The notes beneath the pieces are model-generated. The model was not told where the DNA came from, ran no database searches, and worked only from the letters and a program-made list of their open reading frames with translations. A stretch of DNA of 64,000 nt. It comes from Saprospiraceae bacterium (GTDB lineage Bacteria > Bacteroidota > Bacteroidia > Chitinophagales > Saprospiraceae). This document shows, one piece after another, positions 1 to 64,000 of the stretch. The translations under genes were made by a program, and so were the position numbers. Where the stretch lies: NCBI GenBank assembly GCA_020627705.1, contig JAHDGJ010000011.1, forward strand, positions 62,001-126,000. The letters are read 5' to 3'. Numbering within the stretch: the first letter of the stretch is position 1; each line of letters opens with the position of its first letter.

Positions 1-2
1 TG

Positions 3-1898
3 CAATCTGTTTTTAATTCGAAAACCGAGTTAAACTATGAAGTTATTGTCATTGATAATAATTCTGTAGATGGTTCTAGTCACTTGATTCCCAATGCCTT
101 TCCACAAATCACTTATATCTACAATGAAGAGAATAAAGGATTTGGAAAAGCAAACAACCAAGCATTTAAAATCGCAAAAGGGGAATATGTTCTTTTACTA
201 AATCCGGATACACTCATTGAGGAAGATACGCTTGATGTTTGTTATGATCGAATGGTCAATGATCAAACCATAGGCGCATTGGGAGTAAAATTGCTTGATG
301 GCAGTGGAGAATTTTTAGTCGAGTCAAAAAGAAGTTTCCCAACGATTTGGAGTTCGTTTAGCAAGTTAAGTGGCTTAGCTTCCATATTTAAAGGAAGCGC
401 ACGATTTGACAGTTATAATTTGGGCAATCTTGATGCAAATAAAGAACATGAGGTTGATGTCTTATGTGGTGCAATGATGTTGGTGAAAAGAGATTTATTG
501 AGCTCTTTAAATGGGTTTGACGAGGCATTTTTTATGTATGGTGAGGACATAGATCTATGCCGTCGTATAAAGGATACCGGGCATAAAATATTGTATTACC
601 CTGAAACACAGATAATACATTTTAAAGGGGAAAGTTCTGGTAGAAAGGAATTTGCCTATTATAAAATGTTTTACGAGGCGATGATTACATACGTCAAAAA
701 ACACTATCAAGGTTCCAGCGCGCTCTATGCTGTTTTATTGAAATTGGCCATCTGGGTGAGGGGATGTACTGCTTATCTTTTTAGAATTTTGAAATCAGCA
801 ATTCCTTTACTGCTTGATTTTATTTCCATTCTTGGGATTCTTTGGGTGACTTGCAATCTGTGGGCAAAACACTTTTTCTCTAACCCAAATTATTATGATA
901 AAGTAAATATTTGGAATAACATTTTTGCCTATGCCGGCATATGGATATTTACCATGTGGTTAATGGGTAACTACGACCGAAGAACGGGTTTGAAAAATTT
1001 CCTTCTTGGATTCTTCTTAGGAATAGTTTTGAATTTGACGTTATACGCCCTATTGCCCCTGGAGCTAAGATTTTCTAGGGCAATTTTATTGATAGGTTCA
1101 ATTGTAATACTTGTTATAATTCTTCTCAATAAGTTTATGGTAAACAAATGGTCCACAGGAAAATTCAGTTCTGAAAGACCATTGAAGAAAAAATTGCTTT
1201 TAGTCGGTTCCGTAAATGGCGTTAACGAAATTGAAGAGTTGCTTCATAGTTCTCAAATTAAATTTGAGAGAGTGGGTGTTTTTGCTCCTGAAAATTTAGA
1301 AAGTTCGAATACTGGATATTTGTCTTTCTCAAATCACCTTGCAAAATTGGCCGAAGTAACTAAGGCAAACGAAATTATTTTTTCATCTAAGTCAGTTCCA
1401 TACAAAGCGATTTCGAAATCAATGTCAATGTTACCCAACTATGTTTCAATGAAGATTGCTGGAAGAAACTTCTCAAACATAATTGGATCTGACTCTAATA
1501 AAGAGGCTGGAGAGTTGTATACTATCGATATTGATTATAGAATCAAACGACCCGTCATGGTAAGGATGAAAAGGAGTTTGGATTTGTTTTTTAGCTTTTT
1601 TGCTCTTCTGATTTCTCCCATACGATGGATAATAATAGGATTGGACCTTAAAGCGTTCAGTGAGCCTTTCCGGGTTTTGCTTAATCAAAGAACCTGGATA
1701 GGGTATGATCAAGAAATTTTTGAATTGAATGCATTGCCACATTTGAAAGGAGGAATTTTTTCAGCCAGTGGTCATCTTGGAAAGCAATACTATTCGATAA
1801 ACGAAATGCGAAGAATCAATGAGTTTTATGCTCGCAATTACAATGTAGTGCTGGATATCGAAATATTTTTTAAATCTATATTTAATAAAAAACCTTGA
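3..1898 (+). CDS. GT2 glycosyltransferase fused to degenerate sugar-phosphate transferase (5' partial)
   Basis: The frame is open from base 3 with no start inside the window, so the gene is cut by the window edge; the TTG at 84 is not its start. Visible N-terminal GT2 elements are EVIVIDNNSVDGS (bases about 39-77), GFGKANN, the NPDT metal-binding-type motif, and GEDIDLCRRI, a rhamnosyltransferase-like (WbbL/COG1216) pattern. After about 250 residues come several membrane segments, then a Rossmann-like stretch (KKLLLVGSVNG) and a C-terminal part beginning VRMKRSLDLFFSFF and ending YNVVLDIEIFFKSI. That tail resembles a polyprenyl glycosylphosphotransferase but lacks the KFRS and VGPRP motifs present in the complete family member at 48478. 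Probable inner-membrane enzyme for surface polysaccharide synthesis. The GT2 call is firm; a catalytically dead transferase tail is inference. Its stop overlaps the next start by four bases. Confidence 0.85.
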   Translation, partial: QSVFNSKTELNYEVIVIDNNSVDGSSHLIPNAFPQITYIYNEENKGFGKANNQAFKIAKGEYVLLLNPDTLIEEDTLDVCYDRMVNDQTIGALGVKLLDGSGEFLVESKRSFPTIWSSFSKLSGLASIFKGSARFDSYNLGNLDANKEHEVDVLCGAMMLVKRDLLSSLNGFDEAFFMYGEDIDLCRRIKDTGHKILYYPETQIIHFKGESSGRKEFAYYKMFYEAMITYVKKHYQGSSALYAVLLKLAIWVRGCTAYLFRILKSAIPLLLDFISILGILWVTCNLWAKHFFSNPNYYDKVNIWNNIFAYAGIWIFTMWLMGNYDRRTGLKNFLLGFFLGIVLNLTLYALLPLELRFSRAILLIGSIVILVIILLNKFMVNKWSTGKFSSERPLKKKLLLVGSVNGVNEIEELLHSSQIKFERVGVFAPENLESSNTGYLSFSNHLAKLAEVTKANEIIFSSKSVPYKAISKSMSMLPNYVSMKIAGRNFSNIIGSDSNKEAGELYTIDIDYRIKRPVMVRMKRSLDLFFSFFALLISPIRWIIIGLDLKAFSEPFRVLLNQRTWIGYDQEIFELNALPHLKGGIFSASGHLGKQYYSINEMRRINEFYARNYNVVLDIEIFFKSIFNKKP

Positions 1899-3082
1899 TA
1901 GAGAATTTTAAAAAAGCTTCAAAGCGCATAGAAAAAAAGGTGGTGCAAATGAGAAGAAAATTGCATCAAAATCCAGAATTGTCGTTCGAAGAAAAAGAGA
2001 CATCATTATTCATTAAGAAGGAATTAAAAGATGCTGGAATTAAGTTTACAGACGGATGGGTGAAACATGGAATTGTTGCAGAAGTAAAGGGGCTAAAAGG
2101 CCAGGGGAATTCTATTGCATTACGGGCAGATATGGATGCTCTGCCCATTAAAGAAACAAACAAAAAAAGTTATCGATCAACGAATCCAGGGATTATGCAC
2201 GCCTGTGGGCATGATGTGCATACTGCTTCACTGATCGGAGTTGCTCAATTGCTTCAAGAAAATAGATCAGGTTTTGCTGGTACGGTAAAATTTATTTTTC
2301 AACCTGGAGAAGAGAAGCTCCCTGGAGGAGCTAGCTTAATGATAAAGGAAGGCGTATTTAAAAAAAATAAAGTGAAATCAATCTTGGGGCAACATGTACA
2401 TCCGCCTTTACAAGTTGGTAAGGTAGGAATTCGATCGGGCGTATACATGGCTTCGGCGGATGAATTATATTTTAGTATTAAAGGAAAGGGTGGGCATGCT
2501 GCCTTGCCACATAACTGTATAGATCCAATCTTAGTAGCCTCAAAAATTATAACCAATCTGCAAGATGTTATAAGTAGGAAGAAAAATCCATTGTCTCCAT
2601 CAGTGCTAAGTATTGGTAAAATAAACTCCGTCGGAGGAGCCACTAATATTATTCCAAATGAAGTTTTATTGGAAGGTACCTTTAGATCAATGGATGAAAA
2701 GTGGAGATTTAAGGCACATAAAGAAATCATCAAAATAGCCAGGCGGACTGCAGCTGCTTTTGGAGCAAAGTGTGAAGTTGAAATCAAAGTGGGATATCCT
2801 TGCTTGATAAACGACGCAAAGTATACAGCGTTTATTAAAGAGCGTATGATTGAATACATGGGAAAATCCAATGTAGTTGAATTGCCTCAAAGAATGAGTG
2901 CTGAGGATTTTGCATATTACTCTCAACTAATGCCCTCCTGTTTTTATCGTTTGGGTACTGGAAATAAGAGCAAAGGGATTGTTTCACCTGTACACACTTC
3001 TGATTTTGATATTGATGAAAGTGCATTTGGACACTCTTCAGGTCTCATGGCCTATTTGGCAATCGCTAGTTTGTCATATTAA
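1895..3082 (+). CDS. M20 family amidohydrolase / N-acyl-amino-acid deacylase
   Basis: A 395-residue protein of normal length for the M20D (HipO/AbgB/IlvE-like) amidohydrolases, which hydrolyse N-acyl amino acids or related amides using two metals. Visible motifs: RADMDALPI (77-85), MHACGHDVHT (101-110, ligands Cys104 and His106), FQPGEE (to Glu140), HVHP (167-170) and a C-terminal VHTSDFD with His367. There is no signal peptide, so it is cytosolic. The TTG start lies inside the upstream stop (TTGA overlap) and gives the N-terminal helix usual for the family before RRKLHQNPE, which supports it over an internal ATG. Translation is probably coupled to the glycosyltransferase. The exact substrate cannot be read from the sequence. 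Confidence 0.88.
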   Translation: MIENFKKASKRIEKKVVQMRRKLHQNPELSFEEKETSLFIKKELKDAGIKFTDGWVKHGIVAEVKGLKGQGNSIALRADMDALPIKETNKKSYRSTNPGIMHACGHDVHTASLIGVAQLLQENRSGFAGTVKFIFQPGEEKLPGGASLMIKEGVFKKNKVKSILGQHVHPPLQVGKVGIRSGVYMASADELYFSIKGKGGHAALPHNCIDPILVASKIITNLQDVISRKKNPLSPSVLSIGKINSVGGATNIIPNEVLLEGTFRSMDEKWRFKAHKEIIKIARRTAAAFGAKCEVEIKVGYPCLINDAKYTAFIKERMIEYMGKSNVVELPQRMSAEDFAYYSQLMPSCFYRLGTGNKSKGIVSPVHTSDFDIDESAFGHSSGLMAYLAIASLSY

Positions 3083-3193
3083 ATATTATTGTTATTTGTA
3101 AAGCATTAATAATTAAACTTTTACCTATTACAAAAATTATTAATGTATCTTTAAACCTGTTTTTAGCGTTATAAATGCAATAGAATTTGAGAT

Positions 3194-4471
3194 ATGGCGA
3201 AAATATTAATCGTAGATGACGAAAGGAGTATACGCTCCTCCCTTAAGGATGTACTCGAACTTGAAAAATACAAAGTTGACGAGGCCGTTGATGGACTTGA
3301 TGCTTTGGTTAAAATAAAGCAATCTAAGTTTGATGTCATCATTTTGGATATAAAAATGCCCAAGCTGGATGGTTTGGAAGCATTGGAACGCATACAATTG
3401 TTGCGACCAGATATCCCAGTAATTATGATTTCAGGACATGCGGATATTGATGTTGCTGTTGAAGCAGTCAAAAAGGGTGCATTTGATTTTATTTCGAAGC
3501 CCTTAGATTTAAATAGGCTTTCTATAACGATGCGAAATGCATTGGATAAGTCAAATCTGATTATTGATAAAAAGGTTCTTCAAAAGAGAGTATCCAAAGC
3601 GAAAAAGGTCACGGAGATCATTGGTGAGTCAAAACCTATTTTAGCAATTAAAGATACTATTGACAAAGTTGCTCCGACCGATGCAAGAGTACTTGTAAAC
3701 GGACAAAATGGAACAGGAAAAGAATTGGTTGCTCGTTGGATTCACGAAAAAAGTGCTAGAAAGGAAGAAGCTATAGTAGAAGTGAATTGCGCAGCCATTC
3801 CATCCGAACTCATTGAAAGCGAATTGTTTGGCCATACAAAGGGCGCATTTACTTCAGCGCATAAAGACAGGAAAGGAAAATTTGAATTGGCAAACGGGGG
3901 GACTCTATTTTTAGATGAAATCGGGGATATGACCCTTTCGGCGCAAGCCAAAGTGCTTAGAGCGCTGCAAGAAAACACCATTACTCGAGTAGGAGATGGG
4001 AAAAACATAAGTGTAGATGTACGTGTGATTGCTGCAACTAATAAGGATTTACGAACAGAAATTACGAAAGGAAGATTTAGAGAAGATTTGTATCATAGAT
4101 TGGCAGTAATAATTGTTGAGGTTCCAAGCTTGAATGAGAGAAAAGATGACATTCCTTTATTAGTCAATCATTTTGTAAAAGATATTTGTAACGAATACAG
4201 AATAAAGGAAAAAACAGTAGATTCTGCCGCATTAAAATTATTACAAAAAATAAATTGGACTGGAAATATTAGAGAGCTAAGAAATGTTGTAGAGCGTTTA
4301 ATAATCCTTTCCAAAGATTCTATTACAAAAAAAGATGTTGAAACGTATGTGATTCCGTCAAGTGCAAATAGAACAAAGCTTGAAGAATTGTTCCATCAAT
4401 TTGACGATTTCAAAAGTCTTCAAAAATTTATTGAAAAAGAATACGAAAAATTCAATGCTGTCCTAGCCTAA
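3194..4471 (+). CDS. NtrC-type response regulator: receiver + sigma54 AAA+ domain, no HTH
   Basis: Residues 1-115 are a receiver domain with acidic residues at 9-10, phosphoacceptor Asp52 (LDIKMP) and Lys102. Residues about 140-385 are a sigma54-interacting AAA+ ATPase: Walker A GQNGTGKE (170-177), the sigma54-contact loop GAFTSA (217-222) in place of GAFTGA, and Walker B LFLDEI (238-243). The protein ends at 425 in a short helix (EKEYEKFNAVLA) and has no Fis-type helix-turn-helix; the bases after the stop do not continue one. It should act on sigma54 polymerase without binding DNA itself, or through a partner. No sensor kinase is adjacent. The family is certain; the regulon is unknown. Confidence 0.92.
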   Translation: MAKILIVDDERSIRSSLKDVLELEKYKVDEAVDGLDALVKIKQSKFDVIILDIKMPKLDGLEALERIQLLRPDIPVIMISGHADIDVAVEAVKKGAFDFISKPLDLNRLSITMRNALDKSNLIIDKKVLQKRVSKAKKVTEIIGESKPILAIKDTIDKVAPTDARVLVNGQNGTGKELVARWIHEKSARKEEAIVEVNCAAIPSELIESELFGHTKGAFTSAHKDRKGKFELANGGTLFLDEIGDMTLSAQAKVLRALQENTITRVGDGKNISVDVRVIAATNKDLRTEITKGRFREDLYHRLAVIIVEVPSLNERKDDIPLLVNHFVKDICNEYRIKEKTVDSAALKLLQKINWTGNIRELRNVVERLIILSKDSITKKDVETYVIPSSANRTKLEELFHQFDDFKSLQKFIEKEYEKFNAVLA

Positions 4472-4508
4472 CATAGGTAGTGGAGCATAGGTAATAAATA
4501 GGTATAAA

Positions 4509-5213
4509 ATGACAAACGAATTATCTAATTTAAAACAGTGGACGCAAATTAAAGGGGAGAATTCTTGGACTATGTTTAAGGTTCTTGCAGAATTTGTAGA
4601 TGGGTTTGAAACATTAAATAAAATTGGTCCATGTATCTCAATATTTGGATCTGCGCGAACCAATCCAGATCATAAGTATTACAAATTGGCTGTAGCTACA
4701 GCTGAGCGCCTTTCTAAAGAGGGTTTTGGTATCATAACAGGTGGAGGACCCGGAATTATGGAAGCAGCCAATAAAGGTGCGCATAATGCTAAATCTCCTT
4801 CAGTGGGATTAAATATAGATTTGCCTTTTGAGCAATCTCATAACCCTTACATAGATCCAGATAAAAATTTAAATTATAGATATTTCTTTATTCGAAAAGT
4901 AATGTTTGTAAAATACGCACAAGCCTTTGTGACGCTTCCTGGTGGATTTGGAACCTTCGATGAGTTGTTTGAGGTGTTGACTTTAATACAAACTAAGAAA
5001 ATCTCAAAAGTTCCAGTAATCCTAGTGGGATCAGAATTTTGGACTGGACTAAAAGAATGGATAAAGGATGTCATGTTGGATCAACATCAAAACATTAGCC
5101 CGAAGGATATGGACTTGATTCCAATTGTGGATACACCGGAAGAAGTGGTAGAAATAATCAATGCCTTCTACTCTAAAGATGAAAACAACTTAAAACCAAA
5201 TTATGAGTTGTAG
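4509..5213 (+). CDS. LOG family protein (TIGR00730 type)
   Basis: A 234-residue cytosolic protein with the diagnostic nucleotide-binding motifs of the LOG/lysine-decarboxylase-like family: GGGPGIMEAANKGA (78-91) and PGGFGTFDE (144-152). Family members are nucleoside 5'-monophosphate phosphoribohydrolases that release the free base (cytokinin activation in plants, nucleotide salvage in bacteria). The N-terminal extension (about 40 residues, SWTMFKVLAEFVDGFE) is typical of the longer bacterial subgroup. It follows the response regulator by 37 bases and is closed by a strong hairpin at 5245. Confidence 0.88.
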   Translation: MTNELSNLKQWTQIKGENSWTMFKVLAEFVDGFETLNKIGPCISIFGSARTNPDHKYYKLAVATAERLSKEGFGIITGGGPGIMEAANKGAHNAKSPSVGLNIDLPFEQSHNPYIDPDKNLNYRYFFIRKVMFVKYAQAFVTLPGGFGTFDELFEVLTLIQTKKISKVPVILVGSEFWTGLKEWIKDVMLDQHQNISPKDMDLIPIVDTPEEVVEIINAFYSKDENNLKPNYEL

Positions 5214-5244
5214 TTTGACTTGTTGGTTTTTTAAATAAAATTCT

Positions 5245-5281
5245 AAAAGAGCCTTTGATTTTTCAAAGGCTCTTTTTTTTG
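5245..5281 (+). terminator. Rho-independent terminator after LOG gene
   Basis: A perfect 14-bp stem (5245-5258 paired with 5263-5276) with a TTTT loop, followed by a run of T to 5281. It sits between convergent genes, 31 bases after the LOG stop. The T-run favours the plus strand; the A-run on the other side gives weaker termination for the minus strand. Confidence 0.9.
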
Positions 5282-5328
5282 TTTCAGTTTTGAGTAATAG
5301 TTATGAAAGTGGATCGACGTAAGCTGTG

Positions 5329-5814
5329 TTAGACAAGTTCGGAACCTTCAACTTTGATATCATATTCTTTTAGACCACGCAAGACCTTGAAGTATTCGTT
5401 GACTGCGCTAAGCCCCACAATGACGAAGTATGCGATGATTCCTCTCCATAAAATTCCTTTAATGGCCGAAAGGGGGTCGCCAATAAACATGAGAATTTGC
5501 ATTAGTGATAATAATATCAGGACTATAATGAAACCAATTTTTGGCTTTTTAATAGCCACAATTCCTGCTGCAACATATATCCCAACAACTACAGCGTTGA
5601 TGGCGACAATCCAAAATTCAAAATTGTATTGAACGCTCTCTACAATCATTCCCAGAACTTGTAGTCCTACAAGCCACCAGATGGCTTTTCGCCCATTAGT
5701 AACCTTTGGGTGTAATTCGCTATAACTGCGTTTTAGTCTTATGATCTCTTTGGCACTTTGAGCATTTTGTTCTCTTGGCAGCCGAATGTCATCGTCTAAA
5801 ATATAGTCTTTCAT
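5329..5814 (-). CDS. Hypothetical four-helix membrane protein
   Basis: A 161-residue protein that I do not recognise. A charged cytoplasmic-type N-terminus (about 45 residues, RLPREQNAQSAKEIIRLKR) is followed by four hydrophobic segments starting at WWLVGLQVLGM, FWIVAINAVVVG, IGFIIVLILL and IIAYFVIVGL, and a charged tail. It lies four bases downstream of another small membrane-protein gene, so the two are probably one transcript. No catalytic motif is visible. Confidence 0.65.
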   Translation of the reverse strand: MKDYILDDDIRLPREQNAQSAKEIIRLKRSYSELHPKVTNGRKAIWWLVGLQVLGMIVESVQYNFEFWIVAINAVVVGIYVAAGIVAIKKPKIGFIIVLILLSLMQILMFIGDPLSAIKGILWRGIIAYFVIVGLSAVNEYFKVLRGLKEYDIKVEGSELV

Positions 5815-5818
5815 GGTA

Positions 5819-6241
5819 TTAATTTCTTAGGCTTCTTAAAATCATCCTAATCACAAAAAAGGCTATGAATAACCACCACCACCACTGAGCGCTGCTTTCT
5901 TTTTCTTTTTCCATAGCAGAGGTGCTTCGATTGAGGTCAGCAATTTTTGAAGCCTCATGCACTGCTTTTTCTGCCTTGTCGTTAGGAATTCCTCTCTGAG
6001 AAAAGACCGCTAAAATGTCTTCAACACTGCTGGACTTTTGTTCTAACATTCTTCTCGCTTCTTTTACTAATTCTAATTCCTCGGATAAATTGGCCATTCC
6101 GTCTTCGGAAAGTAATCCTCTTTCTAAGGCAATGGTTTTCGCCGCTTCGACTTGTTGCTTGGAGTAATTATGAGCCTGGTTAATGGTATTTAAAAGCCTG
6201 ATATCTGAATAGTTCCTAGCTGCATCTAATAGTTCTTGCAT
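5819..6241 (-). CDS. Hypothetical protein with C-terminal membrane anchor
   Basis: A 140-residue protein that I do not recognise. The first 110 residues are predicted soluble and helical (LLDAARNYSDIRLLNTINQ; EDILAVFSQRGIPNDKAEKAVHEA). A single C-terminal hydrophobic segment follows four consecutive tryptophans (residues near 119-122), with a basic end RSLRN, as in a tail-anchored protein. It is the first gene of a two-gene unit with the four-helix membrane protein. Confidence 0.6.
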   Translation of the reverse strand: MQELLDAARNYSDIRLLNTINQAHNYSKQQVEAAKTIALERGLLSEDGMANLSEELELVKEARRMLEQKSSSVEDILAVFSQRGIPNDKAEKAVHEASKIADLNRSTSAMEKEKESSAQWWWWLFIAFFVIRMILRSLRN

Positions 6242-6471
6242 GTGATGTGGTTTAGATGTTTTGTTGATTTATACTAATGTAGGAAAAAATACATGGCTGT
6301 GGCTGCCATAATTTCAAATGCACTTTGAACCTGTGCATTTGTTGGGTCATATGATTAACACTCCATTCCCTTCGCTTAAGGTTAACATTCATTAGGCTAT
6401 CATTAACAATATCCATTTTGATTGACAATTATGTTTGTGTACGAATTAAATAAATCACCAAATCACTAGAT
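6242..6471. other. Divergent intergenic region with possible -7 element
   Basis: 230 bases between divergent starts. On the plus strand TATGTTTG (6430-6437) matches the Bacteroidota -7 consensus TAnnTTTG and lies 35 bases before the thioredoxin-like gene, but no TTTG stands at the expected distance upstream. I see no RNA gene or ORF here. Confidence 0.35.
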
Positions 6472-7392
6472 ATGAAATCAATTTTTATTTCCATAGCCTA
6501 TTTAATGGTAAGCTTTCAATGTATGACACAATCTTCTTATATAGATAAAAAAGGCAAAGCACATTTATGGGGATTGACAGATATACAGAGTTTAAAAGAA
6601 GGGGAGTACAAAGAATGGTTTGATAAAAATTATGAGGAGTTTGAGACGAAACTTAGCACAAAGGACAAAGATCAATTTGAAGATGTTGAGGTAAAAGTAT
6701 TTATTGGAACGTGGTGTGGCGATACCAAATATCTCCTGCCTCGATTTATCAAGGCCTGGGACAACATGGGCTTAAATCAAAATCAATTAGAAATCGTCGC
6801 CCTTCACAATGAGGATGAACTATATAAACTTGGACCCGATGGTGAAACAGCAGGTCTCAATATACATCGAGTCCCCACATTTATTTTTGAACGCGATGGC
6901 AGTGAAATAGGCAGAATCGTTGAAAGGACAGTATTTGATTTGGCCACAGATATGAAATCAATAGTAGCTGATGGTCGGTACAAACAGCGGTATCATGCCG
7001 TTACTCTTATGGATGCTTATCTTAAGGAAGCAGACTTAGACTCTTTAGGAACCTATACTGCATTGAAAGAGGGCTACAATAAAGTTTATAGAGAGGTAAG
7101 TACTTATGGCGAACTTAATACCTATGGTTATGTATTGTTGAGTCACAAACGGATAGATGAAGCTGAATTCATTTTTAAGTTGAATCGATATTTGTTTTCT
7201 TACCATCCAAATGCCAGAGACAGCTATGGAGAAGTACTCATGAAAAACGAAAAATGGGAAGAATCGAAAAAGGAATATTTGGAATCGATTCGACTCAATC
7301 CAGAAAATGATAATGCTATGAAGCAATTGGTTATACTCAATGAAAAATTGAAAGCACAAAAGGAATCAAATGATGAAAAGGCTAATGATTGA
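6472..7392 (+). CDS. Exported thioredoxin-fold protein with C-terminal TPR
   Basis: 306 residues. The N-terminus (MKSIFISIAYLMVSFQCM) is a signal peptide, giving an envelope location. A thioredoxin-like region contains GTWCGDTKYLLP with Trp81-Cys82, where the usual CxxC is reduced to a single cysteine (CGDTK), followed by the cis-Pro-type RVPTFIF. Residues about 180-290 contain TPR-like helices (ENDNAMKQLVILNEKL). This matches the WCGDSK-type thioredoxin family common in Bacteroidota; without the second cysteine, disulfide exchange in the normal way is unlikely. Function is unknown. The gene is convergent with the porin-like gene, 18 bases away. Confidence 0.75.
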   Translation: MKSIFISIAYLMVSFQCMTQSSYIDKKGKAHLWGLTDIQSLKEGEYKEWFDKNYEEFETKLSTKDKDQFEDVEVKVFIGTWCGDTKYLLPRFIKAWDNMGLNQNQLEIVALHNEDELYKLGPDGETAGLNIHRVPTFIFERDGSEIGRIVERTVFDLATDMKSIVADGRYKQRYHAVTLMDAYLKEADLDSLGTYTALKEGYNKVYREVSTYGELNTYGYVLLSHKRIDEAEFIFKLNRYLFSYHPNARDSYGEVLMKNEKWEESKKEYLESIRLNPENDNAMKQLVILNEKLKAQKESNDEKAND

Positions 7393-7410
7393 AGTAATGA
7401 TAAAAAGTCA

Positions 7411-9276
7411 TTAATCCTTAAGAATCCATCGGACGCCAAGTCTAAAATTATAATCGAAATGAGGGTTATTTAGCACTTGCGAAAACGGGATGTCTTCCCA
7501 GAAGTAGCTGAGGTTTTCGTATCGCACGAAAAATCTAAATTGACTCACTTTCATACTTGTATAGGCATTGACGCGGTAATAATTTTTGATTCGTTCATCA
7601 GTATTTCCAAAAGTTGCCGTTAGAGGCAAATACGAATATGCTTTAAAGTCATTCATATATTGACCTTCCAAACCAAATTGCGTTTCTAGATTTTTGGAGA
7701 ACATTTTAAATTGAAAATAGAGTCTTTGCTGAAGATATACATTTGGTAATGACAATTCGGATTTGCTGCTTAGCTGGTAAAACAGATCATTGTCAATGCC
7801 CACTGGGCCAAGTTTTAAATGATGCGATAAGCTAAGTTGAGTGATAGATAAAACATCAGTAAATTGTTTGGCTTGAAAAGTTGAGTCGTAGTAAATACTA
7901 TTCGTTTCGACTATTTGCTTTAACTCACCTTTGAGATTGAGTAAAGGAACTTCAATACTGCCAAACAGCTCAGTGCCGAAAGGTTTTAGCCAGTTTTGGT
8001 CCCAAAAAAGTTGATCATTAATGGCAAGTCTCTCCGATTTTAAAGTAGGAGTAAATCTATACAAACGCACTCCACCAGATAAAATAAAATGATCATTTTT
8101 AATTGTGGCGATTCCTTTTAAATTAAAATCTCCTGCCAAATCAGCTAATCCTAAATCCGCAGATAAATCGAGAATTACAGGTTGAATATTTAATAAAAGA
8201 GAACCTTCTAAAATTAATTCGTTGAAGGGGATACTGTTTCCAGCTATGTGTATGTTATGGTGCTTGAACTTGATGCCTCCACGAAAATCAAACCGATCTT
8301 TTAAATTCAAAAATGCTCCAGCCTGTGCTTGATATTGATTATATCTCAAGGATGATCTTAAGCCTCGGTCATCAACTAAAAAGCTTTTGTAATAAGTGGA
8401 GTCGGTACTTACTCCATCGTCTGAAGATCGAAATGATCCTTTGTTCCAAAGCAAATTAGAGTACACCCCGAAGTTTCTGTTTTTCGAATTGAATAAGTTG
8501 AAATCATTTTTAAAAGAATAGATGCGTTCTTCCTTACGGCTATTGGCATCAATTAAAAATATAGGAACATTAGTTCTGCGTCGATACAATGGATTGGAAA
8601 TCGAATCTTGGGGCGTATTAATATCGATGCCTCCATTGTTCTCCTCATTGTTGTTGTTGATTACAAGGGAATACATCCCTCTGTATTTCTTTTTGTCTAT
8701 ATAAATGGCACCAGTTAAATTGGTTGTCTTGGTAAACTGATTTTGGTAAAAACCGGTTTGATTAATTCTTCTATAATTCAAATGGAAACTTACGTCGTTG
8801 GCAAATCTTCTTGAGAAAAGAGCCTTTACTTGAAAGTTTGCTTGACCATTCAATGGAGTGAAGTATAAATCATTTAGCGGGCGGTTCTGTTCGAAGAGTT
8901 TAATATCTTCTAGTTTAAAATTGTACAAATCATATTGATCAAAGCCATATTCTAAACCTAAGTTTTCTTGGTTTGAATATCGAAAGGGGTGTGAAGCTGA
9001 TCCTAGGTTGCCCAGTGTCAAATGCTCATTGCCAAATTCTATGGATGGATCATATTGATCGATTCGATCCAATAAAGTGTCGGCATAATTTCTTTTCAAC
9101 ATAGGTCTTTCGAAGTAAAAGAAATTATAGATCGTGGTATCCAGTTCTTCGGACACATCACTCATTGGTTTTCCTTGATTTCCACGATTACCTGTAGGCC
9201 TACCTCCCTGCGGAATCTGACACCACAAATTGCTCAAATACAAGCAAGACAACATACATAAAACCAGCTTTTTCAA
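7411..9276 (-). CDS. Porin-like outer-membrane beta-barrel protein
   Basis: 621 residues with a signal peptide (MKKLVLCMLSCLYLSNLWCQ). The mature part opens with a low-complexity PQGGRPTGNRGNQGK segment, then alternating hydrophobic/polar strands with many aromatic residues through to the C-terminus (FRLGVRWILKD), as expected for a large barrel. It fits the putative porin family (Porin_10-like) of Bacteroidota. It starts eight bases after the LVIVD-protein gene and is probably cotranscribed with it. Transported substrate unknown. Confidence 0.7.
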   Translation of the reverse strand: MKKLVLCMLSCLYLSNLWCQIPQGGRPTGNRGNQGKPMSDVSEELDTTIYNFFYFERPMLKRNYADTLLDRIDQYDPSIEFGNEHLTLGNLGSASHPFRYSNQENLGLEYGFDQYDLYNFKLEDIKLFEQNRPLNDLYFTPLNGQANFQVKALFSRRFANDVSFHLNYRRINQTGFYQNQFTKTTNLTGAIYIDKKKYRGMYSLVINNNNEENNGGIDINTPQDSISNPLYRRRTNVPIFLIDANSRKEERIYSFKNDFNLFNSKNRNFGVYSNLLWNKGSFRSSDDGVSTDSTYYKSFLVDDRGLRSSLRYNQYQAQAGAFLNLKDRFDFRGGIKFKHHNIHIAGNSIPFNELILEGSLLLNIQPVILDLSADLGLADLAGDFNLKGIATIKNDHFILSGGVRLYRFTPTLKSERLAINDQLFWDQNWLKPFGTELFGSIEVPLLNLKGELKQIVETNSIYYDSTFQAKQFTDVLSITQLSLSHHLKLGPVGIDNDLFYQLSSKSELSLPNVYLQQRLYFQFKMFSKNLETQFGLEGQYMNDFKAYSYLPLTATFGNTDERIKNYYRVNAYTSMKVSQFRFFVRYENLSYFWEDIPFSQVLNNPHFDYNFRLGVRWILKD

Positions 9277-9284
9277 TAGCAGTT

Positions 9285-10679
9285 TTATTTAATAACGATT
9301 TTGTTAAATGAATTCTTTCCGTTTTCAAAAGAAAGTTTGACCTGATAAATTCCTGGAGCTACGTTGGTAGAAAGCGAACAGCTACTAGAACCTTTTTCCG
9401 GTCGTGTGGAATATAATTCTTGGCCGTTCAAAGAATATAGCTTTATCGTTTCAACTTGTCGCTTTTTACTCCATTCTACAGTAAATGAGGCACTGCTGGG
9501 ATTGGGGTATAAGTTGAAATATTCTTGCAATTCGTTTTCTTTGGTTGAGCTAATCATAAAGTCCTGTATGATAAATAAACCTTCTTGCATGTCCGAGACC
9601 AATATATTTCCAGAGGGTAAATAAGGGTAAGCTCCCCAAGCCCCTTCGTAATCATTGGTAGCCGTGAGTTGCGAAGTAGGATAATGCATTATGCGCTGTA
9701 TGTTGCTTGGATCTTCGATGACATAAACTTGTAATCCATCGTAGTAATAGGAGATGTATAATCTGTTGCCCTTGACGAGTAAATTATGTGCAATACTTTT
9801 AGGGTTTGTAGAACCTGCATCAAATGTACCCAACAGCATAACATCTGATTTGTCCGAAACATCATAAGCCTTTACTTTCATGCCGTGTGTTTCGTCAGCA
9901 AAAAAGTAATATTTTCCATCTTCTGATGGCCATCCAGAATGGTTATATCCTGAGTCAGGATAATCCGAACTTTCTAAAGTAGTCAGTAGTATCTCGTTTT
10001 CAGGATCTGTAAAGTCTGCGATAACTAATCCATCATTCCCACAATTAAAATAGGCTATGTTATTTTTTACATGCGCATCATGGACATGTCCAACCAAGTA
10101 ATTGCCGATACTAGAAGAAAACTTTAATTGCGTGAGGTTTAGAGGATCCGAAATATCCCAAATCGCATAAGCCGCAAATCCCATTGGAGTTCTTACGGCA
10201 AGTGCATAAAGCCGCTGCGCTTCTTCATCAATAAATATGTTGTGTGCTCTTATAATTGCATCGGACGAATCATAAATAAGCTCTGGCGGATTAGGAAGGG
10301 TATTTAAATTAATGATCTGAAGCGTACTGTTTTGGCCTTCATCTGCAACGGCATACAAATATCCATTAAGGTCGTGATAATCTCGATGTATAATAATCTC
10401 GCCCTGAGCGGCTCCATCAATTACGTAAGCTTCAAAAGCATTTGCTGGATCAGTAACATCTATAATGTGGGTGCCTTTGGTAGAACCAATAATAGCGTAT
10501 TCGTGCCCATCTTTGGCAAATCCCCATATATCATTGTATGTATTGTTGAAAGCAGCGGAGCCCACAAGCGATGGATCACTCCAAGTACCTAACAATTGGC
10601 CCTGAATAACTTGGCCGGTAGTGGTATTTGTGTAAAACAAAATGCTTACCACCAAAACAAAGAAATCACGTGTAATCAT
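9285..10679 (-). CDS. Choice-of-anchor-B (LVIVD repeat) protein with T9SS sorting domain
   Basis: 464 residues. A signal peptide (to about residue 22) is followed by LVIVD-type beta-propeller repeats: HIIDVTDPANAFEA, LQIINLNTLPNPPEL, YAIWDISDPLNLTQ, LVIADFTDPENEI, VKAYDVSDKSDVML, LQVYVIEDPSNIQR. The C-terminal 80 residues (YFNLYPNPSSASF to NKIVIK) are a type A type IX secretion sorting domain, so the protein should cross the outer membrane and be released or anchored on the surface. It resembles choice-of-anchor-B family proteins. No catalytic residues are apparent; a binding or adhesion role is inferred. Confidence 0.85.
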   Translation of the reverse strand: MITRDFFVLVVSILFYTNTTTGQVIQGQLLGTWSDPSLVGSAAFNNTYNDIWGFAKDGHEYAIIGSTKGTHIIDVTDPANAFEAYVIDGAAQGEIIIHRDYHDLNGYLYAVADEGQNSTLQIINLNTLPNPPELIYDSSDAIIRAHNIFIDEEAQRLYALAVRTPMGFAAYAIWDISDPLNLTQLKFSSSIGNYLVGHVHDAHVKNNIAYFNCGNDGLVIADFTDPENEILLTTLESSDYPDSGYNHSGWPSEDGKYYFFADETHGMKVKAYDVSDKSDVMLLGTFDAGSTNPKSIAHNLLVKGNRLYISYYYDGLQVYVIEDPSNIQRIMHYPTSQLTATNDYEGAWGAYPYLPSGNILVSDMQEGLFIIQDFMISSTKENELQEYFNLYPNPSSASFTVEWSKKRQVETIKLYSLNGQELYSTRPEKGSSSCSLSTNVAPGIYQVKLSFENGKNSFNKIVIK

Positions 10680-10745
10680 GGTTTAAAAATACGCAAATAG
10701 AAAGAAGAAATAAGTTGTCAAGGAGACTTGAGAGGAGATAGGAAC

Positions 10746-10779
10746 AAAAAAAAGGGGCTTCATTTTGAAGCCCCTTTTT
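10746..10779 (-). terminator. Rho-independent terminator after Band-7 gene
   Basis: A perfect stem of 13 bp (10749-10761 with 10767-10779) with a GGGGCTTC core and a five-base loop. Read on the minus strand it ends in a run of T (A-run 10746-10753 on plus) just after the stop of the Band-7 gene at 10783. Confidence 0.9.
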
Positions 10780-10782
10780 GCA

Positions 10783-11718
10783 TCATTCTTTATTCCTCTT
10801 CTTGAGGTTTGCTCTTTTCATTGATTCTCCCATTTGTTGGGAGGCAGTAAATGAAGTAACCATGCTGGATAACATCTCGGAAGCCTGATTGGGTGAATTT
10901 GGTAACAGTATTAGATTGCTGTTTACATTTTCTCCCATTGCTTGAAGGGTATCATAATGTTGAGTAACCACAATTAGCGCGGAAGCCTCTTGTGAGTTAA
11001 TGCCCACTTGATTTAATACTTCCACAGACTCTTCTATTCCTTTGGCAATTTCTCTTCTTTGATCTGCAATACCTTGACCTTGTAATCTTTTACTTTCAGC
11101 TTCAGCAGTGGCCTTCGCTACTATTTTAATCCTTTCTGCTTCCCCTTCATATTCTGCCGCAACTTTTTCTCGTTCTGAGGCATTGATTCGGTTCATGGCA
11201 TTTTTAACCGCTTGATCGGGATCAATATCGGTAACCAGAGCTTTTACGATTTCGTACCCATAGGTATTCATAGCCTCAGAAATTTCTTTCTTTACTGCAT
11301 TGGCTACATCATCTTTACGAACGAAAACATCATCCAATTTTAACTTTGGTACTTCTGCTCTAACCGTATCAAACACATATGAAGTGATTTGATCGTGTGG
11401 ATTTTCGAGCTTGTAAAAGGCATCATATACTTTACTAGGCAATATTTTGTATTGTACAGAGACTTTTAGTTTTACAAATACATCGTCAAAAGTTTTGGTT
11501 TCAACAATGACATCCAGTTGTTGAATTTTTAAACTAACTCTTCCTGCAACAGAATCTAGAAATGGAATTTTTAAATTTAATCCAGATTCACGAATGCTGT
11601 TGAATCTACCAAGACGTTCGACAATTGCTGCCGTCTGTTGTTTTACGATAAATAATCCAAGAATTAAAATGAGCAGACAAAAGAAAATTATTCCTCCTGC
11701 AATGAATTGAATGGGCAT
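10783..11718 (-). CDS. SPFH/Band-7 (stomatin-like) membrane protein
   Basis: 311 residues. One N-terminal membrane segment (FIAGGIIFFCLLILILGLFI) is followed by a Band-7/SPFH domain (VERLGRFNSIRESGLNLKIPF; VFVKLKVSVQYKI) and a helical region rich in A/E/K (AEGEAERIKIVAKATAEAESKR), the paraslipin/QmcA arrangement. Such proteins oligomerise on the inner membrane, often with proteases or in membrane microdomains. It lies 91 bases downstream of fabI. No NfeD-like partner gene is adjacent. Confidence 0.88.
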   Translation of the reverse strand: MPIQFIAGGIIFFCLLILILGLFIVKQQTAAIVERLGRFNSIRESGLNLKIPFLDSVAGRVSLKIQQLDVIVETKTFDDVFVKLKVSVQYKILPSKVYDAFYKLENPHDQITSYVFDTVRAEVPKLKLDDVFVRKDDVANAVKKEISEAMNTYGYEIVKALVTDIDPDQAVKNAMNRINASEREKVAAEYEGEAERIKIVAKATAEAESKRLQGQGIADQRREIAKGIEESVEVLNQVGINSQEASALIVVTQHYDTLQAMGENVNSNLILLPNSPNQASEMLSSMVTSFTASQQMGESMKRANLKKRNKE

Positions 11719-11809
11719 GACTAATGATTTGATTTAATACAACAATGTAATTTGACCTTAGATAAGTTCACACTAATCTACGAGAACACATAATCTTTCG
11801 ACTAATTTC

Positions 11810-12619
11810 TTATTCTTCCATCCCGAGTACTTCTGGATTCATTCCGGTATAACTAAAACCACCGTCGTGATAGAGGTTCTGCATGGTCACCATTCGGGTT
11901 AGATCAGAAAACATTGCCACGCAATAATTAGCGCAATCTTCTGCAGAAGCATTGCCTAGTGGAGACATTTTATCTGCGTAGTCCAAAAAGGTTTGAAATC
12001 CTTTTACTCCGGAGCCCGCCGTTGTTGGAGTAGGGGATTGAGATACTGTATTTACGCGCACATTTTTCTTTTTAGCCCAGTGGTATCCAAAACTTCTTGC
12101 AAAAGATTCAAGTAACGCTTTTGACTCTGCCATTTCGCTATAATCAGGAAATACTCTTTGCGCCGCTATGTATGTTAGAGCCAATATTGAGCCCCATTCT
12201 TTCATCGCATCTTTTTGCATCGCGAGTTGCATTAATCTATGAAAACTCATTGCTGAGATATCGAAAGTCTTATGCATCCAATCGTAGTTGACATCTGTGT
12301 AGGTTCTTTTCTTCCTTACGTTTAGGGACATGCCAATGGAGTGAAGCATAAAATCCATTGGACCGCCCAGAATTTCCATGGACTTATCAATAAGGTTTTC
12401 TAAGTCCTCCATATTTGTGGCATCTGCAGGGATTACTTCTGCATTAAGTTTTTCGCCCAGCTTTTGAATGCCTCCAAACCGCAAGGCCACTGGGGCATTG
12501 GTAAGTACTATTTTAGCACCTTGCGCCACTGCTTGTTCGGCAACTTTCCAAGCGATGGATTTATCGTCTAAGGCACCAAAAATAATTCCTGTTTTTCCTT
12601 CTAATAAACCGTTTGCCAT
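11810..12619 (-). CDS. fabI: Enoyl-[acyl-carrier-protein] reductase (NADH)
   Basis: 269 residues, normal for FabI, which performs the last reduction of each fatty-acid elongation round. The N-terminal nucleotide-binding segment reads IIFGALDDKSIAWK; HSIG is at 93-96; the active-site tyrosines are Tyr150 (LTYIAAQR) and Tyr160, with Lys167 completing the Y-x6-K motif of the short-chain dehydrogenase family. The C-terminus (HDGGFSYTGMNPE) also fits. The gene follows recN by 40 bases. Confidence 0.95.
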   Translation of the reverse strand: MANGLLEGKTGIIFGALDDKSIAWKVAEQAVAQGAKIVLTNAPVALRFGGIQKLGEKLNAEVIPADATNMEDLENLIDKSMEILGGPMDFMLHSIGMSLNVRKKRTYTDVNYDWMHKTFDISAMSFHRLMQLAMQKDAMKEWGSILALTYIAAQRVFPDYSEMAESKALLESFARSFGYHWAKKKNVRVNTVSQSPTPTTAGSGVKGFQTFLDYADKMSPLGNASAEDCANYCVAMFSDLTRMVTMQNLYHDGGFSYTGMNPEVLGMEE

Positions 12620-12659
12620 GTTCTTTAATTTTTAACGAAAGTAATAATATTTTAAATCG

Positions 12660-14315
12660 CTAAGCGATCAGTTCTTTGGCGTTATCCAATGCTTTTTTGG
12701 TTGGAGGATCTCCTCCAGACATCATTTTTGCAATTTCATGGATTCGTTCTTTGCCATTTATAGCCTCCACATATGTGAAGCTTCTTTCTTTGGAGTGCTC
12801 CTTGTAAATTCTGTAATGATGATCCGCTTGTGCTGCAATAGGTGGAGAATGCGTAATGGATAAAACTTGATGGTCTTTGGATATCTCTTTTAGAATTCTT
12901 CCCATTTTTAAGGAGACATCTCCAGAGATGCCCGTATCAATTTCGTCGAAGATCATTGTGGGCAAAGACATAGAATCCGCAACGATAGATTTGATACAAA
13001 GGCTAAGACGAGACATTTCTCCTCCAGAGGCTACTTTTTTAATGGACAAAAATTCGCTGCCAATGTTTGATGAAAAAGTAAATTCTACTTCATCAATACC
13101 ATTTATATTCAATTGCTCTCTTTCGGATATTTCAATCTTCAGCTGAGCAGAGGCCATAGATAATTGAGACAAAAGCGCATGGACTTCTTTTTGAAAAGGC
13201 CCTGAAGCTTTTTTTCTTTTGTCGCTTATCTTTTTTGCTTTTGACATCAACTCGGCCTTGTTGGCCCCTATTTCTTTTTCAAGTTTTTCAATTGTTGCAT
13301 CAAGATCACTTACACTTGTGGATCGATTGGAAAGGTCTTCTTTTATTTTGATCAAATCTTGAATGTCCGAGACTCGATGTTTGTGTAAGAGTCGATTGAT
13401 TAAATCTTGTCTTGACCTTAACCGATCAATTTCGTTTGGGTCGAAGTCTATGCGTTGCCCAAATCTTTCGAATTCGTGGCTAATTTCTAAAAGTTCTTCT
13501 CTGGTTGACAGCAGTCTTTGATACATCGATTGTATGCTCTCATCCTGAGATTCGAAAGAAGAAAGTTCTTGAGCTAATTCTTGTAATTGGTCTCCAATTG
13601 CTTGATCCGACGAAAGAATAGTAAACTCAAATTTTTGGGCCAAAGCTTTTATTTGCTCTGCATTTTCCATCAGGCTCAAGTTTTGCTGAAGTTGGATATC
13701 TTCTGAAGCATTAAGATCAGCTTCGTCAAATTCGCGCAACTGAAACTGAATGAAATCAAACTCTTGTCTTGAAGATTTTTGTTGCTCTTTTAGGTCTTCT
13801 AACTTTCTGAGATCCTCTTGATACTTTTTAAATTGTTTTTGATAGAGCTCAATATGTTGCTGGTTAGAGGCAATGGCATCTAACAATTTGATTTGAAAAC
13901 TTTTTTCTTGCAAGCCAAGCGTATCAAATTGTTGGTGCATGTCGAGAAGCGCTGCACTTAGTTTTTGCAAAGCATCTAGTTTGGCCGGCGTATCGTTGAC
14001 AAACGCTCTGGATTTGCCAGCACTCGAAATTTCCCTACGTATAATCAACTGATCGTCATAATCTAGATCGTATTGTTCAAAAAAGGGCTGTAGCTTGTAG
14101 CTTGTAATATTAAATTCGGCCTCGACAAAACACTTTTGAGTTTGATCAAAAAGTACTTTTGAATCAGCTCGTTTTCCCATGATTAATCCCAAAGCACCAA
14201 GTAAAATTGATTTACCAGCACCGGTCTCACCTGTAATAATAGTCAAACCATCTTGTAGGTCAAGATTGAGGTTTTCTATAATGGCATAATTCTGTATATG
14301 CAATCTACTCAGCAT
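12660..14315 (-). CDS. recN: DNA repair protein RecN
   Basis: 551 residues, an SMC-like ATPase for double-strand break repair. It has Walker A GETGAGKS (29-36), a long central coiled coil rich in Q/E/K, the ABC signature VASGGEMSRLSL and Walker B MIFDEIDTGISG, followed by the H-loop SITHSPPIAAQADHHY. Start and length match bacterial RecN. It lies 28 bases after the TMTC-like gene. Confidence 0.95.
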   Translation of the reverse strand: MLSRLHIQNYAIIENLNLDLQDGLTIITGETGAGKSILLGALGLIMGKRADSKVLFDQTQKCFVEAEFNITSYKLQPFFEQYDLDYDDQLIIRREISSAGKSRAFVNDTPAKLDALQKLSAALLDMHQQFDTLGLQEKSFQIKLLDAIASNQQHIELYQKQFKKYQEDLRKLEDLKEQQKSSRQEFDFIQFQLREFDEADLNASEDIQLQQNLSLMENAEQIKALAQKFEFTILSSDQAIGDQLQELAQELSSFESQDESIQSMYQRLLSTREELLEISHEFERFGQRIDFDPNEIDRLRSRQDLINRLLHKHRVSDIQDLIKIKEDLSNRSTSVSDLDATIEKLEKEIGANKAELMSKAKKISDKRKKASGPFQKEVHALLSQLSMASAQLKIEISEREQLNINGIDEVEFTFSSNIGSEFLSIKKVASGGEMSRLSLCIKSIVADSMSLPTMIFDEIDTGISGDVSLKMGRILKEISKDHQVLSITHSPPIAAQADHHYRIYKEHSKERSFTYVEAINGKERIHEIAKMMSGGDPPTKKALDNAKELIA

Positions 14316-14343
14316 AGAGCAAAAGTAATTATTGAAGCATCAA

Positions 14344-16329
14344 TCAATTGAAATATTGCTGCAAATTTGCATCAACTGGGTAACCTAGTTGTGACGCTCT
14401 TGTATAATCCTGTCTAGCTTGGACTTTATTGCCTAAGGCTATATTGACTTTACATCGCTCATTAAAGTAGACCCCTTTGTTGCCATATTTGATGGCATTA
14501 TTTAAATCTTGCAAAGCTTGATTTTCATTTTTCAACTGTCTATGGCAACGAGCTCTTTCATACCACAAGTCAGCATTCGTCGGCTTTAGATTTAAATAAC
14601 TAGTAATATCCGATAGGGCATTTGGTATGTCACCAGTCATGTTATACATCAAAGATCTGTTGAGGTAAGCCACAGCGTGATCAGGTTTCAACTCAATGGA
14701 TTTGTTTAAATCTCTAAGTGCGAAATCTATGTTGTTCATTTTTGCATGTATAGCCCCTCGATTAGACCAATATTCACCATCACTTGGATCAAGTTGAATC
14801 GCTTTGTTATAATCGGCAAGCGCACGATTCCAATCGTTGGGATCTGTTGAATTAAAGTATAATCTGCCTCTTGAATTATATGGTGCTGGATCGGTTTGAT
14901 CCAATTGCAATCTTGTATTGTAATCAGCCAATGCTTTGTCAGTCATGCCATTGTCTCTATAGTAATTTGCTCTATTGCCGAAAGGCAAGGTCGTGTCCTT
15001 GTAATATTTTATCACATGGGTCCAAAGCGTCCCTGAGTTTTTCCAAACCTTATTTTGATTAAAACTCAAAACCGAATAAGCGATAACAGCGATGGTTGCA
15101 ACACTGTAACATGCTATTCTATACTTAGAATGTTGGATGCCTTTTTGGAAATAATAGGCAAGAATGAAGAAAATTCCTGCATATGCGATATAGGTGAAAC
15201 GATCCGCTAAGAACCCCTGACCGGCACCTAAAATTTGAAGCATGAAAAAAATGTTGAATGTAAAAAAGCCAAGCCCAAAAACAATGGATTTGTAGCCTTT
15301 GAGATGTGCTCTCCAAGCAGCAAAAAGCGCCAAAGGGAAAATCAATATCGTAGGATAAAACCATGCTGGAATTGCCGCAGGATAAGGGTAGAGAGGAGAA
15401 AGTCTATAAGGAATAATGGACTTAATTAAGTACACGAGATATGAGTAAGAGCCAATAAAAAATCGCTGCCATTGTGCAAATGTGCTGTTGCTTTCTAAAG
15501 AGCCATAAGTATTGAGCACATAAACTCCCAGGACACCGAAAAACAAAGATAGTAGCCAAAACACCCATTTGTTTAAAATATCCTTGAAGGAGATTTTTTC
15601 TTTGAGATAATAATCTACTGCGAGCATTGAAAGCGGGAGGGTAACGGCTTGAATTTTTGACAATAAGGCGAGTATAGCTAAGATTACGATGGCTATCGTG
15701 TAATTTTTCTTTAAGTTTAAGGATTTAATGTATAGAAGCAAGGCGCTCAAATAGAATACGCCGTACAACACATCTTTTCTTTCTGTCACCCAGGCCACTG
15801 ATTCCACCCGCATGGGCTGTACGGCAAACAATGCAGCAAAAAACAATGAGGCTTGCCAATTTAATTTAAGACCAATGCCGATAAAATAAATCAATAACAC
15901 ACACAGAATATGTAAAATAACATTGTTTAAATGCCATGCTCCTGGGTTATCCAATCCAAAGATTTTATACTCAACAAGGAAAGTCCATGTAGTCAGGGGA
16001 TTGTAATTGCCAATAACATTGTTTTCAAATTTGAAAATTTCTTTGGTGTTGCTCCAAAAATCATTTGCATTGGCCACAAAGTCATTTTCATAAAAGTTTT
16101 TATCGTCATCCCAATTTACAAATTGATTGTCCGTCGTATTGAAGTATACACTAAAGGTCAAGCCTATTAAAAGTAGTATGGGAACTATCCAAGTCTTGGA
16201 AGTTTTCTCCTTTCTGTTGGGTTTATCTTTTCTTTTGGTTCCTTTTTCACTTTTATTTTGGCGTGAATGGTCATGAGCTGCTTTCTGTTCGAGAATCTTC
16301 TCTTTTCTAGTCTTCTTGCGTTGAGACAT
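14344..16329 (-). CDS. TMTC-like multispanning membrane protein with C-terminal TPRs
   Basis: 661 residues. A very basic 45-residue cytoplasmic N-terminus is followed by about ten or more membrane segments. An early extracytoplasmic loop carries NWDDDKNFYEND (72-83), the acidic signature of GT-C glycosyltransferases. From about residue 420 to the end are TPR repeats with the usual W/Y-N-R-G pattern (YNSRGRLYFNS, YWSNRGAIHAKM). This is the layout of the TMTC/O-mannosyltransferase-like TPR proteins, so a role in protein O-glycosylation is possible; enzymatic activity is inferred. Operon-like spacing to recN. Confidence 0.75.
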   Translation of the reverse strand: MSQRKKTRKEKILEQKAAHDHSRQNKSEKGTKRKDKPNRKEKTSKTWIVPILLLIGLTFSVYFNTTDNQFVNWDDDKNFYENDFVANANDFWSNTKEIFKFENNVIGNYNPLTTWTFLVEYKIFGLDNPGAWHLNNVILHILCVLLIYFIGIGLKLNWQASLFFAALFAVQPMRVESVAWVTERKDVLYGVFYLSALLLYIKSLNLKKNYTIAIVILAILALLSKIQAVTLPLSMLAVDYYLKEKISFKDILNKWVFWLLSLFFGVLGVYVLNTYGSLESNSTFAQWQRFFIGSYSYLVYLIKSIIPYRLSPLYPYPAAIPAWFYPTILIFPLALFAAWRAHLKGYKSIVFGLGFFTFNIFFMLQILGAGQGFLADRFTYIAYAGIFFILAYYFQKGIQHSKYRIACYSVATIAVIAYSVLSFNQNKVWKNSGTLWTHVIKYYKDTTLPFGNRANYYRDNGMTDKALADYNTRLQLDQTDPAPYNSRGRLYFNSTDPNDWNRALADYNKAIQLDPSDGEYWSNRGAIHAKMNNIDFALRDLNKSIELKPDHAVAYLNRSLMYNMTGDIPNALSDITSYLNLKPTNADLWYERARCHRQLKNENQALQDLNNAIKYGNKGVYFNERCKVNIALGNKVQARQDYTRASQLGYPVDANLQQYFN

Positions 16330-16519
16330 ATAGAAATTATTTGTATATAAAAATACTTAATATAATGGCTAATCGAAGCGATATTGCATGGATTATCACT
16401 TTGCTTAAGCGACCACAGTTGATCAAGAAATCAACAGCTCCTGGATCCTTAAATTATGGATGGTATTTTAGGATTAGAATGTCAAAAGCTCATGGATGTT
16501 TGGGGAATACGCTGATATG
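16330..16519. other. Non-coding spacer, nothing recognised
   Basis: 190 bases between the TMTC-like start and the stop of the exonuclease-like gene, both on the minus strand. A 7-bp inverted repeat (16499-16505 with 16525-16531) straddles the upstream stop but has no T-run. The plus-strand frame across it has no coding character. Confidence 0.4.
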
Positions 16520-17116
16520 CTATACCCCAAAACAGTCTTCCAAGGCGCCAACTTTCATCAGTAGGATAAAACATCGGGAAGCTGCAATTACATCTGCACG
16601 GGCATTGCCACTAGGCGAATATCCTTTTTTAAAACATATACTGTGAAGCTCTTTGAGTGACGGCCACTTATAGCCTCGACCTCCTTTACCAGGAAGCTTG
16701 CAAAAGAATGTACTTTCTTGCATCAAGCAATAACTTGCAGCGTTGTGTAAATGATGTCTTATTCCAGTTCGGATAAATTCGGCGCCAACTATATTTTCGT
16801 TTAGGTTCAAATTATGCGCCCAAACAAAATCGGTTTCTTCAAGCGAGCTTTTGAATGCTTCTAGAATGTCTTCTAATTTTTCTCCCTTGGTCGCAATGTC
16901 TTCTTCGTCAATATGACAACTTTTGATTTTGTCCGGAGCAAATGTGTAGCCTTCCGGTTTAACAATAAAATCAAAGTCTTTTATTGGTTTAAGTTCTTCA
17001 TTGAGTATAATCCATGATAGATGAACCAATCGTGGCCAAACAAAGGTATCTGTTACTGGAGCCTTAAATGTTTTTGCCCTACCAGCAGCGGAGGCGTCAA
17101 AAATCAAATGTTTCAT
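16520..17116 (-). CDS. DEDDh exonuclease-fold protein with lost catalytic residues
   Basis: 198 residues with the scaffold of bacterial DnaQ-like 3'-5' exonucleases: KAPVTDTFVWPRLVHLSW, FIVKPEGYTF, VGAEFIRTGI, FFCKLPG, YKWPSLKELH. The active-site positions are changed. Motif I (normally FDTETTG) reads FDASAAG, losing the Glu; motif II (normally NxxFDxxIVGAEF) reads NLNLNENIVGAEF, losing the Asp; motif III (normally HNAxxD) reads GNARAD, losing the His. Three of five DEDDh residues are gone while the fold signature is kept, so it is probably a non-catalytic binding protein. It overlaps the upstream gene by four bases, suggesting coupled translation. Confidence 0.8.
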   Translation of the reverse strand: MKHLIFDASAAGRAKTFKAPVTDTFVWPRLVHLSWIILNEELKPIKDFDFIVKPEGYTFAPDKIKSCHIDEEDIATKGEKLEDILEAFKSSLEETDFVWAHNLNLNENIVGAEFIRTGIRHHLHNAASYCLMQESTFFCKLPGKGGRGYKWPSLKELHSICFKKGYSPSGNARADVIAASRCFILLMKVGALEDCFGV

Positions 17117-17643
17117 AAATCATGATTCTTTTTAAGTTGTTCAGCAAAGCCGAGAAAAGTATTCTGCACCAAATGGTATTTTTTATGCCCATCGGGGAGT
17201 GCATATATCAGATGGTAACGAAATACTCGATCAATATAGCAATACGCTTGATCAATTTTTAACTCTTTCATTAATTGTCTTTCTACATTGCTGCACTGCA
17301 TAGTAGTTTGATCATTGTAGTGGGATAATTTTTTTCTTGTTTTCAGGTCGGAGGTATTACAAATGAATCCAAAAGTCGTACTTCCCACCGTAGGGATTTC
17401 ATTGTATTTCCACATTTCGGGCGAAACTTTACTTGCTGATCTTTCTAAGAGTGCTGCTAGGACCCAATGATCTGATGATTTTGGAAACCCAATATTTAGT
17501 AATGAATCTATTCCAGCTACTATTTCTCCATTTTGCAGGCTTTGTATTATATCACTTTTCGCAATCAAATTTTCACCCAAGACAGATTGAATTCGATTAA
17601 GTTGGGTTTGATTGATGCCGTTTATAGAATATCCAATATTCAT
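17113..17643 (-). CDS. Unknown protein; possible degenerate hydroxymethylbilane-synthase-like fragment
   Basis: 176 residues, with no confident family. By eye it follows the spacing of HemC (hydroxymethylbilane synthase) domains 1-2: GENLIAKSDIIQSLQNG then DSLLNI aligns with the G-LF-KELE-ALL then HSMKDV segment; VLAALLERS with LVTICERED; PTVGSTTF with IVGTSSLRR; CSNVERQLMKEL with RGNVGTRLSKL. The substrate-binding arginines and lysine/aspartate of HemC are absent, as is the cofactor-binding third domain. If the relation holds it is a second pseudoenzyme translated together with the exonuclease-like protein. The ORF is real by length and coupling; the HemC relation is tentative. Confidence 0.55.
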   Translation of the reverse strand: MNIGYSINGINQTQLNRIQSVLGENLIAKSDIIQSLQNGEIVAGIDSLLNIGFPKSSDHWVLAALLERSASKVSPEMWKYNEIPTVGSTTFGFICNTSDLKTRKKLSHYNDQTTMQCSNVERQLMKELKIDQAYCYIDRVFRYHLIYALPDGHKKYHLVQNTFLGFAEQLKKNHDL

Positions 17644-17753
17644 TTCGCAAAATTTATAAAATTGTCACAAAACAAGTTACTTCTTTTCTAAAGATGCGAG
17701 ACAAAGGTTTTGTTCGTTTTGACATTAATAATCCTTAATTTGAGTTACGGAGT

Positions 17754-18803
17754 ATGAAAATAACTATTGGAGAAATTGCAAAAATCCTAGATGCAACGTT
17801 TGATGGAGATGAAGCCTTGGAAATTTCTGGATTAGACAAAATTGAAGAGGCAGCTCATGGACGCTTGAGTTTTTTAGCTAACGAAAAATATGAATCCTTT
17901 ATTTATAACACCTCGGCTACTGCAGTTTTGGTTAGCAAAGATTTCAAGCCCAAACATGAGGTGAAATCAACATTGATCAGAGTAGATAATGTTTATTCAG
18001 CGCTTGGGACGCTTATGAATAGGTTTCAGACCGAAAAAATGCCAGACCCAGGTATTTCTTCCTTGGCCTTTGTGAACGAAAAAAGTTTGGTTCCTGATTC
18101 GGTTTATGTTGGACCTTTCGCAGTGATAGATGAAGCACAAATCGGAGAAGGATGCATTATTTCTAGTCATGTTTTCATTGGTAAGAATTGCTCTATTGGA
18201 AAAAATGTAAAAATTTATTCTGGTGTAAAAATTTATGCCGATACTGTAATCGGTGATGAGGTAGTCATCCATGCCAATGCAGTTATTGGCAGTGATGGTT
18301 TTGGATTTGCGAAAGACGAGCAAGGGAAATATCTAAAAATGAGTCAAAATGGCAATGTTGTTATTGAAGACAATGTTGAAATTGGGAGTAATACAGTTAT
18401 TGATCGAGCATCCATTGGTTCTACCATTATTAGAAAGGGGGTAAAACTTGACAATCTGATTCAAGTGGCGCACAACGTAGAGATAGGGGCCAATACTGTT
18501 ATGGCCGCTCAGGCTGGCATCGCCGGCAGTACAAAACTTGGTAAAAATTGTATGATTGGTGGACAAGTCGGATTTGTTGGGCATTTAAATATTGCAGACG
18601 GGGCTCAAATTCAGGCGCAAAGTGGAGTAGCAGGCTCAGTAAAAGAGGAAAATGCTAAACTGTATGGTTATCCGGCAATTGAATACAATACGTACCTTAG
18701 AGCCTTCGCGCAGATGAAAAATCTTCCGGAAATGGCAAAAAAATTGCGTGTAATGGAAAAAGAACTGGAAGCCTTAAAAACCAAATTAAAATCATCCGAT
18801 TAA
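17754..18803 (+). CDS. lpxD: UDP-3-O-acylglucosamine N-acyltransferase
   Basis: 349 residues. LpxD adds the second acyl chain in lipid A synthesis. An N-terminal uridine-binding domain (about 1-100, GRLSFLANEKYE) is followed by left-handed beta-helix hexapeptide repeats (VIDEAQIGEGCIISSHVFIG onward), the catalytic-type AHNVEIG with its histidine near residue 241, and a C-terminal helix (MKNLPEMAKKLRVMEKELEALK). It is the first gene of the lipid A operon; its TAA stop shares one base with the next ATG (TAATG). Confidence 0.95.
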   Translation: MKITIGEIAKILDATFDGDEALEISGLDKIEEAAHGRLSFLANEKYESFIYNTSATAVLVSKDFKPKHEVKSTLIRVDNVYSALGTLMNRFQTEKMPDPGISSLAFVNEKSLVPDSVYVGPFAVIDEAQIGEGCIISSHVFIGKNCSIGKNVKIYSGVKIYADTVIGDEVVIHANAVIGSDGFGFAKDEQGKYLKMSQNGNVVIEDNVEIGSNTVIDRASIGSTIIRKGVKLDNLIQVAHNVEIGANTVMAAQAGIAGSTKLGKNCMIGGQVGFVGHLNIADGAQIQAQSGVAGSVKEENAKLYGYPAIEYNTYLRAFAQMKNLPEMAKKLRVMEKELEALKTKLKSSD

Positions 18804-20194
18804 TGTCAAAGCAAAGTACCATAGCAAAGGAGATAACGTTTGAAGGCGTTGGCTTACATAATGGCAGAGAAGTAACTGTATGCTTAAAACCTGCAGAGGC
18901 AAATACTGGTATTCGCTTTAGATCAATGGATATCAAAGATTCCCAATTTTTTAAAGCCGATGTCAACTGCGTATCTTCAACCAACCGTGGGACATTTCTT
19001 GAGAAAGGCAATCAAAAAATTGGTACGGTAGAACACCTATTATCTGCCCTTCACGCTGCAGACATAGATAATGTTGATATAGAAGTCAACAACGGAGAAA
19101 TTCCAATAATGGATGGAAGTGCTTTGGCTTTTTCAGAACAAATTAGCCAAGTTGGTAGGGAACTGTTGGAGGCAGATCAAAAAGAATTGGTTATTGAAAA
19201 ACATATGGAGTTTGTTGACGAAGATTCTGGATCGTCTTACATATTGCTTCCAAGTTTGGAGACTGAGTACGTCGTAATGATTGATTATGGCTCAAAGAGT
19301 ATTCCAAAGCAATTTGCCAACTTCAAGCAAGGAGATAATTATCTGCAAGAAATTGCACCTTGTCGAACTTTTGTTTTTGCTCAAGATCTGATGCACTTGT
19401 TAGATCAAGATTTAATTAAAGGAGGTGATGTCTCCAATGCAATAATTTATTCTGATGAAGAATTAAGCAGTGAGCACATCGAAAAACTATCAAATAGTTT
19501 AGGAAAAAAGGATTTGAAGCTGAGTACACAAGGCGTTTTAAACAATGTCAGTTTGCATTTTGAAAACGAAGCAGCAAGACATAAACTTCTAGATCTTATT
19601 GGTGATCTGAAGCTTCTTGGAGCAAAAATTAAAGGAAAAATAATAGCCCGAAAACCCGGACACACCGGAAATGCGGCATTAGTAAAATTTTTAAAGAAAG
19701 AATTACAAAAACAAAAGAAACTTAAAGGAAGGCCTATCTATTCGGCGATGACTCCTATTTCGCATGATGTAGAAGCGATAAAAAAACTAATTCCTCACAG
19801 GTATCCATTTTTATTTGTGGAACGTATTATCGAATTAACGGAGACCAAAGTTGTTGGGATAAAGAATGTGAGTTTTAATGAGCAAATTTTTCAAGGGCAT
19901 TTTCCTGGTAATCCTGTTTTTCCCGGCGTACTGCAAATGGAGGCGCTAGCTCAAACTGGTGGGATTTTGGCTTTGTCTACGGTGGAAGAACCTGAGAAAT
20001 ATGATACCTATTTTTTAAAAATGGATAATGTCAAGTTTAAGCAAAAAGTAGTCCCTGGAGATACCATGATTCTAAAAATGGAACTTTTAAGTCCAATACG
20101 AAGGGGCATTGTGCATATGCAAGGAACAGTATATGTAGGTGATGCAATTGTTTCGGAGGGAGAGCTTACAGCCCAAATAGTTAAATCGAGATAG
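18803..20194 (+). CDS. lpxC-fabZ: Bifunctional UDP-3-O-acyl-GlcNAc deacetylase / 3-hydroxyacyl-ACP dehydratase
   Basis: 463 residues, a fusion characteristic of Bacteroidota. Residues 1 to about 300 are LpxC, with zinc ligand His78 (TVEHLLSALHA) and the HKLLDLIGD metal/catalytic motif; it commits to lipid A synthesis. From about 315 on is FabZ, with PHRYPFLFVERI (catalytic His near 332), QGHFPGNPVFPGV and MEALAQTGG (catalytic Glu), which dehydrates 3-hydroxyacyl-ACP. It joins two enzymes competing for the same acyl-ACP pool in one chain. It ends in TAGTG, where the final G begins the GTG start of lpxA. Confidence 0.97.
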   Translation: MSKQSTIAKEITFEGVGLHNGREVTVCLKPAEANTGIRFRSMDIKDSQFFKADVNCVSSTNRGTFLEKGNQKIGTVEHLLSALHAADIDNVDIEVNNGEIPIMDGSALAFSEQISQVGRELLEADQKELVIEKHMEFVDEDSGSSYILLPSLETEYVVMIDYGSKSIPKQFANFKQGDNYLQEIAPCRTFVFAQDLMHLLDQDLIKGGDVSNAIIYSDEELSSEHIEKLSNSLGKKDLKLSTQGVLNNVSLHFENEAARHKLLDLIGDLKLLGAKIKGKIIARKPGHTGNAALVKFLKKELQKQKKLKGRPIYSAMTPISHDVEAIKKLIPHRYPFLFVERIIELTETKVVGIKNVSFNEQIFQGHFPGNPVFPGVLQMEALAQTGGILALSTVEEPEKYDTYFLKMDNVKFKQKVVPGDTMILKMELLSPIRRGIVHMQGTVYVGDAIVSEGELTAQIVKSR

Positions 20195-20970
20195 TGCAGA
20201 ACTTTATAGATCCAAAGGCCAAAATTGGGGAGAATGTAGAAGTTGGACCCTTTGTGACCATCGAGGAGGATGTTCATATTGGAGATAATACCAGCATAGG
20301 AGCCAATGCCGTAATTCAGAATGGAACGAGGATAGGCAAGGGATGTAAAATATTTCCTGGTGCTGTGGTAGGCTCTATTCCGCAGGATCTAAAATTTGGT
20401 GGGGAAGAGTCCTATTTAGAAATTGGCGATAATGTTATTATACGGGAGTTTTGCACACTAAATAGAGGAACGAAGGCAAATGATCGGACTGTCATCGGTT
20501 CTAATTGTTTGTTAATGGCTTATGTCCATGTGGCTCATGATTGCATAATTGGAGATCATTGTATTCTCGCAAATGGAGTCAATCTTGCAGGTCACATCGA
20601 AATCGGAAATCATGTAGTACTGGGAGGATTGACAGCCATTCATCAATTCGTAAAAATTGGAGAACATTCGATGGTTGGAGGTGGAAGTTTGGTGAGAAAA
20701 GATGTTCCTCCTTACATCAAAGCCGCCAGAGAGCCATTATCTTATGTTGGAGTAAATTCGGTAGGATTAAGAAGACGAGGATTTACTAACGATCAAATTA
20801 ATCACATTTTGGGTGTGTACAGAATTCTTTTTACAAAGGGCTATAACATTAGTAATGCGATAGACATCATTTCTACTACCATAGAGGCAACCAAAGAAAG
20901 AGATAATATTTTGAGCTTTTTGGGTAATGCGAATAGAGGTGTTTTGAAAGGATTTAGAACCAATTCATGA
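20194..20970 (+). CDS. lpxA: UDP-N-acetylglucosamine O-acyltransferase
   Basis: 258 residues, usual for LpxA, which performs the first acylation of UDP-GlcNAc. The start is GTG, sharing one base with the previous TAG. A left-handed beta-helix of hexapeptide repeats begins FIDPKAKIGENVEVGPFVTI; the catalytic histidine lies in VHVAHDCIIGDH; the C-terminal helical domain begins GVNSVGLRRRGF. It overlaps the following ABC ATPase gene by four bases (ATGA). Confidence 0.96.
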   Translation: MQNFIDPKAKIGENVEVGPFVTIEEDVHIGDNTSIGANAVIQNGTRIGKGCKIFPGAVVGSIPQDLKFGGEESYLEIGDNVIIREFCTLNRGTKANDRTVIGSNCLLMAYVHVAHDCIIGDHCILANGVNLAGHIEIGNHVVLGGLTAIHQFVKIGEHSMVGGGSLVRKDVPPYIKAAREPLSYVGVNSVGLRRRGFTNDQINHILGVYRILFTKGYNISNAIDIISTTIEATKERDNILSFLGNANRGVLKGFRTNS

Positions 20971-21602
20971 AAATAGTTCTTGAAGATTTATCTAAAGTTT
21001 ACAAACGTAATGTCATCTTGCGAAAGATAAATTTTGCCTTTGAAAATGCTCATTGTTATGGTATTTCGGGATCAAATGGTTCTGGAAAATCTACCTTGCT
21101 TAAATTAATATCTGGATATCTGACTCCAACCAAGGGAAAGGTTGTTTACATGAAAGGGGAAACACTGGTAGAAAGAGATGCTTTTAGTAAACATGTTGCT
21201 TTTAGTGCGCCTTATATTGATCTGCTAGAGGATTTAAGCATCAAAGAATTATTTGAATTTCAAAAGGATTTTACTCCCATGGTAGGCCCTCAAACGGCGC
21301 AAGACTTTGTGGAGCTTATGAATCACTCGCAAATTAAAATCAATAAAAAAATTGGATCTTTTTCATCAGGGATGAAACACAGGGTAAATCTTGCCCTAGC
21401 ATTATTAAGTGACAAGCCAATCCTTTTGTTGGATGAGCCAAGCAGCTTTTTGGACATGCAGGGAATAGAATGGTTTAATGCTTTACTTGATAAGTATAAA
21501 GAAGATAAAACAATCTTAGTGGCATCAAATGAAAAGAAGGATTTTGAGCTATGCCGTCAAGTTTTGAAGATTAGCCATGGGGTATTGCAATCAAATGCCT
21601 AG
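20967..21602 (+). CDS. ABC transporter-type ATPase of the lpx operon
   Basis: 211 residues, a single ABC ATPase domain resembling CcmA. Walker A is GISGSNGSGKST (about 33-44), the signature FSSGMKHRVNLALAL, and Walker B ILLLDEPSSFLD. The usual Q-loop glutamine is replaced (VAFSAPYIDLLED), and the H-loop histidine position reads VASNEKK, with Asn instead of His. No permease is adjacent. From memory, an ATPase of this type commonly follows lpxA in Bacteroidota, and these substitutions may be subgroup-typical. Its substrate is unknown; a link to lipid A or lipoprotein traffic is inferred only from the operon. Confidence 0.85.
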   Translation: MKIVLEDLSKVYKRNVILRKINFAFENAHCYGISGSNGSGKSTLLKLISGYLTPTKGKVVYMKGETLVERDAFSKHVAFSAPYIDLLEDLSIKELFEFQKDFTPMVGPQTAQDFVELMNHSQIKINKKIGSFSSGMKHRVNLALALLSDKPILLLDEPSSFLDMQGIEWFNALLDKYKEDKTILVASNEKKDFELCRQVLKISHGVLQSNA

Positions 21603-21605
21603 CAC

Positions 21606-21938
21606 TTAGTCTAGTTTAATTCTTAGCTTGATTATTTTTTTTCTCAACTTTTGTAATGATTCTATCGCCTTGGACTTGTTGTAAAAGGCACTTTTGTTTT
21701 TTAGTTCTTTTTGAGCGCCTAGAAGGGTAAATCCTTTTTCTTTAACAAGCGTATAGATCTTCTCAATTTCTCGAATATCTTTTACTGTATATTTTCTGTC
21801 TCCTTTTCGATTTTTTTGAGGCTTTAAATTTTTAAACTCGGATTCCCAATATCTTAACAAGGAAGAAGACACTTCAAACATATCTGCTACCTCGCCAATA
21901 GAATAATAGAGTTTCGTTAAGTCCTGAGATACTTTCAA
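21606..21938 (-). CDS. MerR-family transcriptional regulator
   Basis: 110 residues: a winged-helix MerR DNA-binding domain (YSIGEVADMFEVSSSLLRYWESEF, then a GDRKYTVKDIREIEKIY wing) and a short basic helical tail (LRKKIIKLRIKLD). There is no cysteine-rich or large effector-binding domain, so it belongs to the small one-domain type that needs no visible ligand pocket. Convergent with the lpx operon, three bases apart. Two inverted repeats lie in the spacer upstream of its start and may be its operator. Confidence 0.9.
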   Translation of the reverse strand: MKVSQDLTKLYYSIGEVADMFEVSSSLLRYWESEFKNLKPQKNRKGDRKYTVKDIREIEKIYTLVKEKGFTLLGAQKELKNKSAFYNKSKAIESLQKLRKKIIKLRIKLD

Positions 21939-22003
21939 AGTCCCACAATTTGAAAGTAATATAACGAAAGAAATTTATATGTAAAAATCGATGTTCTGTA
22001 TTT

Positions 22004-22018
22004 AACTGATTATCAGTT
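22004..22018. promoter_or_regulatory. 15-base palindrome upstream of merR-like gene
   Basis: AACTGAT-T-ATCAGTT is a perfect 7-bp inverted repeat around one central base, 66 bases upstream of the MerR-family start and 192 bases upstream of the large secreted-protein start. Its position between divergent genes suggests an operator, possibly autoregulatory. No experimental support. Confidence 0.4.
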
Positions 22019-22094
22019 CGTTCTATTCTCCATTTTGCTCACTTCCAAGGGCGGAATCAAATTTGGTATGGTTTTAGTATAAGGTATGTAACGC

Positions 22095-22112
22095 ATTAGA
22101 AATAATTCTAAT
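22095..22112. promoter_or_regulatory. Second inverted repeat in the same spacer
   Basis: ATTAGAA-ATAA-TTCTAAT is a perfect 7-bp inverted repeat with a four-base centre, lying 98 bases before the secreted-protein start at 22210. Too AT-rich and without a T-run to be a terminator; a protein-binding site is possible. Confidence 0.3.
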
Positions 22113-22209
22113 ATGTATTAATCTGAACAATTAATATATTGATTATCAATGCTTTAAAGAAGTGTTGCTTTTCAAATTGCGGGTTTAATAGTTACAAAGA
22201 ACCAGTATT

Positions 22210-25200
22210 ATGAGAATCTCCTTGATAGTGAAAACCTTGAGTCTGTTTGTTTTGAGCATTTCTGCTTCATTGCTTATGGCCCAAGTATCCATTGAAGACT
22301 ATAGCAGTTCTTCTCAATGTTATGTTGATCAAAGCAGCAATGAATCTTATTCGTTTACATTGGATATTGGGGGCATGGATGCCACTTCGGTTATTTTTAC
22401 GACATCTGCCCCAAGTTTTACCTTCTCTAATCCGACAGGTGGAATTGTTATTTCGGGTCAAAACATTACTTTTTCTGGCAATTATCCAATTGGCAGTCAT
22501 ACTTTCGAATTTGATGTTTCAACTGGCGGTGATATTGGTACGGTGTACATAACTGCTACAGTAACTGCACCTGGCCCTTCGTCGGCCTCTATAAATATAC
22601 CACTGACTTTTGTCAGCTCAAATCCTGTGAGTTCAGTCACTTGCAATAGCCACATTAACGTAACCTTGGATACGGATTGCTTTAGAGCCTTGCATCCAGA
22701 TGATATTTTGGAAGGGAGTAATTATCAATGCTGGGATTTGTATGAGGTCCATGTGATGGATGCGCAAGGCAATGACTTAGGAAATGAAGTCGGAGCAGCC
22801 CAAAAAGGTCAAACCTTAGAAGTACACGTAGTAGGACCGAATAATAATATTTGTTGGGGTCAAATTACAGTGGAGGACAAATTTCCTCCTCAATTCGTTT
22901 GTGAAGATGTTCATACAGATTGTAATAATCCCACAGCGCCTGGATCTTTAATGGCGCCAAAATTAAAATATAGCATAGAAAACGAAAGCATAAATGATGG
23001 CTCACCTAATTTGTTTCCGATACTAGTTAGTGGAATGCGTGGATCCTCCATTGACAGTGTTAGAATTACTACAAACATTACGCACAATAATAGTTTTGAG
23101 CTTTCTGCTACTTTAACTTCTCCAAACTCAGGTCCAGTTACTATAAGTGATTTAACTTCTGAAGTTTTTCAAAATTTCAATGGTCAAGATCCAAATGGAA
23201 CCTGGAACTTATTAATTAATGATAATGTATTCTCTGGTGCCAGTCATCAAGGAATATTACATAAAGCGACGTTGCATATTTACCAAAGTGGGGGCGTAGT
23301 AGCCTTTCCTTTGCCTTTGAACGCTGATATTGATACCATAAATGCACAAAACTATGTTGTACACCAGGGTTTGGATTCTTGTGGAGAAGCTGCGTTGAGT
23401 TTCATTGACAATGTTTCTCTTCCTGATTGTACTTCTCCATTCGAAAAAATAATTACTAGAGTTTGGAATGCTGAAGATTGGAGTGGGAATGTTTCTCAAT
23501 GTATACAAACCATTTATGTTCAAAGGACTGGGTTAGAAGATATTGTATATCCGCCTGATTATGATGGATTGGATTTAAACCCATTAAGTTGTTTGATCTA
23601 TCAAAATTGGATTCCACCTGTGGATACGACAGGTGTTCCAGTAAATGTGGCCTGTGCCAATATCGAAATATTTGATCCAGTTGATGTAAAATTAGACGTA
23701 TGTGATGCCGAATACAAATTGGTCCGAACGTGGAAGGCTATTGATTGGTGTACGAGTGAATCTTATGAGCACGAACAAATAATTAAAGTGGAAACAGAAA
23801 CACTGCCGCTCTTGGACTGTGGATTAGTAGATACTATTTCGACACATCCTTACGATTGTAGTGGGTATTACTTTGTTCCTGATTTTGATTCAACGCAGCC
23901 GATTTTTCAATGCTCAGCAATAAAAGATACTATAATTACCTATGCTTACGATGATGGAAGTTTAACTATTCCGGCTGATAATCAATTCGTCGATTGGAAT
24001 GTAAACGTTGATCCAATAAATGGACTGGTAGTTTCGGATTTGCCATTGGGTAGAAGTTGGATAAGATATACTTTCGAAAGCGATTGTGGTGATTTTAATC
24101 ATTGCACACGAGCAATTGATGTCGTAGATAATATCCCTCCCAATCCCGTATGCGATCAGCACACCGTGTTTTCTGGGGTAATAGAAATCGATGGATTCGG
24201 AAACTCTTTTGTGGAGGCCCAATCCTTTGATGATGGAAGTACAGACAACTGCGGAACACTCACTTATTCAGCAAGAAAAGTAACAGATATCTGTTCTAAT
24301 CCAGCGAATACCGAATTTGGACCTACAGTTATGTTTTGTTGCGAGGAGGTCGGCTCAACAATTACTGTAGAATTTAGAGTATGTGATGGAGCAGATCATA
24401 ACCCTTGGAAACCATTAGGAAACTGTAATTCTTGTTTTGTTGAAGTAGAAGTACAGGATAACTTGTTTCCATATATAAATTATTGTCCTGATGAAATTGA
24501 TATCGATTGCTTTAGTACGGATTACACGGATGATGCTATCACTGGCGTTCCTCAATTTATCGATAACTGTCATGCATATATACATCAGGTATACTATGAT
24601 ACCGACAGCATTGATGCATGTGGAGAAGGTTTTGTTATCAAAACTTGGGTAGTAACCGATGATCAACAACATACAGCAACGTGTAGTCAAAGGATCAATT
24701 TGGTGAACAATGATCGATTTGATTATGACGACATAGATTGGCCAGATGATTATGAAGAGGTACAAGATTGCAACGCTGAAATGATGAATCCTGAGGACTT
24801 AAGTGCGCTTTACAGTGAGCCGATCTTAACAAGTGATGCTTGTGATATGGTTTCTTTTACTTATGTAGATCAAGTCTTTGATTTGGTTCCTCAAGGAAAG
24901 AAAATCTTGCGTATGTGGACGGTCATTGACTGGTGTCAATATCCAGACAATGGGGGTATATGGAATCATGAACAAATATTAAAATGCACAAATAATAATG
25001 CTGTGCCTTTGGTGATAAACGGTGGAATAGTGGATGAATATAATCGAATGGTGAACAATGTAGAAGTGCAATTGGATGCTGATTTACCGGGTTATCCAAG
25101 GATACTAATGAATGATGGATTTAATGGAGGCTACTTATTCGGACAATTGGATAACAACGAAACATATACCGTTTCTTGTTCTAAAGAAGATGATCCAATG

Positions 25201-26205
25201 AACGGAGTCAGTACTTTGGATTTGGTTCAAATCCAAAAGCACTTGCTTGACATTAATCCATTTGATAGTGATTACAAAAAAATAGCATCTGATGTAAACA
25301 ACAGTGGAAGCATATCATCTCTTGATTTAATTGAATTGCGAAAGTTGATTTTGGGTATACGCTTAGAATTTCCAAATGATCAAAAAAGCTGGAGGTTTGT
25401 AAAAGCAGACTTCGCCTCAATTAGCGGAGAAGAGCCTTTCCCATTTACAGAGGTTATTGACATCGTTGGCATGGTCTCCGCAGCAAACAATCAAGATTTT
25501 GTTGCCGTGAAAATAGGGGACGTAACGGGAGATGCCAGTCCTTCAAATTTGGCTACTCCTGTCGTAGGAAACAGAAGCAGCGAAAGCCTAGTGTTAAGGA
25601 CAGAAAGAAAAACAACTTCTAGCCATGACGAAATATTGGTTTATGTTGAAAACTATAATGAGGTACATGGTTTACAATTTAACCTTGAAGCTAACATTGG
25701 AAAGCTGATCGATGTAAATATCTTAAGCGATAGATTGGCAGATGAAAACATACATTTTGATTCTCGTCAATTTAGATTGTCTTATCATTCTAACCAGCCA
25801 GAAGATCTTTCATCTGAGCAAGCTTTATTATCCTTTAAAGTTGAGAAAGGTGCTGATTTAGTCTTACTCGAAGATGTTTTCGCTGATGAAGCTTACGCTG
25901 CCAACTTAAATATAATGGATGTTAAGCTAAGGGATAACGAAGATCAGATGCGTTTCGAAGTTCAGCAAAATGTTCCAAACCCATTTAGCACAAATACTAA
26001 GTTTTTGGTAACCATGCCAGAAGCCTCAACAATTGACCTGACACTATATGATCCAAGTGGAAAAGTGGTGTACAGCAGACAAATAGAGGTAATTGCTGGA
26101 GAGCAGTGGATAGAGATAGATTCAAACCAATTACCAAAAGGATTAATTTATTATCAAGTAAGTTATCCGCATGGTACACAAACCAAGAAAATGATTCATC
26201 TATAA
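22210..26205 (+). CDS. Large secreted protein: P-domain, repeated modules, dockerin-like EF-hands, T9SS sorting domain
   Basis: 1331 residues with a signal peptide (to about residue 25). Residues about 250-362 match a proprotein-convertase P-domain (LSATLTSPNSGPV; QDPNGTWNLLINDN). The middle holds several cysteine-rich, HYR-like modules sharing a closing pattern such as TRVWNAEDWSGNVSQC, VRTWKAIDWC and LRMWTVIDWC. Residues about 930-1056 form a carboxypeptidase-regulatory-like strand followed by a dockerin-type pair (GVSTLDLVQIQKHLL; DVNNSGSISSLDLIELRKLILG) with EF-hand-like Asp/Asn positions. A cohesin-like beta region (DEILVYVENYNEVHGLQF) precedes the type A sorting domain (1242-1331, NVPNPFS). 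Surface display through type IX secretion is expected. No protease domain is visible; adhesin or matrix protein is inferred. Confidence 0.85.
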   Translation: MRISLIVKTLSLFVLSISASLLMAQVSIEDYSSSSQCYVDQSSNESYSFTLDIGGMDATSVIFTTSAPSFTFSNPTGGIVISGQNITFSGNYPIGSHTFEFDVSTGGDIGTVYITATVTAPGPSSASINIPLTFVSSNPVSSVTCNSHINVTLDTDCFRALHPDDILEGSNYQCWDLYEVHVMDAQGNDLGNEVGAAQKGQTLEVHVVGPNNNICWGQITVEDKFPPQFVCEDVHTDCNNPTAPGSLMAPKLKYSIENESINDGSPNLFPILVSGMRGSSIDSVRITTNITHNNSFELSATLTSPNSGPVTISDLTSEVFQNFNGQDPNGTWNLLINDNVFSGASHQGILHKATLHIYQSGGVVAFPLPLNADIDTINAQNYVVHQGLDSCGEAALSFIDNVSLPDCTSPFEKIITRVWNAEDWSGNVSQCIQTIYVQRTGLEDIVYPPDYDGLDLNPLSCLIYQNWIPPVDTTGVPVNVACANIEIFDPVDVKLDVCDAEYKLVRTWKAIDWCTSESYEHEQIIKVETETLPLLDCGLVDTISTHPYDCSGYYFVPDFDSTQPIFQCSAIKDTIITYAYDDGSLTIPADNQFVDWNVNVDPINGLVVSDLPLGRSWIRYTFESDCGDFNHCTRAIDVVDNIPPNPVCDQHTVFSGVIEIDGFGNSFVEAQSFDDGSTDNCGTLTYSARKVTDICSNPANTEFGPTVMFCCEEVGSTITVEFRVCDGADHNPWKPLGNCNSCFVEVEVQDNLFPYINYCPDEIDIDCFSTDYTDDAITGVPQFIDNCHAYIHQVYYDTDSIDACGEGFVIKTWVVTDDQQHTATCSQRINLVNNDRFDYDDIDWPDDYEEVQDCNAEMMNPEDLSALYSEPILTSDACDMVSFTYVDQVFDLVPQGKKILRMWTVIDWCQYPDNGGIWNHEQILKCTNNNAVPLVINGGIVDEYNRMVNNVEVQLDADLPGYPRILMNDGFNGGYLFGQLDNNETYTVSCSKEDDPMNGVSTLDLVQIQKHLLDINPFDSDYKKIASDVNNSGSISSLDLIELRKLILGIRLEFPNDQKSWRFVKADFASISGEEPFPFTEVIDIVGMVSAANNQDFVAVKIGDVTGDASPSNLATPVVGNRSSESLVLRTERKTTSSHDEILVYVENYNEVHGLQFNLEANIGKLIDVNILSDRLADENIHFDSRQFRLSYHSNQPEDLSSEQALLSFKVEKGADLVLLEDVFADEAYAANLNIMDVKLRDNEDQMRFEVQQNVPNPFSTNTKFLVTMPEASTIDLTLYDPSGKVVYSRQIEVIAGEQWIEIDSNQLPKGLIYYQVSYPHGTQTKKMIHL

Positions 26206-26226
26206 GTTTAAGATGAAGTATAAAAT

Positions 26227-26256
26227 AAAAAGGGCCTCGAATGAGGCCCTTTTTTG
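26227..26256. terminator. Bidirectional Rho-independent terminator
   Basis: A perfect 12-bp stem (26227-26238 with 26243-26254) with core GGGCCTC and loop GAAT, with T-runs readable from both strands. It lies between the convergent secreted-protein and M23 peptidase genes. Confidence 0.9.
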
Positions 26257-26285
26257 TTTATGGGTTTTCGCAAGTGTTTGATTCT

Positions 26286-27272
26286 TTAGTGGAAAGATTG
26301 ATTTTCGGTCTTACACCTTTCTACAAGTTCTTGATATTCTTCCGGCGTTAAGCCATCCATTACGTAGTCAATAGGGTTTACACTTTTACCGTCTTTGATT
26401 ACTTCATAGTGACAATGTGGAGCAGTAGATAAGCCAGTGTTGCCAACAGTACCTATTTGCTGGCCCTTTAATACTTTATCTCCTTTTTTGACAAGAATTT
26501 TTTCCATGTGTGCATAAAGAGTTTCGTAACCATAGCCATGATCAATGGTTACACTAAATCCATATCCAGACTTTCTTTTCTTAGAAATCTTTTTTATCAC
26601 TCCATCTCCAGTAGCCTGAATCGGAGTGCCTGTCGGTGCAGTAAAATCAATTCCTTGATGGAATTTTTTAACCTTATGAATCGGATGAATTCTCCAACCG
26701 AATCCACTCATATATCTAATTTTTCTCTTCAGCTTATCTTCTTGGACTGGCTTAATAGAGGGGATTGAAGATAGTCTAGTCTTCCTGTCCAAAGCCATAG
26801 CATATAAAGTGTCCAATGACTTTTTTTGAAGCTCCAGTTTATATTTTAGCTTTTCTAATTTCTTCTCTGAGTCTTCGATTAAATCTCCAGTTTCGTCATA
26901 GGTTTCTAAATCACTGAACCTATTAGAACCACCAGTTCCACCTTCCCAAACGGATTCGTCAATGGGATCCAAACCAAAAATCATTCTATGAATCTCTGCG
27001 TCTTTCAGCTGTAAGTTCTCAATCGCAGAGGATAACTCTTGAAGTTCGCCAGATAATGAGGAGTAATTATATTTCATTTCCGTCAAGTGACGGTCCAAAG
27101 ATTTTTCTTTGGGTGAGGGAAAGAAAGCATAGAAGACAGCAGCAAGTATAATAGAAGTAACCATCACCGCAGAAAAAATACCACCGAATCTCCGGATGGC
27201 TTCTTTGCTGCGCAGCTTCACTTTCTCATATCGCAGTGTCTGCGGGTTAAATACGTATTTCTTGTTGTTCAT
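26286..27272 (-). CDS. M23 (LytM-type) membrane-anchored peptidoglycan endopeptidase
   Basis: 328 residues. A cytoplasmic basic N-terminus, one membrane segment (about 31-51) and a periplasmic coiled coil (about 55-165, with a GGTGGSNRF insert) precede an M23 domain (about 190-310). Zinc-site motifs are GWRIHPIH, HQGIDF (HxxxD) and HCHYEV (HxH), all present, so it is likely active on cell-wall cross-links or as a divisome-type activator. The layout is the usual Bacteroidota one. Promoter elements at 27345-27375 fit the gene. Confidence 0.92.
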   Translation of the reverse strand: MNNKKYVFNPQTLRYEKVKLRSKEAIRRFGGIFSAVMVTSIILAAVFYAFFPSPKEKSLDRHLTEMKYNYSSLSGELQELSSAIENLQLKDAEIHRMIFGLDPIDESVWEGGTGGSNRFSDLETYDETGDLIEDSEKKLEKLKYKLELQKKSLDTLYAMALDRKTRLSSIPSIKPVQEDKLKRKIRYMSGFGWRIHPIHKVKKFHQGIDFTAPTGTPIQATGDGVIKKISKKRKSGYGFSVTIDHGYGYETLYAHMEKILVKKGDKVLKGQQIGTVGNTGLSTAPHCHYEVIKDGKSVNPIDYVMDGLTPEEYQELVERCKTENQSFH

Positions 27273-27501
27273 TTTTACTGTTTTCTAGAATTAGTACTTT
27301 TGTACCGCTTCAACGAATACGTATGTTCGTGGGATCAAACGTGGCAAATGTAATACCGTAGTTGTGATTATCAAAATATTCTCTTAACAAATGTTAAAAT
27401 TTCATATTAGAAAATTTTGCATAGATAAATGACTGATATTTTACGAGTTAAAGCCACCTAAAAACGAAACTCTCGACAAGAAATAGTTTAAAACAGAAAT
27501 A
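27273..27501. other. Divergent spacer between M23 gene and alaS
   Basis: 229 bases. It contains the minus-strand promoter. A plus-strand TACTTTTG (27295-27302) also fits TAnnTTTG but is about 200 bases from alaS and lacks a clear partner. I see no T-box or other RNA leader before alaS. Confidence 0.4.
27345..27375 (-). promoter_or_regulatory. Bacteroidota-type promoter for M23 gene
   Basis: Reading the minus strand, TTTG (27375-27372), a 19-base spacer and TACATTTG (27352-27345) match the TTTG-N19-21-TAnnTTTG consensus of the primary sigma factor in Bacteroidota. Predicted transcription start near 27338 leaves a leader of about 65 bases before the ATG at 27272. Confidence 0.6.
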
Positions 27502-30120
27502 ATGAAGGCAAGCGAAATAAGACAGAAATTTTTGGACTTTTTTGAAAGCAAGGGGCATCAGATCGTTCCTTCAGCTCCTATAGTGGTAAAAAATGATCCA
27601 ACGCTTATGTTTAACAACGCTGGAATGAACCAGTTTAAAGATTATTTCTTGGGAAATTCTGTTGCCAAGAGTAAAAGAATAGCAGATACCCAGAAGTGTC
27701 TGAGGGTTAGTGGGAAGCACAATGATTTGGAAGAAGTAGGTATCGATTCCTATCACCACACCATGTTTGAAATGCTAGGGAATTGGTCCTTTGGCGACTA
27801 TTTTAAAAAAGAAGCAATTGATTGGGCATGGGAGTTGTTGACAGAAGTTTATGGCCTTCAAAAAGATAGACTCTATATTTCCATATTTGAAGGAGATAAC
27901 AAAGACAATTTGGAAAGAGATGCGGAGGCCGAACAGCTTTGGTTAAAACATGTTCCTCAAAACCGCATTCTTGAGTTTGATAGAAAAGATAATTTTTGGG
28001 AAATGGGCGATACAGGACCATGTGGTCCATGCTCCGAAATACACATTGACTTAAGGCCCGACGACGAAAGAGAGAAGTTGGACGGAAGCAAACTAGTAAA
28101 CGAAGACCATCCTTTAGTTATTGAAATTTGGAATTTGGTCTTCATACAGTTTAATCGAAAAGCGGATGGTAGCTTGGAAGATTTGCCAGAAAAGCATGTA
28201 GATACTGGCATGGGTTTCGAAAGATTGGCGATGGCAATACAGGGCAAAACCTCCAATTACGATACCGATTTGTTTACGCCTTTCATCCAAAGAATTGAAG
28301 AATATACTGGACTTAAGTATACTGGTGATTATGCACTAAGTGCCAAATCGGATATTGCGATGAGGGTAGTGGTGGATCATGTCCGTGCAGTCAGCTTTAC
28401 AATTGCCGATGGAGAGCTTCCAAGTAATACAGGAGCGGGCTATGTCATTCGAAGAATTTTAAGAAGAGCTATTCGTTATTATTATTCATTCTTAAATGTC
28501 AAAAAGCCTTTTATACATACATTGGTAGAACCACTTGGAGAACATTTTAGAGAAGTCTTTCCAGAGCTTATTCAACAAAGATCTTTTGTAGCCAAAGTAA
28601 TTGAGGAAGAAGAAAGGTCTTTTCTTAAAACCTTGGAAGGTGGATTGAAAAGATTCGAATCTTTAAAGATTGACAGCGGAGTTATTGATGGTCAGGAGGC
28701 CTTCGAATTGTATGATACTTTCGGTTTCCCCATTGATCTTACAAGACTGATTGCCTCTGAAAAAGGCCTTAAAGTAGATGAAGAAAATTTTTCTAAAGCT
28801 TTAGAGGCTCAAAGGCAACGTGGAAGACAAGATGCGGATCGAGTAGTTGGCGATTGGGTAATCATTGAGGATGACAACCATACCGAATTTGTTGGATACG
28901 ATAATTTGGAAGTAAATGAATCGCAGATATCCAAATATCGGATTGTTGAAGAAAAAGGCAAAGAGGTTTTTCAATTGGTATTAAATAAAACCCCTTTTTA
29001 TGCAGAAGGTGGAGGACAGGTAGGCGATAGTGGGGTGCTCAAGGTAGGAGAAGAATTCGTAAAAGTACTTGATACCAAAAAAGAGAACGACTTAATTATT
29101 CATTATGTCGATAAATTACCCCGCGAATTCAAAGTCAACGTACACGCCAATGTTAACGAGCAACGTCGAGCACATATTGAAGGAAACCATTCTGCAACGC
29201 ATATTTTACATGCTGCGTTGCGTCAAGTGTTGGGAGATCATGTACAACAAAAGGGTTCATTGGTCAATGAGAGTTATTTAAGGTTTGACTTTGCACATTT
29301 TCAGAAGATGAGTGAAGAAGAAATCAAAGAAGTAGAACACATTTGCAATCAAAGAATTCGTCAAAATATTCCGCTTAAGGAAGATCGCTCCATTCCGATA
29401 GAAGATGCTAAAGAAGCTGGAGCAATGATGCTTTTTGGCGAAAAGTATGGCGATTTTGTTCGTATGATCACTTTTGATTCTGAGTATAGCGCAGAACTAT
29501 GTGGAGGATGTCACGTTCAGTCCACTGGAAAAATTGGAATTTTTAAAATCAAAGGGGAATCCGGGATCGCGGCGGGAGTTCGGAGGATTGAGGCCGTTAC
29601 TGGATTTTTGGGAGAGGCCTTTGTAAATCGACAAATAGAAGAATTAAAGCAAGTGAAAGCTCTGTTTAAAAGTCCATTGGAAGCGCATGTTTTGGTTCAA
29701 AACTTATTGGAAGAAAATAAGGCTCTAAAAAAGGAAATGGATAAGCTTGTCAGCTTAAAGGCAAACAGCATGCAAGAAGATTTGTTGGCCAAAGCGGAAA
29801 CGGTAAATGGCATTAAGCTTATACGCTCTAAAGTAGATTTAGATTCCAAAGCCGCCAAGACCTTGGCGCACAATTTGGGTAAATCGCTTAATTCAGGGGT
29901 GGTTTGTTTTGGTATGCAAAGCGATGGAAAAGCCCAATTAATGCTTCTTGTAACAAAGGACCTAGTTGATGGCAAAGAAATTAATGCCGGTTCCATCATA
30001 CGAGAGATAGCTAAGGAGATTAATGGTGGCGGCGGAGGTCAAGCCTTTTTTGCCACTGCCGGAGGAGCGAATCCAGCGGGACTAGATCAAGCTTTAGCTA
30101 AACTCGAGAATCATTTGTAA
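27502..30120 (+). CDS. alaS: Alanyl-tRNA synthetase
   Basis: 872 residues, full length for AlaRS. The N-terminal aminoacylation domain opens with IRQKFLDFFESKGH and has class II motifs (FNNAGMNQFKDYFLG; GDTGPCGPCSEIH). The editing domain carries the zinc-type HxxxH (NHSATHILHAALR) and CGGCHV motifs, and the C-terminal oligomerisation/C-Ala domain ends at GGGGGQAFFATAGG. All expected sites are intact. The next gene starts two bases after the stop. Confidence 0.97.
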   Translation: MKASEIRQKFLDFFESKGHQIVPSAPIVVKNDPTLMFNNAGMNQFKDYFLGNSVAKSKRIADTQKCLRVSGKHNDLEEVGIDSYHHTMFEMLGNWSFGDYFKKEAIDWAWELLTEVYGLQKDRLYISIFEGDNKDNLERDAEAEQLWLKHVPQNRILEFDRKDNFWEMGDTGPCGPCSEIHIDLRPDDEREKLDGSKLVNEDHPLVIEIWNLVFIQFNRKADGSLEDLPEKHVDTGMGFERLAMAIQGKTSNYDTDLFTPFIQRIEEYTGLKYTGDYALSAKSDIAMRVVVDHVRAVSFTIADGELPSNTGAGYVIRRILRRAIRYYYSFLNVKKPFIHTLVEPLGEHFREVFPELIQQRSFVAKVIEEEERSFLKTLEGGLKRFESLKIDSGVIDGQEAFELYDTFGFPIDLTRLIASEKGLKVDEENFSKALEAQRQRGRQDADRVVGDWVIIEDDNHTEFVGYDNLEVNESQISKYRIVEEKGKEVFQLVLNKTPFYAEGGGQVGDSGVLKVGEEFVKVLDTKKENDLIIHYVDKLPREFKVNVHANVNEQRRAHIEGNHSATHILHAALRQVLGDHVQQKGSLVNESYLRFDFAHFQKMSEEEIKEVEHICNQRIRQNIPLKEDRSIPIEDAKEAGAMMLFGEKYGDFVRMITFDSEYSAELCGGCHVQSTGKIGIFKIKGESGIAAGVRRIEAVTGFLGEAFVNRQIEELKQVKALFKSPLEAHVLVQNLLEENKALKKEMDKLVSLKANSMQEDLLAKAETVNGIKLIRSKVDLDSKAAKTLAHNLGKSLNSGVVCFGMQSDGKAQLMLLVTKDLVDGKEINAGSIIREIAKEINGGGGGQAFFATAGGANPAGLDQALAKLENHL

Positions 30121-30121
30121 T

Positions 30122-30520
30122 ATGAAATCATTCGTTTTTTATTTAAGTATCTCCATGGTTTTCTTTGCATGCAGTCGCAAAAATGCTGCTGTCGAACTTG
30201 ACGAGTCCAGCGAAGTAAAAGCAATGGAAGAAAAAAAAGAATTTCAGATTTCGGGTGTCGAAACTATGATGCAAATGCCAGATTGTCTCACTGAGTATAA
30301 AGATTTGGATCGAATAAACCCAATGCATGGAGAATTGGTCACCGTTATGGATAAGCTGATGATAAAGCATGGCACATCTGGGCGCTATGATCCTTGTAAT
30401 TTGCCGGAAGGCTATAGGGATGGTGATCATATTATGTTTGGAGGCTTTGTCAAAGAATCACCGCCAAATGTTCGCTTGGCGGGCACTCCATTTCGTTTGA
30501 CTTTCATTAAAAAGAAATGA
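30122..30520 (+). CDS. Small hypothetical lipoprotein
   Basis: 132 residues. The N-terminus ends in VFFAC, a lipobox-like site with Cys17, so it is probably lipid-anchored in the envelope. The mature part is unrecognised and includes two further cysteines (MPDCLTEY, YDPCNLPEG) that could form a disulfide. It is spaced one base after alaS and overlaps the next gene by four bases, so all three are likely one transcript. Confidence 0.65.
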   Translation: MKSFVFYLSISMVFFACSRKNAAVELDESSEVKAMEEKKEFQISGVETMMQMPDCLTEYKDLDRINPMHGELVTVMDKLMIKHGTSGRYDPCNLPEGYRDGDHIMFGGFVKESPPNVRLAGTPFRLTFIKKK

Positions 30521-31383
30521 AAAATACATATGCACTTCGTATCGGGGGAGTTCCTGAGCACTTCAATCTTCCCATACATCTCGCTATAGAAAAAGGGGAG
30601 TTTAAGAAAAGAGGAATAGATCCTCACTGGATTACCTATGCAGGAGGAACAGGTCAAATGTGCAAAGCTTTGAGAGAAGATGAAGTGGACATGTGCATTA
30701 TCCTCACTGAAGGGATCATCAAGGATATCATAAAAGGAAATCCTTCCCAAATTGTTAGTCTTTATGTACAAACGCCATTGGTATGGGGCGTTCACACTGG
30801 AATAAATAATTCTTTGGAAACGTATGAACAGATCTTTGACAAAACCTATGCAATCAGTCGGTTTGGATCTGGTTCTAATTTAATGGCAATAGTAGATGCC
30901 AACAGCAAAGGGCATGCGCTTAAAAATGAGCAATTTAAAGTGATTGGTAATTTAGAAGGTGCATTAGAATCCTTGGCTGGTAACGAATCAGATGTATTTT
31001 ATTGGGAAAAATTTACGACCAAACCTTATGTGGACAATGGCCAATTAAAACGACTCGGAGAATATTTAACTCCATGGCCCTGTTTTGTAATTGCCGTTCG
31101 TGATGAAGTTTTAGAAAAGCACCCTGATCAGGTGGTCCGTGCATTGCGAGTCATTCACGACAGTACGGACAGCTTTATGCAAAACCCAGAGGCCATCGAT
31201 TTAGTAAGTGCTCGTTATGATCAAAAAAGAGAAGATGTCGCGCGCTGGTTTCATTCTACCGAATGGGCGATTCACGGTTGGGTGAGTAATAAGATGATTC
31301 AGAGCGTTTTGTACAATCTAAAACTAGCTGGAATAATAGAGGAAGAAGAAAATATCCCTAAACTCATTTGGAAACGAAAATAA
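30517..31383 (+). CDS. Cytosolic NMT1/THI5-like periplasmic-binding-fold protein
   Basis: 288 residues beginning LRIGGVPEHFNLPIHLAIEKGEF, the opening of type 2 periplasmic-binding proteins of the NMT1/THI5/SsuA kind, followed by GGTGQMCKALREDEVDMCI and SRFGSGSNLMAIVDA. No signal peptide or lipobox is present, so it is cytosolic and not a normal ABC-transporter receptor. It resembles the Ca3427-like group of intracellular binding-fold proteins. Ligand unknown. No transporter genes are nearby. Confidence 0.75.
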   Translation: MKNTYALRIGGVPEHFNLPIHLAIEKGEFKKRGIDPHWITYAGGTGQMCKALREDEVDMCIILTEGIIKDIIKGNPSQIVSLYVQTPLVWGVHTGINNSLETYEQIFDKTYAISRFGSGSNLMAIVDANSKGHALKNEQFKVIGNLEGALESLAGNESDVFYWEKFTTKPYVDNGQLKRLGEYLTPWPCFVIAVRDEVLEKHPDQVVRALRVIHDSTDSFMQNPEAIDLVSARYDQKREDVARWFHSTEWAIHGWVSNKMIQSVLYNLKLAGIIEEEENIPKLIWKRK

Positions 31384-31438
31384 TCTTTGTACGTATTGAA
31401 TTAATTTCTTCTGAATTTTTCGAAGGCCTTTCATCGTA

Positions 31439-31921
31439 TTAATCTTGTTTCTTGGGCTTCTCTACTTTGTATTTTTTTTCTAGGCCAAAGAAAAACATTC
31501 TTAAAAACTGATCCTTACATTGTCTGTATTGCCGTTGCGTTGGTTTTCTAAAAAACGCGTTGATTTCATGTTTGCTTACCTCAAAATCCACTAGATCAAA
31601 AATTTTAACCATATCCTCATCGGTCAGCTTAAAGGCAATTTTCATTTTTCTTAGAATGCCATTGTTGTTAATTTTTTTAGCATAAACCGGGGGTGGGGCA
31701 CCTTCTCTTCTTCCTCTTTTTTCAATAATGAAGCCGTCCAAAAAACGTACTAATTCTTTATCCAATATTAGTTTGTAGTCCTCATCATCATCTCTTTTAA
31801 GCCATTGACTTACTTGAGCACGAGTAACCTCCAAATCTCCAAAAGAAAAAAGTTTGATCATTTTGTCATCTCCATAATCGAAGATGTATCTAATCCTTCT
31901 TAATACATCACTATTCGTCAT
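31439..31921 (-). CDS. DUF1456 family protein (YehS-like)
   Basis: 160 residues made of two similar halves, each beginning with a VLRRIRYIF or ILRKMKIAF helix and a D-E-M-V/M-I-K-x-F pattern, typical of DUF1456. The two halves are joined by a basic linker (EKRGRREGAPPP). Cytosolic; function unknown. It lies three bases after the DsbA-like gene and is probably cotranscribed. Confidence 0.8.
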   Translation of the reverse strand: MTNSDVLRRIRYIFDYGDDKMIKLFSFGDLEVTRAQVSQWLKRDDDEDYKLILDKELVRFLDGFIIEKRGRREGAPPPVYAKKINNNGILRKMKIAFKLTDEDMVKIFDLVDFEVSKHEINAFFRKPTQRQYRQCKDQFLRMFFFGLEKKYKVEKPKKQD

Positions 31922-31924
31922 AAG

Positions 31925-32629
31925 TTAGTTTTTGGCGTGTTCTTTCAGCACACTATTTATTTTTTCTATCATACTACTCGAACGCGCAAATCCACGGGCA
32001 ATTATGGTTTGTTTTCCATTACTTTCTAAAAGCAAAGTAGGAAAACTGTTTACACCTAATTTTGCGCTTCGTTCAAAATCTTTTTTCACCAAGTCTTTAA
32101 GACGATCAGATTCAAAAGCTGCGGTAAAGGCTTCTGCAGAAATTCCTAGTTCGGAACAAATAGGGAGGTAAGATGCCGTCAAATGCATGTTTTTGTTGTC
32201 CTTATAAAATGCCGATTGGCAAGCTTTAAAAAATGCCAATGCTTTACTCGATTCAATTTCTCTAACCGCAACTACCGCTCGGCAAGGCGGCTCGGTATCA
32301 TAGGTGATAGAGCCGCTGCCCAAAATGTCATAAGAAAAAGGCATGCCAGATGCTTTATTGACATCATCCCAATGATGGGTCAGAAAGTCTTTGAGGTCAA
32401 GCATCGTTTCTTTATTGTATGGTCTTAATCCCCCCATGACTAATTCGAATTGCAAATCATCTTTAAAATGATCAACGGTTTGTTTCATTTCCTTAGAAAC
32501 ACCATAACACCAAGAGCACATTGGATCACCTACATAGATTAGCTTGGAAGTAGGTTGGGAATTAGAACATCCACTGATCTGCATCAGCATGGCAAGGAAG
32601 ACAAAGCTCATTAATTTATATTTGATCAT
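31925..32629 (-). CDS. DsbA-family thioredoxin-fold lipoprotein
   Basis: 234 residues. The signal sequence ends in a lipobox (MQISGCS, Cys21), so it is an envelope lipoprotein. Close to the anchor is GDPMCSWCYG with the redox pair Cys38-Cys41 (CSWC), and the cis-proline loop is near GVNSFPTLLLE. It fits the DsbA/2-hydroxychromene isomerase-like group (YwbO/FrnE type) with an active CxxC. Likely disulfide exchange in the periplasm; partner unknown. Confidence 0.85.
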   Translation of the reverse strand: MIKYKLMSFVFLAMLMQISGCSNSQPTSKLIYVGDPMCSWCYGVSKEMKQTVDHFKDDLQFELVMGGLRPYNKETMLDLKDFLTHHWDDVNKASGMPFSYDILGSGSITYDTEPPCRAVVAVREIESSKALAFFKACQSAFYKDNKNMHLTASYLPICSELGISAEAFTAAFESDRLKDLVKKDFERSAKLGVNSFPTLLLESNGKQTIIARGFARSSSMIEKINSVLKEHAKN

Positions 32630-32738
32630 TGTGATAAAGCTGCAAAAATACTTTAAACCTTATTCCAAATGTCAAAATCTATGGATTGGTTCATTTTAAC
32701 TTAGAATTGCGTCTTTTGGATTTTCGTAAATTCACAGC

Positions 32739-35018
32739 ATGAGCTTTGATGATTCTTCTAAAATGAAATCCAAGATAAAAATTACTCCTCCAGCTTCTTT
32801 CGCTGCTGGTGCAAAGGGTGTTCAAGTAGCATTAAAACATGCCATTGATGAAATGGGTCCAGTAAAAGCGATGAAAGCTTTAGCCAAGCTCAATCAAGAA
32901 AAAGGATTTGACTGTCCAGGATGTGCTTGGCCTGATCCGGATGACAAAAGATCCCTTTTTGCTGAGTACTGCGAAAATGGAGCAAAAGCGGTGGCTGAAG
33001 AAGCAACCAACAAACGAACTGGTCCTGATTTTTTTGCAGATCATTCGATAGCATCTTTGCAATCTTGGAGTGATTATGAGTTGGGTAAATCCGGTCGTTT
33101 AACCCATCCATTGTATAAAGCGCCAGGGGCAAGTCATTACGTAGAATTAAGTTGGTCCAAAGCTTTCGATACGATTGCGAGAAACTTAAATGCTTTGAAA
33201 GATCCCAACGAAGCTGTGTTCTATACCTCAGGAAGATCAAGCAACGAAGCCGCTTTTTTATGGGGATTGTTTGCTCGAGCCTTTGGTACGAACAACATGC
33301 CGGATTGCTCCAATATGTGTCATGAGTCAAGTGGCGTGGCTTTAAGTCAAACTTTGGGAATCGGTAAGGGCTCCGTTGTTTTAGATGATTTCAAACATGC
33401 TGATGTAATCATTGTAGCAGGTCAAAACCCTGGCACCAATCACCCGCGAATGCTATCTGCTTTGCAAGAGTGCAAACTTAAGGGTGGGAAAGTCATAACG
33501 ATTAATCCTTTGGAAGAAGCAGGGCTTAAACGCTTTAAAAATCCGCAAAAGCCCATGGACTATTTTACACAAGGCACATCAATTACAGATGTTTTTTTAC
33601 AAGTAAAAATCAATCAAGATTTGAGTCTTGTTAAAGCGATTTTAATGGCCTTGTTGAAGATGCACAGAGAAGGATGGGCGACTTTTGATCTTGATTTTAT
33701 AAAACAGAGTACGGAAGGATACGAGGCATTAGTAAATCATTTGGATCAGTGTGATTATGATCAATTGATTGCTCAGTCTGGGGTTTCAAAAGAGGAGGTA
33801 CAAAAAGCAGTGGAACTTTTAGCCCCTGCAAATAAGATCATTTGTTGTTGGGCCATGGGCTTGACACAGCATCATAATGCGGTAGATACCATCAAACAAT
33901 TTGTCAATCTTTTACTACTCAAAGGAAGTGTAGGGATAAAAGGCGGAGGTACATGTCCTGTTAGAGGTCACAGTAATGTACAAGGCGATCGGACGGTTGG
34001 AATAATGCATCATGTATCACCACAACTAAACGCCAGCCTAAAAGAAGTATTTAACATCCAAGCTCCGGAAGAAACGGGACTGGATGTTGTTGCAAGCATA
34101 CAGGCCATGTACGAGAAAAAAGCAAAAGTTTTTGTTGCCTTAGGAGGTAATTTGCTTTCCGCCGTTTCGGATACACATTATGCGCAAGCTGCTTTTGAGC
34201 AATGTGCATTGACGGTTTCAATAGCCACAAAGCTAAATCGATCACATTTGGCCTGCGGAAACGAATCTTTGATCTTGCCTACTTTAGGGCGATCCGAAAA
34301 AGACGTCAAAAATGGGAAGAAGCGTCTAGTAACCGTAGAAAACAGCATGGGTAAAGTGCATGCTTCGAGTGGTCACTTGACTCCAGCGTCAAAATTGCTC
34401 ATGAGTGAGCCTGAAATTGTTGGAAGTATTGCAGCTGCTACCTTAGGGGAAGGACATCAAGTGGCCTGGAAAGAATTAGGGCAAGACTATGCTAAGATTC
34501 GTGCTTCCATCAGTCGAGTGATTAAGGGATTTGAAGCCTATAACCAGCGAATAATGAAAGATGGGTTTTACTTGCCAAACAATGCACGAGAGAGGGATTT
34601 TTCTAAACTACCCAATGGCCGAGCACAATTCACGGTGTCCTCATCCACTGGTATTGAATTAAATGAGGATGAATTTCTCCTTATGACCATTCGATCTCAT
34701 GATCAATTTAATACCACCATATACGGTATGCATGACCGTTATCGTGGAGTATATAACTCCCGTGATGTCATATTTATGAATAGAGCGGACATGTCCGAGT
34801 ATGGATTGTCCAAGTTGGATCAAATTGGTTTGGTCAGTACATATGATGGGGTAGAGCGCAAGGTTCATGGGTTTTATGTGGTACCGTATGATATTCCTCG
34901 ACAAAATCTGGCAGGATACTTCCCCGAATTAAATCCGCTAATTCCTATCAATCAAACGGCAGAACAAAGCAATACCCCGATCAGTAAATCTGTGAAAGTA
35001 AAGGTGCTTTTGCCCTAG
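32739..35018 (+). CDS. FdhF/YdeP-type molybdopterin oxidoreductase
   Basis: 759 residues, normal for YdeP. Near the N-terminus are CPGCAW (Cys59, Cys62) and, later, DCSNMCHESSG, AGQNPGTNHPRML, GTCPVRGHSNVQGDRT and the C-terminal molydopterin-dinucleotide binding region (RAQFTVSS; RSHDQFNTTIYG). No Tat or Sec signal, so it is cytosolic. The reaction is unknown; E. coli YdeP is linked to acid resistance. No partner electron-transfer subunit or FdhD-like gene is adjacent. Confidence 0.88.
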   Translation: MSFDDSSKMKSKIKITPPASFAAGAKGVQVALKHAIDEMGPVKAMKALAKLNQEKGFDCPGCAWPDPDDKRSLFAEYCENGAKAVAEEATNKRTGPDFFADHSIASLQSWSDYELGKSGRLTHPLYKAPGASHYVELSWSKAFDTIARNLNALKDPNEAVFYTSGRSSNEAAFLWGLFARAFGTNNMPDCSNMCHESSGVALSQTLGIGKGSVVLDDFKHADVIIVAGQNPGTNHPRMLSALQECKLKGGKVITINPLEEAGLKRFKNPQKPMDYFTQGTSITDVFLQVKINQDLSLVKAILMALLKMHREGWATFDLDFIKQSTEGYEALVNHLDQCDYDQLIAQSGVSKEEVQKAVELLAPANKIICCWAMGLTQHHNAVDTIKQFVNLLLLKGSVGIKGGGTCPVRGHSNVQGDRTVGIMHHVSPQLNASLKEVFNIQAPEETGLDVVASIQAMYEKKAKVFVALGGNLLSAVSDTHYAQAAFEQCALTVSIATKLNRSHLACGNESLILPTLGRSEKDVKNGKKRLVTVENSMGKVHASSGHLTPASKLLMSEPEIVGSIAAATLGEGHQVAWKELGQDYAKIRASISRVIKGFEAYNQRIMKDGFYLPNNARERDFSKLPNGRAQFTVSSSTGIELNEDEFLLMTIRSHDQFNTTIYGMHDRYRGVYNSRDVIFMNRADMSEYGLSKLDQIGLVSTYDGVERKVHGFYVVPYDIPRQNLAGYFPELNPLIPINQTAEQSNTPISKSVKVKVLLP

Positions 35019-35140
35019 AGAAACAAATACATGCTCTTTCGTTATGTAGATCTGATGCTTTAAAATAGCTTGAATTAACTTTTAAATATTTTCAGGGTGG
35101 AGTATATTTAGACACAGTTCACCTTAAATACTTTAATAAA

Positions 35141-35782
35141 ATGAAAAATTATTTTTTTCTACTTCTTTTGGTTTTGCCTTTAAGCTCTTTTGGACAAGAG
35201 GTTTCTACTCAAAAATTTATTAGAATAGTTGGCCTTGCAGAAAAGACTCTTGATAATGAGGGATTGAAGATTGAATTGACTTTAAGTGAGATTGGGGGCA
35301 ATCAATATCAACAAATTATTCCCAAGTCTTTGGAAGAAATAAAAACTGAATTTGTTTCTGCTTTAAAATCTAACGGCATTGATGCCGCTTCTTTAGAATC
35401 AGATTTAATGAAAAATATAACGAAAGGAAACTACAATAAAATCCGCAGCGAGCATTTTACCTTAACTGTGGCTAATGAGTCTCAAGCATCGCTTGTCTCG
35501 CAAATGGCTCAGGATGGACTAAAAGTAAACTCAATAAATTACTTGTTTAGTGATTCGTATGACACCTATTTGGATGCCATGACGATCAGCGCTATTGAAG
35601 ATGCCAAGCGCAAGGCCCTAAACATTGCGAAGTCGATCAATAAAAAAGTCGGAGAAGTACTCAATATAGATGACATGAAAAATGTCTCCAACGAAAACAG
35701 CAGCCCAACATCTAAATACGGCAACAAATCAAGTACAAAGGTTTTGAGGTATAGAGTGAATGTAACTTTCGAACTTCTTTAA
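35141..35782 (+). CDS. SIMPL-domain-like exported protein, copy 1
   Basis: 213 residues with a signal peptide (FFLLLLVLPLSSFGQ). The mature region ends in the SIMPL (DUF541) pattern AIEDAKRKALNIAKSINKKVGEVLNIDD followed by a strand VLRYRVNVTFEL. Such proteins are envelope proteins of unclear role. The next gene, four bases on, is a related copy. Confidence 0.7.
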   Translation: MKNYFFLLLLVLPLSSFGQEVSTQKFIRIVGLAEKTLDNEGLKIELTLSEIGGNQYQQIIPKSLEEIKTEFVSALKSNGIDAASLESDLMKNITKGNYNKIRSEHFTLTVANESQASLVSQMAQDGLKVNSINYLFSDSYDTYLDAMTISAIEDAKRKALNIAKSINKKVGEVLNIDDMKNVSNENSSPTSKYGNKSSTKVLRYRVNVTFELL

Positions 35783-35786
35783 AAAA

Positions 35787-36428
35787 ATGAGAAAAACGTT
35801 ACTTTTTTTAATGCTTTTGAGCCTAAGCTCAGGTTTGCTTTCTCAGGCCAATAGAACCAAGCTAAAGGTATATGGTGTGTGTCCTGTAGCACAAGAAAAA
35901 ATTGGTGAGACCATCACTTTAGCTTTTACTGTAGACAAGAGTAAATGTGATCCGGAAATAGGATTTGTTTCTATGGAGCAATTGCTTTTTCATTTTGAAG
36001 ACGCCTTAAAAGTAAAGGGTATTGATTTTTCAGCGTTTAAAAAGGCCATGGTTTCCCAAGTCAATGGAACTGTTCAGACCGATGAATATAGTTATGTTGG
36101 TACGGAGCAAGAGATACAAGACATCGTCCAAATATGTAAAAATCAAGAGATACGTGTGAAAAATATACGAGCAAGATATCCTAAGATTACTTTGGAGGAT
36201 CAAGATGAGCGAGCGATTTGTGCCCTAAAGGAAGTGATGCGCAAAGCAAAAGTTATTTCGTCCGAAATGGGGTATCAAAATTGTGACTTGGTGGGTATTG
36301 ATGATGATTCTTCCCCAGAGGGAATGAGTAATTTGATTGCATTAATAATGAGTATGAATCTTACAGAGCTGTTTGGTGGAAGCGGCGGCTCCACATACTC
36401 CATCATTGGACATTTTGAATTGTACTAA
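35787..36428 (+). CDS. SIMPL-domain-like exported protein, copy 2
   Basis: 213 residues, the same length as its upstream neighbour. Signal peptide MRKTLLFLMLLSLSSGLLSQ. It shares layout with copy 1: LLFHFEDALKVKGIDFSAFKKAMVSQV corresponds to EFVSALKSNGIDAASLESDLMKNI, and ICALKEVMRKAKVISSEMGYQNCDLVGIDDD to its AIEDAKRKA helix. This copy carries extra cysteines (VCPVAQEK, KSKCDPE, QICKN, AICAL, QNCDL) absent from copy 1, so the pair has diverged. A tandem duplication is inferred. Confidence 0.65.
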   Translation: MRKTLLFLMLLSLSSGLLSQANRTKLKVYGVCPVAQEKIGETITLAFTVDKSKCDPEIGFVSMEQLLFHFEDALKVKGIDFSAFKKAMVSQVNGTVQTDEYSYVGTEQEIQDIVQICKNQEIRVKNIRARYPKITLEDQDERAICALKEVMRKAKVISSEMGYQNCDLVGIDDDSSPEGMSNLIALIMSMNLTELFGGSGGSTYSIIGHFELY

Positions 36429-36470
36429 TGTATCCAAGCTACATTGAGAACTTCACTTGATAGCAGAAGT

Positions 36471-37715
36471 CTATAATTTTTTGCCTTCATAATCCATGGG
36501 CGGTACCAACATAAGGTCGTAACTAATAATAAGTTGCTTTATTTCTTTACTCATGTTGTAGGCCATGGGGTAGAAGAGCCCTCTTTCCCTAAATACGCGC
36601 AGATCTATTACCGTCCATTTGTCTTTGTCTCCCAGAGCAACAAGATCTCTAAATGGACTTTTTTTGTCCAAGGCATAATCTGTGAGTTCACCATCTTCTT
36701 CGTAAAATCTAGAAGTAATAAACAGATGCAAACTCTGCGTGCCATTAAAATCTGCCATCTCCGAGAGGGTAGATCCCATGTCTTGGCAATCGTAGGCGGA
36801 AGTGCCTTTTGCGCCATGTAGTGATCCAAATTTCAACAGCATTTTATCAGAGTGTAAATCAAAGTTTATTTTTTTCCACTCTCGCCTTAGGTTTTCTTTG
36901 AAATGCTTTAATCGGGTACTAAAAGCAGTGTAGTATAAGCCTCTAGGACGAGCAAGAGTATAGATGTCAATTGATTTTTCGATGTCCTGAATGATTGCAA
37001 CGTTTTTTTCAAAGCCAGAGGCGACTTCCATAAAGGCAATGTAATTTTTATCCTCCGTCAGCGTCTTAAAATATTGAAAGCCACTGTTAAGTGTTTGGAG
37101 TTGATAGGATTTAATGGAGTCAACGAGTGTGCCATGGTGTTTTGCCCAGCCGAGTTGAGTCAATGAATCCATATTATTGTATAAAGCATGCATCAAGGGA
37201 ACCATACCATCGACATATTCTTGATCAAGTCCAATTATGTTCCATTTTCTATCCAAAAGGGCATCTAGAAAAGCCGCATCTTCTTTATGATCAAAAAAGG
37301 GAAGTGCTGGAAATCGATAGTCGTCGACATCATAATACCCAAACTCCTTGTGGAAAGACGAAATGCCTTTCGCGCTTTTGAGCGAGTCGGTTTGATACAC
37401 GTAATCTAGAAGATATTCTAAGCCGTGCTTTCCTACTTCAAGCGCCATGGTTCCAAAACCCAAACTGTCTAAGGAGTAGATCGTTGATTTTGTGAATTTG
37501 GAAATTTGTGGACTGTCGTGGTATTCTCCCAGGATAACAAATTGAGATTGCGCGTATTCTTTTAAAAGAAAATCGGCACCAGACCCTTGCATTTTATCAC
37601 CAGCTATTTCAAATTGAAAGGTGTTTTGCTTCGCCAATTTTAGGAAGGTAGAATCTTGGGCGAAAATCGTTTGACAAACGATGAGTATGAAAGCGATCCA
37701 CAATGATTTTTTCAT
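36471..37715 (-). CDS. Erythromycin-esterase/TIKI-like exported protein
   Basis: 414 residues with a signal peptide (to Ala-Gln at 19-20). VILGEYHDSPQISKF (Glu64, His66) and GTMALEVGKHG follow the GExH and E motifs of the EreA/ChaN/TIKI-like superfamily, which cleave esters or act as metal-dependent hydrolases. It lies 15 bases after the semialdehyde dehydrogenase stop, so it may be the last gene of the catabolic operon, though an exported hydrolase has no obvious step there. Confidence 0.7.
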   Translation of the reverse strand: MKKSLWIAFILIVCQTIFAQDSTFLKLAKQNTFQFEIAGDKMQGSGADFLLKEYAQSQFVILGEYHDSPQISKFTKSTIYSLDSLGFGTMALEVGKHGLEYLLDYVYQTDSLKSAKGISSFHKEFGYYDVDDYRFPALPFFDHKEDAAFLDALLDRKWNIIGLDQEYVDGMVPLMHALYNNMDSLTQLGWAKHHGTLVDSIKSYQLQTLNSGFQYFKTLTEDKNYIAFMEVASGFEKNVAIIQDIEKSIDIYTLARPRGLYYTAFSTRLKHFKENLRREWKKINFDLHSDKMLLKFGSLHGAKGTSAYDCQDMGSTLSEMADFNGTQSLHLFITSRFYEEDGELTDYALDKKSPFRDLVALGDKDKWTVIDLRVFRERGLFYPMAYNMSKEIKQLIISYDLMLVPPMDYEGKKL

Positions 37716-37730
37716 GGGTAGGATTTTATC

Positions 37731-39167
37731 TTAATATTGAATGCATACATTTTTTGGTTCTGTAAAAAATCGAAGGGCCTCAAATCCTCCTTCTCTACCA
37801 ACTCCAGAATTTTTTACTCCGCCAAAAGGCGTGCGTAAATCGCGATGTAACCAAGTGTTAATCCAAACGATGCCTGCATGGATTTGCTCTGCCAAGCGAT
37901 GAGCTCTACTCAAATTCTGAGTCCAAATGGTACTGGACAAACCATACATAGTCGAATTGGCATAGCGTAAGACTTCTTCCTCAGTATCGAAGGGCATTAT
38001 GCTAACCACAGGTCCAAAGATTTCCTCTTGATTGGTACGGCAATCATAGGGTAGATTTTCGATTATGGTTGGTGCGATGTACCAGCCTTCTTCGTATCCC
38101 TTGGGATGAACAGCATGTCCTCCAGTTAGTATATGTCCACCTTCTTGCTTAGCCAAGGCAATGTATGAGAGGATTTTGTCATAATGGGGTTTCGAAACGA
38201 TCGAACCCAATTTGGATTCGGGATCTGAGGGATGTCCTACTTTCATACTTTGCGTTCTTTGGACAAAGTCTTTTTTGAATCGATCGTAGATTTTTCTTTC
38301 AACAAAAATTCTTGAGCCGCAAAGGCAAATTTGTCCCTGATTTGCAAATGATGATCTTAAAGTATAGGTCAACATTTTGTCATAGTCGCAATCTGCAAAA
38401 ATTAGGTTCGGATTTTTGCCGCCTAGTTCTAAAGAAGTTTTTTTAAAAACTGGAGCAGCGGTTTTAGCAATTTCTTGCCCAACCCTGGTGCTTCCTGTAA
38501 AGGAGATTGCCTTTATTTTGGGATGTTTGGTTAACTCTTTTCCTACGCGAATTCCATCTCCGTGGACGATATTTAGTGCGCCTTTTGGTAATCCAGCTTC
38601 AATACACAATTTGGAGAGCAAATAGGCGCTCATGGGTGTAACTTCGGACGGTTTTGCTATAACCGTATTACCCGCCGCAAGGGCTGGGGCAATTTTCCAA
38701 GTAAAAAGATATAGAGGCAAGTTCCATGGCGAAATGGTAGCTACCACTCCCAATGGTTGTCTCAGGGTAAAATTAATGGCATCTACCATTTTGTGCGAAA
38801 TGGATGCAAATTGTGTAATGGCATGTGCATAAAATCTAAGATTGGCAGAAGCTCGAGGAATGTCTACTTTTTTTGCTAGCCATACCGGTTTGCCATTGTC
38901 TAAGGATTCTGCTATGGCGAGCTTTTCTAGATTGGCATCTATGAGGTCTGCAAGTTTGGTTAAAAAGGCACTGCGTTGGTCAATAGAAGATTTTGACCAA
39001 GATGCAAAGGCTTCTTCTGCTGCTTCGATGGCCAGCTCAACATCCTTCAGATTAGAATTGGGCACTTTGGCATAGGCTTTCCCCGTCGAGGGGTCAAAAA
39101 GATCTAAATATTCTTGATCAACTGAAGGAGTCAATGCTCCATTTATATAATTCGAAATTGCGGTCAT
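37731..39167 (-). CDS. amnC: Aldehyde dehydrogenase, probable 2-aminomuconic (or 2-hydroxymuconic) semialdehyde dehydrogenase
   Basis: 478 residues from the ATG at 39167 (SNYINGALTPS). An in-frame upstream start at 39215 would overlap the previous gene and add an unsupported extension, so I reject it. ALDH landmarks: SPWNLPLYLFTWKIAPALAAGNT, FTGSTRVGQ, LELGGKNPN (catalytic Glu), NQGQICLCGSR (catalytic Cys) and EEIFGPVV. The muconic semialdehyde branch is assigned from similarity and from the deaminase, decarboxylase and hydratase next to it. Product: 2-aminomuconate. Confidence 0.85.
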   Translation of the reverse strand: MTAISNYINGALTPSVDQEYLDLFDPSTGKAYAKVPNSNLKDVELAIEAAEEAFASWSKSSIDQRSAFLTKLADLIDANLEKLAIAESLDNGKPVWLAKKVDIPRASANLRFYAHAITQFASISHKMVDAINFTLRQPLGVVATISPWNLPLYLFTWKIAPALAAGNTVIAKPSEVTPMSAYLLSKLCIEAGLPKGALNIVHGDGIRVGKELTKHPKIKAISFTGSTRVGQEIAKTAAPVFKKTSLELGGKNPNLIFADCDYDKMLTYTLRSSFANQGQICLCGSRIFVERKIYDRFKKDFVQRTQSMKVGHPSDPESKLGSIVSKPHYDKILSYIALAKQEGGHILTGGHAVHPKGYEEGWYIAPTIIENLPYDCRTNQEEIFGPVVSIMPFDTEEEVLRYANSTMYGLSSTIWTQNLSRAHRLAEQIHAGIVWINTWLHRDLRTPFGGVKNSGVGREGGFEALRFFTEPKNVCIQY

Positions 39168-39177
39168 TGCAACTAAG

Positions 39178-40191
39178 TTAGGGCTTCTTTTTTTTAAGCA
39201 TATCCAAAGCCACATCTACAATCATGTCTTCTTGACCTCCTACCATTTTTCTAGATCCCAACTCTTGAAGAATAGTCCTAGTATCTAAGCCATATTTTTT
39301 AGCGGCTCGCTCAGCATGTAAAAGGAAACTAGAGTAAACGCCCGAATAACCCAAAGACAGTGTTTCGCGGTCTACTTGTACGGGCCTTTCTTGAAGTGGG
39401 CGGATGACATCATCAGCCAAATCCATCAATTGAAATAAATCCGAGTTGTGCTCGGCTCCCATTTTATTTAGATAAGCAACAAGGACTTCTAGTGGGCAAT
39501 TACCTGCCCCAGCTCCCATTCCGGCCAATGAGGCGTCCAATCGATTTGCCCCTTCTTGCAAAGCCACGATGGTATTGGAAACACCCAAAGAAAGATTATG
39601 GTGACAATGTATACCTATTTCTGTGCTAGGCTCTAAAACATCTTTAAACGCCTTGATCCGATCTGCGACCTCATCCATCAACAAGGCACCAGCCGAATCC
39701 GTTACGTAGACACAATGCGCTCCATAGTCTTCCATTAATTTGGCTTGTTTGGCCAAAGAAGTCGCATCGTTCATGTGGGCCATCATCAAAAACCCTGATA
39801 CATCCATGTCCATATTTCTGGCTGCTTCAATGTGCTGGGCTGAGATATCTGCTTCTGTGGAGTGTGTGGCTATCCTGACCGATTCTACACCAAGATCTTT
39901 GGCTCTTTTTAAATCTTTTATAGTTCCTATACCAGGAATCAGAAGGGTAGTAAGTCTAGCATGGCGTAAATGTTGTGCAATGCCTTCAAGCCATTCCCAA
40001 TCCGTATGAGCTCCGAAACCATAATTGAAACTGCCACCAGTTAAGCCATCACCATGTGCTATTTCGATAGCATCAACCTTTGCTTTGTCCAAGGCAATAG
40101 CAAGATCAAGGATCTGTTGTTTTGTATACTGGTGCTTGATCGGATGCATGCCATCTCGAAGGGTTACGTCTTGTATGTAGAGCTTATGCAT
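39178..40191 (-). CDS. mhpE: 4-hydroxy-2-oxovalerate aldolase
   Basis: 337 residues of the DmpG/BphI/MhpE family, a metal-dependent class II aldolase that gives pyruvate and acetaldehyde. The N-terminus has [16 protein letters not shown] with catalytic Arg/Asp/His positions; metal ligands are in [29 protein letters not shown] is also diagnostic. In characterised systems it channels acetaldehyde to the dehydrogenase encoded three bases upstream. Final carbon-splitting step of the meta-cleavage pathway. Confidence 0.95.
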
Positions 40192-40194
40192 GAA

Positions 40195-41124
40195 TTACAA
40201 ATTGCTAAGTTGTGCTAATTTATCTCCAGTTGCCATTGCGGCACTTGTCATAATATCCAAATTTCCCGCGTATGCTGGGAGGTAATGTCCGGCCCCGACG
40301 ACTTGTAAAAGCACGGTAGTTTTTAAGCCATAACGATGACCAAGTCCTTCTATAAAAACGGCTTTGTCTTCTGGGATTTCTTCAAATTGAACTTCTTGAT
40401 GAAGCGTATACCCAGGGACATATTTTTGCACCTCAGCGACCATTTCATTTATGCTTTCTTTGATTGCTATTTGATCTCCATTTTCACTTAAAGTGAAAAT
40501 AGTATCACGCATTACTATTGGAGGATCCGCTGGGTTAAGGATGATTAAGGCTTTTCCTTTTTCTGCACCGCCAACATCTTCAATAGCCCGTGCTGTTGTT
40601 TCAGTAAATTCGTCAATATTCACTCTAGTACCTGGACCAGCAGATTTACTAGCTATGGACGCGATGATTTCTCCGTAATGAACTTTGGTGATTCGATTAA
40701 CCGCGGCTACTATAGGGATGGTTGCTTGACCACCGCAAGTAACCATATTGACATTTTGCATGTCTTTGGTTGTATTAAAGTTTACGGGTGGTACCAAAAA
40801 AGGACCAATTGCCGCAGGGGTTAGATCAATAATTTTCTTGTCTGGATATTTTTGGACAATGCTCCAGTTTTGATGATGTGCTTTTGCTGAAGTGGCGTCA
40901 AAAATAATATCTATATCCCCCCATATATCCATTTGTTCTAAACCACTCAATCCATCAGCAGTAGTCACAAAACCCATGCGTTTGGCGCGTGCTAGTCCAT
41001 CGGAATTTGGGTCTATGCCTACCATGGCAGCCATTTCTAGGTTTGATGCATTTCTAATGATCTTTATCATTAGATCAGTGCCAATGTTTCCAGGGCCTAT
41101 AATCGCAATTTTGGCTTTTTTCAT
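40195..41124 (-). CDS. mhpF: Acetaldehyde dehydrogenase (acetylating)
   Basis: 309 residues, DmpF/BphJ/MhpF family. Rossmann start [17 protein letters not shown], catalytic cysteine in [12 protein letters not shown], and [16 protein letters not shown]. It oxidises acetaldehyde with CoA and NAD to acetyl-CoA and forms a channelling complex with the aldolase. Three-base gaps to both neighbours show a tight operon. Confidence 0.95.
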
Positions 41125-41127
41125 TGG

Positions 41128-41550
41128 TTATGCATTACTTAATGGTAAATATGCCACCGCTTTAATTTCTATCAAAAGGTTAGGATGTGGAAGTTGATGT
41201 ACCGCCACGGTTGTCCTTGTAGGACCTGTGGCATGATTGAAGAAAGAACCATATACTTTGTTATAGCCTTTAAAGTCTTTCATGTCTACAAGGAAAGTGG
41301 TGATGTCAATTACATGGCTTAAATCAGCATCCATGCTTTCCAGTAGACTTCCAATGTTTTCAATTACAGCTTTGGTTTGGGCTTCGATATCTAAAATCCA
41401 ATTTCCTTGTGCATCTTGATTGGCCCCAACATGTGTATTGTCTTTTCTTCTACTGCTCGTACCAGAGACATAAATAAAATTTCCAACCCGTTTGACATGT
41501 GGGTAATTTCCTAAAGGTTGGGCATTAGTGCTAAGTACTTTTCCTTCCAT
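41128..41550 (-). CDS. amnD: 2-aminomuconate deaminase (RidA fold)
   Basis: 140 residues of the YjgF/RidA fold. VGNFIYVSGTSSRRKDNTHVGA, then FFNHATGPTRTTVAVHQLPHP and LLIEIKAVAYLP, are close to the 2-aminomuconate deaminases AmnD/NbaF rather than to housekeeping RidA. The enzyme releases ammonia from 2-aminomuconate to give 4-oxalocrotonate. Its presence separates this operon from a catechol route and points to 3-hydroxyanthranilate or 2-aminophenol breakdown. Confidence 0.88.
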   Translation of the reverse strand: MEGKVLSTNAQPLGNYPHVKRVGNFIYVSGTSSRRKDNTHVGANQDAQGNWILDIEAQTKAVIENIGSLLESMDADLSHVIDITTFLVDMKDFKGYNKVYGSFFNHATGPTRTTVAVHQLPHPNLLIEIKAVAYLPLSNA

Positions 41551-41556
41551 TTTTTG

Positions 41557-42348
41557 TTATTTAGTAAATCCAACACGGACACTTCCAAGACCTTCGATTG
41601 ATGCTGCAAAATTATCTCCTTCCTTTATATCTACCATTGGACCTAAGGCACCAGTTAAAATAATATCACCTGCTTTGAGTGGATTGTTCATCTCGATCAT
41701 TTTGTTTGCTAACCATTGAGCTGCAAGTAGAGGGGAACCAAGGCAATTGGAACCTTTGCCCTCAGAAACTAATGCTCCTTGATTGGTCATTTTCATTTTG
41801 CAATTCAAAAGATCTAACTCTTCAAGTTTTACCTTTTGATCACCTAATACCCAATGACTAGCGCTGGCATTGTCAGCAATGGTATCCGTTATTTTTATGT
41901 CCCAATTTTGGATTCTGCTTCCTACGATTTCTATGCTGGCCTGAGCATATTCTATCGCCTCCCTTAGTACGTTTATCTCAATATACTCAGCATTCAAATC
42001 CTTTTTTAAAATAAAAGCTATTTCGGCCTCGGCTTTTGGTTGCATTAATTGCCTTACCGAGATTGTTCCATCATTTTGAATTTGAGATGCTTGCCAAAGA
42101 AGTCCAAAGTCAGGTTGATCAATTCCAAATTTTTGCTGTACTATAGGTGCGGTCAAACCAATCTTGCTTCCAACTGCGATGTCCCCTTTTTGACGACGTA
42201 TATTAGCATTGAGTGCTTGAACCTTATACGCAGCATTAAGATCTGTTTCTCCTAAAATATCTCGGATAGGGGGGCAAACCATCTTGTTTTCTTCTGCTTC
42301 TCTAAGTCTTTTTGCCGCTTCTTCAATATGCTTTTCGTTCGACATCAT
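41557..42348 (-). CDS. dmpE: 2-oxopent-4-enoate hydratase
   Basis: 263 residues of the FAH-like hydratase/decarboxylase family. KIGLTAPIVQQKFGIDQPDFGLL, QPKAEAEIAFIL (metal-binding Glu pair) and IADNASASHWVLG resemble the DmpE/MhpD hydratase more than the decarboxylase. It hydrates 2-oxopent-4-enoate (2-hydroxypenta-2,4-dienoate) to 4-hydroxy-2-oxovalerate. The related decarboxylase is the gene seven bases upstream; in characterised systems the two form a complex. Confidence 0.85.
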   Translation of the reverse strand: MMSNEKHIEEAAKRLREAEENKMVCPPIRDILGETDLNAAYKVQALNANIRRQKGDIAVGSKIGLTAPIVQQKFGIDQPDFGLLWQASQIQNDGTISVRQLMQPKAEAEIAFILKKDLNAEYIEINVLREAIEYAQASIEIVGSRIQNWDIKITDTIADNASASHWVLGDQKVKLEELDLLNCKMKMTNQGALVSEGKGSNCLGSPLLAAQWLANKMIEMNNPLKAGDIILTGALGPMVDIKEGDNFAASIEGLGSVRVGFTK

Positions 42349-42355
42349 TGGTATA

Positions 42356-43120
42356 TTAACTTACTTTAAAATCTACATCACCCAACACTCCAAATGAAGC
42401 CAATATGCTATCGTTTTTTTTGAGATATTCCGCGGAGGTCGCAGCACCTGCTAATATGAATTGCCCCGCTTCAATTTTTTGATTGTATCTCTCCATCATT
42501 TTGGAGGCTTCAACCAGTGATTCATAGGGGTTACCTAAAATTGCATCGGAATTTCCATTTTGAACAGGAGATCCATTAATTGTCATTTCGATCGCGATAT
42601 TTTTTACAGAGGTAGACGGTTCATGCCATTTTCCTAAGACAAAACCAGAAGAAGAACAATTGTCTGCTACTACATCTTCTAAAGAAAATTTAAAATTCTC
42701 ATATCTCGAATCTATTATTTCTAGAGCTCCTGCAACACCGTCTATATATTCTAATACTTCGGAAAGCTGAATGGTAGAAGTGATGTCTTTTTTTAAACGG
42801 AACGCAATTTCTGGTTCTACACGAGGGTGTATGAATTTTTCAAATCTCATTGTTCCTTTCAAACCAATCTGCATCTGATCAGTAAGGTGTCCCCAAATGA
42901 TATCATGGACGCCCATCTGTTCCATTTTGGCCTTACTTGTAAAACCAAGTTTGTATCCAATAATATTTTCTCCTCTGTCGATGCGATGTTGAATTGATTT
43001 TTTCTGAATCTCATAGGCATCAACCAAAGTAAATGATTTGAGTACACTTAGCTGAGAAGTAGCTTTGGCATTTAACGCAGCCTGATCTAAAACTGCAGCA
43101 TTGTTTGTAATAAGTTCCAT
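42356..43120 (-). CDS. dmpH: 4-oxalocrotonate decarboxylase
   Basis: 254 residues, paralogous to the following hydratase gene. KLGFTSKAKMEQMGVHDIIWG, HPRVEPEIAFRL and EIIDSRYENFKFSLEDVVADN match the DmpH/XylI/NbaG decarboxylase group. It converts 4-oxalocrotonate to 2-oxopent-4-enoate and CO2. It is the first gene of the catabolic run; 60 bases separate it from the upstream lipoprotein gene, so a promoter may lie there, though I see no convincing consensus. Confidence 0.85.
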   Translation of the reverse strand: MELITNNAAVLDQAALNAKATSQLSVLKSFTLVDAYEIQKKSIQHRIDRGENIIGYKLGFTSKAKMEQMGVHDIIWGHLTDQMQIGLKGTMRFEKFIHPRVEPEIAFRLKKDITSTIQLSEVLEYIDGVAGALEIIDSRYENFKFSLEDVVADNCSSSGFVLGKWHEPSTSVKNIAIEMTINGSPVQNGNSDAILGNPYESLVEASKMMERYNQKIEAGQFILAGAATSAEYLKKNDSILASFGVLGDVDFKVS

Positions 43121-43180
43121 TATAATAGTAAGAGGTAAAATAGAAGCGTTAAGTTACTTCGAAAGCATTAGAATTAGGGA

Positions 43181-44002
43181 TTAATCTCTAAGGTATTGGA
43201 AGAAGTCTTCGGAAACAATGCGCTCTAAAGTACTTTCTTTGCGATAAACTTGATTATAAAATGGATTGAATGCTTGTTCTCTAATCCAAGTCCCTTTATC
43301 CAACACCGTAGTAGAAATCACATGAGTATTTCCATCTTTTTTAAAGATTTTATAACTGACATTGTCACTGTTTTCGAGGCCGTTAGCACCGTATTGGTAA
43401 TACGTAGTTTTATTTTTTCTGCTGCTGTGTTTGCTTACCAATCTTTTTTGATCATCGTAAGAATAGGAGACTGTTCCATGATCTTGATATTGTATTTTCT
43501 GAACGGTAGAATCAGCATTGAAGAAATATTTGTTTTGCGAAAGTGTCTTTCCCTCTAGTTTTCTTTTGAAAGCTACGGTCATTTTTTTTGTGTTTATTTC
43601 AAAACACTCCTCAATTTTTTTGTCCGATAAAGGCTTTTTACATAGCCATCCGTCTTCAAGGAGTATATCAAAGCCTGACTCGGTAGAGTGTTGCGGAGCA
43701 TTCCAGTTCAAAGAAACTTCTTGTACTTTAGGAGGAATATACCTCAAATCTCGAAATACATAAGTGCTATACTCTTCATTTCGTTTCCATTGCCTCCATA
43801 CCTTACCATTTTCATCAATATGTTTTTTTTCTAAACAATTTTTCAGGTCTTCGGGCAATTCAAAGAGCCACTCATTTGGATGTTTCCAGGTTTCGAATTT
43901 GGGATTGACCTTGTTTAAAACCTCATTAGGGAGCGGATCATGCGAAGTAGGCAAACTGCAACCAAATAGGACAGAAACAAAAAATAGAAGGAAAGCTTTC
44001 AT
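43181..44002 (-). CDS. Hypothetical lipoprotein with YD-like segment
   Basis: 273 residues from the ATG at 44002 (MKAFLLFFVSVLFGCS), which places the lipobox correctly; a longer in-frame start overlaps the preceding gene. The mature protein is unrecognised except for a short YD/RHS-like stretch (VSYSYDDQKRLVSKHSS; TYYQYGANGLENS), which reads like one or two degenerate repeats. It follows the M14 peptidase by 11 bases. Confidence 0.6.
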   Translation of the reverse strand: MKAFLLFFVSVLFGCSLPTSHDPLPNEVLNKVNPKFETWKHPNEWLFELPEDLKNCLEKKHIDENGKVWRQWKRNEEYSTYVFRDLRYIPPKVQEVSLNWNAPQHSTESGFDILLEDGWLCKKPLSDKKIEECFEINTKKMTVAFKRKLEGKTLSQNKYFFNADSTVQKIQYQDHGTVSYSYDDQKRLVSKHSSRKNKTTYYQYGANGLENSDNVSYKIFKKDGNTHVISTTVLDKGTWIREQAFNPFYNQVYRKESTLERIVSEDFFQYLRD

Positions 44003-44013
44003 ACGCTGGAGAT

Positions 44014-46317
44014 TTATTCGAAGACGGCATTCATCAATAGTTTCTCTCCAGCAAACCAATACCCTCTAAAGACAGGATTGTCCACAAATCCTATAACTGC
44101 CCCGTTGTAATGCTGTTGTCGAACAAGGCAGGGCGAATTGGCAATAAGCTTCTCATTGCCTTTTGATACATACCCACTTTTCCTGGGCTTGTTTGTATAA
44201 TTTAGTACAACCTCGACTTTGCGGCTTTTTGGTTTTTCTAAAAAGTGCGTTCCTTGTTTGAAACTATAGTAAATGTTGTCTTCGTATCCTTTGCACAGGG
44301 GGTGATCCAAATCCATTTTGGTTTCAAAAATTGCCCCGCCGATAACATTAGCGTTTCGACTTACTTCTGTGGAGACATATTTGTACTCATCTGTTTCTGT
44401 GTCTTTTACCTTACGTTTCTTAAAAGTAATATCGAGTAAATCATGCTTTTGTGCCCATCGCAAAGCAGAGCCAAAGCAAATTAATTTGCCCCCCTTATAT
44501 ATCCACTCTTTCATAAATTCAATACGTGTAGAATCTAATTCTCCATACCTCCCATTGACCATGATCAGTGTGTTGTATTTGTTTAGTCTTTCTGAGTTTT
44601 TAAATTGATGGATGTCAATCTTAGTGATCGGAATGTTGTGCTTTTTGTCGAAATGATGCCACACTTCACCAGCATTATTAGAATACACGCCATCGCCTAC
44701 AAGAAGCGCAATTTTAGGTAGTCTTTTGTGGTCTTCATGTAAGGTGTCTTTGCGTGCAAGATACATTTTATGAAATGGGCTGCTTGTTTCTCTTTGAGAC
44801 GTTTCAAAATCTTTGGTTTTCACAGAAGTTTCTTGAGCAGAAGTTATCTGGGACAACTCAGAGGCATTGAGCGAGGTATAATTTAAATCAAATGCCATAG
44901 GCATTGTCCAAGCCGAAACATCGTAAAAAATGCTGTCACCAAATGCTGATACGGGTTCAAAAATTGTTTTTGCTAAGGTGTATTCTTTTTGATCCATAGG
45001 CACAACATAACTACCCACCGGGTAGGTTTTTTCTTTTGTGATTTCCTCAACCGTTTTGCTAAACTTTACCTTATGACTCTTTAGTCTGTCTAAGAAAAAT
45101 TGGATCTTTCTGTTGTCGTTGTCATGAAATACATAGCCCTTGATCGAGTTTTGTTGTGCCTTAATTTTTGCGTTTTTATAAAACTGCGCTTGATATTTTA
45201 TCAACTTGTCTCTCATTTTAATTGCTGCTGCTTGCGTAGAGAGACTTGTAACCACTTGATTTCTTATCGTAAATGGAAAGCTTAGGACTCCTTTATTTCT
45301 TTCTTGCAGATGACCTCTCGAACTGGCTTGCTCGAATAGGATCCCAATGGCACCATTTGCATCCGGATAGGTAGAACCTTTGCCGTAGTAGAAATCATCA
45401 AATCGCTTTTTCATAAAATATTTGGATCCTATCGCGTCCAAAGCCTTCATATGGAATTGCGCAATTTCCTCAGTTAAATCTTGGTTTCTTTGAGGTGTGT
45501 TTGGATTGGTACGGCTCGGGACACCAGGTTGAAAGAAAAAGGTCGAATTTTTACCCATTTCGTGGTGATCGGTCAACACATTGGGTTTCCAAAAATGATA
45601 ATTTTTTATTCTGCCTTTGGATTCGGGATGGACCAGCAACAGCCAATCACGATTCAAATCAAACCAATAATGGTTCGTTCGTCCTCCTGGCCACTCTTCA
45701 GAGAATTCTCGATCATTTTCATCAGGATTAAGATTAGCGCTTCTGTGCATATTTACCCATGTAGAAAACCTTTGCAAGCCGTCAGGATTATAGCAGGGAT
45801 CAATAATAACTATATCTTCCTTTAATAATTTGTCGATGGTTTTGCTTTTTCCCGCCGCCAAATAATAAGCCACTAATGCTGCAGCATTGGCACCACTGGG
45901 TTCGTTGCCATGAATGCTGTAACCTTGATACAGGACTAACGGAACATTTTTGACTATGCCTTCATCAGATATTTGAAGATGCCTTTTACGAAGAGAATCA
46001 AGATTTGATTGATTCTTGGGATGTGAAAAAATCAAGTTAATCAGTGGCCTGTTTTCGTGAGACCTTGCATATTCTTTGAGCGTTACACGGTCGCTCTTTT
46101 CAGCTAAAATCTTACAATAACCGATCAATTGATCATGCGAAATGTGCCATTCGCCAATTTGATATCCTAGGTATTCTTCTGGGGTAGGTATTTCTTCGTT
46201 GAATTCAATTTGTGGGAGATAGTAGGATAATTCTTTTTTTTGAGCAATTATATTGTTGCTCATGACTCCAAAGAAAAAAAGACATAAGCATGAGAAAAGA
46301 AAGCGTTTACTGCTCAT
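44014..46317 (-). CDS. Exported M14-family zinc carboxypeptidase-like protein
   Basis: 767 residues from the ATG at 46317, which starts a clean signal peptide (LFSCLCLFFFGVMSNNIIAQ). The M14 zinc motif HxxE is present as SIHGNEPSG (His136, Glu139), with a second ligand region LTDHHEMG and an NPDG loop (CYNPDGLQ). A C-terminal half of about 350 residues includes KIALLVGDGVYSNNAGEV, resembling a glutamine-amidotransferase-like fold. Secreted or periplasmic peptidase acting on peptides; exact specificity unclear. Divergent from a small membrane gene with only 36 bases between starts. Confidence 0.82.
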   Translation of the reverse strand: MSSKRFLFSCLCLFFFGVMSNNIIAQKKELSYYLPQIEFNEEIPTPEEYLGYQIGEWHISHDQLIGYCKILAEKSDRVTLKEYARSHENRPLINLIFSHPKNQSNLDSLRKRHLQISDEGIVKNVPLVLYQGYSIHGNEPSGANAAALVAYYLAAGKSKTIDKLLKEDIVIIDPCYNPDGLQRFSTWVNMHRSANLNPDENDREFSEEWPGGRTNHYWFDLNRDWLLLVHPESKGRIKNYHFWKPNVLTDHHEMGKNSTFFFQPGVPSRTNPNTPQRNQDLTEEIAQFHMKALDAIGSKYFMKKRFDDFYYGKGSTYPDANGAIGILFEQASSRGHLQERNKGVLSFPFTIRNQVVTSLSTQAAAIKMRDKLIKYQAQFYKNAKIKAQQNSIKGYVFHDNDNRKIQFFLDRLKSHKVKFSKTVEEITKEKTYPVGSYVVPMDQKEYTLAKTIFEPVSAFGDSIFYDVSAWTMPMAFDLNYTSLNASELSQITSAQETSVKTKDFETSQRETSSPFHKMYLARKDTLHEDHKRLPKIALLVGDGVYSNNAGEVWHHFDKKHNIPITKIDIHQFKNSERLNKYNTLIMVNGRYGELDSTRIEFMKEWIYKGGKLICFGSALRWAQKHDLLDITFKKRKVKDTETDEYKYVSTEVSRNANVIGGAIFETKMDLDHPLCKGYEDNIYYSFKQGTHFLEKPKSRKVEVVLNYTNKPRKSGYVSKGNEKLIANSPCLVRQQHYNGAVIGFVDNPVFRGYWFAGEKLLMNAVFE

Positions 46318-46353
46318 AAATCCATTATTTTGCGCCCTGAAATTAAGCAATTC

Positions 46354-46647
46354 ATGAATACTTTTTTAGGCATTATATCGATTGGAATATTTGTCATATT
46401 GCTCTTAGTAAACGTTTATTTTAGGTTTAAGATTCTGCAAGATTATCGATATTTGGTCAAAAATAAAATAGAATTTGGTGGGGCACATATACTAAACAGA
46501 AAGCGTTTAACCTCTGAAATCCTGCCACAATATCCTGATCATCAGAAACAAATCTTGGCGTTTTGCAATAAAATTCGTTTTGCATTCAGAGCAGTTATAG
46601 CATTAATGATTCTGCTTGTAGTTTTGGCATTTGTATTAAATAAATAA
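46354..46647 (+). CDS. Small two-helix membrane protein
   Basis: 97 residues from the ATG at 46354; an upstream TTG in frame adds eight residues without hydrophobic character. Hydrophobic segments at each end (FLGIISIGIFVILLLVNVYF and AVIALMILLVVLAFVL) flank a basic, soluble middle. Not recognised. It precedes the Gfo/Idh oxidoreductase by six bases. Confidence 0.6.
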   Translation: MNTFLGIISIGIFVILLLVNVYFRFKILQDYRYLVKNKIEFGGAHILNRKRLTSEILPQYPDHQKQILAFCNKIRFAFRAVIALMILLVVLAFVLNK

Positions 46648-46653
46648 TCAGCT

Positions 46654-47622
46654 TTGAAAATAGGTATCGTTGGACTTGGACATTTGGGAAAAATTCACAT
46701 AAAATGTATCAAGGATACCCCTTTTAAGATCGCAGGGATATTTGATATAAATCCTGAGGTGCTGTCAAAGGTGTCAAAGCATTTTGGCCTTAAGCCCTTT
46801 TCGGATTTGGAAAGTCTTTTAAGTGAAGTAGATGTAGTAGATATAGTAAGCAGTAGTCAAACACATTTTGATATTGCTCAGCGTGCTCTAGAAAAGTCCA
46901 AACATGTATTTATTGAGAAGCCTTTTGTTTCAAACTCTGCAGAGGGACAAATCTTGAAAAAATTGGCATTAGCGAGTAATACTAAAGTTCAACTCGGCCA
47001 TGTAGAAAGATATAATCCTGCGGTAAAAGCATTAATCGGGAAAAAGGTAAATCCCAAATTTATTGAGGTTCACCGTTTGGCTTCCTTCAATCCTCGAGGT
47101 ACAGATGTTTCTGTTATTATGGATTTAATGATTCATGATTTGGATCTGCTTACGTACTTTATTGATGCTGAAGTCTCTTCCGTAGATGCTAATGGTGTGT
47201 GTGTGTTGAACGAAACAGAGGACATCTGTAATGCAAGAATTAAATTTGACAATGGTGCTGTTGCCAATTTGACTTCTAGTAGGATAAGTTTGAAACAAAT
47301 GCGAAAATTTAGACTCTTCCAAGAGGATAAGTATGTGAGTTTGGATTTAGCTAGAAAGGAATATCAAGAAATTACATTAAGCACAAATAATACAGAAGGT
47401 TCGATTCCAGTGGAAGGTTCTGGTCCAACCAAATTTGTTACTGCGGTAACCAAAAAGGGAATAGACAACAATGCTATTGTTGAGGAGTTTGTTGACTTTT
47501 ATAATTCGATTGCCGAAAATAAGGAAGTTAATGTCAGCATCGATGATGGTTTAAGATCTTTACGTATTGCAGAACAAATTCAGCAGAGTATTTTTGTAAA
47601 TAATAAAAAATTAGAATCATGA
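46654..47622 (+). CDS. Gfo/Idh/MocA family NAD(P)-dependent oxidoreductase
   Basis: 322 residues. The TTG start gives the exact Rossmann beginning KIGIVGLGHLGKIH. HVFIEKPFVSN carries the EKP lysine, and DLMIHDLDLL the catalytic histidine. The family oxidises or reduces sugars and related compounds. Location upstream of a polyprenyl glycosylphosphotransferase suggests a nucleotide-sugar role, which is inference. It overlaps the next gene by four bases. Confidence 0.88.
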   Translation: MKIGIVGLGHLGKIHIKCIKDTPFKIAGIFDINPEVLSKVSKHFGLKPFSDLESLLSEVDVVDIVSSSQTHFDIAQRALEKSKHVFIEKPFVSNSAEGQILKKLALASNTKVQLGHVERYNPAVKALIGKKVNPKFIEVHRLASFNPRGTDVSVIMDLMIHDLDLLTYFIDAEVSSVDANGVCVLNETEDICNARIKFDNGAVANLTSSRISLKQMRKFRLFQEDKYVSLDLARKEYQEITLSTNNTEGSIPVEGSGPTKFVTAVTKKGIDNNAIVEEFVDFYNSIAENKEVNVSIDDGLRSLRIAEQIQQSIFVNNKKLES

Positions 47623-48464
47623 GAATTGTGGTTTTGTTTTTTCTAGTAATTATGTTGCCTTCGTGTACGATTTTTGAATCTTCGGATTTAGAAGCCAGTT
47701 ATATTCATTTTGTTAGGCCAGAGGTAAGTACGATTATTGGAGAAGGTGCCAATACGCACAATATCAAAGACCTTTGGATAGAAATGGATGGAGACAATCT
47801 CGGGGTATATCCCATTGAACGAACGGTTCCGTTTTTACCAGAAAATGATCCTGCCAAAATTTTTATTTTCCCGGGCATTAAAAACAATGGAATCCAAACG
47901 GATGCTGTGATTTATCCTTTTTACAATTGGGTAGAAATCGATCGTTCTTTCGTTCCGAATCAAGTGGATATTATGCAACTGGATTTTGAATATCGCAGCG
48001 ATACCAAATTTTCATTTATTGAGGATTTTGAAGGAAACCATGTGTTTACACGTGATCAAGACGACGATCCCGATTCTTTTCTGACTGTTGAAGAGGTTGA
48101 TGGAAGTAATGTTGGCGTACTTACACTGACCGAAGAACATCCTCAATTGGGAGTTTCCAATAGCTTTAACTACAGCGATATCCCTCTAGATGGAAGAGCA
48201 GTATATCTTGAGTTGGATTATAAAAACAACGTTCCATTTGAAATTGGGATTATTGGTTTTGTGTCAGAGACACAGGATTTTACAAATGTGAAAATCATAC
48301 TGACGCCTAAAGAAGATTGGAATAAGATCTATATTGATTTTACAGAAGATGTAAATCTTTCCCAGTTAAGCGCGTATCGCATAGTATTTGCATCAGTATT
48401 AGAACCCGATCAAGCGGGCGAACAAAAAGTATTTATCGACAATGTAAAATTGGTGCACTTTTAA
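47619..48464 (+). CDS. Hypothetical lipoprotein
   Basis: 281 residues. The signal sequence ends at LPSC (Cys16), a lipobox, followed by TIFESSDLEA. The mature part is beta-rich with a C-terminal half like a carbohydrate-binding or jelly-roll domain (YLELDYKNNVPFEIGIIGF; KVFIDNVKLVHF). I do not recognise a family. Coupled to the oxidoreductase by a four-base overlap. Confidence 0.65.
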   Translation: MRIVVLFFLVIMLPSCTIFESSDLEASYIHFVRPEVSTIIGEGANTHNIKDLWIEMDGDNLGVYPIERTVPFLPENDPAKIFIFPGIKNNGIQTDAVIYPFYNWVEIDRSFVPNQVDIMQLDFEYRSDTKFSFIEDFEGNHVFTRDQDDDPDSFLTVEEVDGSNVGVLTLTEEHPQLGVSNSFNYSDIPLDGRAVYLELDYKNNVPFEIGIIGFVSETQDFTNVKIILTPKEDWNKIYIDFTEDVNLSQLSAYRIVFASVLEPDQAGEQKVFIDNVKLVHF

Positions 48465-48477
48465 GCACTGACAAAAC

Positions 48478-49899
48478 ATGTTTAAACCAACCCGATTAGC
48501 CTTATTGATTTATCAATGTTGTGATGTGCTCGCTGCAGCATTGGCTTGGTTTTTATTTTTCCTTTATCGAAAAAGGGTAGAGTTTCCGGGACTTCCTTTG
48601 GAAGAAATATTAGAAGACCAACAGTTGTATTTGGGACTTGTGGTCATCCCTATATTTTGGTTTTTGCTTTATTCAGTTTTTGATAAATACAGAGATATAT
48701 ACAGATATTCCAGATGGGCTACATTCAAAAGAACCATTGGGATAAGTTTTATGGGAGTGCTGATTTTGTTTTTTACAGTGCTTATTGATGACACGGTGTA
48801 CGATTACATATCATATACAAGATCTTTTATTACACTTTTTGCCTTACATTTTTTGATTACTCTAGTGGTCCGATTGTTTATCCTCACATACGCCAAAAAC
48901 CAGCTCAAAAAAGGCAGAGTGTCCTACAATACACTCATCATTGGTGGAGATAAAAATGCCATCGAATTATATGAAGACATTACCAATCGACCGCATCATC
49001 TAGGACATAATTTCGTAGGATTTATTGATACCAATGGCTCTAGTAAAAATGTCATAGAAAAGCACCTAAAGAAACTTGGAAAAGTAAAGGATTTGAAAAG
49101 AGTAATTAAAGAAGAGCAGGTTGAAGATGTAATCGTTGCGGTAGAAACAGGGGAGCAAAAAAGATTAAAAGGAATTTTTGATATTCTTTTTCAGAGTAAA
49201 GAAGATTTGCTTGTTAAGGTCATTCCTGATATGTACGATATATTATTAGGCAATGTCAAAATGAATCATTTATATGGCGCCGTACTTATTGAAGTAGAAC
49301 AAGAGCTTATGCCCAAATGGCAAACTATAGTCAAAAGGGCTATAGATATATTAGTAAGTCTAGTGATGCTCATACTCCTCACACCACTTTTTGTTTTCAT
49401 CATGATCAAAGTAAAGTGGAGTTCTCCGGGACCTATTTTCTATATGCAAGAAAGAGTTGGATATAGAGGCAAGAGTTTCTTTATTCATAAATTTAGATCT
49501 ATGCATCAAGATGCAGAGGCAAAAGGGCCTCAACTTTCTTCAGATGATGATCCTAGAATTACTCCATGGGGCAAAGTAATGCGCAAATGGAGACTGGACG
49601 AATTGCCTCAATTTTGGAATGTGTTAAAGGGTGAAATGTCTTTGGTAGGGCCCCGACCCGAACGGCAATATTATATAGATTTGATCACTGAGAGAGAACC
49701 GCATTATGCACAATTGTTAAAAGTCCGTCCCGGGATAACTTCTTGGGGACAGGTCAAATATGGTTATGCCTCAAATCTGGATCAAATGATTCAAAGATTA
49801 AAGTTTGATCTTTTATATATTGAAAACATGTCCCTTTCCTTAGATTTTAAGATTTTGTTCTATACATTATTGGTTCTCATTCAAGGTAAAGGAAAGTAA
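48478..49899 (+). CDS. Polyprenyl glycosylphosphotransferase (WcaJ-like)
   Basis: 473 residues. Four N-terminal membrane helices, a CoA-binding-like Rossmann middle (NTLIIGGDKNAIELYED), a further helix at about 290-310 and the bacterial sugar transferase domain at the C-terminus with KFRSMHQDAEAKG, LDELPQFWNVLKGEMSLVGPRP and VRPGITSWGQVKYGY. It transfers a sugar-1-phosphate to undecaprenyl phosphate to begin a surface polysaccharide repeat. All catalytic motifs are intact, unlike the fused homologue at 3-1898. Confidence 0.93.
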   Translation: MFKPTRLALLIYQCCDVLAAALAWFLFFLYRKRVEFPGLPLEEILEDQQLYLGLVVIPIFWFLLYSVFDKYRDIYRYSRWATFKRTIGISFMGVLILFFTVLIDDTVYDYISYTRSFITLFALHFLITLVVRLFILTYAKNQLKKGRVSYNTLIIGGDKNAIELYEDITNRPHHLGHNFVGFIDTNGSSKNVIEKHLKKLGKVKDLKRVIKEEQVEDVIVAVETGEQKRLKGIFDILFQSKEDLLVKVIPDMYDILLGNVKMNHLYGAVLIEVEQELMPKWQTIVKRAIDILVSLVMLILLTPLFVFIMIKVKWSSPGPIFYMQERVGYRGKSFFIHKFRSMHQDAEAKGPQLSSDDDPRITPWGKVMRKWRLDELPQFWNVLKGEMSLVGPRPERQYYIDLITEREPHYAQLLKVRPGITSWGQVKYGYASNLDQMIQRLKFDLLYIENMSLSLDFKILFYTLLVLIQGKGK

Positions 49900-50628
49900 A
49901 TGCAACAGTTTAAGTTTGGCCTTATTGGATATCCTTTGACCCAGAGTTTTTCTCCTGAGTTTTTTAAGAACAAATTCCAAAAATTAAATTTGGGTAATTA
50001 TAATTATCGCTTATTTCCATTAAGTGATATCTCAAAAATTCATAAAGTCTTGCCCGAAGATATCGCAGGATTTAATGTAACCATTCCCTATAAACAGCAG
50101 ATAATTCCTTTTTTGCATGGTGTGGAAGGAGTAGCGAAAAAAATAAAATCCGTGAATTGTGTAAAAATTGTAGGTGAGCAGTGGATCGGATTCAATACAG
50201 ACTGGTATGGATTTCAGACATCACTAAAAAAAATGATAGGTAAAAAGCGAATTGAAAAGGCCATGATTCTGGGAAATGGAGGTTCGGCCAAGGCTATATT
50301 GTATGCTTTGAGGAATTTGGGTATAAGGCCAACCATAATCTCAAGAAAAAGAGGGTATCGAGGCTATAAAAACTTGAATAAGGAAATTATGCAGGCACAT
50401 CGATTAATCATAAATACTACACCATTAGGAATGTATCCAGATACAGATGTTTCTCCTAACATACCTTACCACTTTATATCGTCCTCACATTTACTTTTTG
50501 ATTTGATTTACAATCCTCAAAAAACTCTATTTTTGAAAAAAGGCGAACTGCAAGGAGCTGCCATTTTGAATGGTTTGGAGATGTTGCATTTGCAAGCCGA
50601 AAGATCTTGGGAGATCTGGAATGAATAA
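49900..50628 (+). CDS. aroE: Shikimate dehydrogenase
   Basis: 242 residues, slightly short for AroE but complete. IGYPLTQSFSPEFF (shikimate-binding), NVTIPYKQQ (catalytic Lys), NTDWYGF (catalytic Asp), and the NADP loop GNGGSAKAILYAL, ending LNGLEMLHLQAERS. It reduces 3-dehydroshikimate in aromatic amino acid synthesis. The ATG directly follows the TAA of the glycosyltransferase gene. Confidence 0.93.
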   Translation: MQQFKFGLIGYPLTQSFSPEFFKNKFQKLNLGNYNYRLFPLSDISKIHKVLPEDIAGFNVTIPYKQQIIPFLHGVEGVAKKIKSVNCVKIVGEQWIGFNTDWYGFQTSLKKMIGKKRIEKAMILGNGGSAKAILYALRNLGIRPTIISRKRGYRGYKNLNKEIMQAHRLIINTTPLGMYPDTDVSPNIPYHFISSSHLLFDLIYNPQKTLFLKKGELQGAAILNGLEMLHLQAERSWEIWNE

Positions 50629-50646
50629 AATATCAACAACAAAACA

Positions 50647-50667
50647 ATGGCTAATCCGAGCCGATGA
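50647..50667 (+). promoter_or_regulatory. Six-codon upstream ORF overlapping the proline dehydrogenase start
   Basis: ATG at 50647 opens a short frame (Met-Ala-Asn-Pro-Ser-Arg, then TGA at 50665-50667). Its stop overlaps the ATG of the proline dehydrogenase gene (ATGA). It could couple translation of the downstream gene; it may also be chance. Confidence 0.3.
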
Positions 50668-51842
50668 CCAAAAAGAACTTAGATTTTTCGAATACAGAAG
50701 TAGCATTTAGCAATAAGTCAGACGCACAGTTGATGCATACTTTGCGATTATTTCGCTTAATGAGTAATCAAACCCTTGTTAACAGCATGTCCGGTTTGGG
50801 ATTGCTTGCCGTCAGATGGAAACTGCCTTTTGCCAAAATGGCAATACGGAAAACTATATTTGAGCAATTTGTGGGAGGTGAGAATCTTATGGATGCGCAA
50901 GCTGCCATAGAGCATTTATACAAATTTGGAGCGCTTACCATATTAGATTATGGAGCCGAAGGGAAAACTACAGAGGAAGAATTAAATCTTACGATGAAGG
51001 AGACGATCAAAGCAGTAGAACTTGCAGCTTCGAATAATTCGGTTCCTGCGGTTAGTACAAAACTAACTGGGCTAGCTGACAATGCGCTTTTAGAAAAACT
51101 AAATACTCGGGAAAAACTTTCTCAAAAGGAGCAAAAGGATTATGATAAATTGATTTTTAGAATCAACGAAATTTGTTCTCGTGCTGAATCTTTAGGGGTT
51201 AGTGTATTAATAGATGCAGAAGAAAGTTGGATGCAAATTGCGATAGATGAAATCGTCATGCAAATGATGTATCGCTATAATACGGATAAGGTTGTGGTTT
51301 ATAATACTTATCAGATTTATCGCCACGACAAATTGGAGCAGATGATCAACGACCATAAGCTGTGTAAAAGCAAAGGGGTTATGTTAGGGAGTAAAATCGT
51401 TCGGGGTGCATATATGGAAAAAGAGCGAGAAAGGGCAATTGAAGAAAAATATACTTCACCGATTCATTTAAATAAAGAAGCGGTAGATAAAGATTATAAT
51501 TTGGCAATCAAATATTGCGTAGAGCATTATGAAACGATAGGTTCTATATGTGCGACACACAATATTGAAAGTAATCTTTACCAAGCACAGTTGATAGAAG
51601 AAAAGGGTATTCCTAAAAACCATCCACATCTTAATTTTTGTCAGTTGTACGGTATGTCCGATTATATCACCTTCAATTTGGCAGATTCGGGATATAATGT
51701 TGCCAAATATGTCCCGTATGGACCTATAGAAGAGGTGGTGCCTTATTTGATCCGAAGAGCAAAAGAAAATTCCTCAGTTACTGGTGAAATGGGTAGAGAA
51801 TTAAAGTATATATCCAAAGAGAAAAAGAGAAGGGGTTTGTAA
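50664..51842 (+). CDS. Proline dehydrogenase (monofunctional)
   Basis: 392 residues, the size of single-domain ProDH, an FAD enzyme that oxidises proline to pyrroline-5-carboxylate. Characteristic positions include VLIDAEESWMQ, KIVRGAYMEKER and SICATHNIESN. There is no P5C dehydrogenase domain, so the second step is encoded elsewhere. It is the last gene of the run that includes aroE. Confidence 0.93.
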   Translation: MTKKNLDFSNTEVAFSNKSDAQLMHTLRLFRLMSNQTLVNSMSGLGLLAVRWKLPFAKMAIRKTIFEQFVGGENLMDAQAAIEHLYKFGALTILDYGAEGKTTEEELNLTMKETIKAVELAASNNSVPAVSTKLTGLADNALLEKLNTREKLSQKEQKDYDKLIFRINEICSRAESLGVSVLIDAEESWMQIAIDEIVMQMMYRYNTDKVVVYNTYQIYRHDKLEQMINDHKLCKSKGVMLGSKIVRGAYMEKERERAIEEKYTSPIHLNKEAVDKDYNLAIKYCVEHYETIGSICATHNIESNLYQAQLIEEKGIPKNHPHLNFCQLYGMSDYITFNLADSGYNVAKYVPYGPIEEVVPYLIRRAKENSSVTGEMGRELKYISKEKKRRGL

Positions 51843-51847
51843 AAAAA

Positions 51848-51959
51848 AAGTCGCCCCAAATCAATGGACCGACTTGCTCGGTACATCATAGGGTGTTACT
51901 ACCGAGATCTCTTTAAGGGGTTATGATTTTTTGACGCCAATTATCAAAATAGGTAACAC
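51848..51959. other. Structured spacer with three inverted repeats
   Basis: The 126-base spacer between convergent genes holds three perfect inverted repeats: AAGTCG/CGACTT (51848-51853 with 51870-51875), CTCGGT/ACCGAG (51877-51882 with 51901-51906) and GTGTTAC/GTAACAC (51893-51899 with 51953-51959). The third starts in the loop of the second, so a pseudoknot is possible. No canonical terminator is seen. Could be a structured RNA end or a protein site. Confidence 0.4.
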
Positions 51960-51968
51960 TTAAAAAAA

Positions 51969-52970
51969 TTACTCTTTTAGAAAGCTGAGTTTCTGTTCAA
52001 CTTTGTGTGTACTTACGGTGGTGCGTTCTTTGTGCCAATCTTTAAAAGTGGATTCATGTCGATCCAAAACATAATCGTATGGGCTATCGGAAGAAATCAG
52101 TTTATTGAAGATGGGAGCACATTCTAGGGAAATGAATAAGAGCATAATAAAAATCCCTGCAAGCCGCAGAGACTTACTGTTTTTGTATAATTCATTCAAG
52201 GCCCAAATTCTTGATGCCAATCCTGAAGGAATTGTTTGATCTATAGAATTAACCGCTGCAATACGATCTGCCTCAAGTGTGTTAATTTGATTCGTTAAAG
52301 AATCTATTTGGGGAAGAATGATACTGCTGCTGTTTTGAAAAGTAATCGCAGCATTATCGGCGTCTTGTTTTTTTGCGCGATAAATTGGCCCCATGTTTCT
52401 TCTGTTTGATCCTCCAGTTCCATCAGCCTCTTTGTTGGCTTCGTCTGCCAAAAAATTAGACCTTGTTTGTAAGGTCTCCAGTTGTTGGTGCAATGCAGCT
52501 CGCTGTGATACAAATGGAGCAACCAGTACATCATATTTGTCGTGAATATCATCTTGATCTTGTGCTTGTGCGTTTTGTGCTCTTTGGACTAGGACGGTAT
52601 CTATTTCGGTTTCGAAAAGTTTTAATTCGAGAGGTTTAGCGATGATTAGAGCAATCAACGAAGCTAAAATCAACCTTGGCAGCGCCTGAAGAAGTTTAGC
52701 TCCTAATCCAGATCGAAGCTTCATACTCAAAATCAAATAGCGATCAAGGTTCAGTATGGTTACTCCCCAAATTGCACCGCCTAAAATTGAAATTAGTCTT
52801 GATTCAAATACGGTAAAGAGGGCGTAGCCACATGCGATACCGGCAAGTAATCCAGTGAAAAAAATGGTAGCACCGATACTTAAATATTTGTTCCGATCAG
52901 TGGGACATCTTTTTAAAATATTGGAATCCACTCCAGAAAGAAAAAGAAATATGTTTGAAACGGTATTCAT
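51969..52970 (-). CDS. DUF4407 family membrane protein
   Basis: 333 residues from the ATG at 52970, which starts the usual family N-terminus (FLFLSGVDSNILKRCPTDRNKY); a start 39 bases earlier is less likely. Membrane segments at about 35-105 (GATIFFTGLLAGIACGYALF; NLDRYLIL), a long coiled-coil soluble region with a GTGGSNRRNMGP insert, and a C-terminal segment (LAGIFIMLLFISLECAPIF) match DUF4407. Function unknown. A possible promoter on the minus strand, TTG (53091-53089) with N21 and TATCTTTA (53067-53060), is close to consensus. Confidence 0.82.
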   Translation of the reverse strand: MNTVSNIFLFLSGVDSNILKRCPTDRNKYLSIGATIFFTGLLAGIACGYALFTVFESRLISILGGAIWGVTILNLDRYLILSMKLRSGLGAKLLQALPRLILASLIALIIAKPLELKLFETEIDTVLVQRAQNAQAQDQDDIHDKYDVLVAPFVSQRAALHQQLETLQTRSNFLADEANKEADGTGGSNRRNMGPIYRAKKQDADNAAITFQNSSSIILPQIDSLTNQINTLEADRIAAVNSIDQTIPSGLASRIWALNELYKNSKSLRLAGIFIMLLFISLECAPIFNKLISSDSPYDYVLDRHESTFKDWHKERTTVSTHKVEQKLSFLKE

Positions 52971-53182
52971 GGTACGAAAATCCAGTGCACGTTTAATGCA
53001 CCGGATCAAAAAATCAATTAAGCTATACTATCAACTGTCCAAATCATGCTCGGACAATGTAAAGATAAAGTACCGGGTATCTACTATGCAATACATAGAA
53101 CTAAATAAAACATAGTACTATACAAAACCATGTATTTGTTCTATTAAGTGGTAAAATTTATAGACTAGGGGAAGAGTGAATA

Positions 53183-54220
53183 TTACATCAGTACGCCGTT
53201 AACTGCTGGAATTGGTTCTGGAAGCTCGGTTTCACCTAACATTTCTCTAAGATCAATTTCTATAACTCTGCATAACGAAAGCATAGGAATATCATTACCT
53301 AAACCTTCAAAAGGATTTTCGCTATAATCACCAACGAGCTCCATCATAACAAAGACCCACGAGATCAAAACGGAAAATATAATAGAAATCCAAGGACCTG
53401 CAGCACCCATGCCATGAAACTCTGTAACCATTCCGAAAGGGAGCAGAAAAATAAAGATGCCTACAAAAATATTGCTTGAAAAAGCATACTGTCTTGGCAA
53501 TGGGAATTTTTTAATTCGTTCTGCTTTTCCTTGATGCACATAAAAGTCATATAGTATTTGTTGCAATTCCATATGACGAAAATCATCGATCAGATCTTTA
53601 TTGCGCAAATCTTTTAAGTCTCTGCCTTGTTGATCTATTATTTGAGTTGCGGTGTTTTTGTAATTAATTAGTCTGTCATACTCGTCGGTAGGCAAAAAGC
53701 ATTGAAGATTTGATTTGGTTTCTATATCATCCAACAAACCAACTCCAAATCTTTTTTGTCTCCTTTTATTTAATTTACCGATTTGTCCTCCTTGAGCGGT
53801 GTGCTCCCAAGAGGTCGGAATGAGCAATTGGCTTCTTAAAGCATAAAGCCAACCGATATGTCTATAGATCAGGTTTTTTCTTATCGAATGCAATTCTTCA
53901 GCTGAGTATTTTTCTTTGGTAAATTGATTGGAAACAAATCCATTAATTGCTGCGCCCCACGCTCTACTGCTGTTTACGATGGCTCCCCAGATCTTTCTGG
54001 CTTCCCACATTCTATCATAGGACTGATTGTTTTTAAAACCAACGTAAAAGGCTACTGCAGTACCAATTATACTAATAGGGAGCCAAGGTATTTCTATCCA
54101 ATAATCATGAAAAATTGCATGTAATGCGGTTACCGATGATGCATAAATTGTAATCCACAGAATATGCCATCCTGTGAATCGCATGATGTTCATAAAAGAA
54201 AAATTCTTCTTTACCCACAT
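53183..54220 (-). CDS. Bestrophin-like channel (UPF0187 family)
   Basis: 345 residues with the bacterial bestrophin layout: WHILWITIYASSVTALHA, then SIIGTAVAFYVGFKNNQSYDRMWEARKIWG, the family signature, and later membrane segments (FVGIFIFLLPFG; ISIIFSVLISWVFVMMELVGDYSENPF). Family members form pentameric ion channels. It lies 212 bases upstream of the DUF4407 gene and in the same direction. Confidence 0.9.
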   Translation of the reverse strand: MWVKKNFSFMNIMRFTGWHILWITIYASSVTALHAIFHDYWIEIPWLPISIIGTAVAFYVGFKNNQSYDRMWEARKIWGAIVNSSRAWGAAINGFVSNQFTKEKYSAEELHSIRKNLIYRHIGWLYALRSQLLIPTSWEHTAQGGQIGKLNKRRQKRFGVGLLDDIETKSNLQCFLPTDEYDRLINYKNTATQIIDQQGRDLKDLRNKDLIDDFRHMELQQILYDFYVHQGKAERIKKFPLPRQYAFSSNIFVGIFIFLLPFGMVTEFHGMGAAGPWISIIFSVLISWVFVMMELVGDYSENPFEGLGNDIPMLSLCRVIEIDLREMLGETELPEPIPAVNGVLM

Positions 54221-54497
54221 GGTTTAAACTTTTGCGCAAAATAGGAAGACACGCAATAGTTTTAAAAACTAATCAGACATAATTTGAATTTTTCTGACTC
54301 TTTTTCCTTCGAAGATAAAATCTAGTATTATGGGGCCTTTATACTTTGATTGAAGTTCAATGGTTTGGTATGATCCTGACCCACACCTTCAAGTATTGAA
54401 GATTGTACATACCGAATGTAAACCAAGCATTAGTGCTTGACGAGTCCCAAGGATATACTCAGCTTGAGGCTATGATTTTGTTTTGCGAAAAACCCTG
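54221..54497. other. Spacer downstream of the polysaccharide locus
   Basis: 277 bases between the GH5 stop (54498) and the bestrophin start. A 6-bp hairpin (54424-54429 with 54434-54439, loop TTAG) has no T-run. A plus-strand frame from about 54355 has a short open stretch (about 28 codons, SSMVWYDPDPHL) without stop, which could be a gene remnant. No gene called. Confidence 0.35.
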
Positions 54498-57218
54498 TTA
54501 GTTTTTAACAAAGGATTTTATAGTTGGGATATGATTTTTCCAGTAAGCTCTGACATAATATATTCCTTCCATTAAGTCCGTGGTTTCGAAATGTAAAGGT
54601 CCTTGCGTATTTCTGATATGGATTCCTTTTATTACTTTAATCGATCTTCCAAAAATGTCGATGACTTCTATTTTTTCTAAATCATCCATTTGATTAAATT
54701 TCACAAAAAGCTCATTCTTAGTAGGATTTGGAAATAATAGAAAACGTCGATTATTATCTACAGATTCTGTAGAGCTCAGGTTTTTGAATTCGAACCAATT
54801 TACATTAAACTGATTTCCAACAATTTTCATTCTCAGAATATAACTTCCCTCCGGTACTTGAAAATTTGTACTGAAATCTTCCCAGTTTTGCCATCCACCT
54901 GTATTAGTTGTGTTAATACTACCAATCGGAATTAAAACACCGTCGGAATTTTCGAGTTCAAAAGCTAGCGTCCCTCCAGATATATCTGATGCAGCCCTAA
55001 CTGTGAGATTGTAAATAGCCGAAGCTTCCACGTCTACGAGGTATTCCGCAAAATCACCATTATCCAAGTATCCAATATTTAAACCGCCACCGATGTCTTG
55101 GCAGTCTTCCAATTCGATGCCACTTTGAAATCGAAAATCTTCCGCTTCAATTTTGCCTGGTATTCTATGTTCAAATTCCAATTGGTTGTCAATTGGACGG
55201 TTGGTAAAAGCAAGCAAAGAGGTACCATCCTCTGCCAAAATAGTATTACCCGTATAACTAGCCCAAATACCAAAAGAATGATGCAACTCAATTTCGGGAT
55301 ACAATAGTATTTTTCTATTGTTGGTAGGATCAAGTTCTATATCTACTATTGAAAATGGAGACCCATTAATGTTTAGCGTAAAGTCGTTTGCTGCTGATAG
55401 ATCTATTTCCTCAATGGGTTTAGAAATATCAATACTAATGCTCGTTTTAGAGCGGGTCTTGCCATATTCAAATCTGGCATCGATATCAGTGGTTTCGCCA
55501 ATTTTGACAAATTCCAAGCTGCTGATATTGTATTCGGATCCTTGATTTACAAATCTTATGGATTCAACATCAGAAGTGATAACCACACTGTCTAGATTTA
55601 CAGAGGTCCAATTTTGATATCCATTGGTATTAGGGACATATACAGGATGGCTAAGCCTTGCATGGTTAGCATCTAAAGCAAAGCTGCCATCAAATCCTGA
55701 AGCTGACGCACGAATATGCACATCGTACAATCCTTCTTCCAATACATCTACAGAATATTTCATCCATTCACCTTCATCTAACCAGCCTACATTATAGCCA
55801 TTGGTATTAATGTTGTCGCTGCAATGTTCTATGTCTATCCCATCATTTCGATAAACCCAACCATTATTCCAAGCTGTAAAATTACCCGTAGTTACATGAT
55901 AGGTAGCCGTCTGTGGATCATTGTAGGCAAAACCATTACGACCTAAGTCGAAATCAGACATGTAGATAACCCCAGGTATATTTTGCTGACTGTAAGGTAT
56001 GGTTTCGTCCGTTTGAACTTGCCGAAACATGGCATCGATCACATCAAATTGTTTGCGACAGTTTTGAAATTTCACATTTTCCGCAAGGGCAAACATAGTT
56101 TGAGCTGCGTTCTCTGCGGAAGGTTTGGATCCAGAACCATTGCCATAATTTAGGATGGCTTGATAGCCACTTGGACGTTGTATGGATAAAGGAGTGGAGA
56201 TGGATTCAACTTTTTTATGAGGCCACCAGGCCCAACCAAAACCTTCTGACTCTAAAAGACCAATGGCATCTGTGAACCAAACGTTTGAGTTTTCTCCACT
56301 TTCGCCAAGGTATATTGGTGCATTGTTATTGTCACGCAAATTTATCAGCCAATTATTATCAGAAGGATTGTTAAACGACCAATATTTATGAGGACCCAAG
56401 GCTATGTTGTTGTCCCAAAGAGCTGGCAGTCCTGTAAAATCATTGGCAAACCAGTTGCCTTCAATTATGATGAGATGATTGATATCAACCTCGCGGATAG
56501 CTTGGGTTATGTCTTGGTATAAAGTCCATAGAGCAGTACCATTTGGAATGTCCCAATTGGGTTCATTTAATAAATCGTAAGCACCAATCCATTCTTCATC
56601 TTTGTATCTTTCGGCAATTCTTCTCCAAAGGGCTACGGTTTTTTCACGATTTAATTCAGATTGCCATAGTGAAGGTTTGTTTGGATTGTAATCAGAAATT
56701 TCTTCACTATATCCTTGTCCACCGGGTGCAGCGTGCAAATCCAGGATGATATACATCTCATGTGCTTTGCACCAATGTATTAAGCTGTCTGTTAAAGTAA
56801 ATCCTTTCTCGAGCCAAGTGTGTTGTCCTGCAATAGGTTCATCTTCAATAGGTAAGGTGAAAAGATTATAGTGCAAGGGAAGGCGGATAGAATTGAATCC
56901 CCAATTTTTCAAGGCGATGATATCAGCTTCTTGCATATAGTTTTGAAGCCAGAGGTCATAAAATTCTTGGGTATTTTCTTCGCCCATTAGGTCAGTGAAA
57001 AACTCTTTCATTCTCCATTGAGAACCTGCAAAACCTGAAGTTTGCATCATGTATCCTTCTTGAAGCATCCAACCTCCAAGCCCCATACCTCTCAACAATA
57101 CGGGCTCTCCATTTTCATTCACAATTTCTTTGCCTTCAGCTTTTAAGAAACCTTGCGCTACTACTTGTGCGCTATGAAGAAGGCCAAAAAGAATTATAGA
57201 TTTAAGGAGAAACTTCAT
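54498..57218 (-). CDS. GH5-family glycoside hydrolase with two CBM6-like modules and T9SS sorting domain
   Basis: 906 residues from the ATG at 57218, the start of a clean signal peptide (MKFLLKSIILFGLLHSAQVVAQ). The GH5 domain (about 24-410) has FNSIRLPLHYN, the acid/base Glu219 in LLNEPNW and the nucleophile Glu306 in YLGESGEN. A CBM6-like module follows (about 440-595, GYNVGWLDEGEWMKYSVDV), then a CBM_X2-like beta domain (about 600-700), a second CBM6-like module (about 700-825, IEAEDFRFQSG; NIGYLDNGDFAEYLVDV) and a type A sorting domain (FPNPTKNELFVKF to VKN). It should be exported by type IX secretion. It overlaps the GH3 gene end by 17 bases. The subfamily cannot be decided here; glucanase is the likely activity. 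Confidence 0.9.
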   Translation of the reverse strand: MKFLLKSIILFGLLHSAQVVAQGFLKAEGKEIVNENGEPVLLRGMGLGGWMLQEGYMMQTSGFAGSQWRMKEFFTDLMGEENTQEFYDLWLQNYMQEADIIALKNWGFNSIRLPLHYNLFTLPIEDEPIAGQHTWLEKGFTLTDSLIHWCKAHEMYIILDLHAAPGGQGYSEEISDYNPNKPSLWQSELNREKTVALWRRIAERYKDEEWIGAYDLLNEPNWDIPNGTALWTLYQDITQAIREVDINHLIIIEGNWFANDFTGLPALWDNNIALGPHKYWSFNNPSDNNWLINLRDNNNAPIYLGESGENSNVWFTDAIGLLESEGFGWAWWPHKKVESISTPLSIQRPSGYQAILNYGNGSGSKPSAENAAQTMFALAENVKFQNCRKQFDVIDAMFRQVQTDETIPYSQQNIPGVIYMSDFDLGRNGFAYNDPQTATYHVTTGNFTAWNNGWVYRNDGIDIEHCSDNINTNGYNVGWLDEGEWMKYSVDVLEEGLYDVHIRASASGFDGSFALDANHARLSHPVYVPNTNGYQNWTSVNLDSVVITSDVESIRFVNQGSEYNISSLEFVKIGETTDIDARFEYGKTRSKTSISIDISKPIEEIDLSAANDFTLNINGSPFSIVDIELDPTNNRKILLYPEIELHHSFGIWASYTGNTILAEDGTSLLAFTNRPIDNQLEFEHRIPGKIEAEDFRFQSGIELEDCQDIGGGLNIGYLDNGDFAEYLVDVEASAIYNLTVRAASDISGGTLAFELENSDGVLIPIGSINTTNTGGWQNWEDFSTNFQVPEGSYILRMKIVGNQFNVNWFEFKNLSSTESVDNNRRFLLFPNPTKNELFVKFNQMDDLEKIEVIDIFGRSIKVIKGIHIRNTQGPLHFETTDLMEGIYYVRAYWKNHIPTIKSFVKN

Positions 57219-59508
57219 CTGAAAATATCGTAAATGATTTGATGTCTTGCGGAGTTGAAGAGCCAGATATAAATACATCAAAATCTCCTGGTTCCACTAA
57301 GAATTTTCCATTGTTGTCAAAATAACCCAGTTCTTTTTCTGTCAAATAAAACACCACCTCTTTGGATTCGCCTGGGTTCAAAAAGATCTTGTCAAATCCT
57401 TTGAGTTCTTTTATTGGGCGAACGACACGTCCCACCTTATCTCTTATATAGAGTTGGACAATTTCTTTTCCTCCCGTCTTGCTAGTATTGGTTACCGTTG
57501 CTGAAACCTTTATTTTTTCTTGATTGGTGCTATTGACTTGAGTGTTGCTGTACGAAAATTCAGAATAACTTAGGCCATGACCAAATGGGTAAAGGGGAGA
57601 ATTTTCCTCATCGATATAATGCGACCAAAACACAACATCTGTGAGAGGGCCCGGGCGTCCTGTATTGTATACATTGTAATAAATCGGTACCTGACCAACA
57701 GATCGAGGGAATGTCATGGTAAGTTTACCACTGGGATTGTTGTCGCCAAATAGGGTAGAAGCAATGGCATTTCCAGTTTCGCTTCCCAATTGCCATGTGT
57801 GTAAAATAGCCGGAATATTTTTATCCGCCCAGTCTAATACCAACGGACGTCCACTCATTGTAACCAAAACAATATTTGGATTTACTTCGAATACTTTTTC
57901 TAATAATTCTTGCTGTACACCAGGTAAGTCTAATCTCGTTCTACTTCGTCCTTCGCCTGATTGGAACCCATGTTCTCCAAGAACCATAATTACTACCTCC
58001 GAATTTTTGGCTAAATCAATAGCAGCATCAAATTCACTTCTGTCGTCCTCATTGACTTTGATTTCAAAAATAAAATTTGGATCGTTTGTATTGAGCGTGG
58101 CTCCTTTGGCGTATTTATAATTGATTCCTAATTTGTCAAGTCCTTCTAAGACAGAAACAGCAGTGCCGTCATCAGACCCGATTCTCCAACTTCCTAAAGG
58201 AGATGTTTTATCATCTGCCAAAGCTCCAATCACTGCTATATTTTGTTGCTTTTTAGTAAGAGGCAAGCGCTTTTTGTCGTTTTTCAATAATACTATAGAT
58301 TCTTTGGCGATTTCTAGGGCATCTTCTCTGAAACTTGGATGATTCACAATTTCTTTTTCTCTTGCTACATCACAATATTTAAAGGGATCATCAAAAAGTC
58401 CTAGTTTCTCTTTTACTGTTAAAATTCTTCCAACTGCTTCATCTATCACAGCCATTTTTACATGCCCGTTTTCTACTGCAGTTTTTAAGTGCCTTGTATA
58501 CGCATAAGATTCCATATCCATATCCGATCCAGCGTTTGCCGATAAAATCGCCACATGCTCTAAATCCTCCGCAAAACCATGGTCAATCATTTCTTTTCCT
58601 GATCCCCAATCAGAAATAATAAAACCTTCAAAATCCCACTTCCCTTTAAGGATTTCCTGTTGTAAAAATTCATCTCCAGTCGCTGCCACTCCATTGAGAA
58701 CATTAAATGAATTCATCACTGTCTGAACATCTGCCTCGACGCATGCTTTAAATGGAGGAAGAATAACATTGTATAAAGTGGAAGTCCCAACATCTACGGT
58801 GTTATAATCTCTTCCAGCTTCGGCAAAACCATATCCAGCAAAATGTTTCGCACAAGAAGCAATCGTATGTGGGGCGCTAAGGTCGTTACCCTGGAATCCT
58901 CTTACACGTGCTTTTGCTATGGCACAACCTAAAAAAGTATCTTCTCCAGCCCCTTCCATAACACGTCCCCACCTGGCATCTCTAGAGATATCTACCATAG
59001 GTGCAAAAGTCCAATTGATTCCACGAGCGGCAGCTTCTTTGGCCGCATTTGCAGAAGCTTTTTCAATCAATTCCAAATTCCAACTGCAAGATTCTGCGAG
59101 GGGAATAGGACTAAGTGTTTTATGACCATGGATAACATCAAGTCCAAAAATTAGTGGAATACCTAATCGAGAATTGACGGCAACTTCTTGCATTTTACAT
59201 ACATTCTCAGCTCCCGAAACATTTAGAACGGAGCCAACCTTACCCTCTGCCAATAGGTCATATTTCCAGTTGTTGTCTTCTTCTTTGGGTACAGGACCAG
59301 TCGCATCCCAAAATCCATTGAATTGAGTCATTTGGCCAACTTTTTCTTCAAGCGTCATTTGCGATAACAAAGTGGATACTTTTTGAGAATATCGGTTTGT
59401 GTTTTCTTTCACGACTGGCATTTCCTTTTGAATTTTTTCTTGTCTTTGGCAAGCGATTGTAAGAGTAAAACAAAATAAAAGGAGTAAAAATCTTAAAGCT
59501 CTTTGCAT
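57202..59508 (-). CDS. bglX: GH3 beta-glucosidase lipoprotein
   Basis: 768 residues with a lipobox (LTIAC, Cys20). The GH3 nucleophile is in GFIISDWGSG (Asp near 299), preceded by the substrate-binding ASCAKHFAGYG. The C-terminal region has IVLLKNDKKRLPL, MVLGEHGFQSGEGRS and an FnIII-like end (RPIKELKGFDKIFLNPGESKEV), typical of BglX. It hydrolyses short beta-glucans from the non-reducing end. After the lipid Cys it has QRQEKIQ, not an acidic run, which suggests a periplasm-facing location. Confidence 0.94.
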   Translation of the reverse strand: MQRALRFLLLLFCFTLTIACQRQEKIQKEMPVVKENTNRYSQKVSTLLSQMTLEEKVGQMTQFNGFWDATGPVPKEEDNNWKYDLLAEGKVGSVLNVSGAENVCKMQEVAVNSRLGIPLIFGLDVIHGHKTLSPIPLAESCSWNLELIEKASANAAKEAAARGINWTFAPMVDISRDARWGRVMEGAGEDTFLGCAIAKARVRGFQGNDLSAPHTIASCAKHFAGYGFAEAGRDYNTVDVGTSTLYNVILPPFKACVEADVQTVMNSFNVLNGVAATGDEFLQQEILKGKWDFEGFIISDWGSGKEMIDHGFAEDLEHVAILSANAGSDMDMESYAYTRHLKTAVENGHVKMAVIDEAVGRILTVKEKLGLFDDPFKYCDVAREKEIVNHPSFREDALEIAKESIVLLKNDKKRLPLTKKQQNIAVIGALADDKTSPLGSWRIGSDDGTAVSVLEGLDKLGINYKYAKGATLNTNDPNFIFEIKVNEDDRSEFDAAIDLAKNSEVVIMVLGEHGFQSGEGRSRTRLDLPGVQQELLEKVFEVNPNIVLVTMSGRPLVLDWADKNIPAILHTWQLGSETGNAIASTLFGDNNPSGKLTMTFPRSVGQVPIYYNVYNTGRPGPLTDVVFWSHYIDEENSPLYPFGHGLSYSEFSYSNTQVNSTNQEKIKVSATVTNTSKTGGKEIVQLYIRDKVGRVVRPIKELKGFDKIFLNPGESKEVVFYLTEKELGYFDNNGKFLVEPGDFDVFISGSSTPQDIKSFTIFSDEVSP

Positions 59509-59511
59509 TAG

Positions 59512-60330
59512 TTATTGGTAAATTTTCACGTAATCAACTAACATTTCAGTTGGTAAACAATCTGTATCAATCCCTTCTCTTCCTCCCCAATTGCCTCCAA
59601 AAGCAACATTAAATATCAAATAAAATTCTTCGTCGAATGGCCAATACTTTTGACCCTCATTATTGTTCTCAAAAGTAAAAATGAGTTGATCATCAACAAA
59701 GGACGAACATGACGACTCATCCCATATTAGTTTGTAAGTATGAAAATCTTGTGTCGCAGTTTCTACATGTTTCGCCCCGTTTTTGTGCGTGCCTATCATA
59801 TGATTATAAGCTTCTACATGCACGGCAGAGTATATACTGTCGGGTTCAAAGGCAACATGTTCCATAATGTCAATTTCTCCACTTTTCGGCCATATTCCAT
59901 ATCTGTTATCGGTTGGCAACATCCAAATCGCTGACCAAGCTCCTTTACATGAGGCATTTTTTGCCCGTACTTCTACAATTCCATTTTTAAGATTAATGGA
60001 ATTTTTTGTATGAATCCGAGCACTTGTTATATTTCCACTTTTCTCTTGATGCACTTGTAGGACCAAATTCCCATTTTCTATTCTGGCATTATTGGGATTA
60101 TTGGCTATGTATTCTTGCAATTCTTGATTTCCCCAACCACAACCACATGGGAGTTCGCATCCTTTGCCTACATCATAGGACCACACCTCTTGATTTGGCA
60201 ATCCAGGAATATTAAAGTGATCTTCCCAAATCAATTTTGGTGAAGGGTCATTATTTGTCGATTTGAATGCAAGCATACTTACAGCAAGGGCAAGAAGCAA
60301 GCAAGTGAAAAAAGCAAATCGACTGTTCAT
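59512..60330 (-). CDS. GH16 family endo-beta-glucanase (secreted)
   Basis: 272 residues with an N-terminal signal peptide and no lipobox. The GH16 active site GEIDIMEHV (about 150-158) has both glutamates and the aspartate, and WVYDVGKG-like/GCGWGNQELQEYI and AIWMLPTDNRYG are present. Laminarinase-type endo-1,3-beta-glucanase is the best guess; licheninase is an alternative. It is a single catalytic domain without a carbohydrate-binding module. Confidence 0.9.
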   Translation of the reverse strand: MNSRFAFFTCLLLALAVSMLAFKSTNNDPSPKLIWEDHFNIPGLPNQEVWSYDVGKGCELPCGCGWGNQELQEYIANNPNNARIENGNLVLQVHQEKSGNITSARIHTKNSINLKNGIVEVRAKNASCKGAWSAIWMLPTDNRYGIWPKSGEIDIMEHVAFEPDSIYSAVHVEAYNHMIGTHKNGAKHVETATQDFHTYKLIWDESSCSSFVDDQLIFTFENNNEGQKYWPFDEEFYLIFNVAFGGNWGGREGIDTDCLPTEMLVDYVKIYQ

Positions 60331-60348
60331 GATGTTAAGCGTTCATAT

Positions 60349-61530
60349 TTATTGGAATACTCTAATATAATCCACTATCATTTGTTGCGGAAACTGCGTC
60401 GTACTGTTTGGCGAACCTGGCCAATTGCCGCCCACGGCAATATTCATTATGAAGAAGAATTCTTGATCGAATCTCCATTGCTCACTTACAGTGGCTGGAG
60501 TAAGAGTAAAAAACTTGTTGTCATTTACAAACCATTCGATTTTTCCTGGCTCCCAAATGATTGTAAAAACGTGGAACTCTTCAGAGAATTTTTTGCCGCT
60601 TATGTCATAATGTTCTCCTTGATTATGACTCCAAGATTGGCCTTGAGGTCCCCAGTGTGCAGTTCCATGCACTCTACTTGGTTCGTGTCCAACCAATTCC
60701 ATAATATCTATTTCTCCACAAGCGGGCCAGCCAACTTCAGCAAAATTTCCACCTAGCATCCAAATCGCTGGCCAAATTCCTTGACCTTCGGGTAGTATCG
60801 CTCTAACATCCACACGTCCAAAGGCATATTCGCAATTATCCTTAGTAATTATTCTAGCGGAAGTGTAGTCTCTGTTGTCGAAGCTTTCTTCTTTCGCTTC
60901 AATGATTAAAGATCCATCGGCTAGGTAAGCATTTTCTTCTCTATCTGTATAATATTGCAGTTCATTGTTTCCCCAACCATGCCCACCAACCTCTCTTGTC
61001 CAACAACCAGTATCTAGTTGATCTCCATCAAACTCATCATTCCAAACAAGTTCTCTTCCAGGATATGTGAGTGGTGTAATATATCCCTCAGGATTTACCA
61101 TCACTTCAGTATCATCATTTCGTATCGTACCAACGCCTTCGCCGGTTAGAATGGTTGCATTGGAAGGATTAGAGAGTACGACTTTAAACTCTTCATCTGT
61201 TTCTTTCCATTCATCTGCAATGATTTCAATATCGATAAAAGAAGAAGTTTCTCCCGGAAGAAAAGTTATCGTACTGCTTTCAGGTTGAAAATCAGTAAAC
61301 TCTCCAGCACTTATTTCTTCCGTGGCATAATCTACCTGAATGGTTTTGTCCGAGGAGTTGTTTAGCCTTACCTCGAATTCAAATTCTTGGTTTTCATTGC
61401 CTTCGAAAAGAGAAACACTTGAAATAGATACTTTGGGCAATTCTTCGTTTCCTCCACCTTCATCTGGATTGTCAGGATCGCAAGAATAAAAGAGTATAAT
61501 TAGTAAAAAGAAAAATAATTTAATTCTCAT
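60349..61530 (-). CDS. Surface lipoprotein: Calx-beta domain + GH16 glucanase
   Basis: 393 residues with a lipobox (LFYSC, Cys17) followed by the acidic stretch DPDNPDEGG, a likely lipoprotein export signal for the outer surface. Residues about 33-140 are a Calx-beta domain (TVSLFEGNENQE-like; SAGEFTDFQPESSTITF; DEEFKVVLSNPSNATI). The GH16 domain (about 150-393) has GGHGWGNNELQYYT and GEIDIMELVG (about 270-279). A second laminarinase-type enzyme, here tethered at the cell surface. Confidence 0.92.
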   Translation of the reverse strand: MRIKLFFFLLIILFYSCDPDNPDEGGGNEELPKVSISSVSLFEGNENQEFEFEVRLNNSSDKTIQVDYATEEISAGEFTDFQPESSTITFLPGETSSFIDIEIIADEWKETDEEFKVVLSNPSNATILTGEGVGTIRNDDTEVMVNPEGYITPLTYPGRELVWNDEFDGDQLDTGCWTREVGGHGWGNNELQYYTDREENAYLADGSLIIEAKEESFDNRDYTSARIITKDNCEYAFGRVDVRAILPEGQGIWPAIWMLGGNFAEVGWPACGEIDIMELVGHEPSRVHGTAHWGPQGQSWSHNQGEHYDISGKKFSEEFHVFTIIWEPGKIEWFVNDNKFFTLTPATVSEQWRFDQEFFFIMNIAVGGNWPGSPNSTTQFPQQMIVDYIRVFQ

Positions 61531-61536
61531 TATTGT

Positions 61537-62403
61537 TTATTCTGATACAAAAGTAAATCTCCAGACTCCACTGCCATGGTCCGCGAATATTACCATACGA
61601 TTTTCAGTTAATTCCGAAATGGAAAAAGTAACTGATGTTTGCGGACTAGTGACTTCACCTGTGCTTGCCACTTTATATAATCCCATCCAGGCACCTTCAC
61701 CTGAAACGGTGAGCGAATTTTCATTCGCACTAAATGAGTATACACCTGAATCCCAAGCAGCATAAGCTGCTGGCCAAGGCGCTTGTTGACATCCAGGGTT
61801 TAAACCAAGATCAGCAGGTGTAATGTTGCCATCTGCATCGGTATCGGCCCAAAAGTCTCCTTTGTTGTCGTATTCAAAGGTGCCATCCTCACTGAATATA
61901 TATTCATCATTAAAGTGACACTCTCTTTCTCCAACATCACTATCACTGTTTTGCCACCACGTTTCGTTTAAACTAGGACCAACATTTAAGGCACCAGCTT
62001 CTGGAGCAAGTTTCCAAACTTTAGTGCCGCAGTCCGTAAGCAATTCGAAGTTTCCAAAACAACTGTTTTGATTGTCCTCTGTTACGGTGAGTGTTTTACT
62101 AGTCGATGCAGATCCTCCTTGTGAAAAAACGGTCAAATTGACCAAATAGTCTCCTTGGAAATTAATTTGAACATCCACTTCTTCTCCTTGAAAAGATCCA
62201 ACGCCTTCTACGTCCCAATTGATTATGAATGCGCCTGGCGTTGTGTTGACTAATGTAAAATCATTTGGTGTTGCTCCTGCGATAATTTCGAAAGAGGGTA
62301 CCGGAGGATCTCCAAGATCTATTTTATCATCAACTTCGGGTTCGCAAGAGATGAAAAGTCCAAGAAGTCCTAAAAACAAAAATTTATATCTAATGTTCTT
62401 CAT
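61537..62403 (-). CDS. PKD-domain surface lipoprotein (SGBP-like)
   Basis: 288 residues with a lipobox (GLFISC, Cys20) followed by EPEVDDK, again a surface export-type acidic signal. A PKD-like domain (about 38-110) is followed by a C-terminal region with cysteines and many aromatic residues (ETWWQNSDSDVGERECHF; QAPWPAAYAAWDSG). Position after SusD fits a surface glycan-binding protein in place of SusE/SusF. The fold of the C-terminal half is not recognised. Confidence 0.82.
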   Translation of the reverse strand: MKNIRYKFLFLGLLGLFISCEPEVDDKIDLGDPPVPSFEIIAGATPNDFTLVNTTPGAFIINWDVEGVGSFQGEEVDVQINFQGDYLVNLTVFSQGGSASTSKTLTVTEDNQNSCFGNFELLTDCGTKVWKLAPEAGALNVGPSLNETWWQNSDSDVGERECHFNDEYIFSEDGTFEYDNKGDFWADTDADGNITPADLGLNPGCQQAPWPAAYAAWDSGVYSFSANENSLTVSGEGAWMGLYKVASTGEVTSPQTSVTFSISELTENRMVIFADHGSGVWRFTFVSE

Positions 62404-62409
62404 AGTATT

Positions 62410-63921
62410 TTAATAACCTGGATTTTGAATTAATACACCTTCTGTAATGTCTATTTCATTTTGTGGCACAGGCAGAATTTCGTGTACACCTTCAACAAAA
62501 TTGTCAAGTTCACTACTGGCTCTACCGCTTCTAACTAGATCAAAAAATCTGTGACCTTCAGTAGCCAGCTCTAGAAGTCTTTCGTGGAAAATAGCATCCA
62601 AAAGCGCCTCTCCAGAAGGTGAGGTTATTGGTTGCAAGGACACTCTTTGTCTAACTCTATTTAGCCTTTGTTTAGCCGTTGCTTCGTCGCCACTTCGTGC
62701 ATGAGCTTCAGCAGACATTAGGTACACATCTGCGAGTCGAATTTCACGTACATTATTTCCCCAGTTTAACGCTGGCTCTCCATCTACCGAACTTTCATCA
62801 GCCAATCCAGCATATTTTCTAATAAAGTAATCTGTATTTTGATACCCTTCAGTATAGCTCGCTCCTTGCGCCTTAAGTAGATTACCATCTATGATGGTCG
62901 CTTCTCTCCGGGGATCAAACTGCATGGCATCTACTAGTTTTTGAGAGACAGGACAAAAACTCCATCCAGTCGCAAAAGTAGGTCCGACATATTCACGCAT
63001 TCCAAAGAATTGAACATCATAATTGCCTTCAGTTCCGTTGGCAAAATTTGCCCAACCTCCAAAAAATTTCTCTGAGAAATTAATTTCAAAAATGGACTCA
63101 ATACCAAACTCGTTAGAAGTTTTAAAAATGTCTTCAAAGTTTGCTTCAAGATTGTAGATGCCAGAATTAATGACTTCATCAAACAAGGCAGCAGCTTCTC
63201 CCATACGGGAATTATCATTTTGGTATAGAATTACTTTACCTAAAAGAGCACTTACTGCACCTTGAGTAATTCTCCCAAATTCGTCTGGTGTAACGGTTGA
63301 TGGTAATTCAAATGTGTTTTTAGCATCATTGAGATCTTGTTCGATTTGAGCGTAAATTTCACTCACTTCATTTTGTGTTTGTGAGTATAGATCATCACCA
63401 CTTAAAGGTGCCGTAATTAAGGGAGTTTTGCCAAACATACGTACTTGATCAAAATAGAAGAACGCACGCAAGAATTTAGCTTCAGCTGAAACTCTTGAAA
63501 GAAAGGCTTCATCCATATCCTGAGCCTCTTCAATCTTTTGAAGCATAAGGTTGGCTCTATAAATACCGGCGTAGTTTTTCCTCCACAATCCTGATTGAGG
63601 CCCTAAAAATGGATCAAGAGTAAACGCATCCCATGCCACCCAAGAAGGTTGATCTGAAGCATCACTGCCTCCTGCAAAACATTCATCAGAGGCAGCATTT
63701 AAAAGTCCTAGCTTCATGGTCCATCCGTCTGTTCCTCCCCATTGGAGTACATCATAGATAGCGACCAATCCTTGGAATACTTCCTCTTCTGTTTGATAGA
63801 AAGTAGATTCTAACGCAGTACCTCTAGGCTCTAATTCTAAGAAATCAGTACTGCATGATGAAAAGCAAATGCAAAGGATCAAAGTAAATGCCGTGTTCTT
63901 TATTAATTTATAATTTTTCAT
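62410..63921 (-). CDS. susD: SusD/RagB nutrient-binding outer membrane lipoprotein
   Basis: 503 residues with a lipobox (FSSC, Cys23) followed by the family opening STDFLELEPRG. TPR-like helices with the SusD pattern (AKFLRAFFYFDQVRMFGKTPLIT) and a C-terminal region typical of the family (LADVYLMSAEAHARSGDEATAKQRLNRVRQRV; ERLLELATEGHRFFDLVRSG). It caps the SusC transporter and binds oligosaccharide at the surface. Twenty bases follow the SusC stop. Confidence 0.96.
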   Translation of the reverse strand: MKNYKLIKNTAFTLILCICFSSCSTDFLELEPRGTALESTFYQTEEEVFQGLVAIYDVLQWGGTDGWTMKLGLLNAASDECFAGGSDASDQPSWVAWDAFTLDPFLGPQSGLWRKNYAGIYRANLMLQKIEEAQDMDEAFLSRVSAEAKFLRAFFYFDQVRMFGKTPLITAPLSGDDLYSQTQNEVSEIYAQIEQDLNDAKNTFELPSTVTPDEFGRITQGAVSALLGKVILYQNDNSRMGEAAALFDEVINSGIYNLEANFEDIFKTSNEFGIESIFEINFSEKFFGGWANFANGTEGNYDVQFFGMREYVGPTFATGWSFCPVSQKLVDAMQFDPRREATIIDGNLLKAQGASYTEGYQNTDYFIRKYAGLADESSVDGEPALNWGNNVREIRLADVYLMSAEAHARSGDEATAKQRLNRVRQRVSLQPITSPSGEALLDAIFHERLLELATEGHRFFDLVRSGRASSELDNFVEGVHEILPVPQNEIDITEGVLIQNPGY

Positions 63922-63941
63922 TGCTGATTGTTCGATTAGTG

Positions 63942-64000
63942 TTAAAAAGTAACATTAGTACCAAATAAAAAGAATCTTGGTTGAGGGTACAATCCTCTGT
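63942..64000 (-). CDS. susC: SusC-like TonB-dependent receptor (C-terminal end only)
   Basis: Reading the minus strand from 63998, the frame gives RGLYPQPRFFLFGTNVTF and then TAA at 63944-63942. The YPQPR pattern and terminal aromatic NVTF are the usual C-terminus of SusC/RagA outer-membrane receptors, and the position directly before susD confirms it. The rest lies beyond the window. Confidence 0.88.
   Translation of the reverse strand, partial: RGLYPQPRFFLFGTNVTF

Follow-up and report, generated by a model that had tools for sequence, protein, structure and literature searches.

The gene at positions 16520–17116 (minus strand) of the window, a 64,000-nucleotide stretch of a Saprospiraceae genome (contig JAHDGJ010000011.1), encodes a protein that has the predicted fold of DEDDh exonucleases but lacks the motif I Glu, the motif II Asp, and the motif III His of their catalytic site; we refer to it as pseudo-DnaQ. 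The larger point, which goes beyond the first-pass annotation of this gene, is that the putatively coupled upstream gene itself encodes a dead HemC (hydroxymethylbilane synthase), and that genomes lacking heme synthesis still keep the pair. Pseudoenzymes as such are known; the new element is the linked pair of dead enzymes, which points to a function that has nothing to do with what either enzyme catalyzed. In the open-access literature that we searched, we found no description of a HemC/pseudo-DnaQ dead pair and no paper on Saprospiraceae together with hemC, heme biosynthesis, or pseudoenzymes.

The pseudo-DnaQ frame is open, starts with ATG, and encodes 198 amino acids. Aligned with 18 homologs from related genomes, the protein has D7, S9, N106, G170, and D175 at the five sites where active-type homologs have D, E, D, H, and D. 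Ser replaces the motif I Glu at codon 9 (17090–17092), Asn replaces the motif II Asp at codon 106 (16799–16801), and Gly replaces the motif III His at codon 170 (16607–16609); the motif I Asp of codon 7 (17096–17098) and the motif III Asp of codon 175 (16592–16594; all on the minus strand) are retained. The first-pass annotation had named exactly these three replacements, and the alignment bears them out. The active homologs (35–38 per cent identity) align without gaps at the motifs, and we found no other alignment that would place D, E, D, D, and H. The protein therefore does not carry the four acidic residues and motif III His of an active DEDDh exonuclease. Judged from these residues, it has probably lost its activity, and its chemistry may be altered.

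An AlphaFold2 model of pseudo-DnaQ, built from 72 alignment rows, has a pLDDT of 96.6 and a pTM of 0.91. Its best match in the PDB is the S. thermophilus DnaQ domain 8h18 (E 1.0e-8; Z 20.6; rmsd 2.3 over 170 residues), followed by a PolC-type polymerase, epsilon, DinG, ExoI, RNase T, and TREX. The model thus predicts the DnaQ/RNase H-like fold that pseudo-DnaQ has in common with DnaQ/DEDDh exonucleases such as the S. thermophilus DnaQ domain, Escherichia coli epsilon (2gui), RNase T, ExoI, and TREX, and the structural matches to DnaQ-type nucleases confirm the fold assigned from the letters alone. Pseudo-DnaQ differs from the solved members of this group, to which it is 11–18 per cent identical, by the missing Glu, second Asp, and His. 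Sequence searches are much less telling: Pfam returned only a weak RNase_T match below the cut-off (E 0.038), a PDB search with the single protein returned no match, and a PDB search with a profile returned only weak matches, the best being 8h18 at 0.0018. The protein matches PHROG 192, 'DNA polymerase exonuclease subunit' (E 9.5e-10). Viral contigs searched with patterns of the protein gave no match.

We collected 209 homologous loci, the named records among them being from Saprospiraceae or broader Bacteroidetes, and these loci collapse to 125 distinct proteins: 94 with the pseudo form, 26 with an intact DEDHD set, and 5 with a partial set at the five sites. The most common pseudo sets are DSNND (43 of 94) and DSNGD (27). 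Because a non-catalytic set is present in 94 of the 125 distinct proteins, loss of the motif is not a chance event. The homologs of pseudo-DnaQ within its own family include active-type proteins with the DEDHD set. Within the sampled data, the pseudo clade is seen only in Saprospiraceae, and the 14 homologs that we read in other families of the order all have the DEDHD set. The collected loci include those of the cultured Portibacter marinus, P. lacus, Membranihabitans marinus, and M. maritimus.

In a tree reconstructed without the catalytic columns, the 94 pseudo rows require two changes, the second of which is a single sequence (L200) that is the lone pseudo row within the intact clade, beside partly degraded relatives. 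In a tree from which the switched columns were also removed, L200 was excluded, and 20 rows were added, the 95 pseudo rows form one side of a single branch (SH-aLRT 95). The outgroup rows of that tree are not one side of any branch, so that it does not fix the root, and we assume loss rather than gain of the DEDDh set because regaining three catalytic residues is implausible. Comparing homologs with and without the DEDDh set on a tree, as the first-pass annotation had proposed, yields a single origin of the pseudo form, and with loss assumed the phylogeny shows the DEDDh site as lost once, early in Saprospiraceae. A second, separate, partial erosion of the set is observed in the intact clade, with site sets NKDND (L200), DEDND (L172), DECHD (L162), DENND (L166), DEDED (L181), and DEDYD (L140).

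We compared residues between 93 pseudo and 26 intact rows, with L200 and the 5 partial rows dropped. The metal-ligand Asp residues are kept in the pseudo rows (D7 in 89/93, D175 in 91/93). Among the catalytic positions, Glu9 of the intact rows is switched to Ser (77/93) or Thr (12/93) and Asp106 to Asn (82/93); elsewhere, Gln32 is switched to His (89/93), Ala34 to Ser (82/93), and Thr131 to Leu (85/93). Glu134 and Thr136 are invariant, each in 93/93 pseudo rows, and the pseudo rows gain an acidic tail near LEDxFD. Position 9 varies among Ser, Thr, and Ala, and position 170 between Asn and Gly.

The three pseudo pairs with the lowest dS have NG86 dN/dS of ~0.07 (L145–L175), ~0.05 (L106–L107), and ~0.01 (L090–L091), and the remaining pairs have dN of 0.05–0.29 with high or saturated dS; wherever dS is estimable, the ratio is below 0.1, in a set of close pairs picked by hand, with dS saturated in most. 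Pseudo-DnaQ of the window shares 84 and 80 per cent identity with its counterparts in two congeners. The frame is open in 19 of the 19 first homologs; some homolog matches are listed with one internal stop, and in the rows that we read, the profile match often extends beyond the stop codon. These comparisons show that strong purifying selection acts on pseudo-DnaQ and that a different set of residues is now conserved, which amounts to new constraint and not relaxation. The first-pass proposal of a selected pseudoenzyme rather than decay is upheld by the one origin, the open frames, the low dN against high or saturated dS, the invariant new residues, and the high-confidence fold, and we see no relaxed selection. 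Decay of the DnaQ gene is refuted by dN/dS, the invariant residues, and the single old origin.

The pseudo-DnaQ gene overlaps the upstream open reading frame (17113–17643, minus strand) by a 4-nt stop/start overlap (17113–17116, minus strand). Of the earlier description of the frame as intact and translation-coupled, the first part stands, and the second is plausible from the overlap. The upstream frame encodes 176 amino acids that match no Pfam family and match hemC only marginally (E 0.057); its score of 12.4 bits (11.1 in a genome search) falls below the NCBIfam hemC cut-off of 164 bits. Its AlphaFold2 model has a pLDDT of 92.9, and the top 32 PDB matches of the model in Foldseek are all porphobilinogen deaminase/HMBS (5ov5, E 6.7e-10). 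The predicted structure is that of HemC (PDB 5ov5, 4mlq, 1pda) with domain 2 missing, and the alignment places the catalytic Asp, the Arg pair, and the cofactor Cys among its losses. Homologs of this frame occupy the same position in two congeners and in a further genome (G020), and most other Saprospiraceae loci that we read have a full hemC there.

Across the family, HemC is located upstream of pseudo-DnaQ in 84 of 94 loci (58 live, 26 dead), within 70 bp in 80 of the 84. The next detected downstream gene is hemD in 51 of the 58 live-HemC rows and in none of the 26 dead-HemC rows. This gene order shows that pseudo-DnaQ belongs to a predicted hemC–exonuclease–hemD operon. In 10 of the 94 rows, no HemC is seen near pseudo-DnaQ, a count whose meaning is limited by contig ends; in about eight loci (L120, L122, L128, L129, L133, L134, L190, and L205), HemC is absent or unrecognizable, as a hemC profile search around them gave no match at E 1. 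Because some pseudo loci are without HemC, the DnaQ-like protein can stand alone and does not always need HemC; of the two partners, it is the constant one. Among the listed open frames, whose lengths we looked over for a HemC–DnaQ fusion, the longest is 269 amino acids. In alphaproteobacteria, a gene for a nucleic-acid-binding EVE-domain protein is found near hemCD according to excerpts of PMC7641849; such neighbors do occur.

The gene pair is separated from a divergent lpxD by a gap (17644–17753) that may be a shared promoter region; lpxD is divergent upstream in 68 of the 94 pseudo loci, and some of the others end at a contig edge. Directly downstream of the pair lies a gene for a TPR-repeat protein of 661 amino acids (14344–16329, minus strand), which is conserved behind the pair in many loci: a gene for a TPR membrane protein comes immediately next in 12 of the 26 rows with dead HemC and in 3 of 10 rows without HemC. 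We considered and rejected a link to this protein, since it is also found behind hemD in live operons and looks like plain neighborhood.

We labeled HemC rows as live or dead from scores and motifs, using motif names, domain borders, and catalytic-residue roles that we take to be those of HemC enzymes, with the borders placed from motifs. Unlike HemC enzymes, the dead rows lack the Arg pair and the cofactor Cys (26 of 26 rows), and 22 of 26 also lack the catalytic Asp; the window copy additionally lacks domain 2. An AU test on a pseudo-DnaQ tree of 81 of the 84 rows (L200, L127, and L092 dropped) rejects dead HemC as one clade (P = 0.0005). The minimum number of HemC state changes is 6, 7, or 5, depending on the rows in the tree, but the starred branches alone force only 2. 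By these trees, dead HemC arose more than once. One further sequence, labeled live, has its cofactor Cys changed to Tyr and its catalytic Asp to Glu with hemD still downstream (L073, locus positions 4517–5419), and from its residues it looks like a fresh case that is dying now.

Live HemC has mean pairwise identities of 0.57, 0.54, and 0.44 in domains 1, 2, and 3, respectively. In dead HemC (25 of the 26 rows, L062 left out), domain 3 (0.32–0.49) is better conserved than domain 1 (0.21–0.43) in all six clades and better than domain 2 (0.21–0.30) in the five clades that could be scored. On these identities, the least conserved domain of live HemC became the better-kept part of dead HemC. Dead HemC evolves fast (27–66 per cent identity within clades), and its frames are open; in neutral simulations to the observed distance (half path, 6 pairs), frames stayed stop-free in at most 0.005 of runs. 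Two dead copies (L106 and L118) exceed the Pfam Porphobil_deam cut-off of 22.1 bits, with 29.7 and 37.8 bits. As dead HemC can pass such cut-offs, automated annotation of pathways may assign a heme-synthesis step to heme-less genomes.

The genome of the window (98.7 per cent complete) gave no match to hemB and has no canonical hemC, no hemE, and no hemH. Among 284 genomes of the family Saprospiraceae, each at least 90 per cent complete, hemB is absent from 26 of 69 genomes with pseudo-DnaQ and from 72 of the remaining 215 (Fisher P = 0.56). The pseudo form was called by score in 62 genomes (E at most 2.5e-70) and by reading in 7; of the 87 hits, 13 proved intact or partial on reading, and the 5 unread ones were counted as not pseudo. 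As far as gene content tells, this shows presence of pseudo-DnaQ to be independent of heme synthesis. Three genomes of the genus Portibacter (G105, G194, and G250) and one other (G149) have a canonical hemC at another site, which shares its contig with hemE and hemH. These second copies (L274–L277) are 37–39 per cent identical to the operon type and form a separate branch, and the natural reading is that the ancestral pathway was lost and then, apparently, re-acquired. Portibacter and G149 keep the dead HemC/pseudo-DnaQ pair despite the second hemC.

We consider it about an even chance that pseudo-DnaQ is a selected, non-cutting binding protein of DnaQ fold whose role is independent of heme and whose partner is HemC domain 3. 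The DEDDh site was lost once, early in Saprospiraceae, and the new residue set was then held; later, in several lineages, hemC lost its catalytic residues and stayed beside pseudo-DnaQ. On the binding-protein account, the old cleft, with its two metal-ligand Asp residues kept, would likely still hold a ligand without cutting it, for which the 3′ end of a nucleic acid, a nucleotide, and a peptide tail are candidates; for nucleic-acid binding, the two Asp residues are only a hint. Contact with HemC domain 3 is suggested by gene order and by the reversal of constraint, although conserved gene order alone can reflect inheritance. If domain 3 is the partner, HemC in Saprospiraceae has a second, non-catalytic job, which would outlast the loss of heme synthesis and keep dead HemC as a scaffold. 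Downstream, the pair might act as a regulatory complex, which is a guess.

The published pattern closest to that of dead HemC, judging from excerpts of PMC8097288, is that of the fungal pseudonucleases Ssd1/Dis3L2, in which a second function came first and catalysis was then lost repeatedly; they belong to another fold family, and the repeatedly silenced enzyme is a nuclease there and HemC here. The same excerpts describe Exuperantia, EXD1, Maelstrom, and SMG5 as animal pseudonucleases, which resemble pseudo-DnaQ at the level of the fold, in that a nuclease fold has lost its catalytic residues. Unlike them, pseudo-DnaQ is bacterial, and its gene belongs to a heme operon, where it forms a pair with the gene of another dead enzyme.

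The main rival is an altered enzyme, because Maelstrom, described in part of PMC7968707 as an endoribonuclease without the DEDD motif, indicates that loss of this motif need not end all chemistry. Pseudo-DnaQ would then still be an enzyme, with a new site assembled from D7, D175, S9, H32, and E134, as proposed for Maelstrom. The near-invariant new polar residues H32, E134, and T136, together with the two retained Asp residues and the strong constraint, fit such a switch, and these Asp residues, together with the new His and Glu, might sustain a different chemistry. We nonetheless regard it as unlikely, as the known chemistry is gone without the Glu, the second Asp, and the general-base His, and the variation at positions 9 (Ser/Thr/Ala) and 170 (Asn/Gly) is unusual for catalytic residues.

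Somewhat more doubtful still is a role confined to heme synthesis, as a regulator or chaperone, for example in HemC cofactor loading or HemC–HemD handover; the protein would now be disappearing from heme-less lineages. The hemC–pseudo-DnaQ–hemD order, with hemD next in most live-HemC rows, fits such a role; this reading is already weakened by the 26 of 69 carrier genomes that keep pseudo-DnaQ without hemB, and more than one lineage retains dead HemC with its frames open, as Portibacter retains the pair alongside the second hem cluster. We give hardly any credence to plain decay, in which exonuclease and HemC genes were recently broken and are not yet lost: fast evolution of dead HemC, a window copy without domain 2, and 10 of 94 rows with no HemC in reach could be taken as its marks, but the origin of the dead DnaQ is single and old, its dN/dS is low and its residues invariant, and HemC is stop-free where neutral simulation predicts stops.

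Tentatively, and short of an even chance, we extend the binding-protein reading to HemC itself: HemC of Saprospiraceae may be bifunctional, serving in hydroxymethylbilane synthesis and, through domain 3, as partner of a non-cutting DnaQ-fold protein. A complex with a heme-independent role would preserve dead HemC in several lineages, even after loss of the heme pathway and, in Portibacter, its apparent re-acquisition, and two unrelated enzymes would have become one two-part pseudoenzyme system. With pseudo-DnaQ, the known pseudonucleases gain a bacterial example that is linked to an operon. For the Saprospiraceae, the pair is a natural separation-of-function experiment, in which HemC catalysis was apparently removed more than once and the gene kept by the same partner, and a hidden second function of this textbook enzyme would be testable in cultured species, in Portibacter and, for the live-HemC form, in Membranihabitans.
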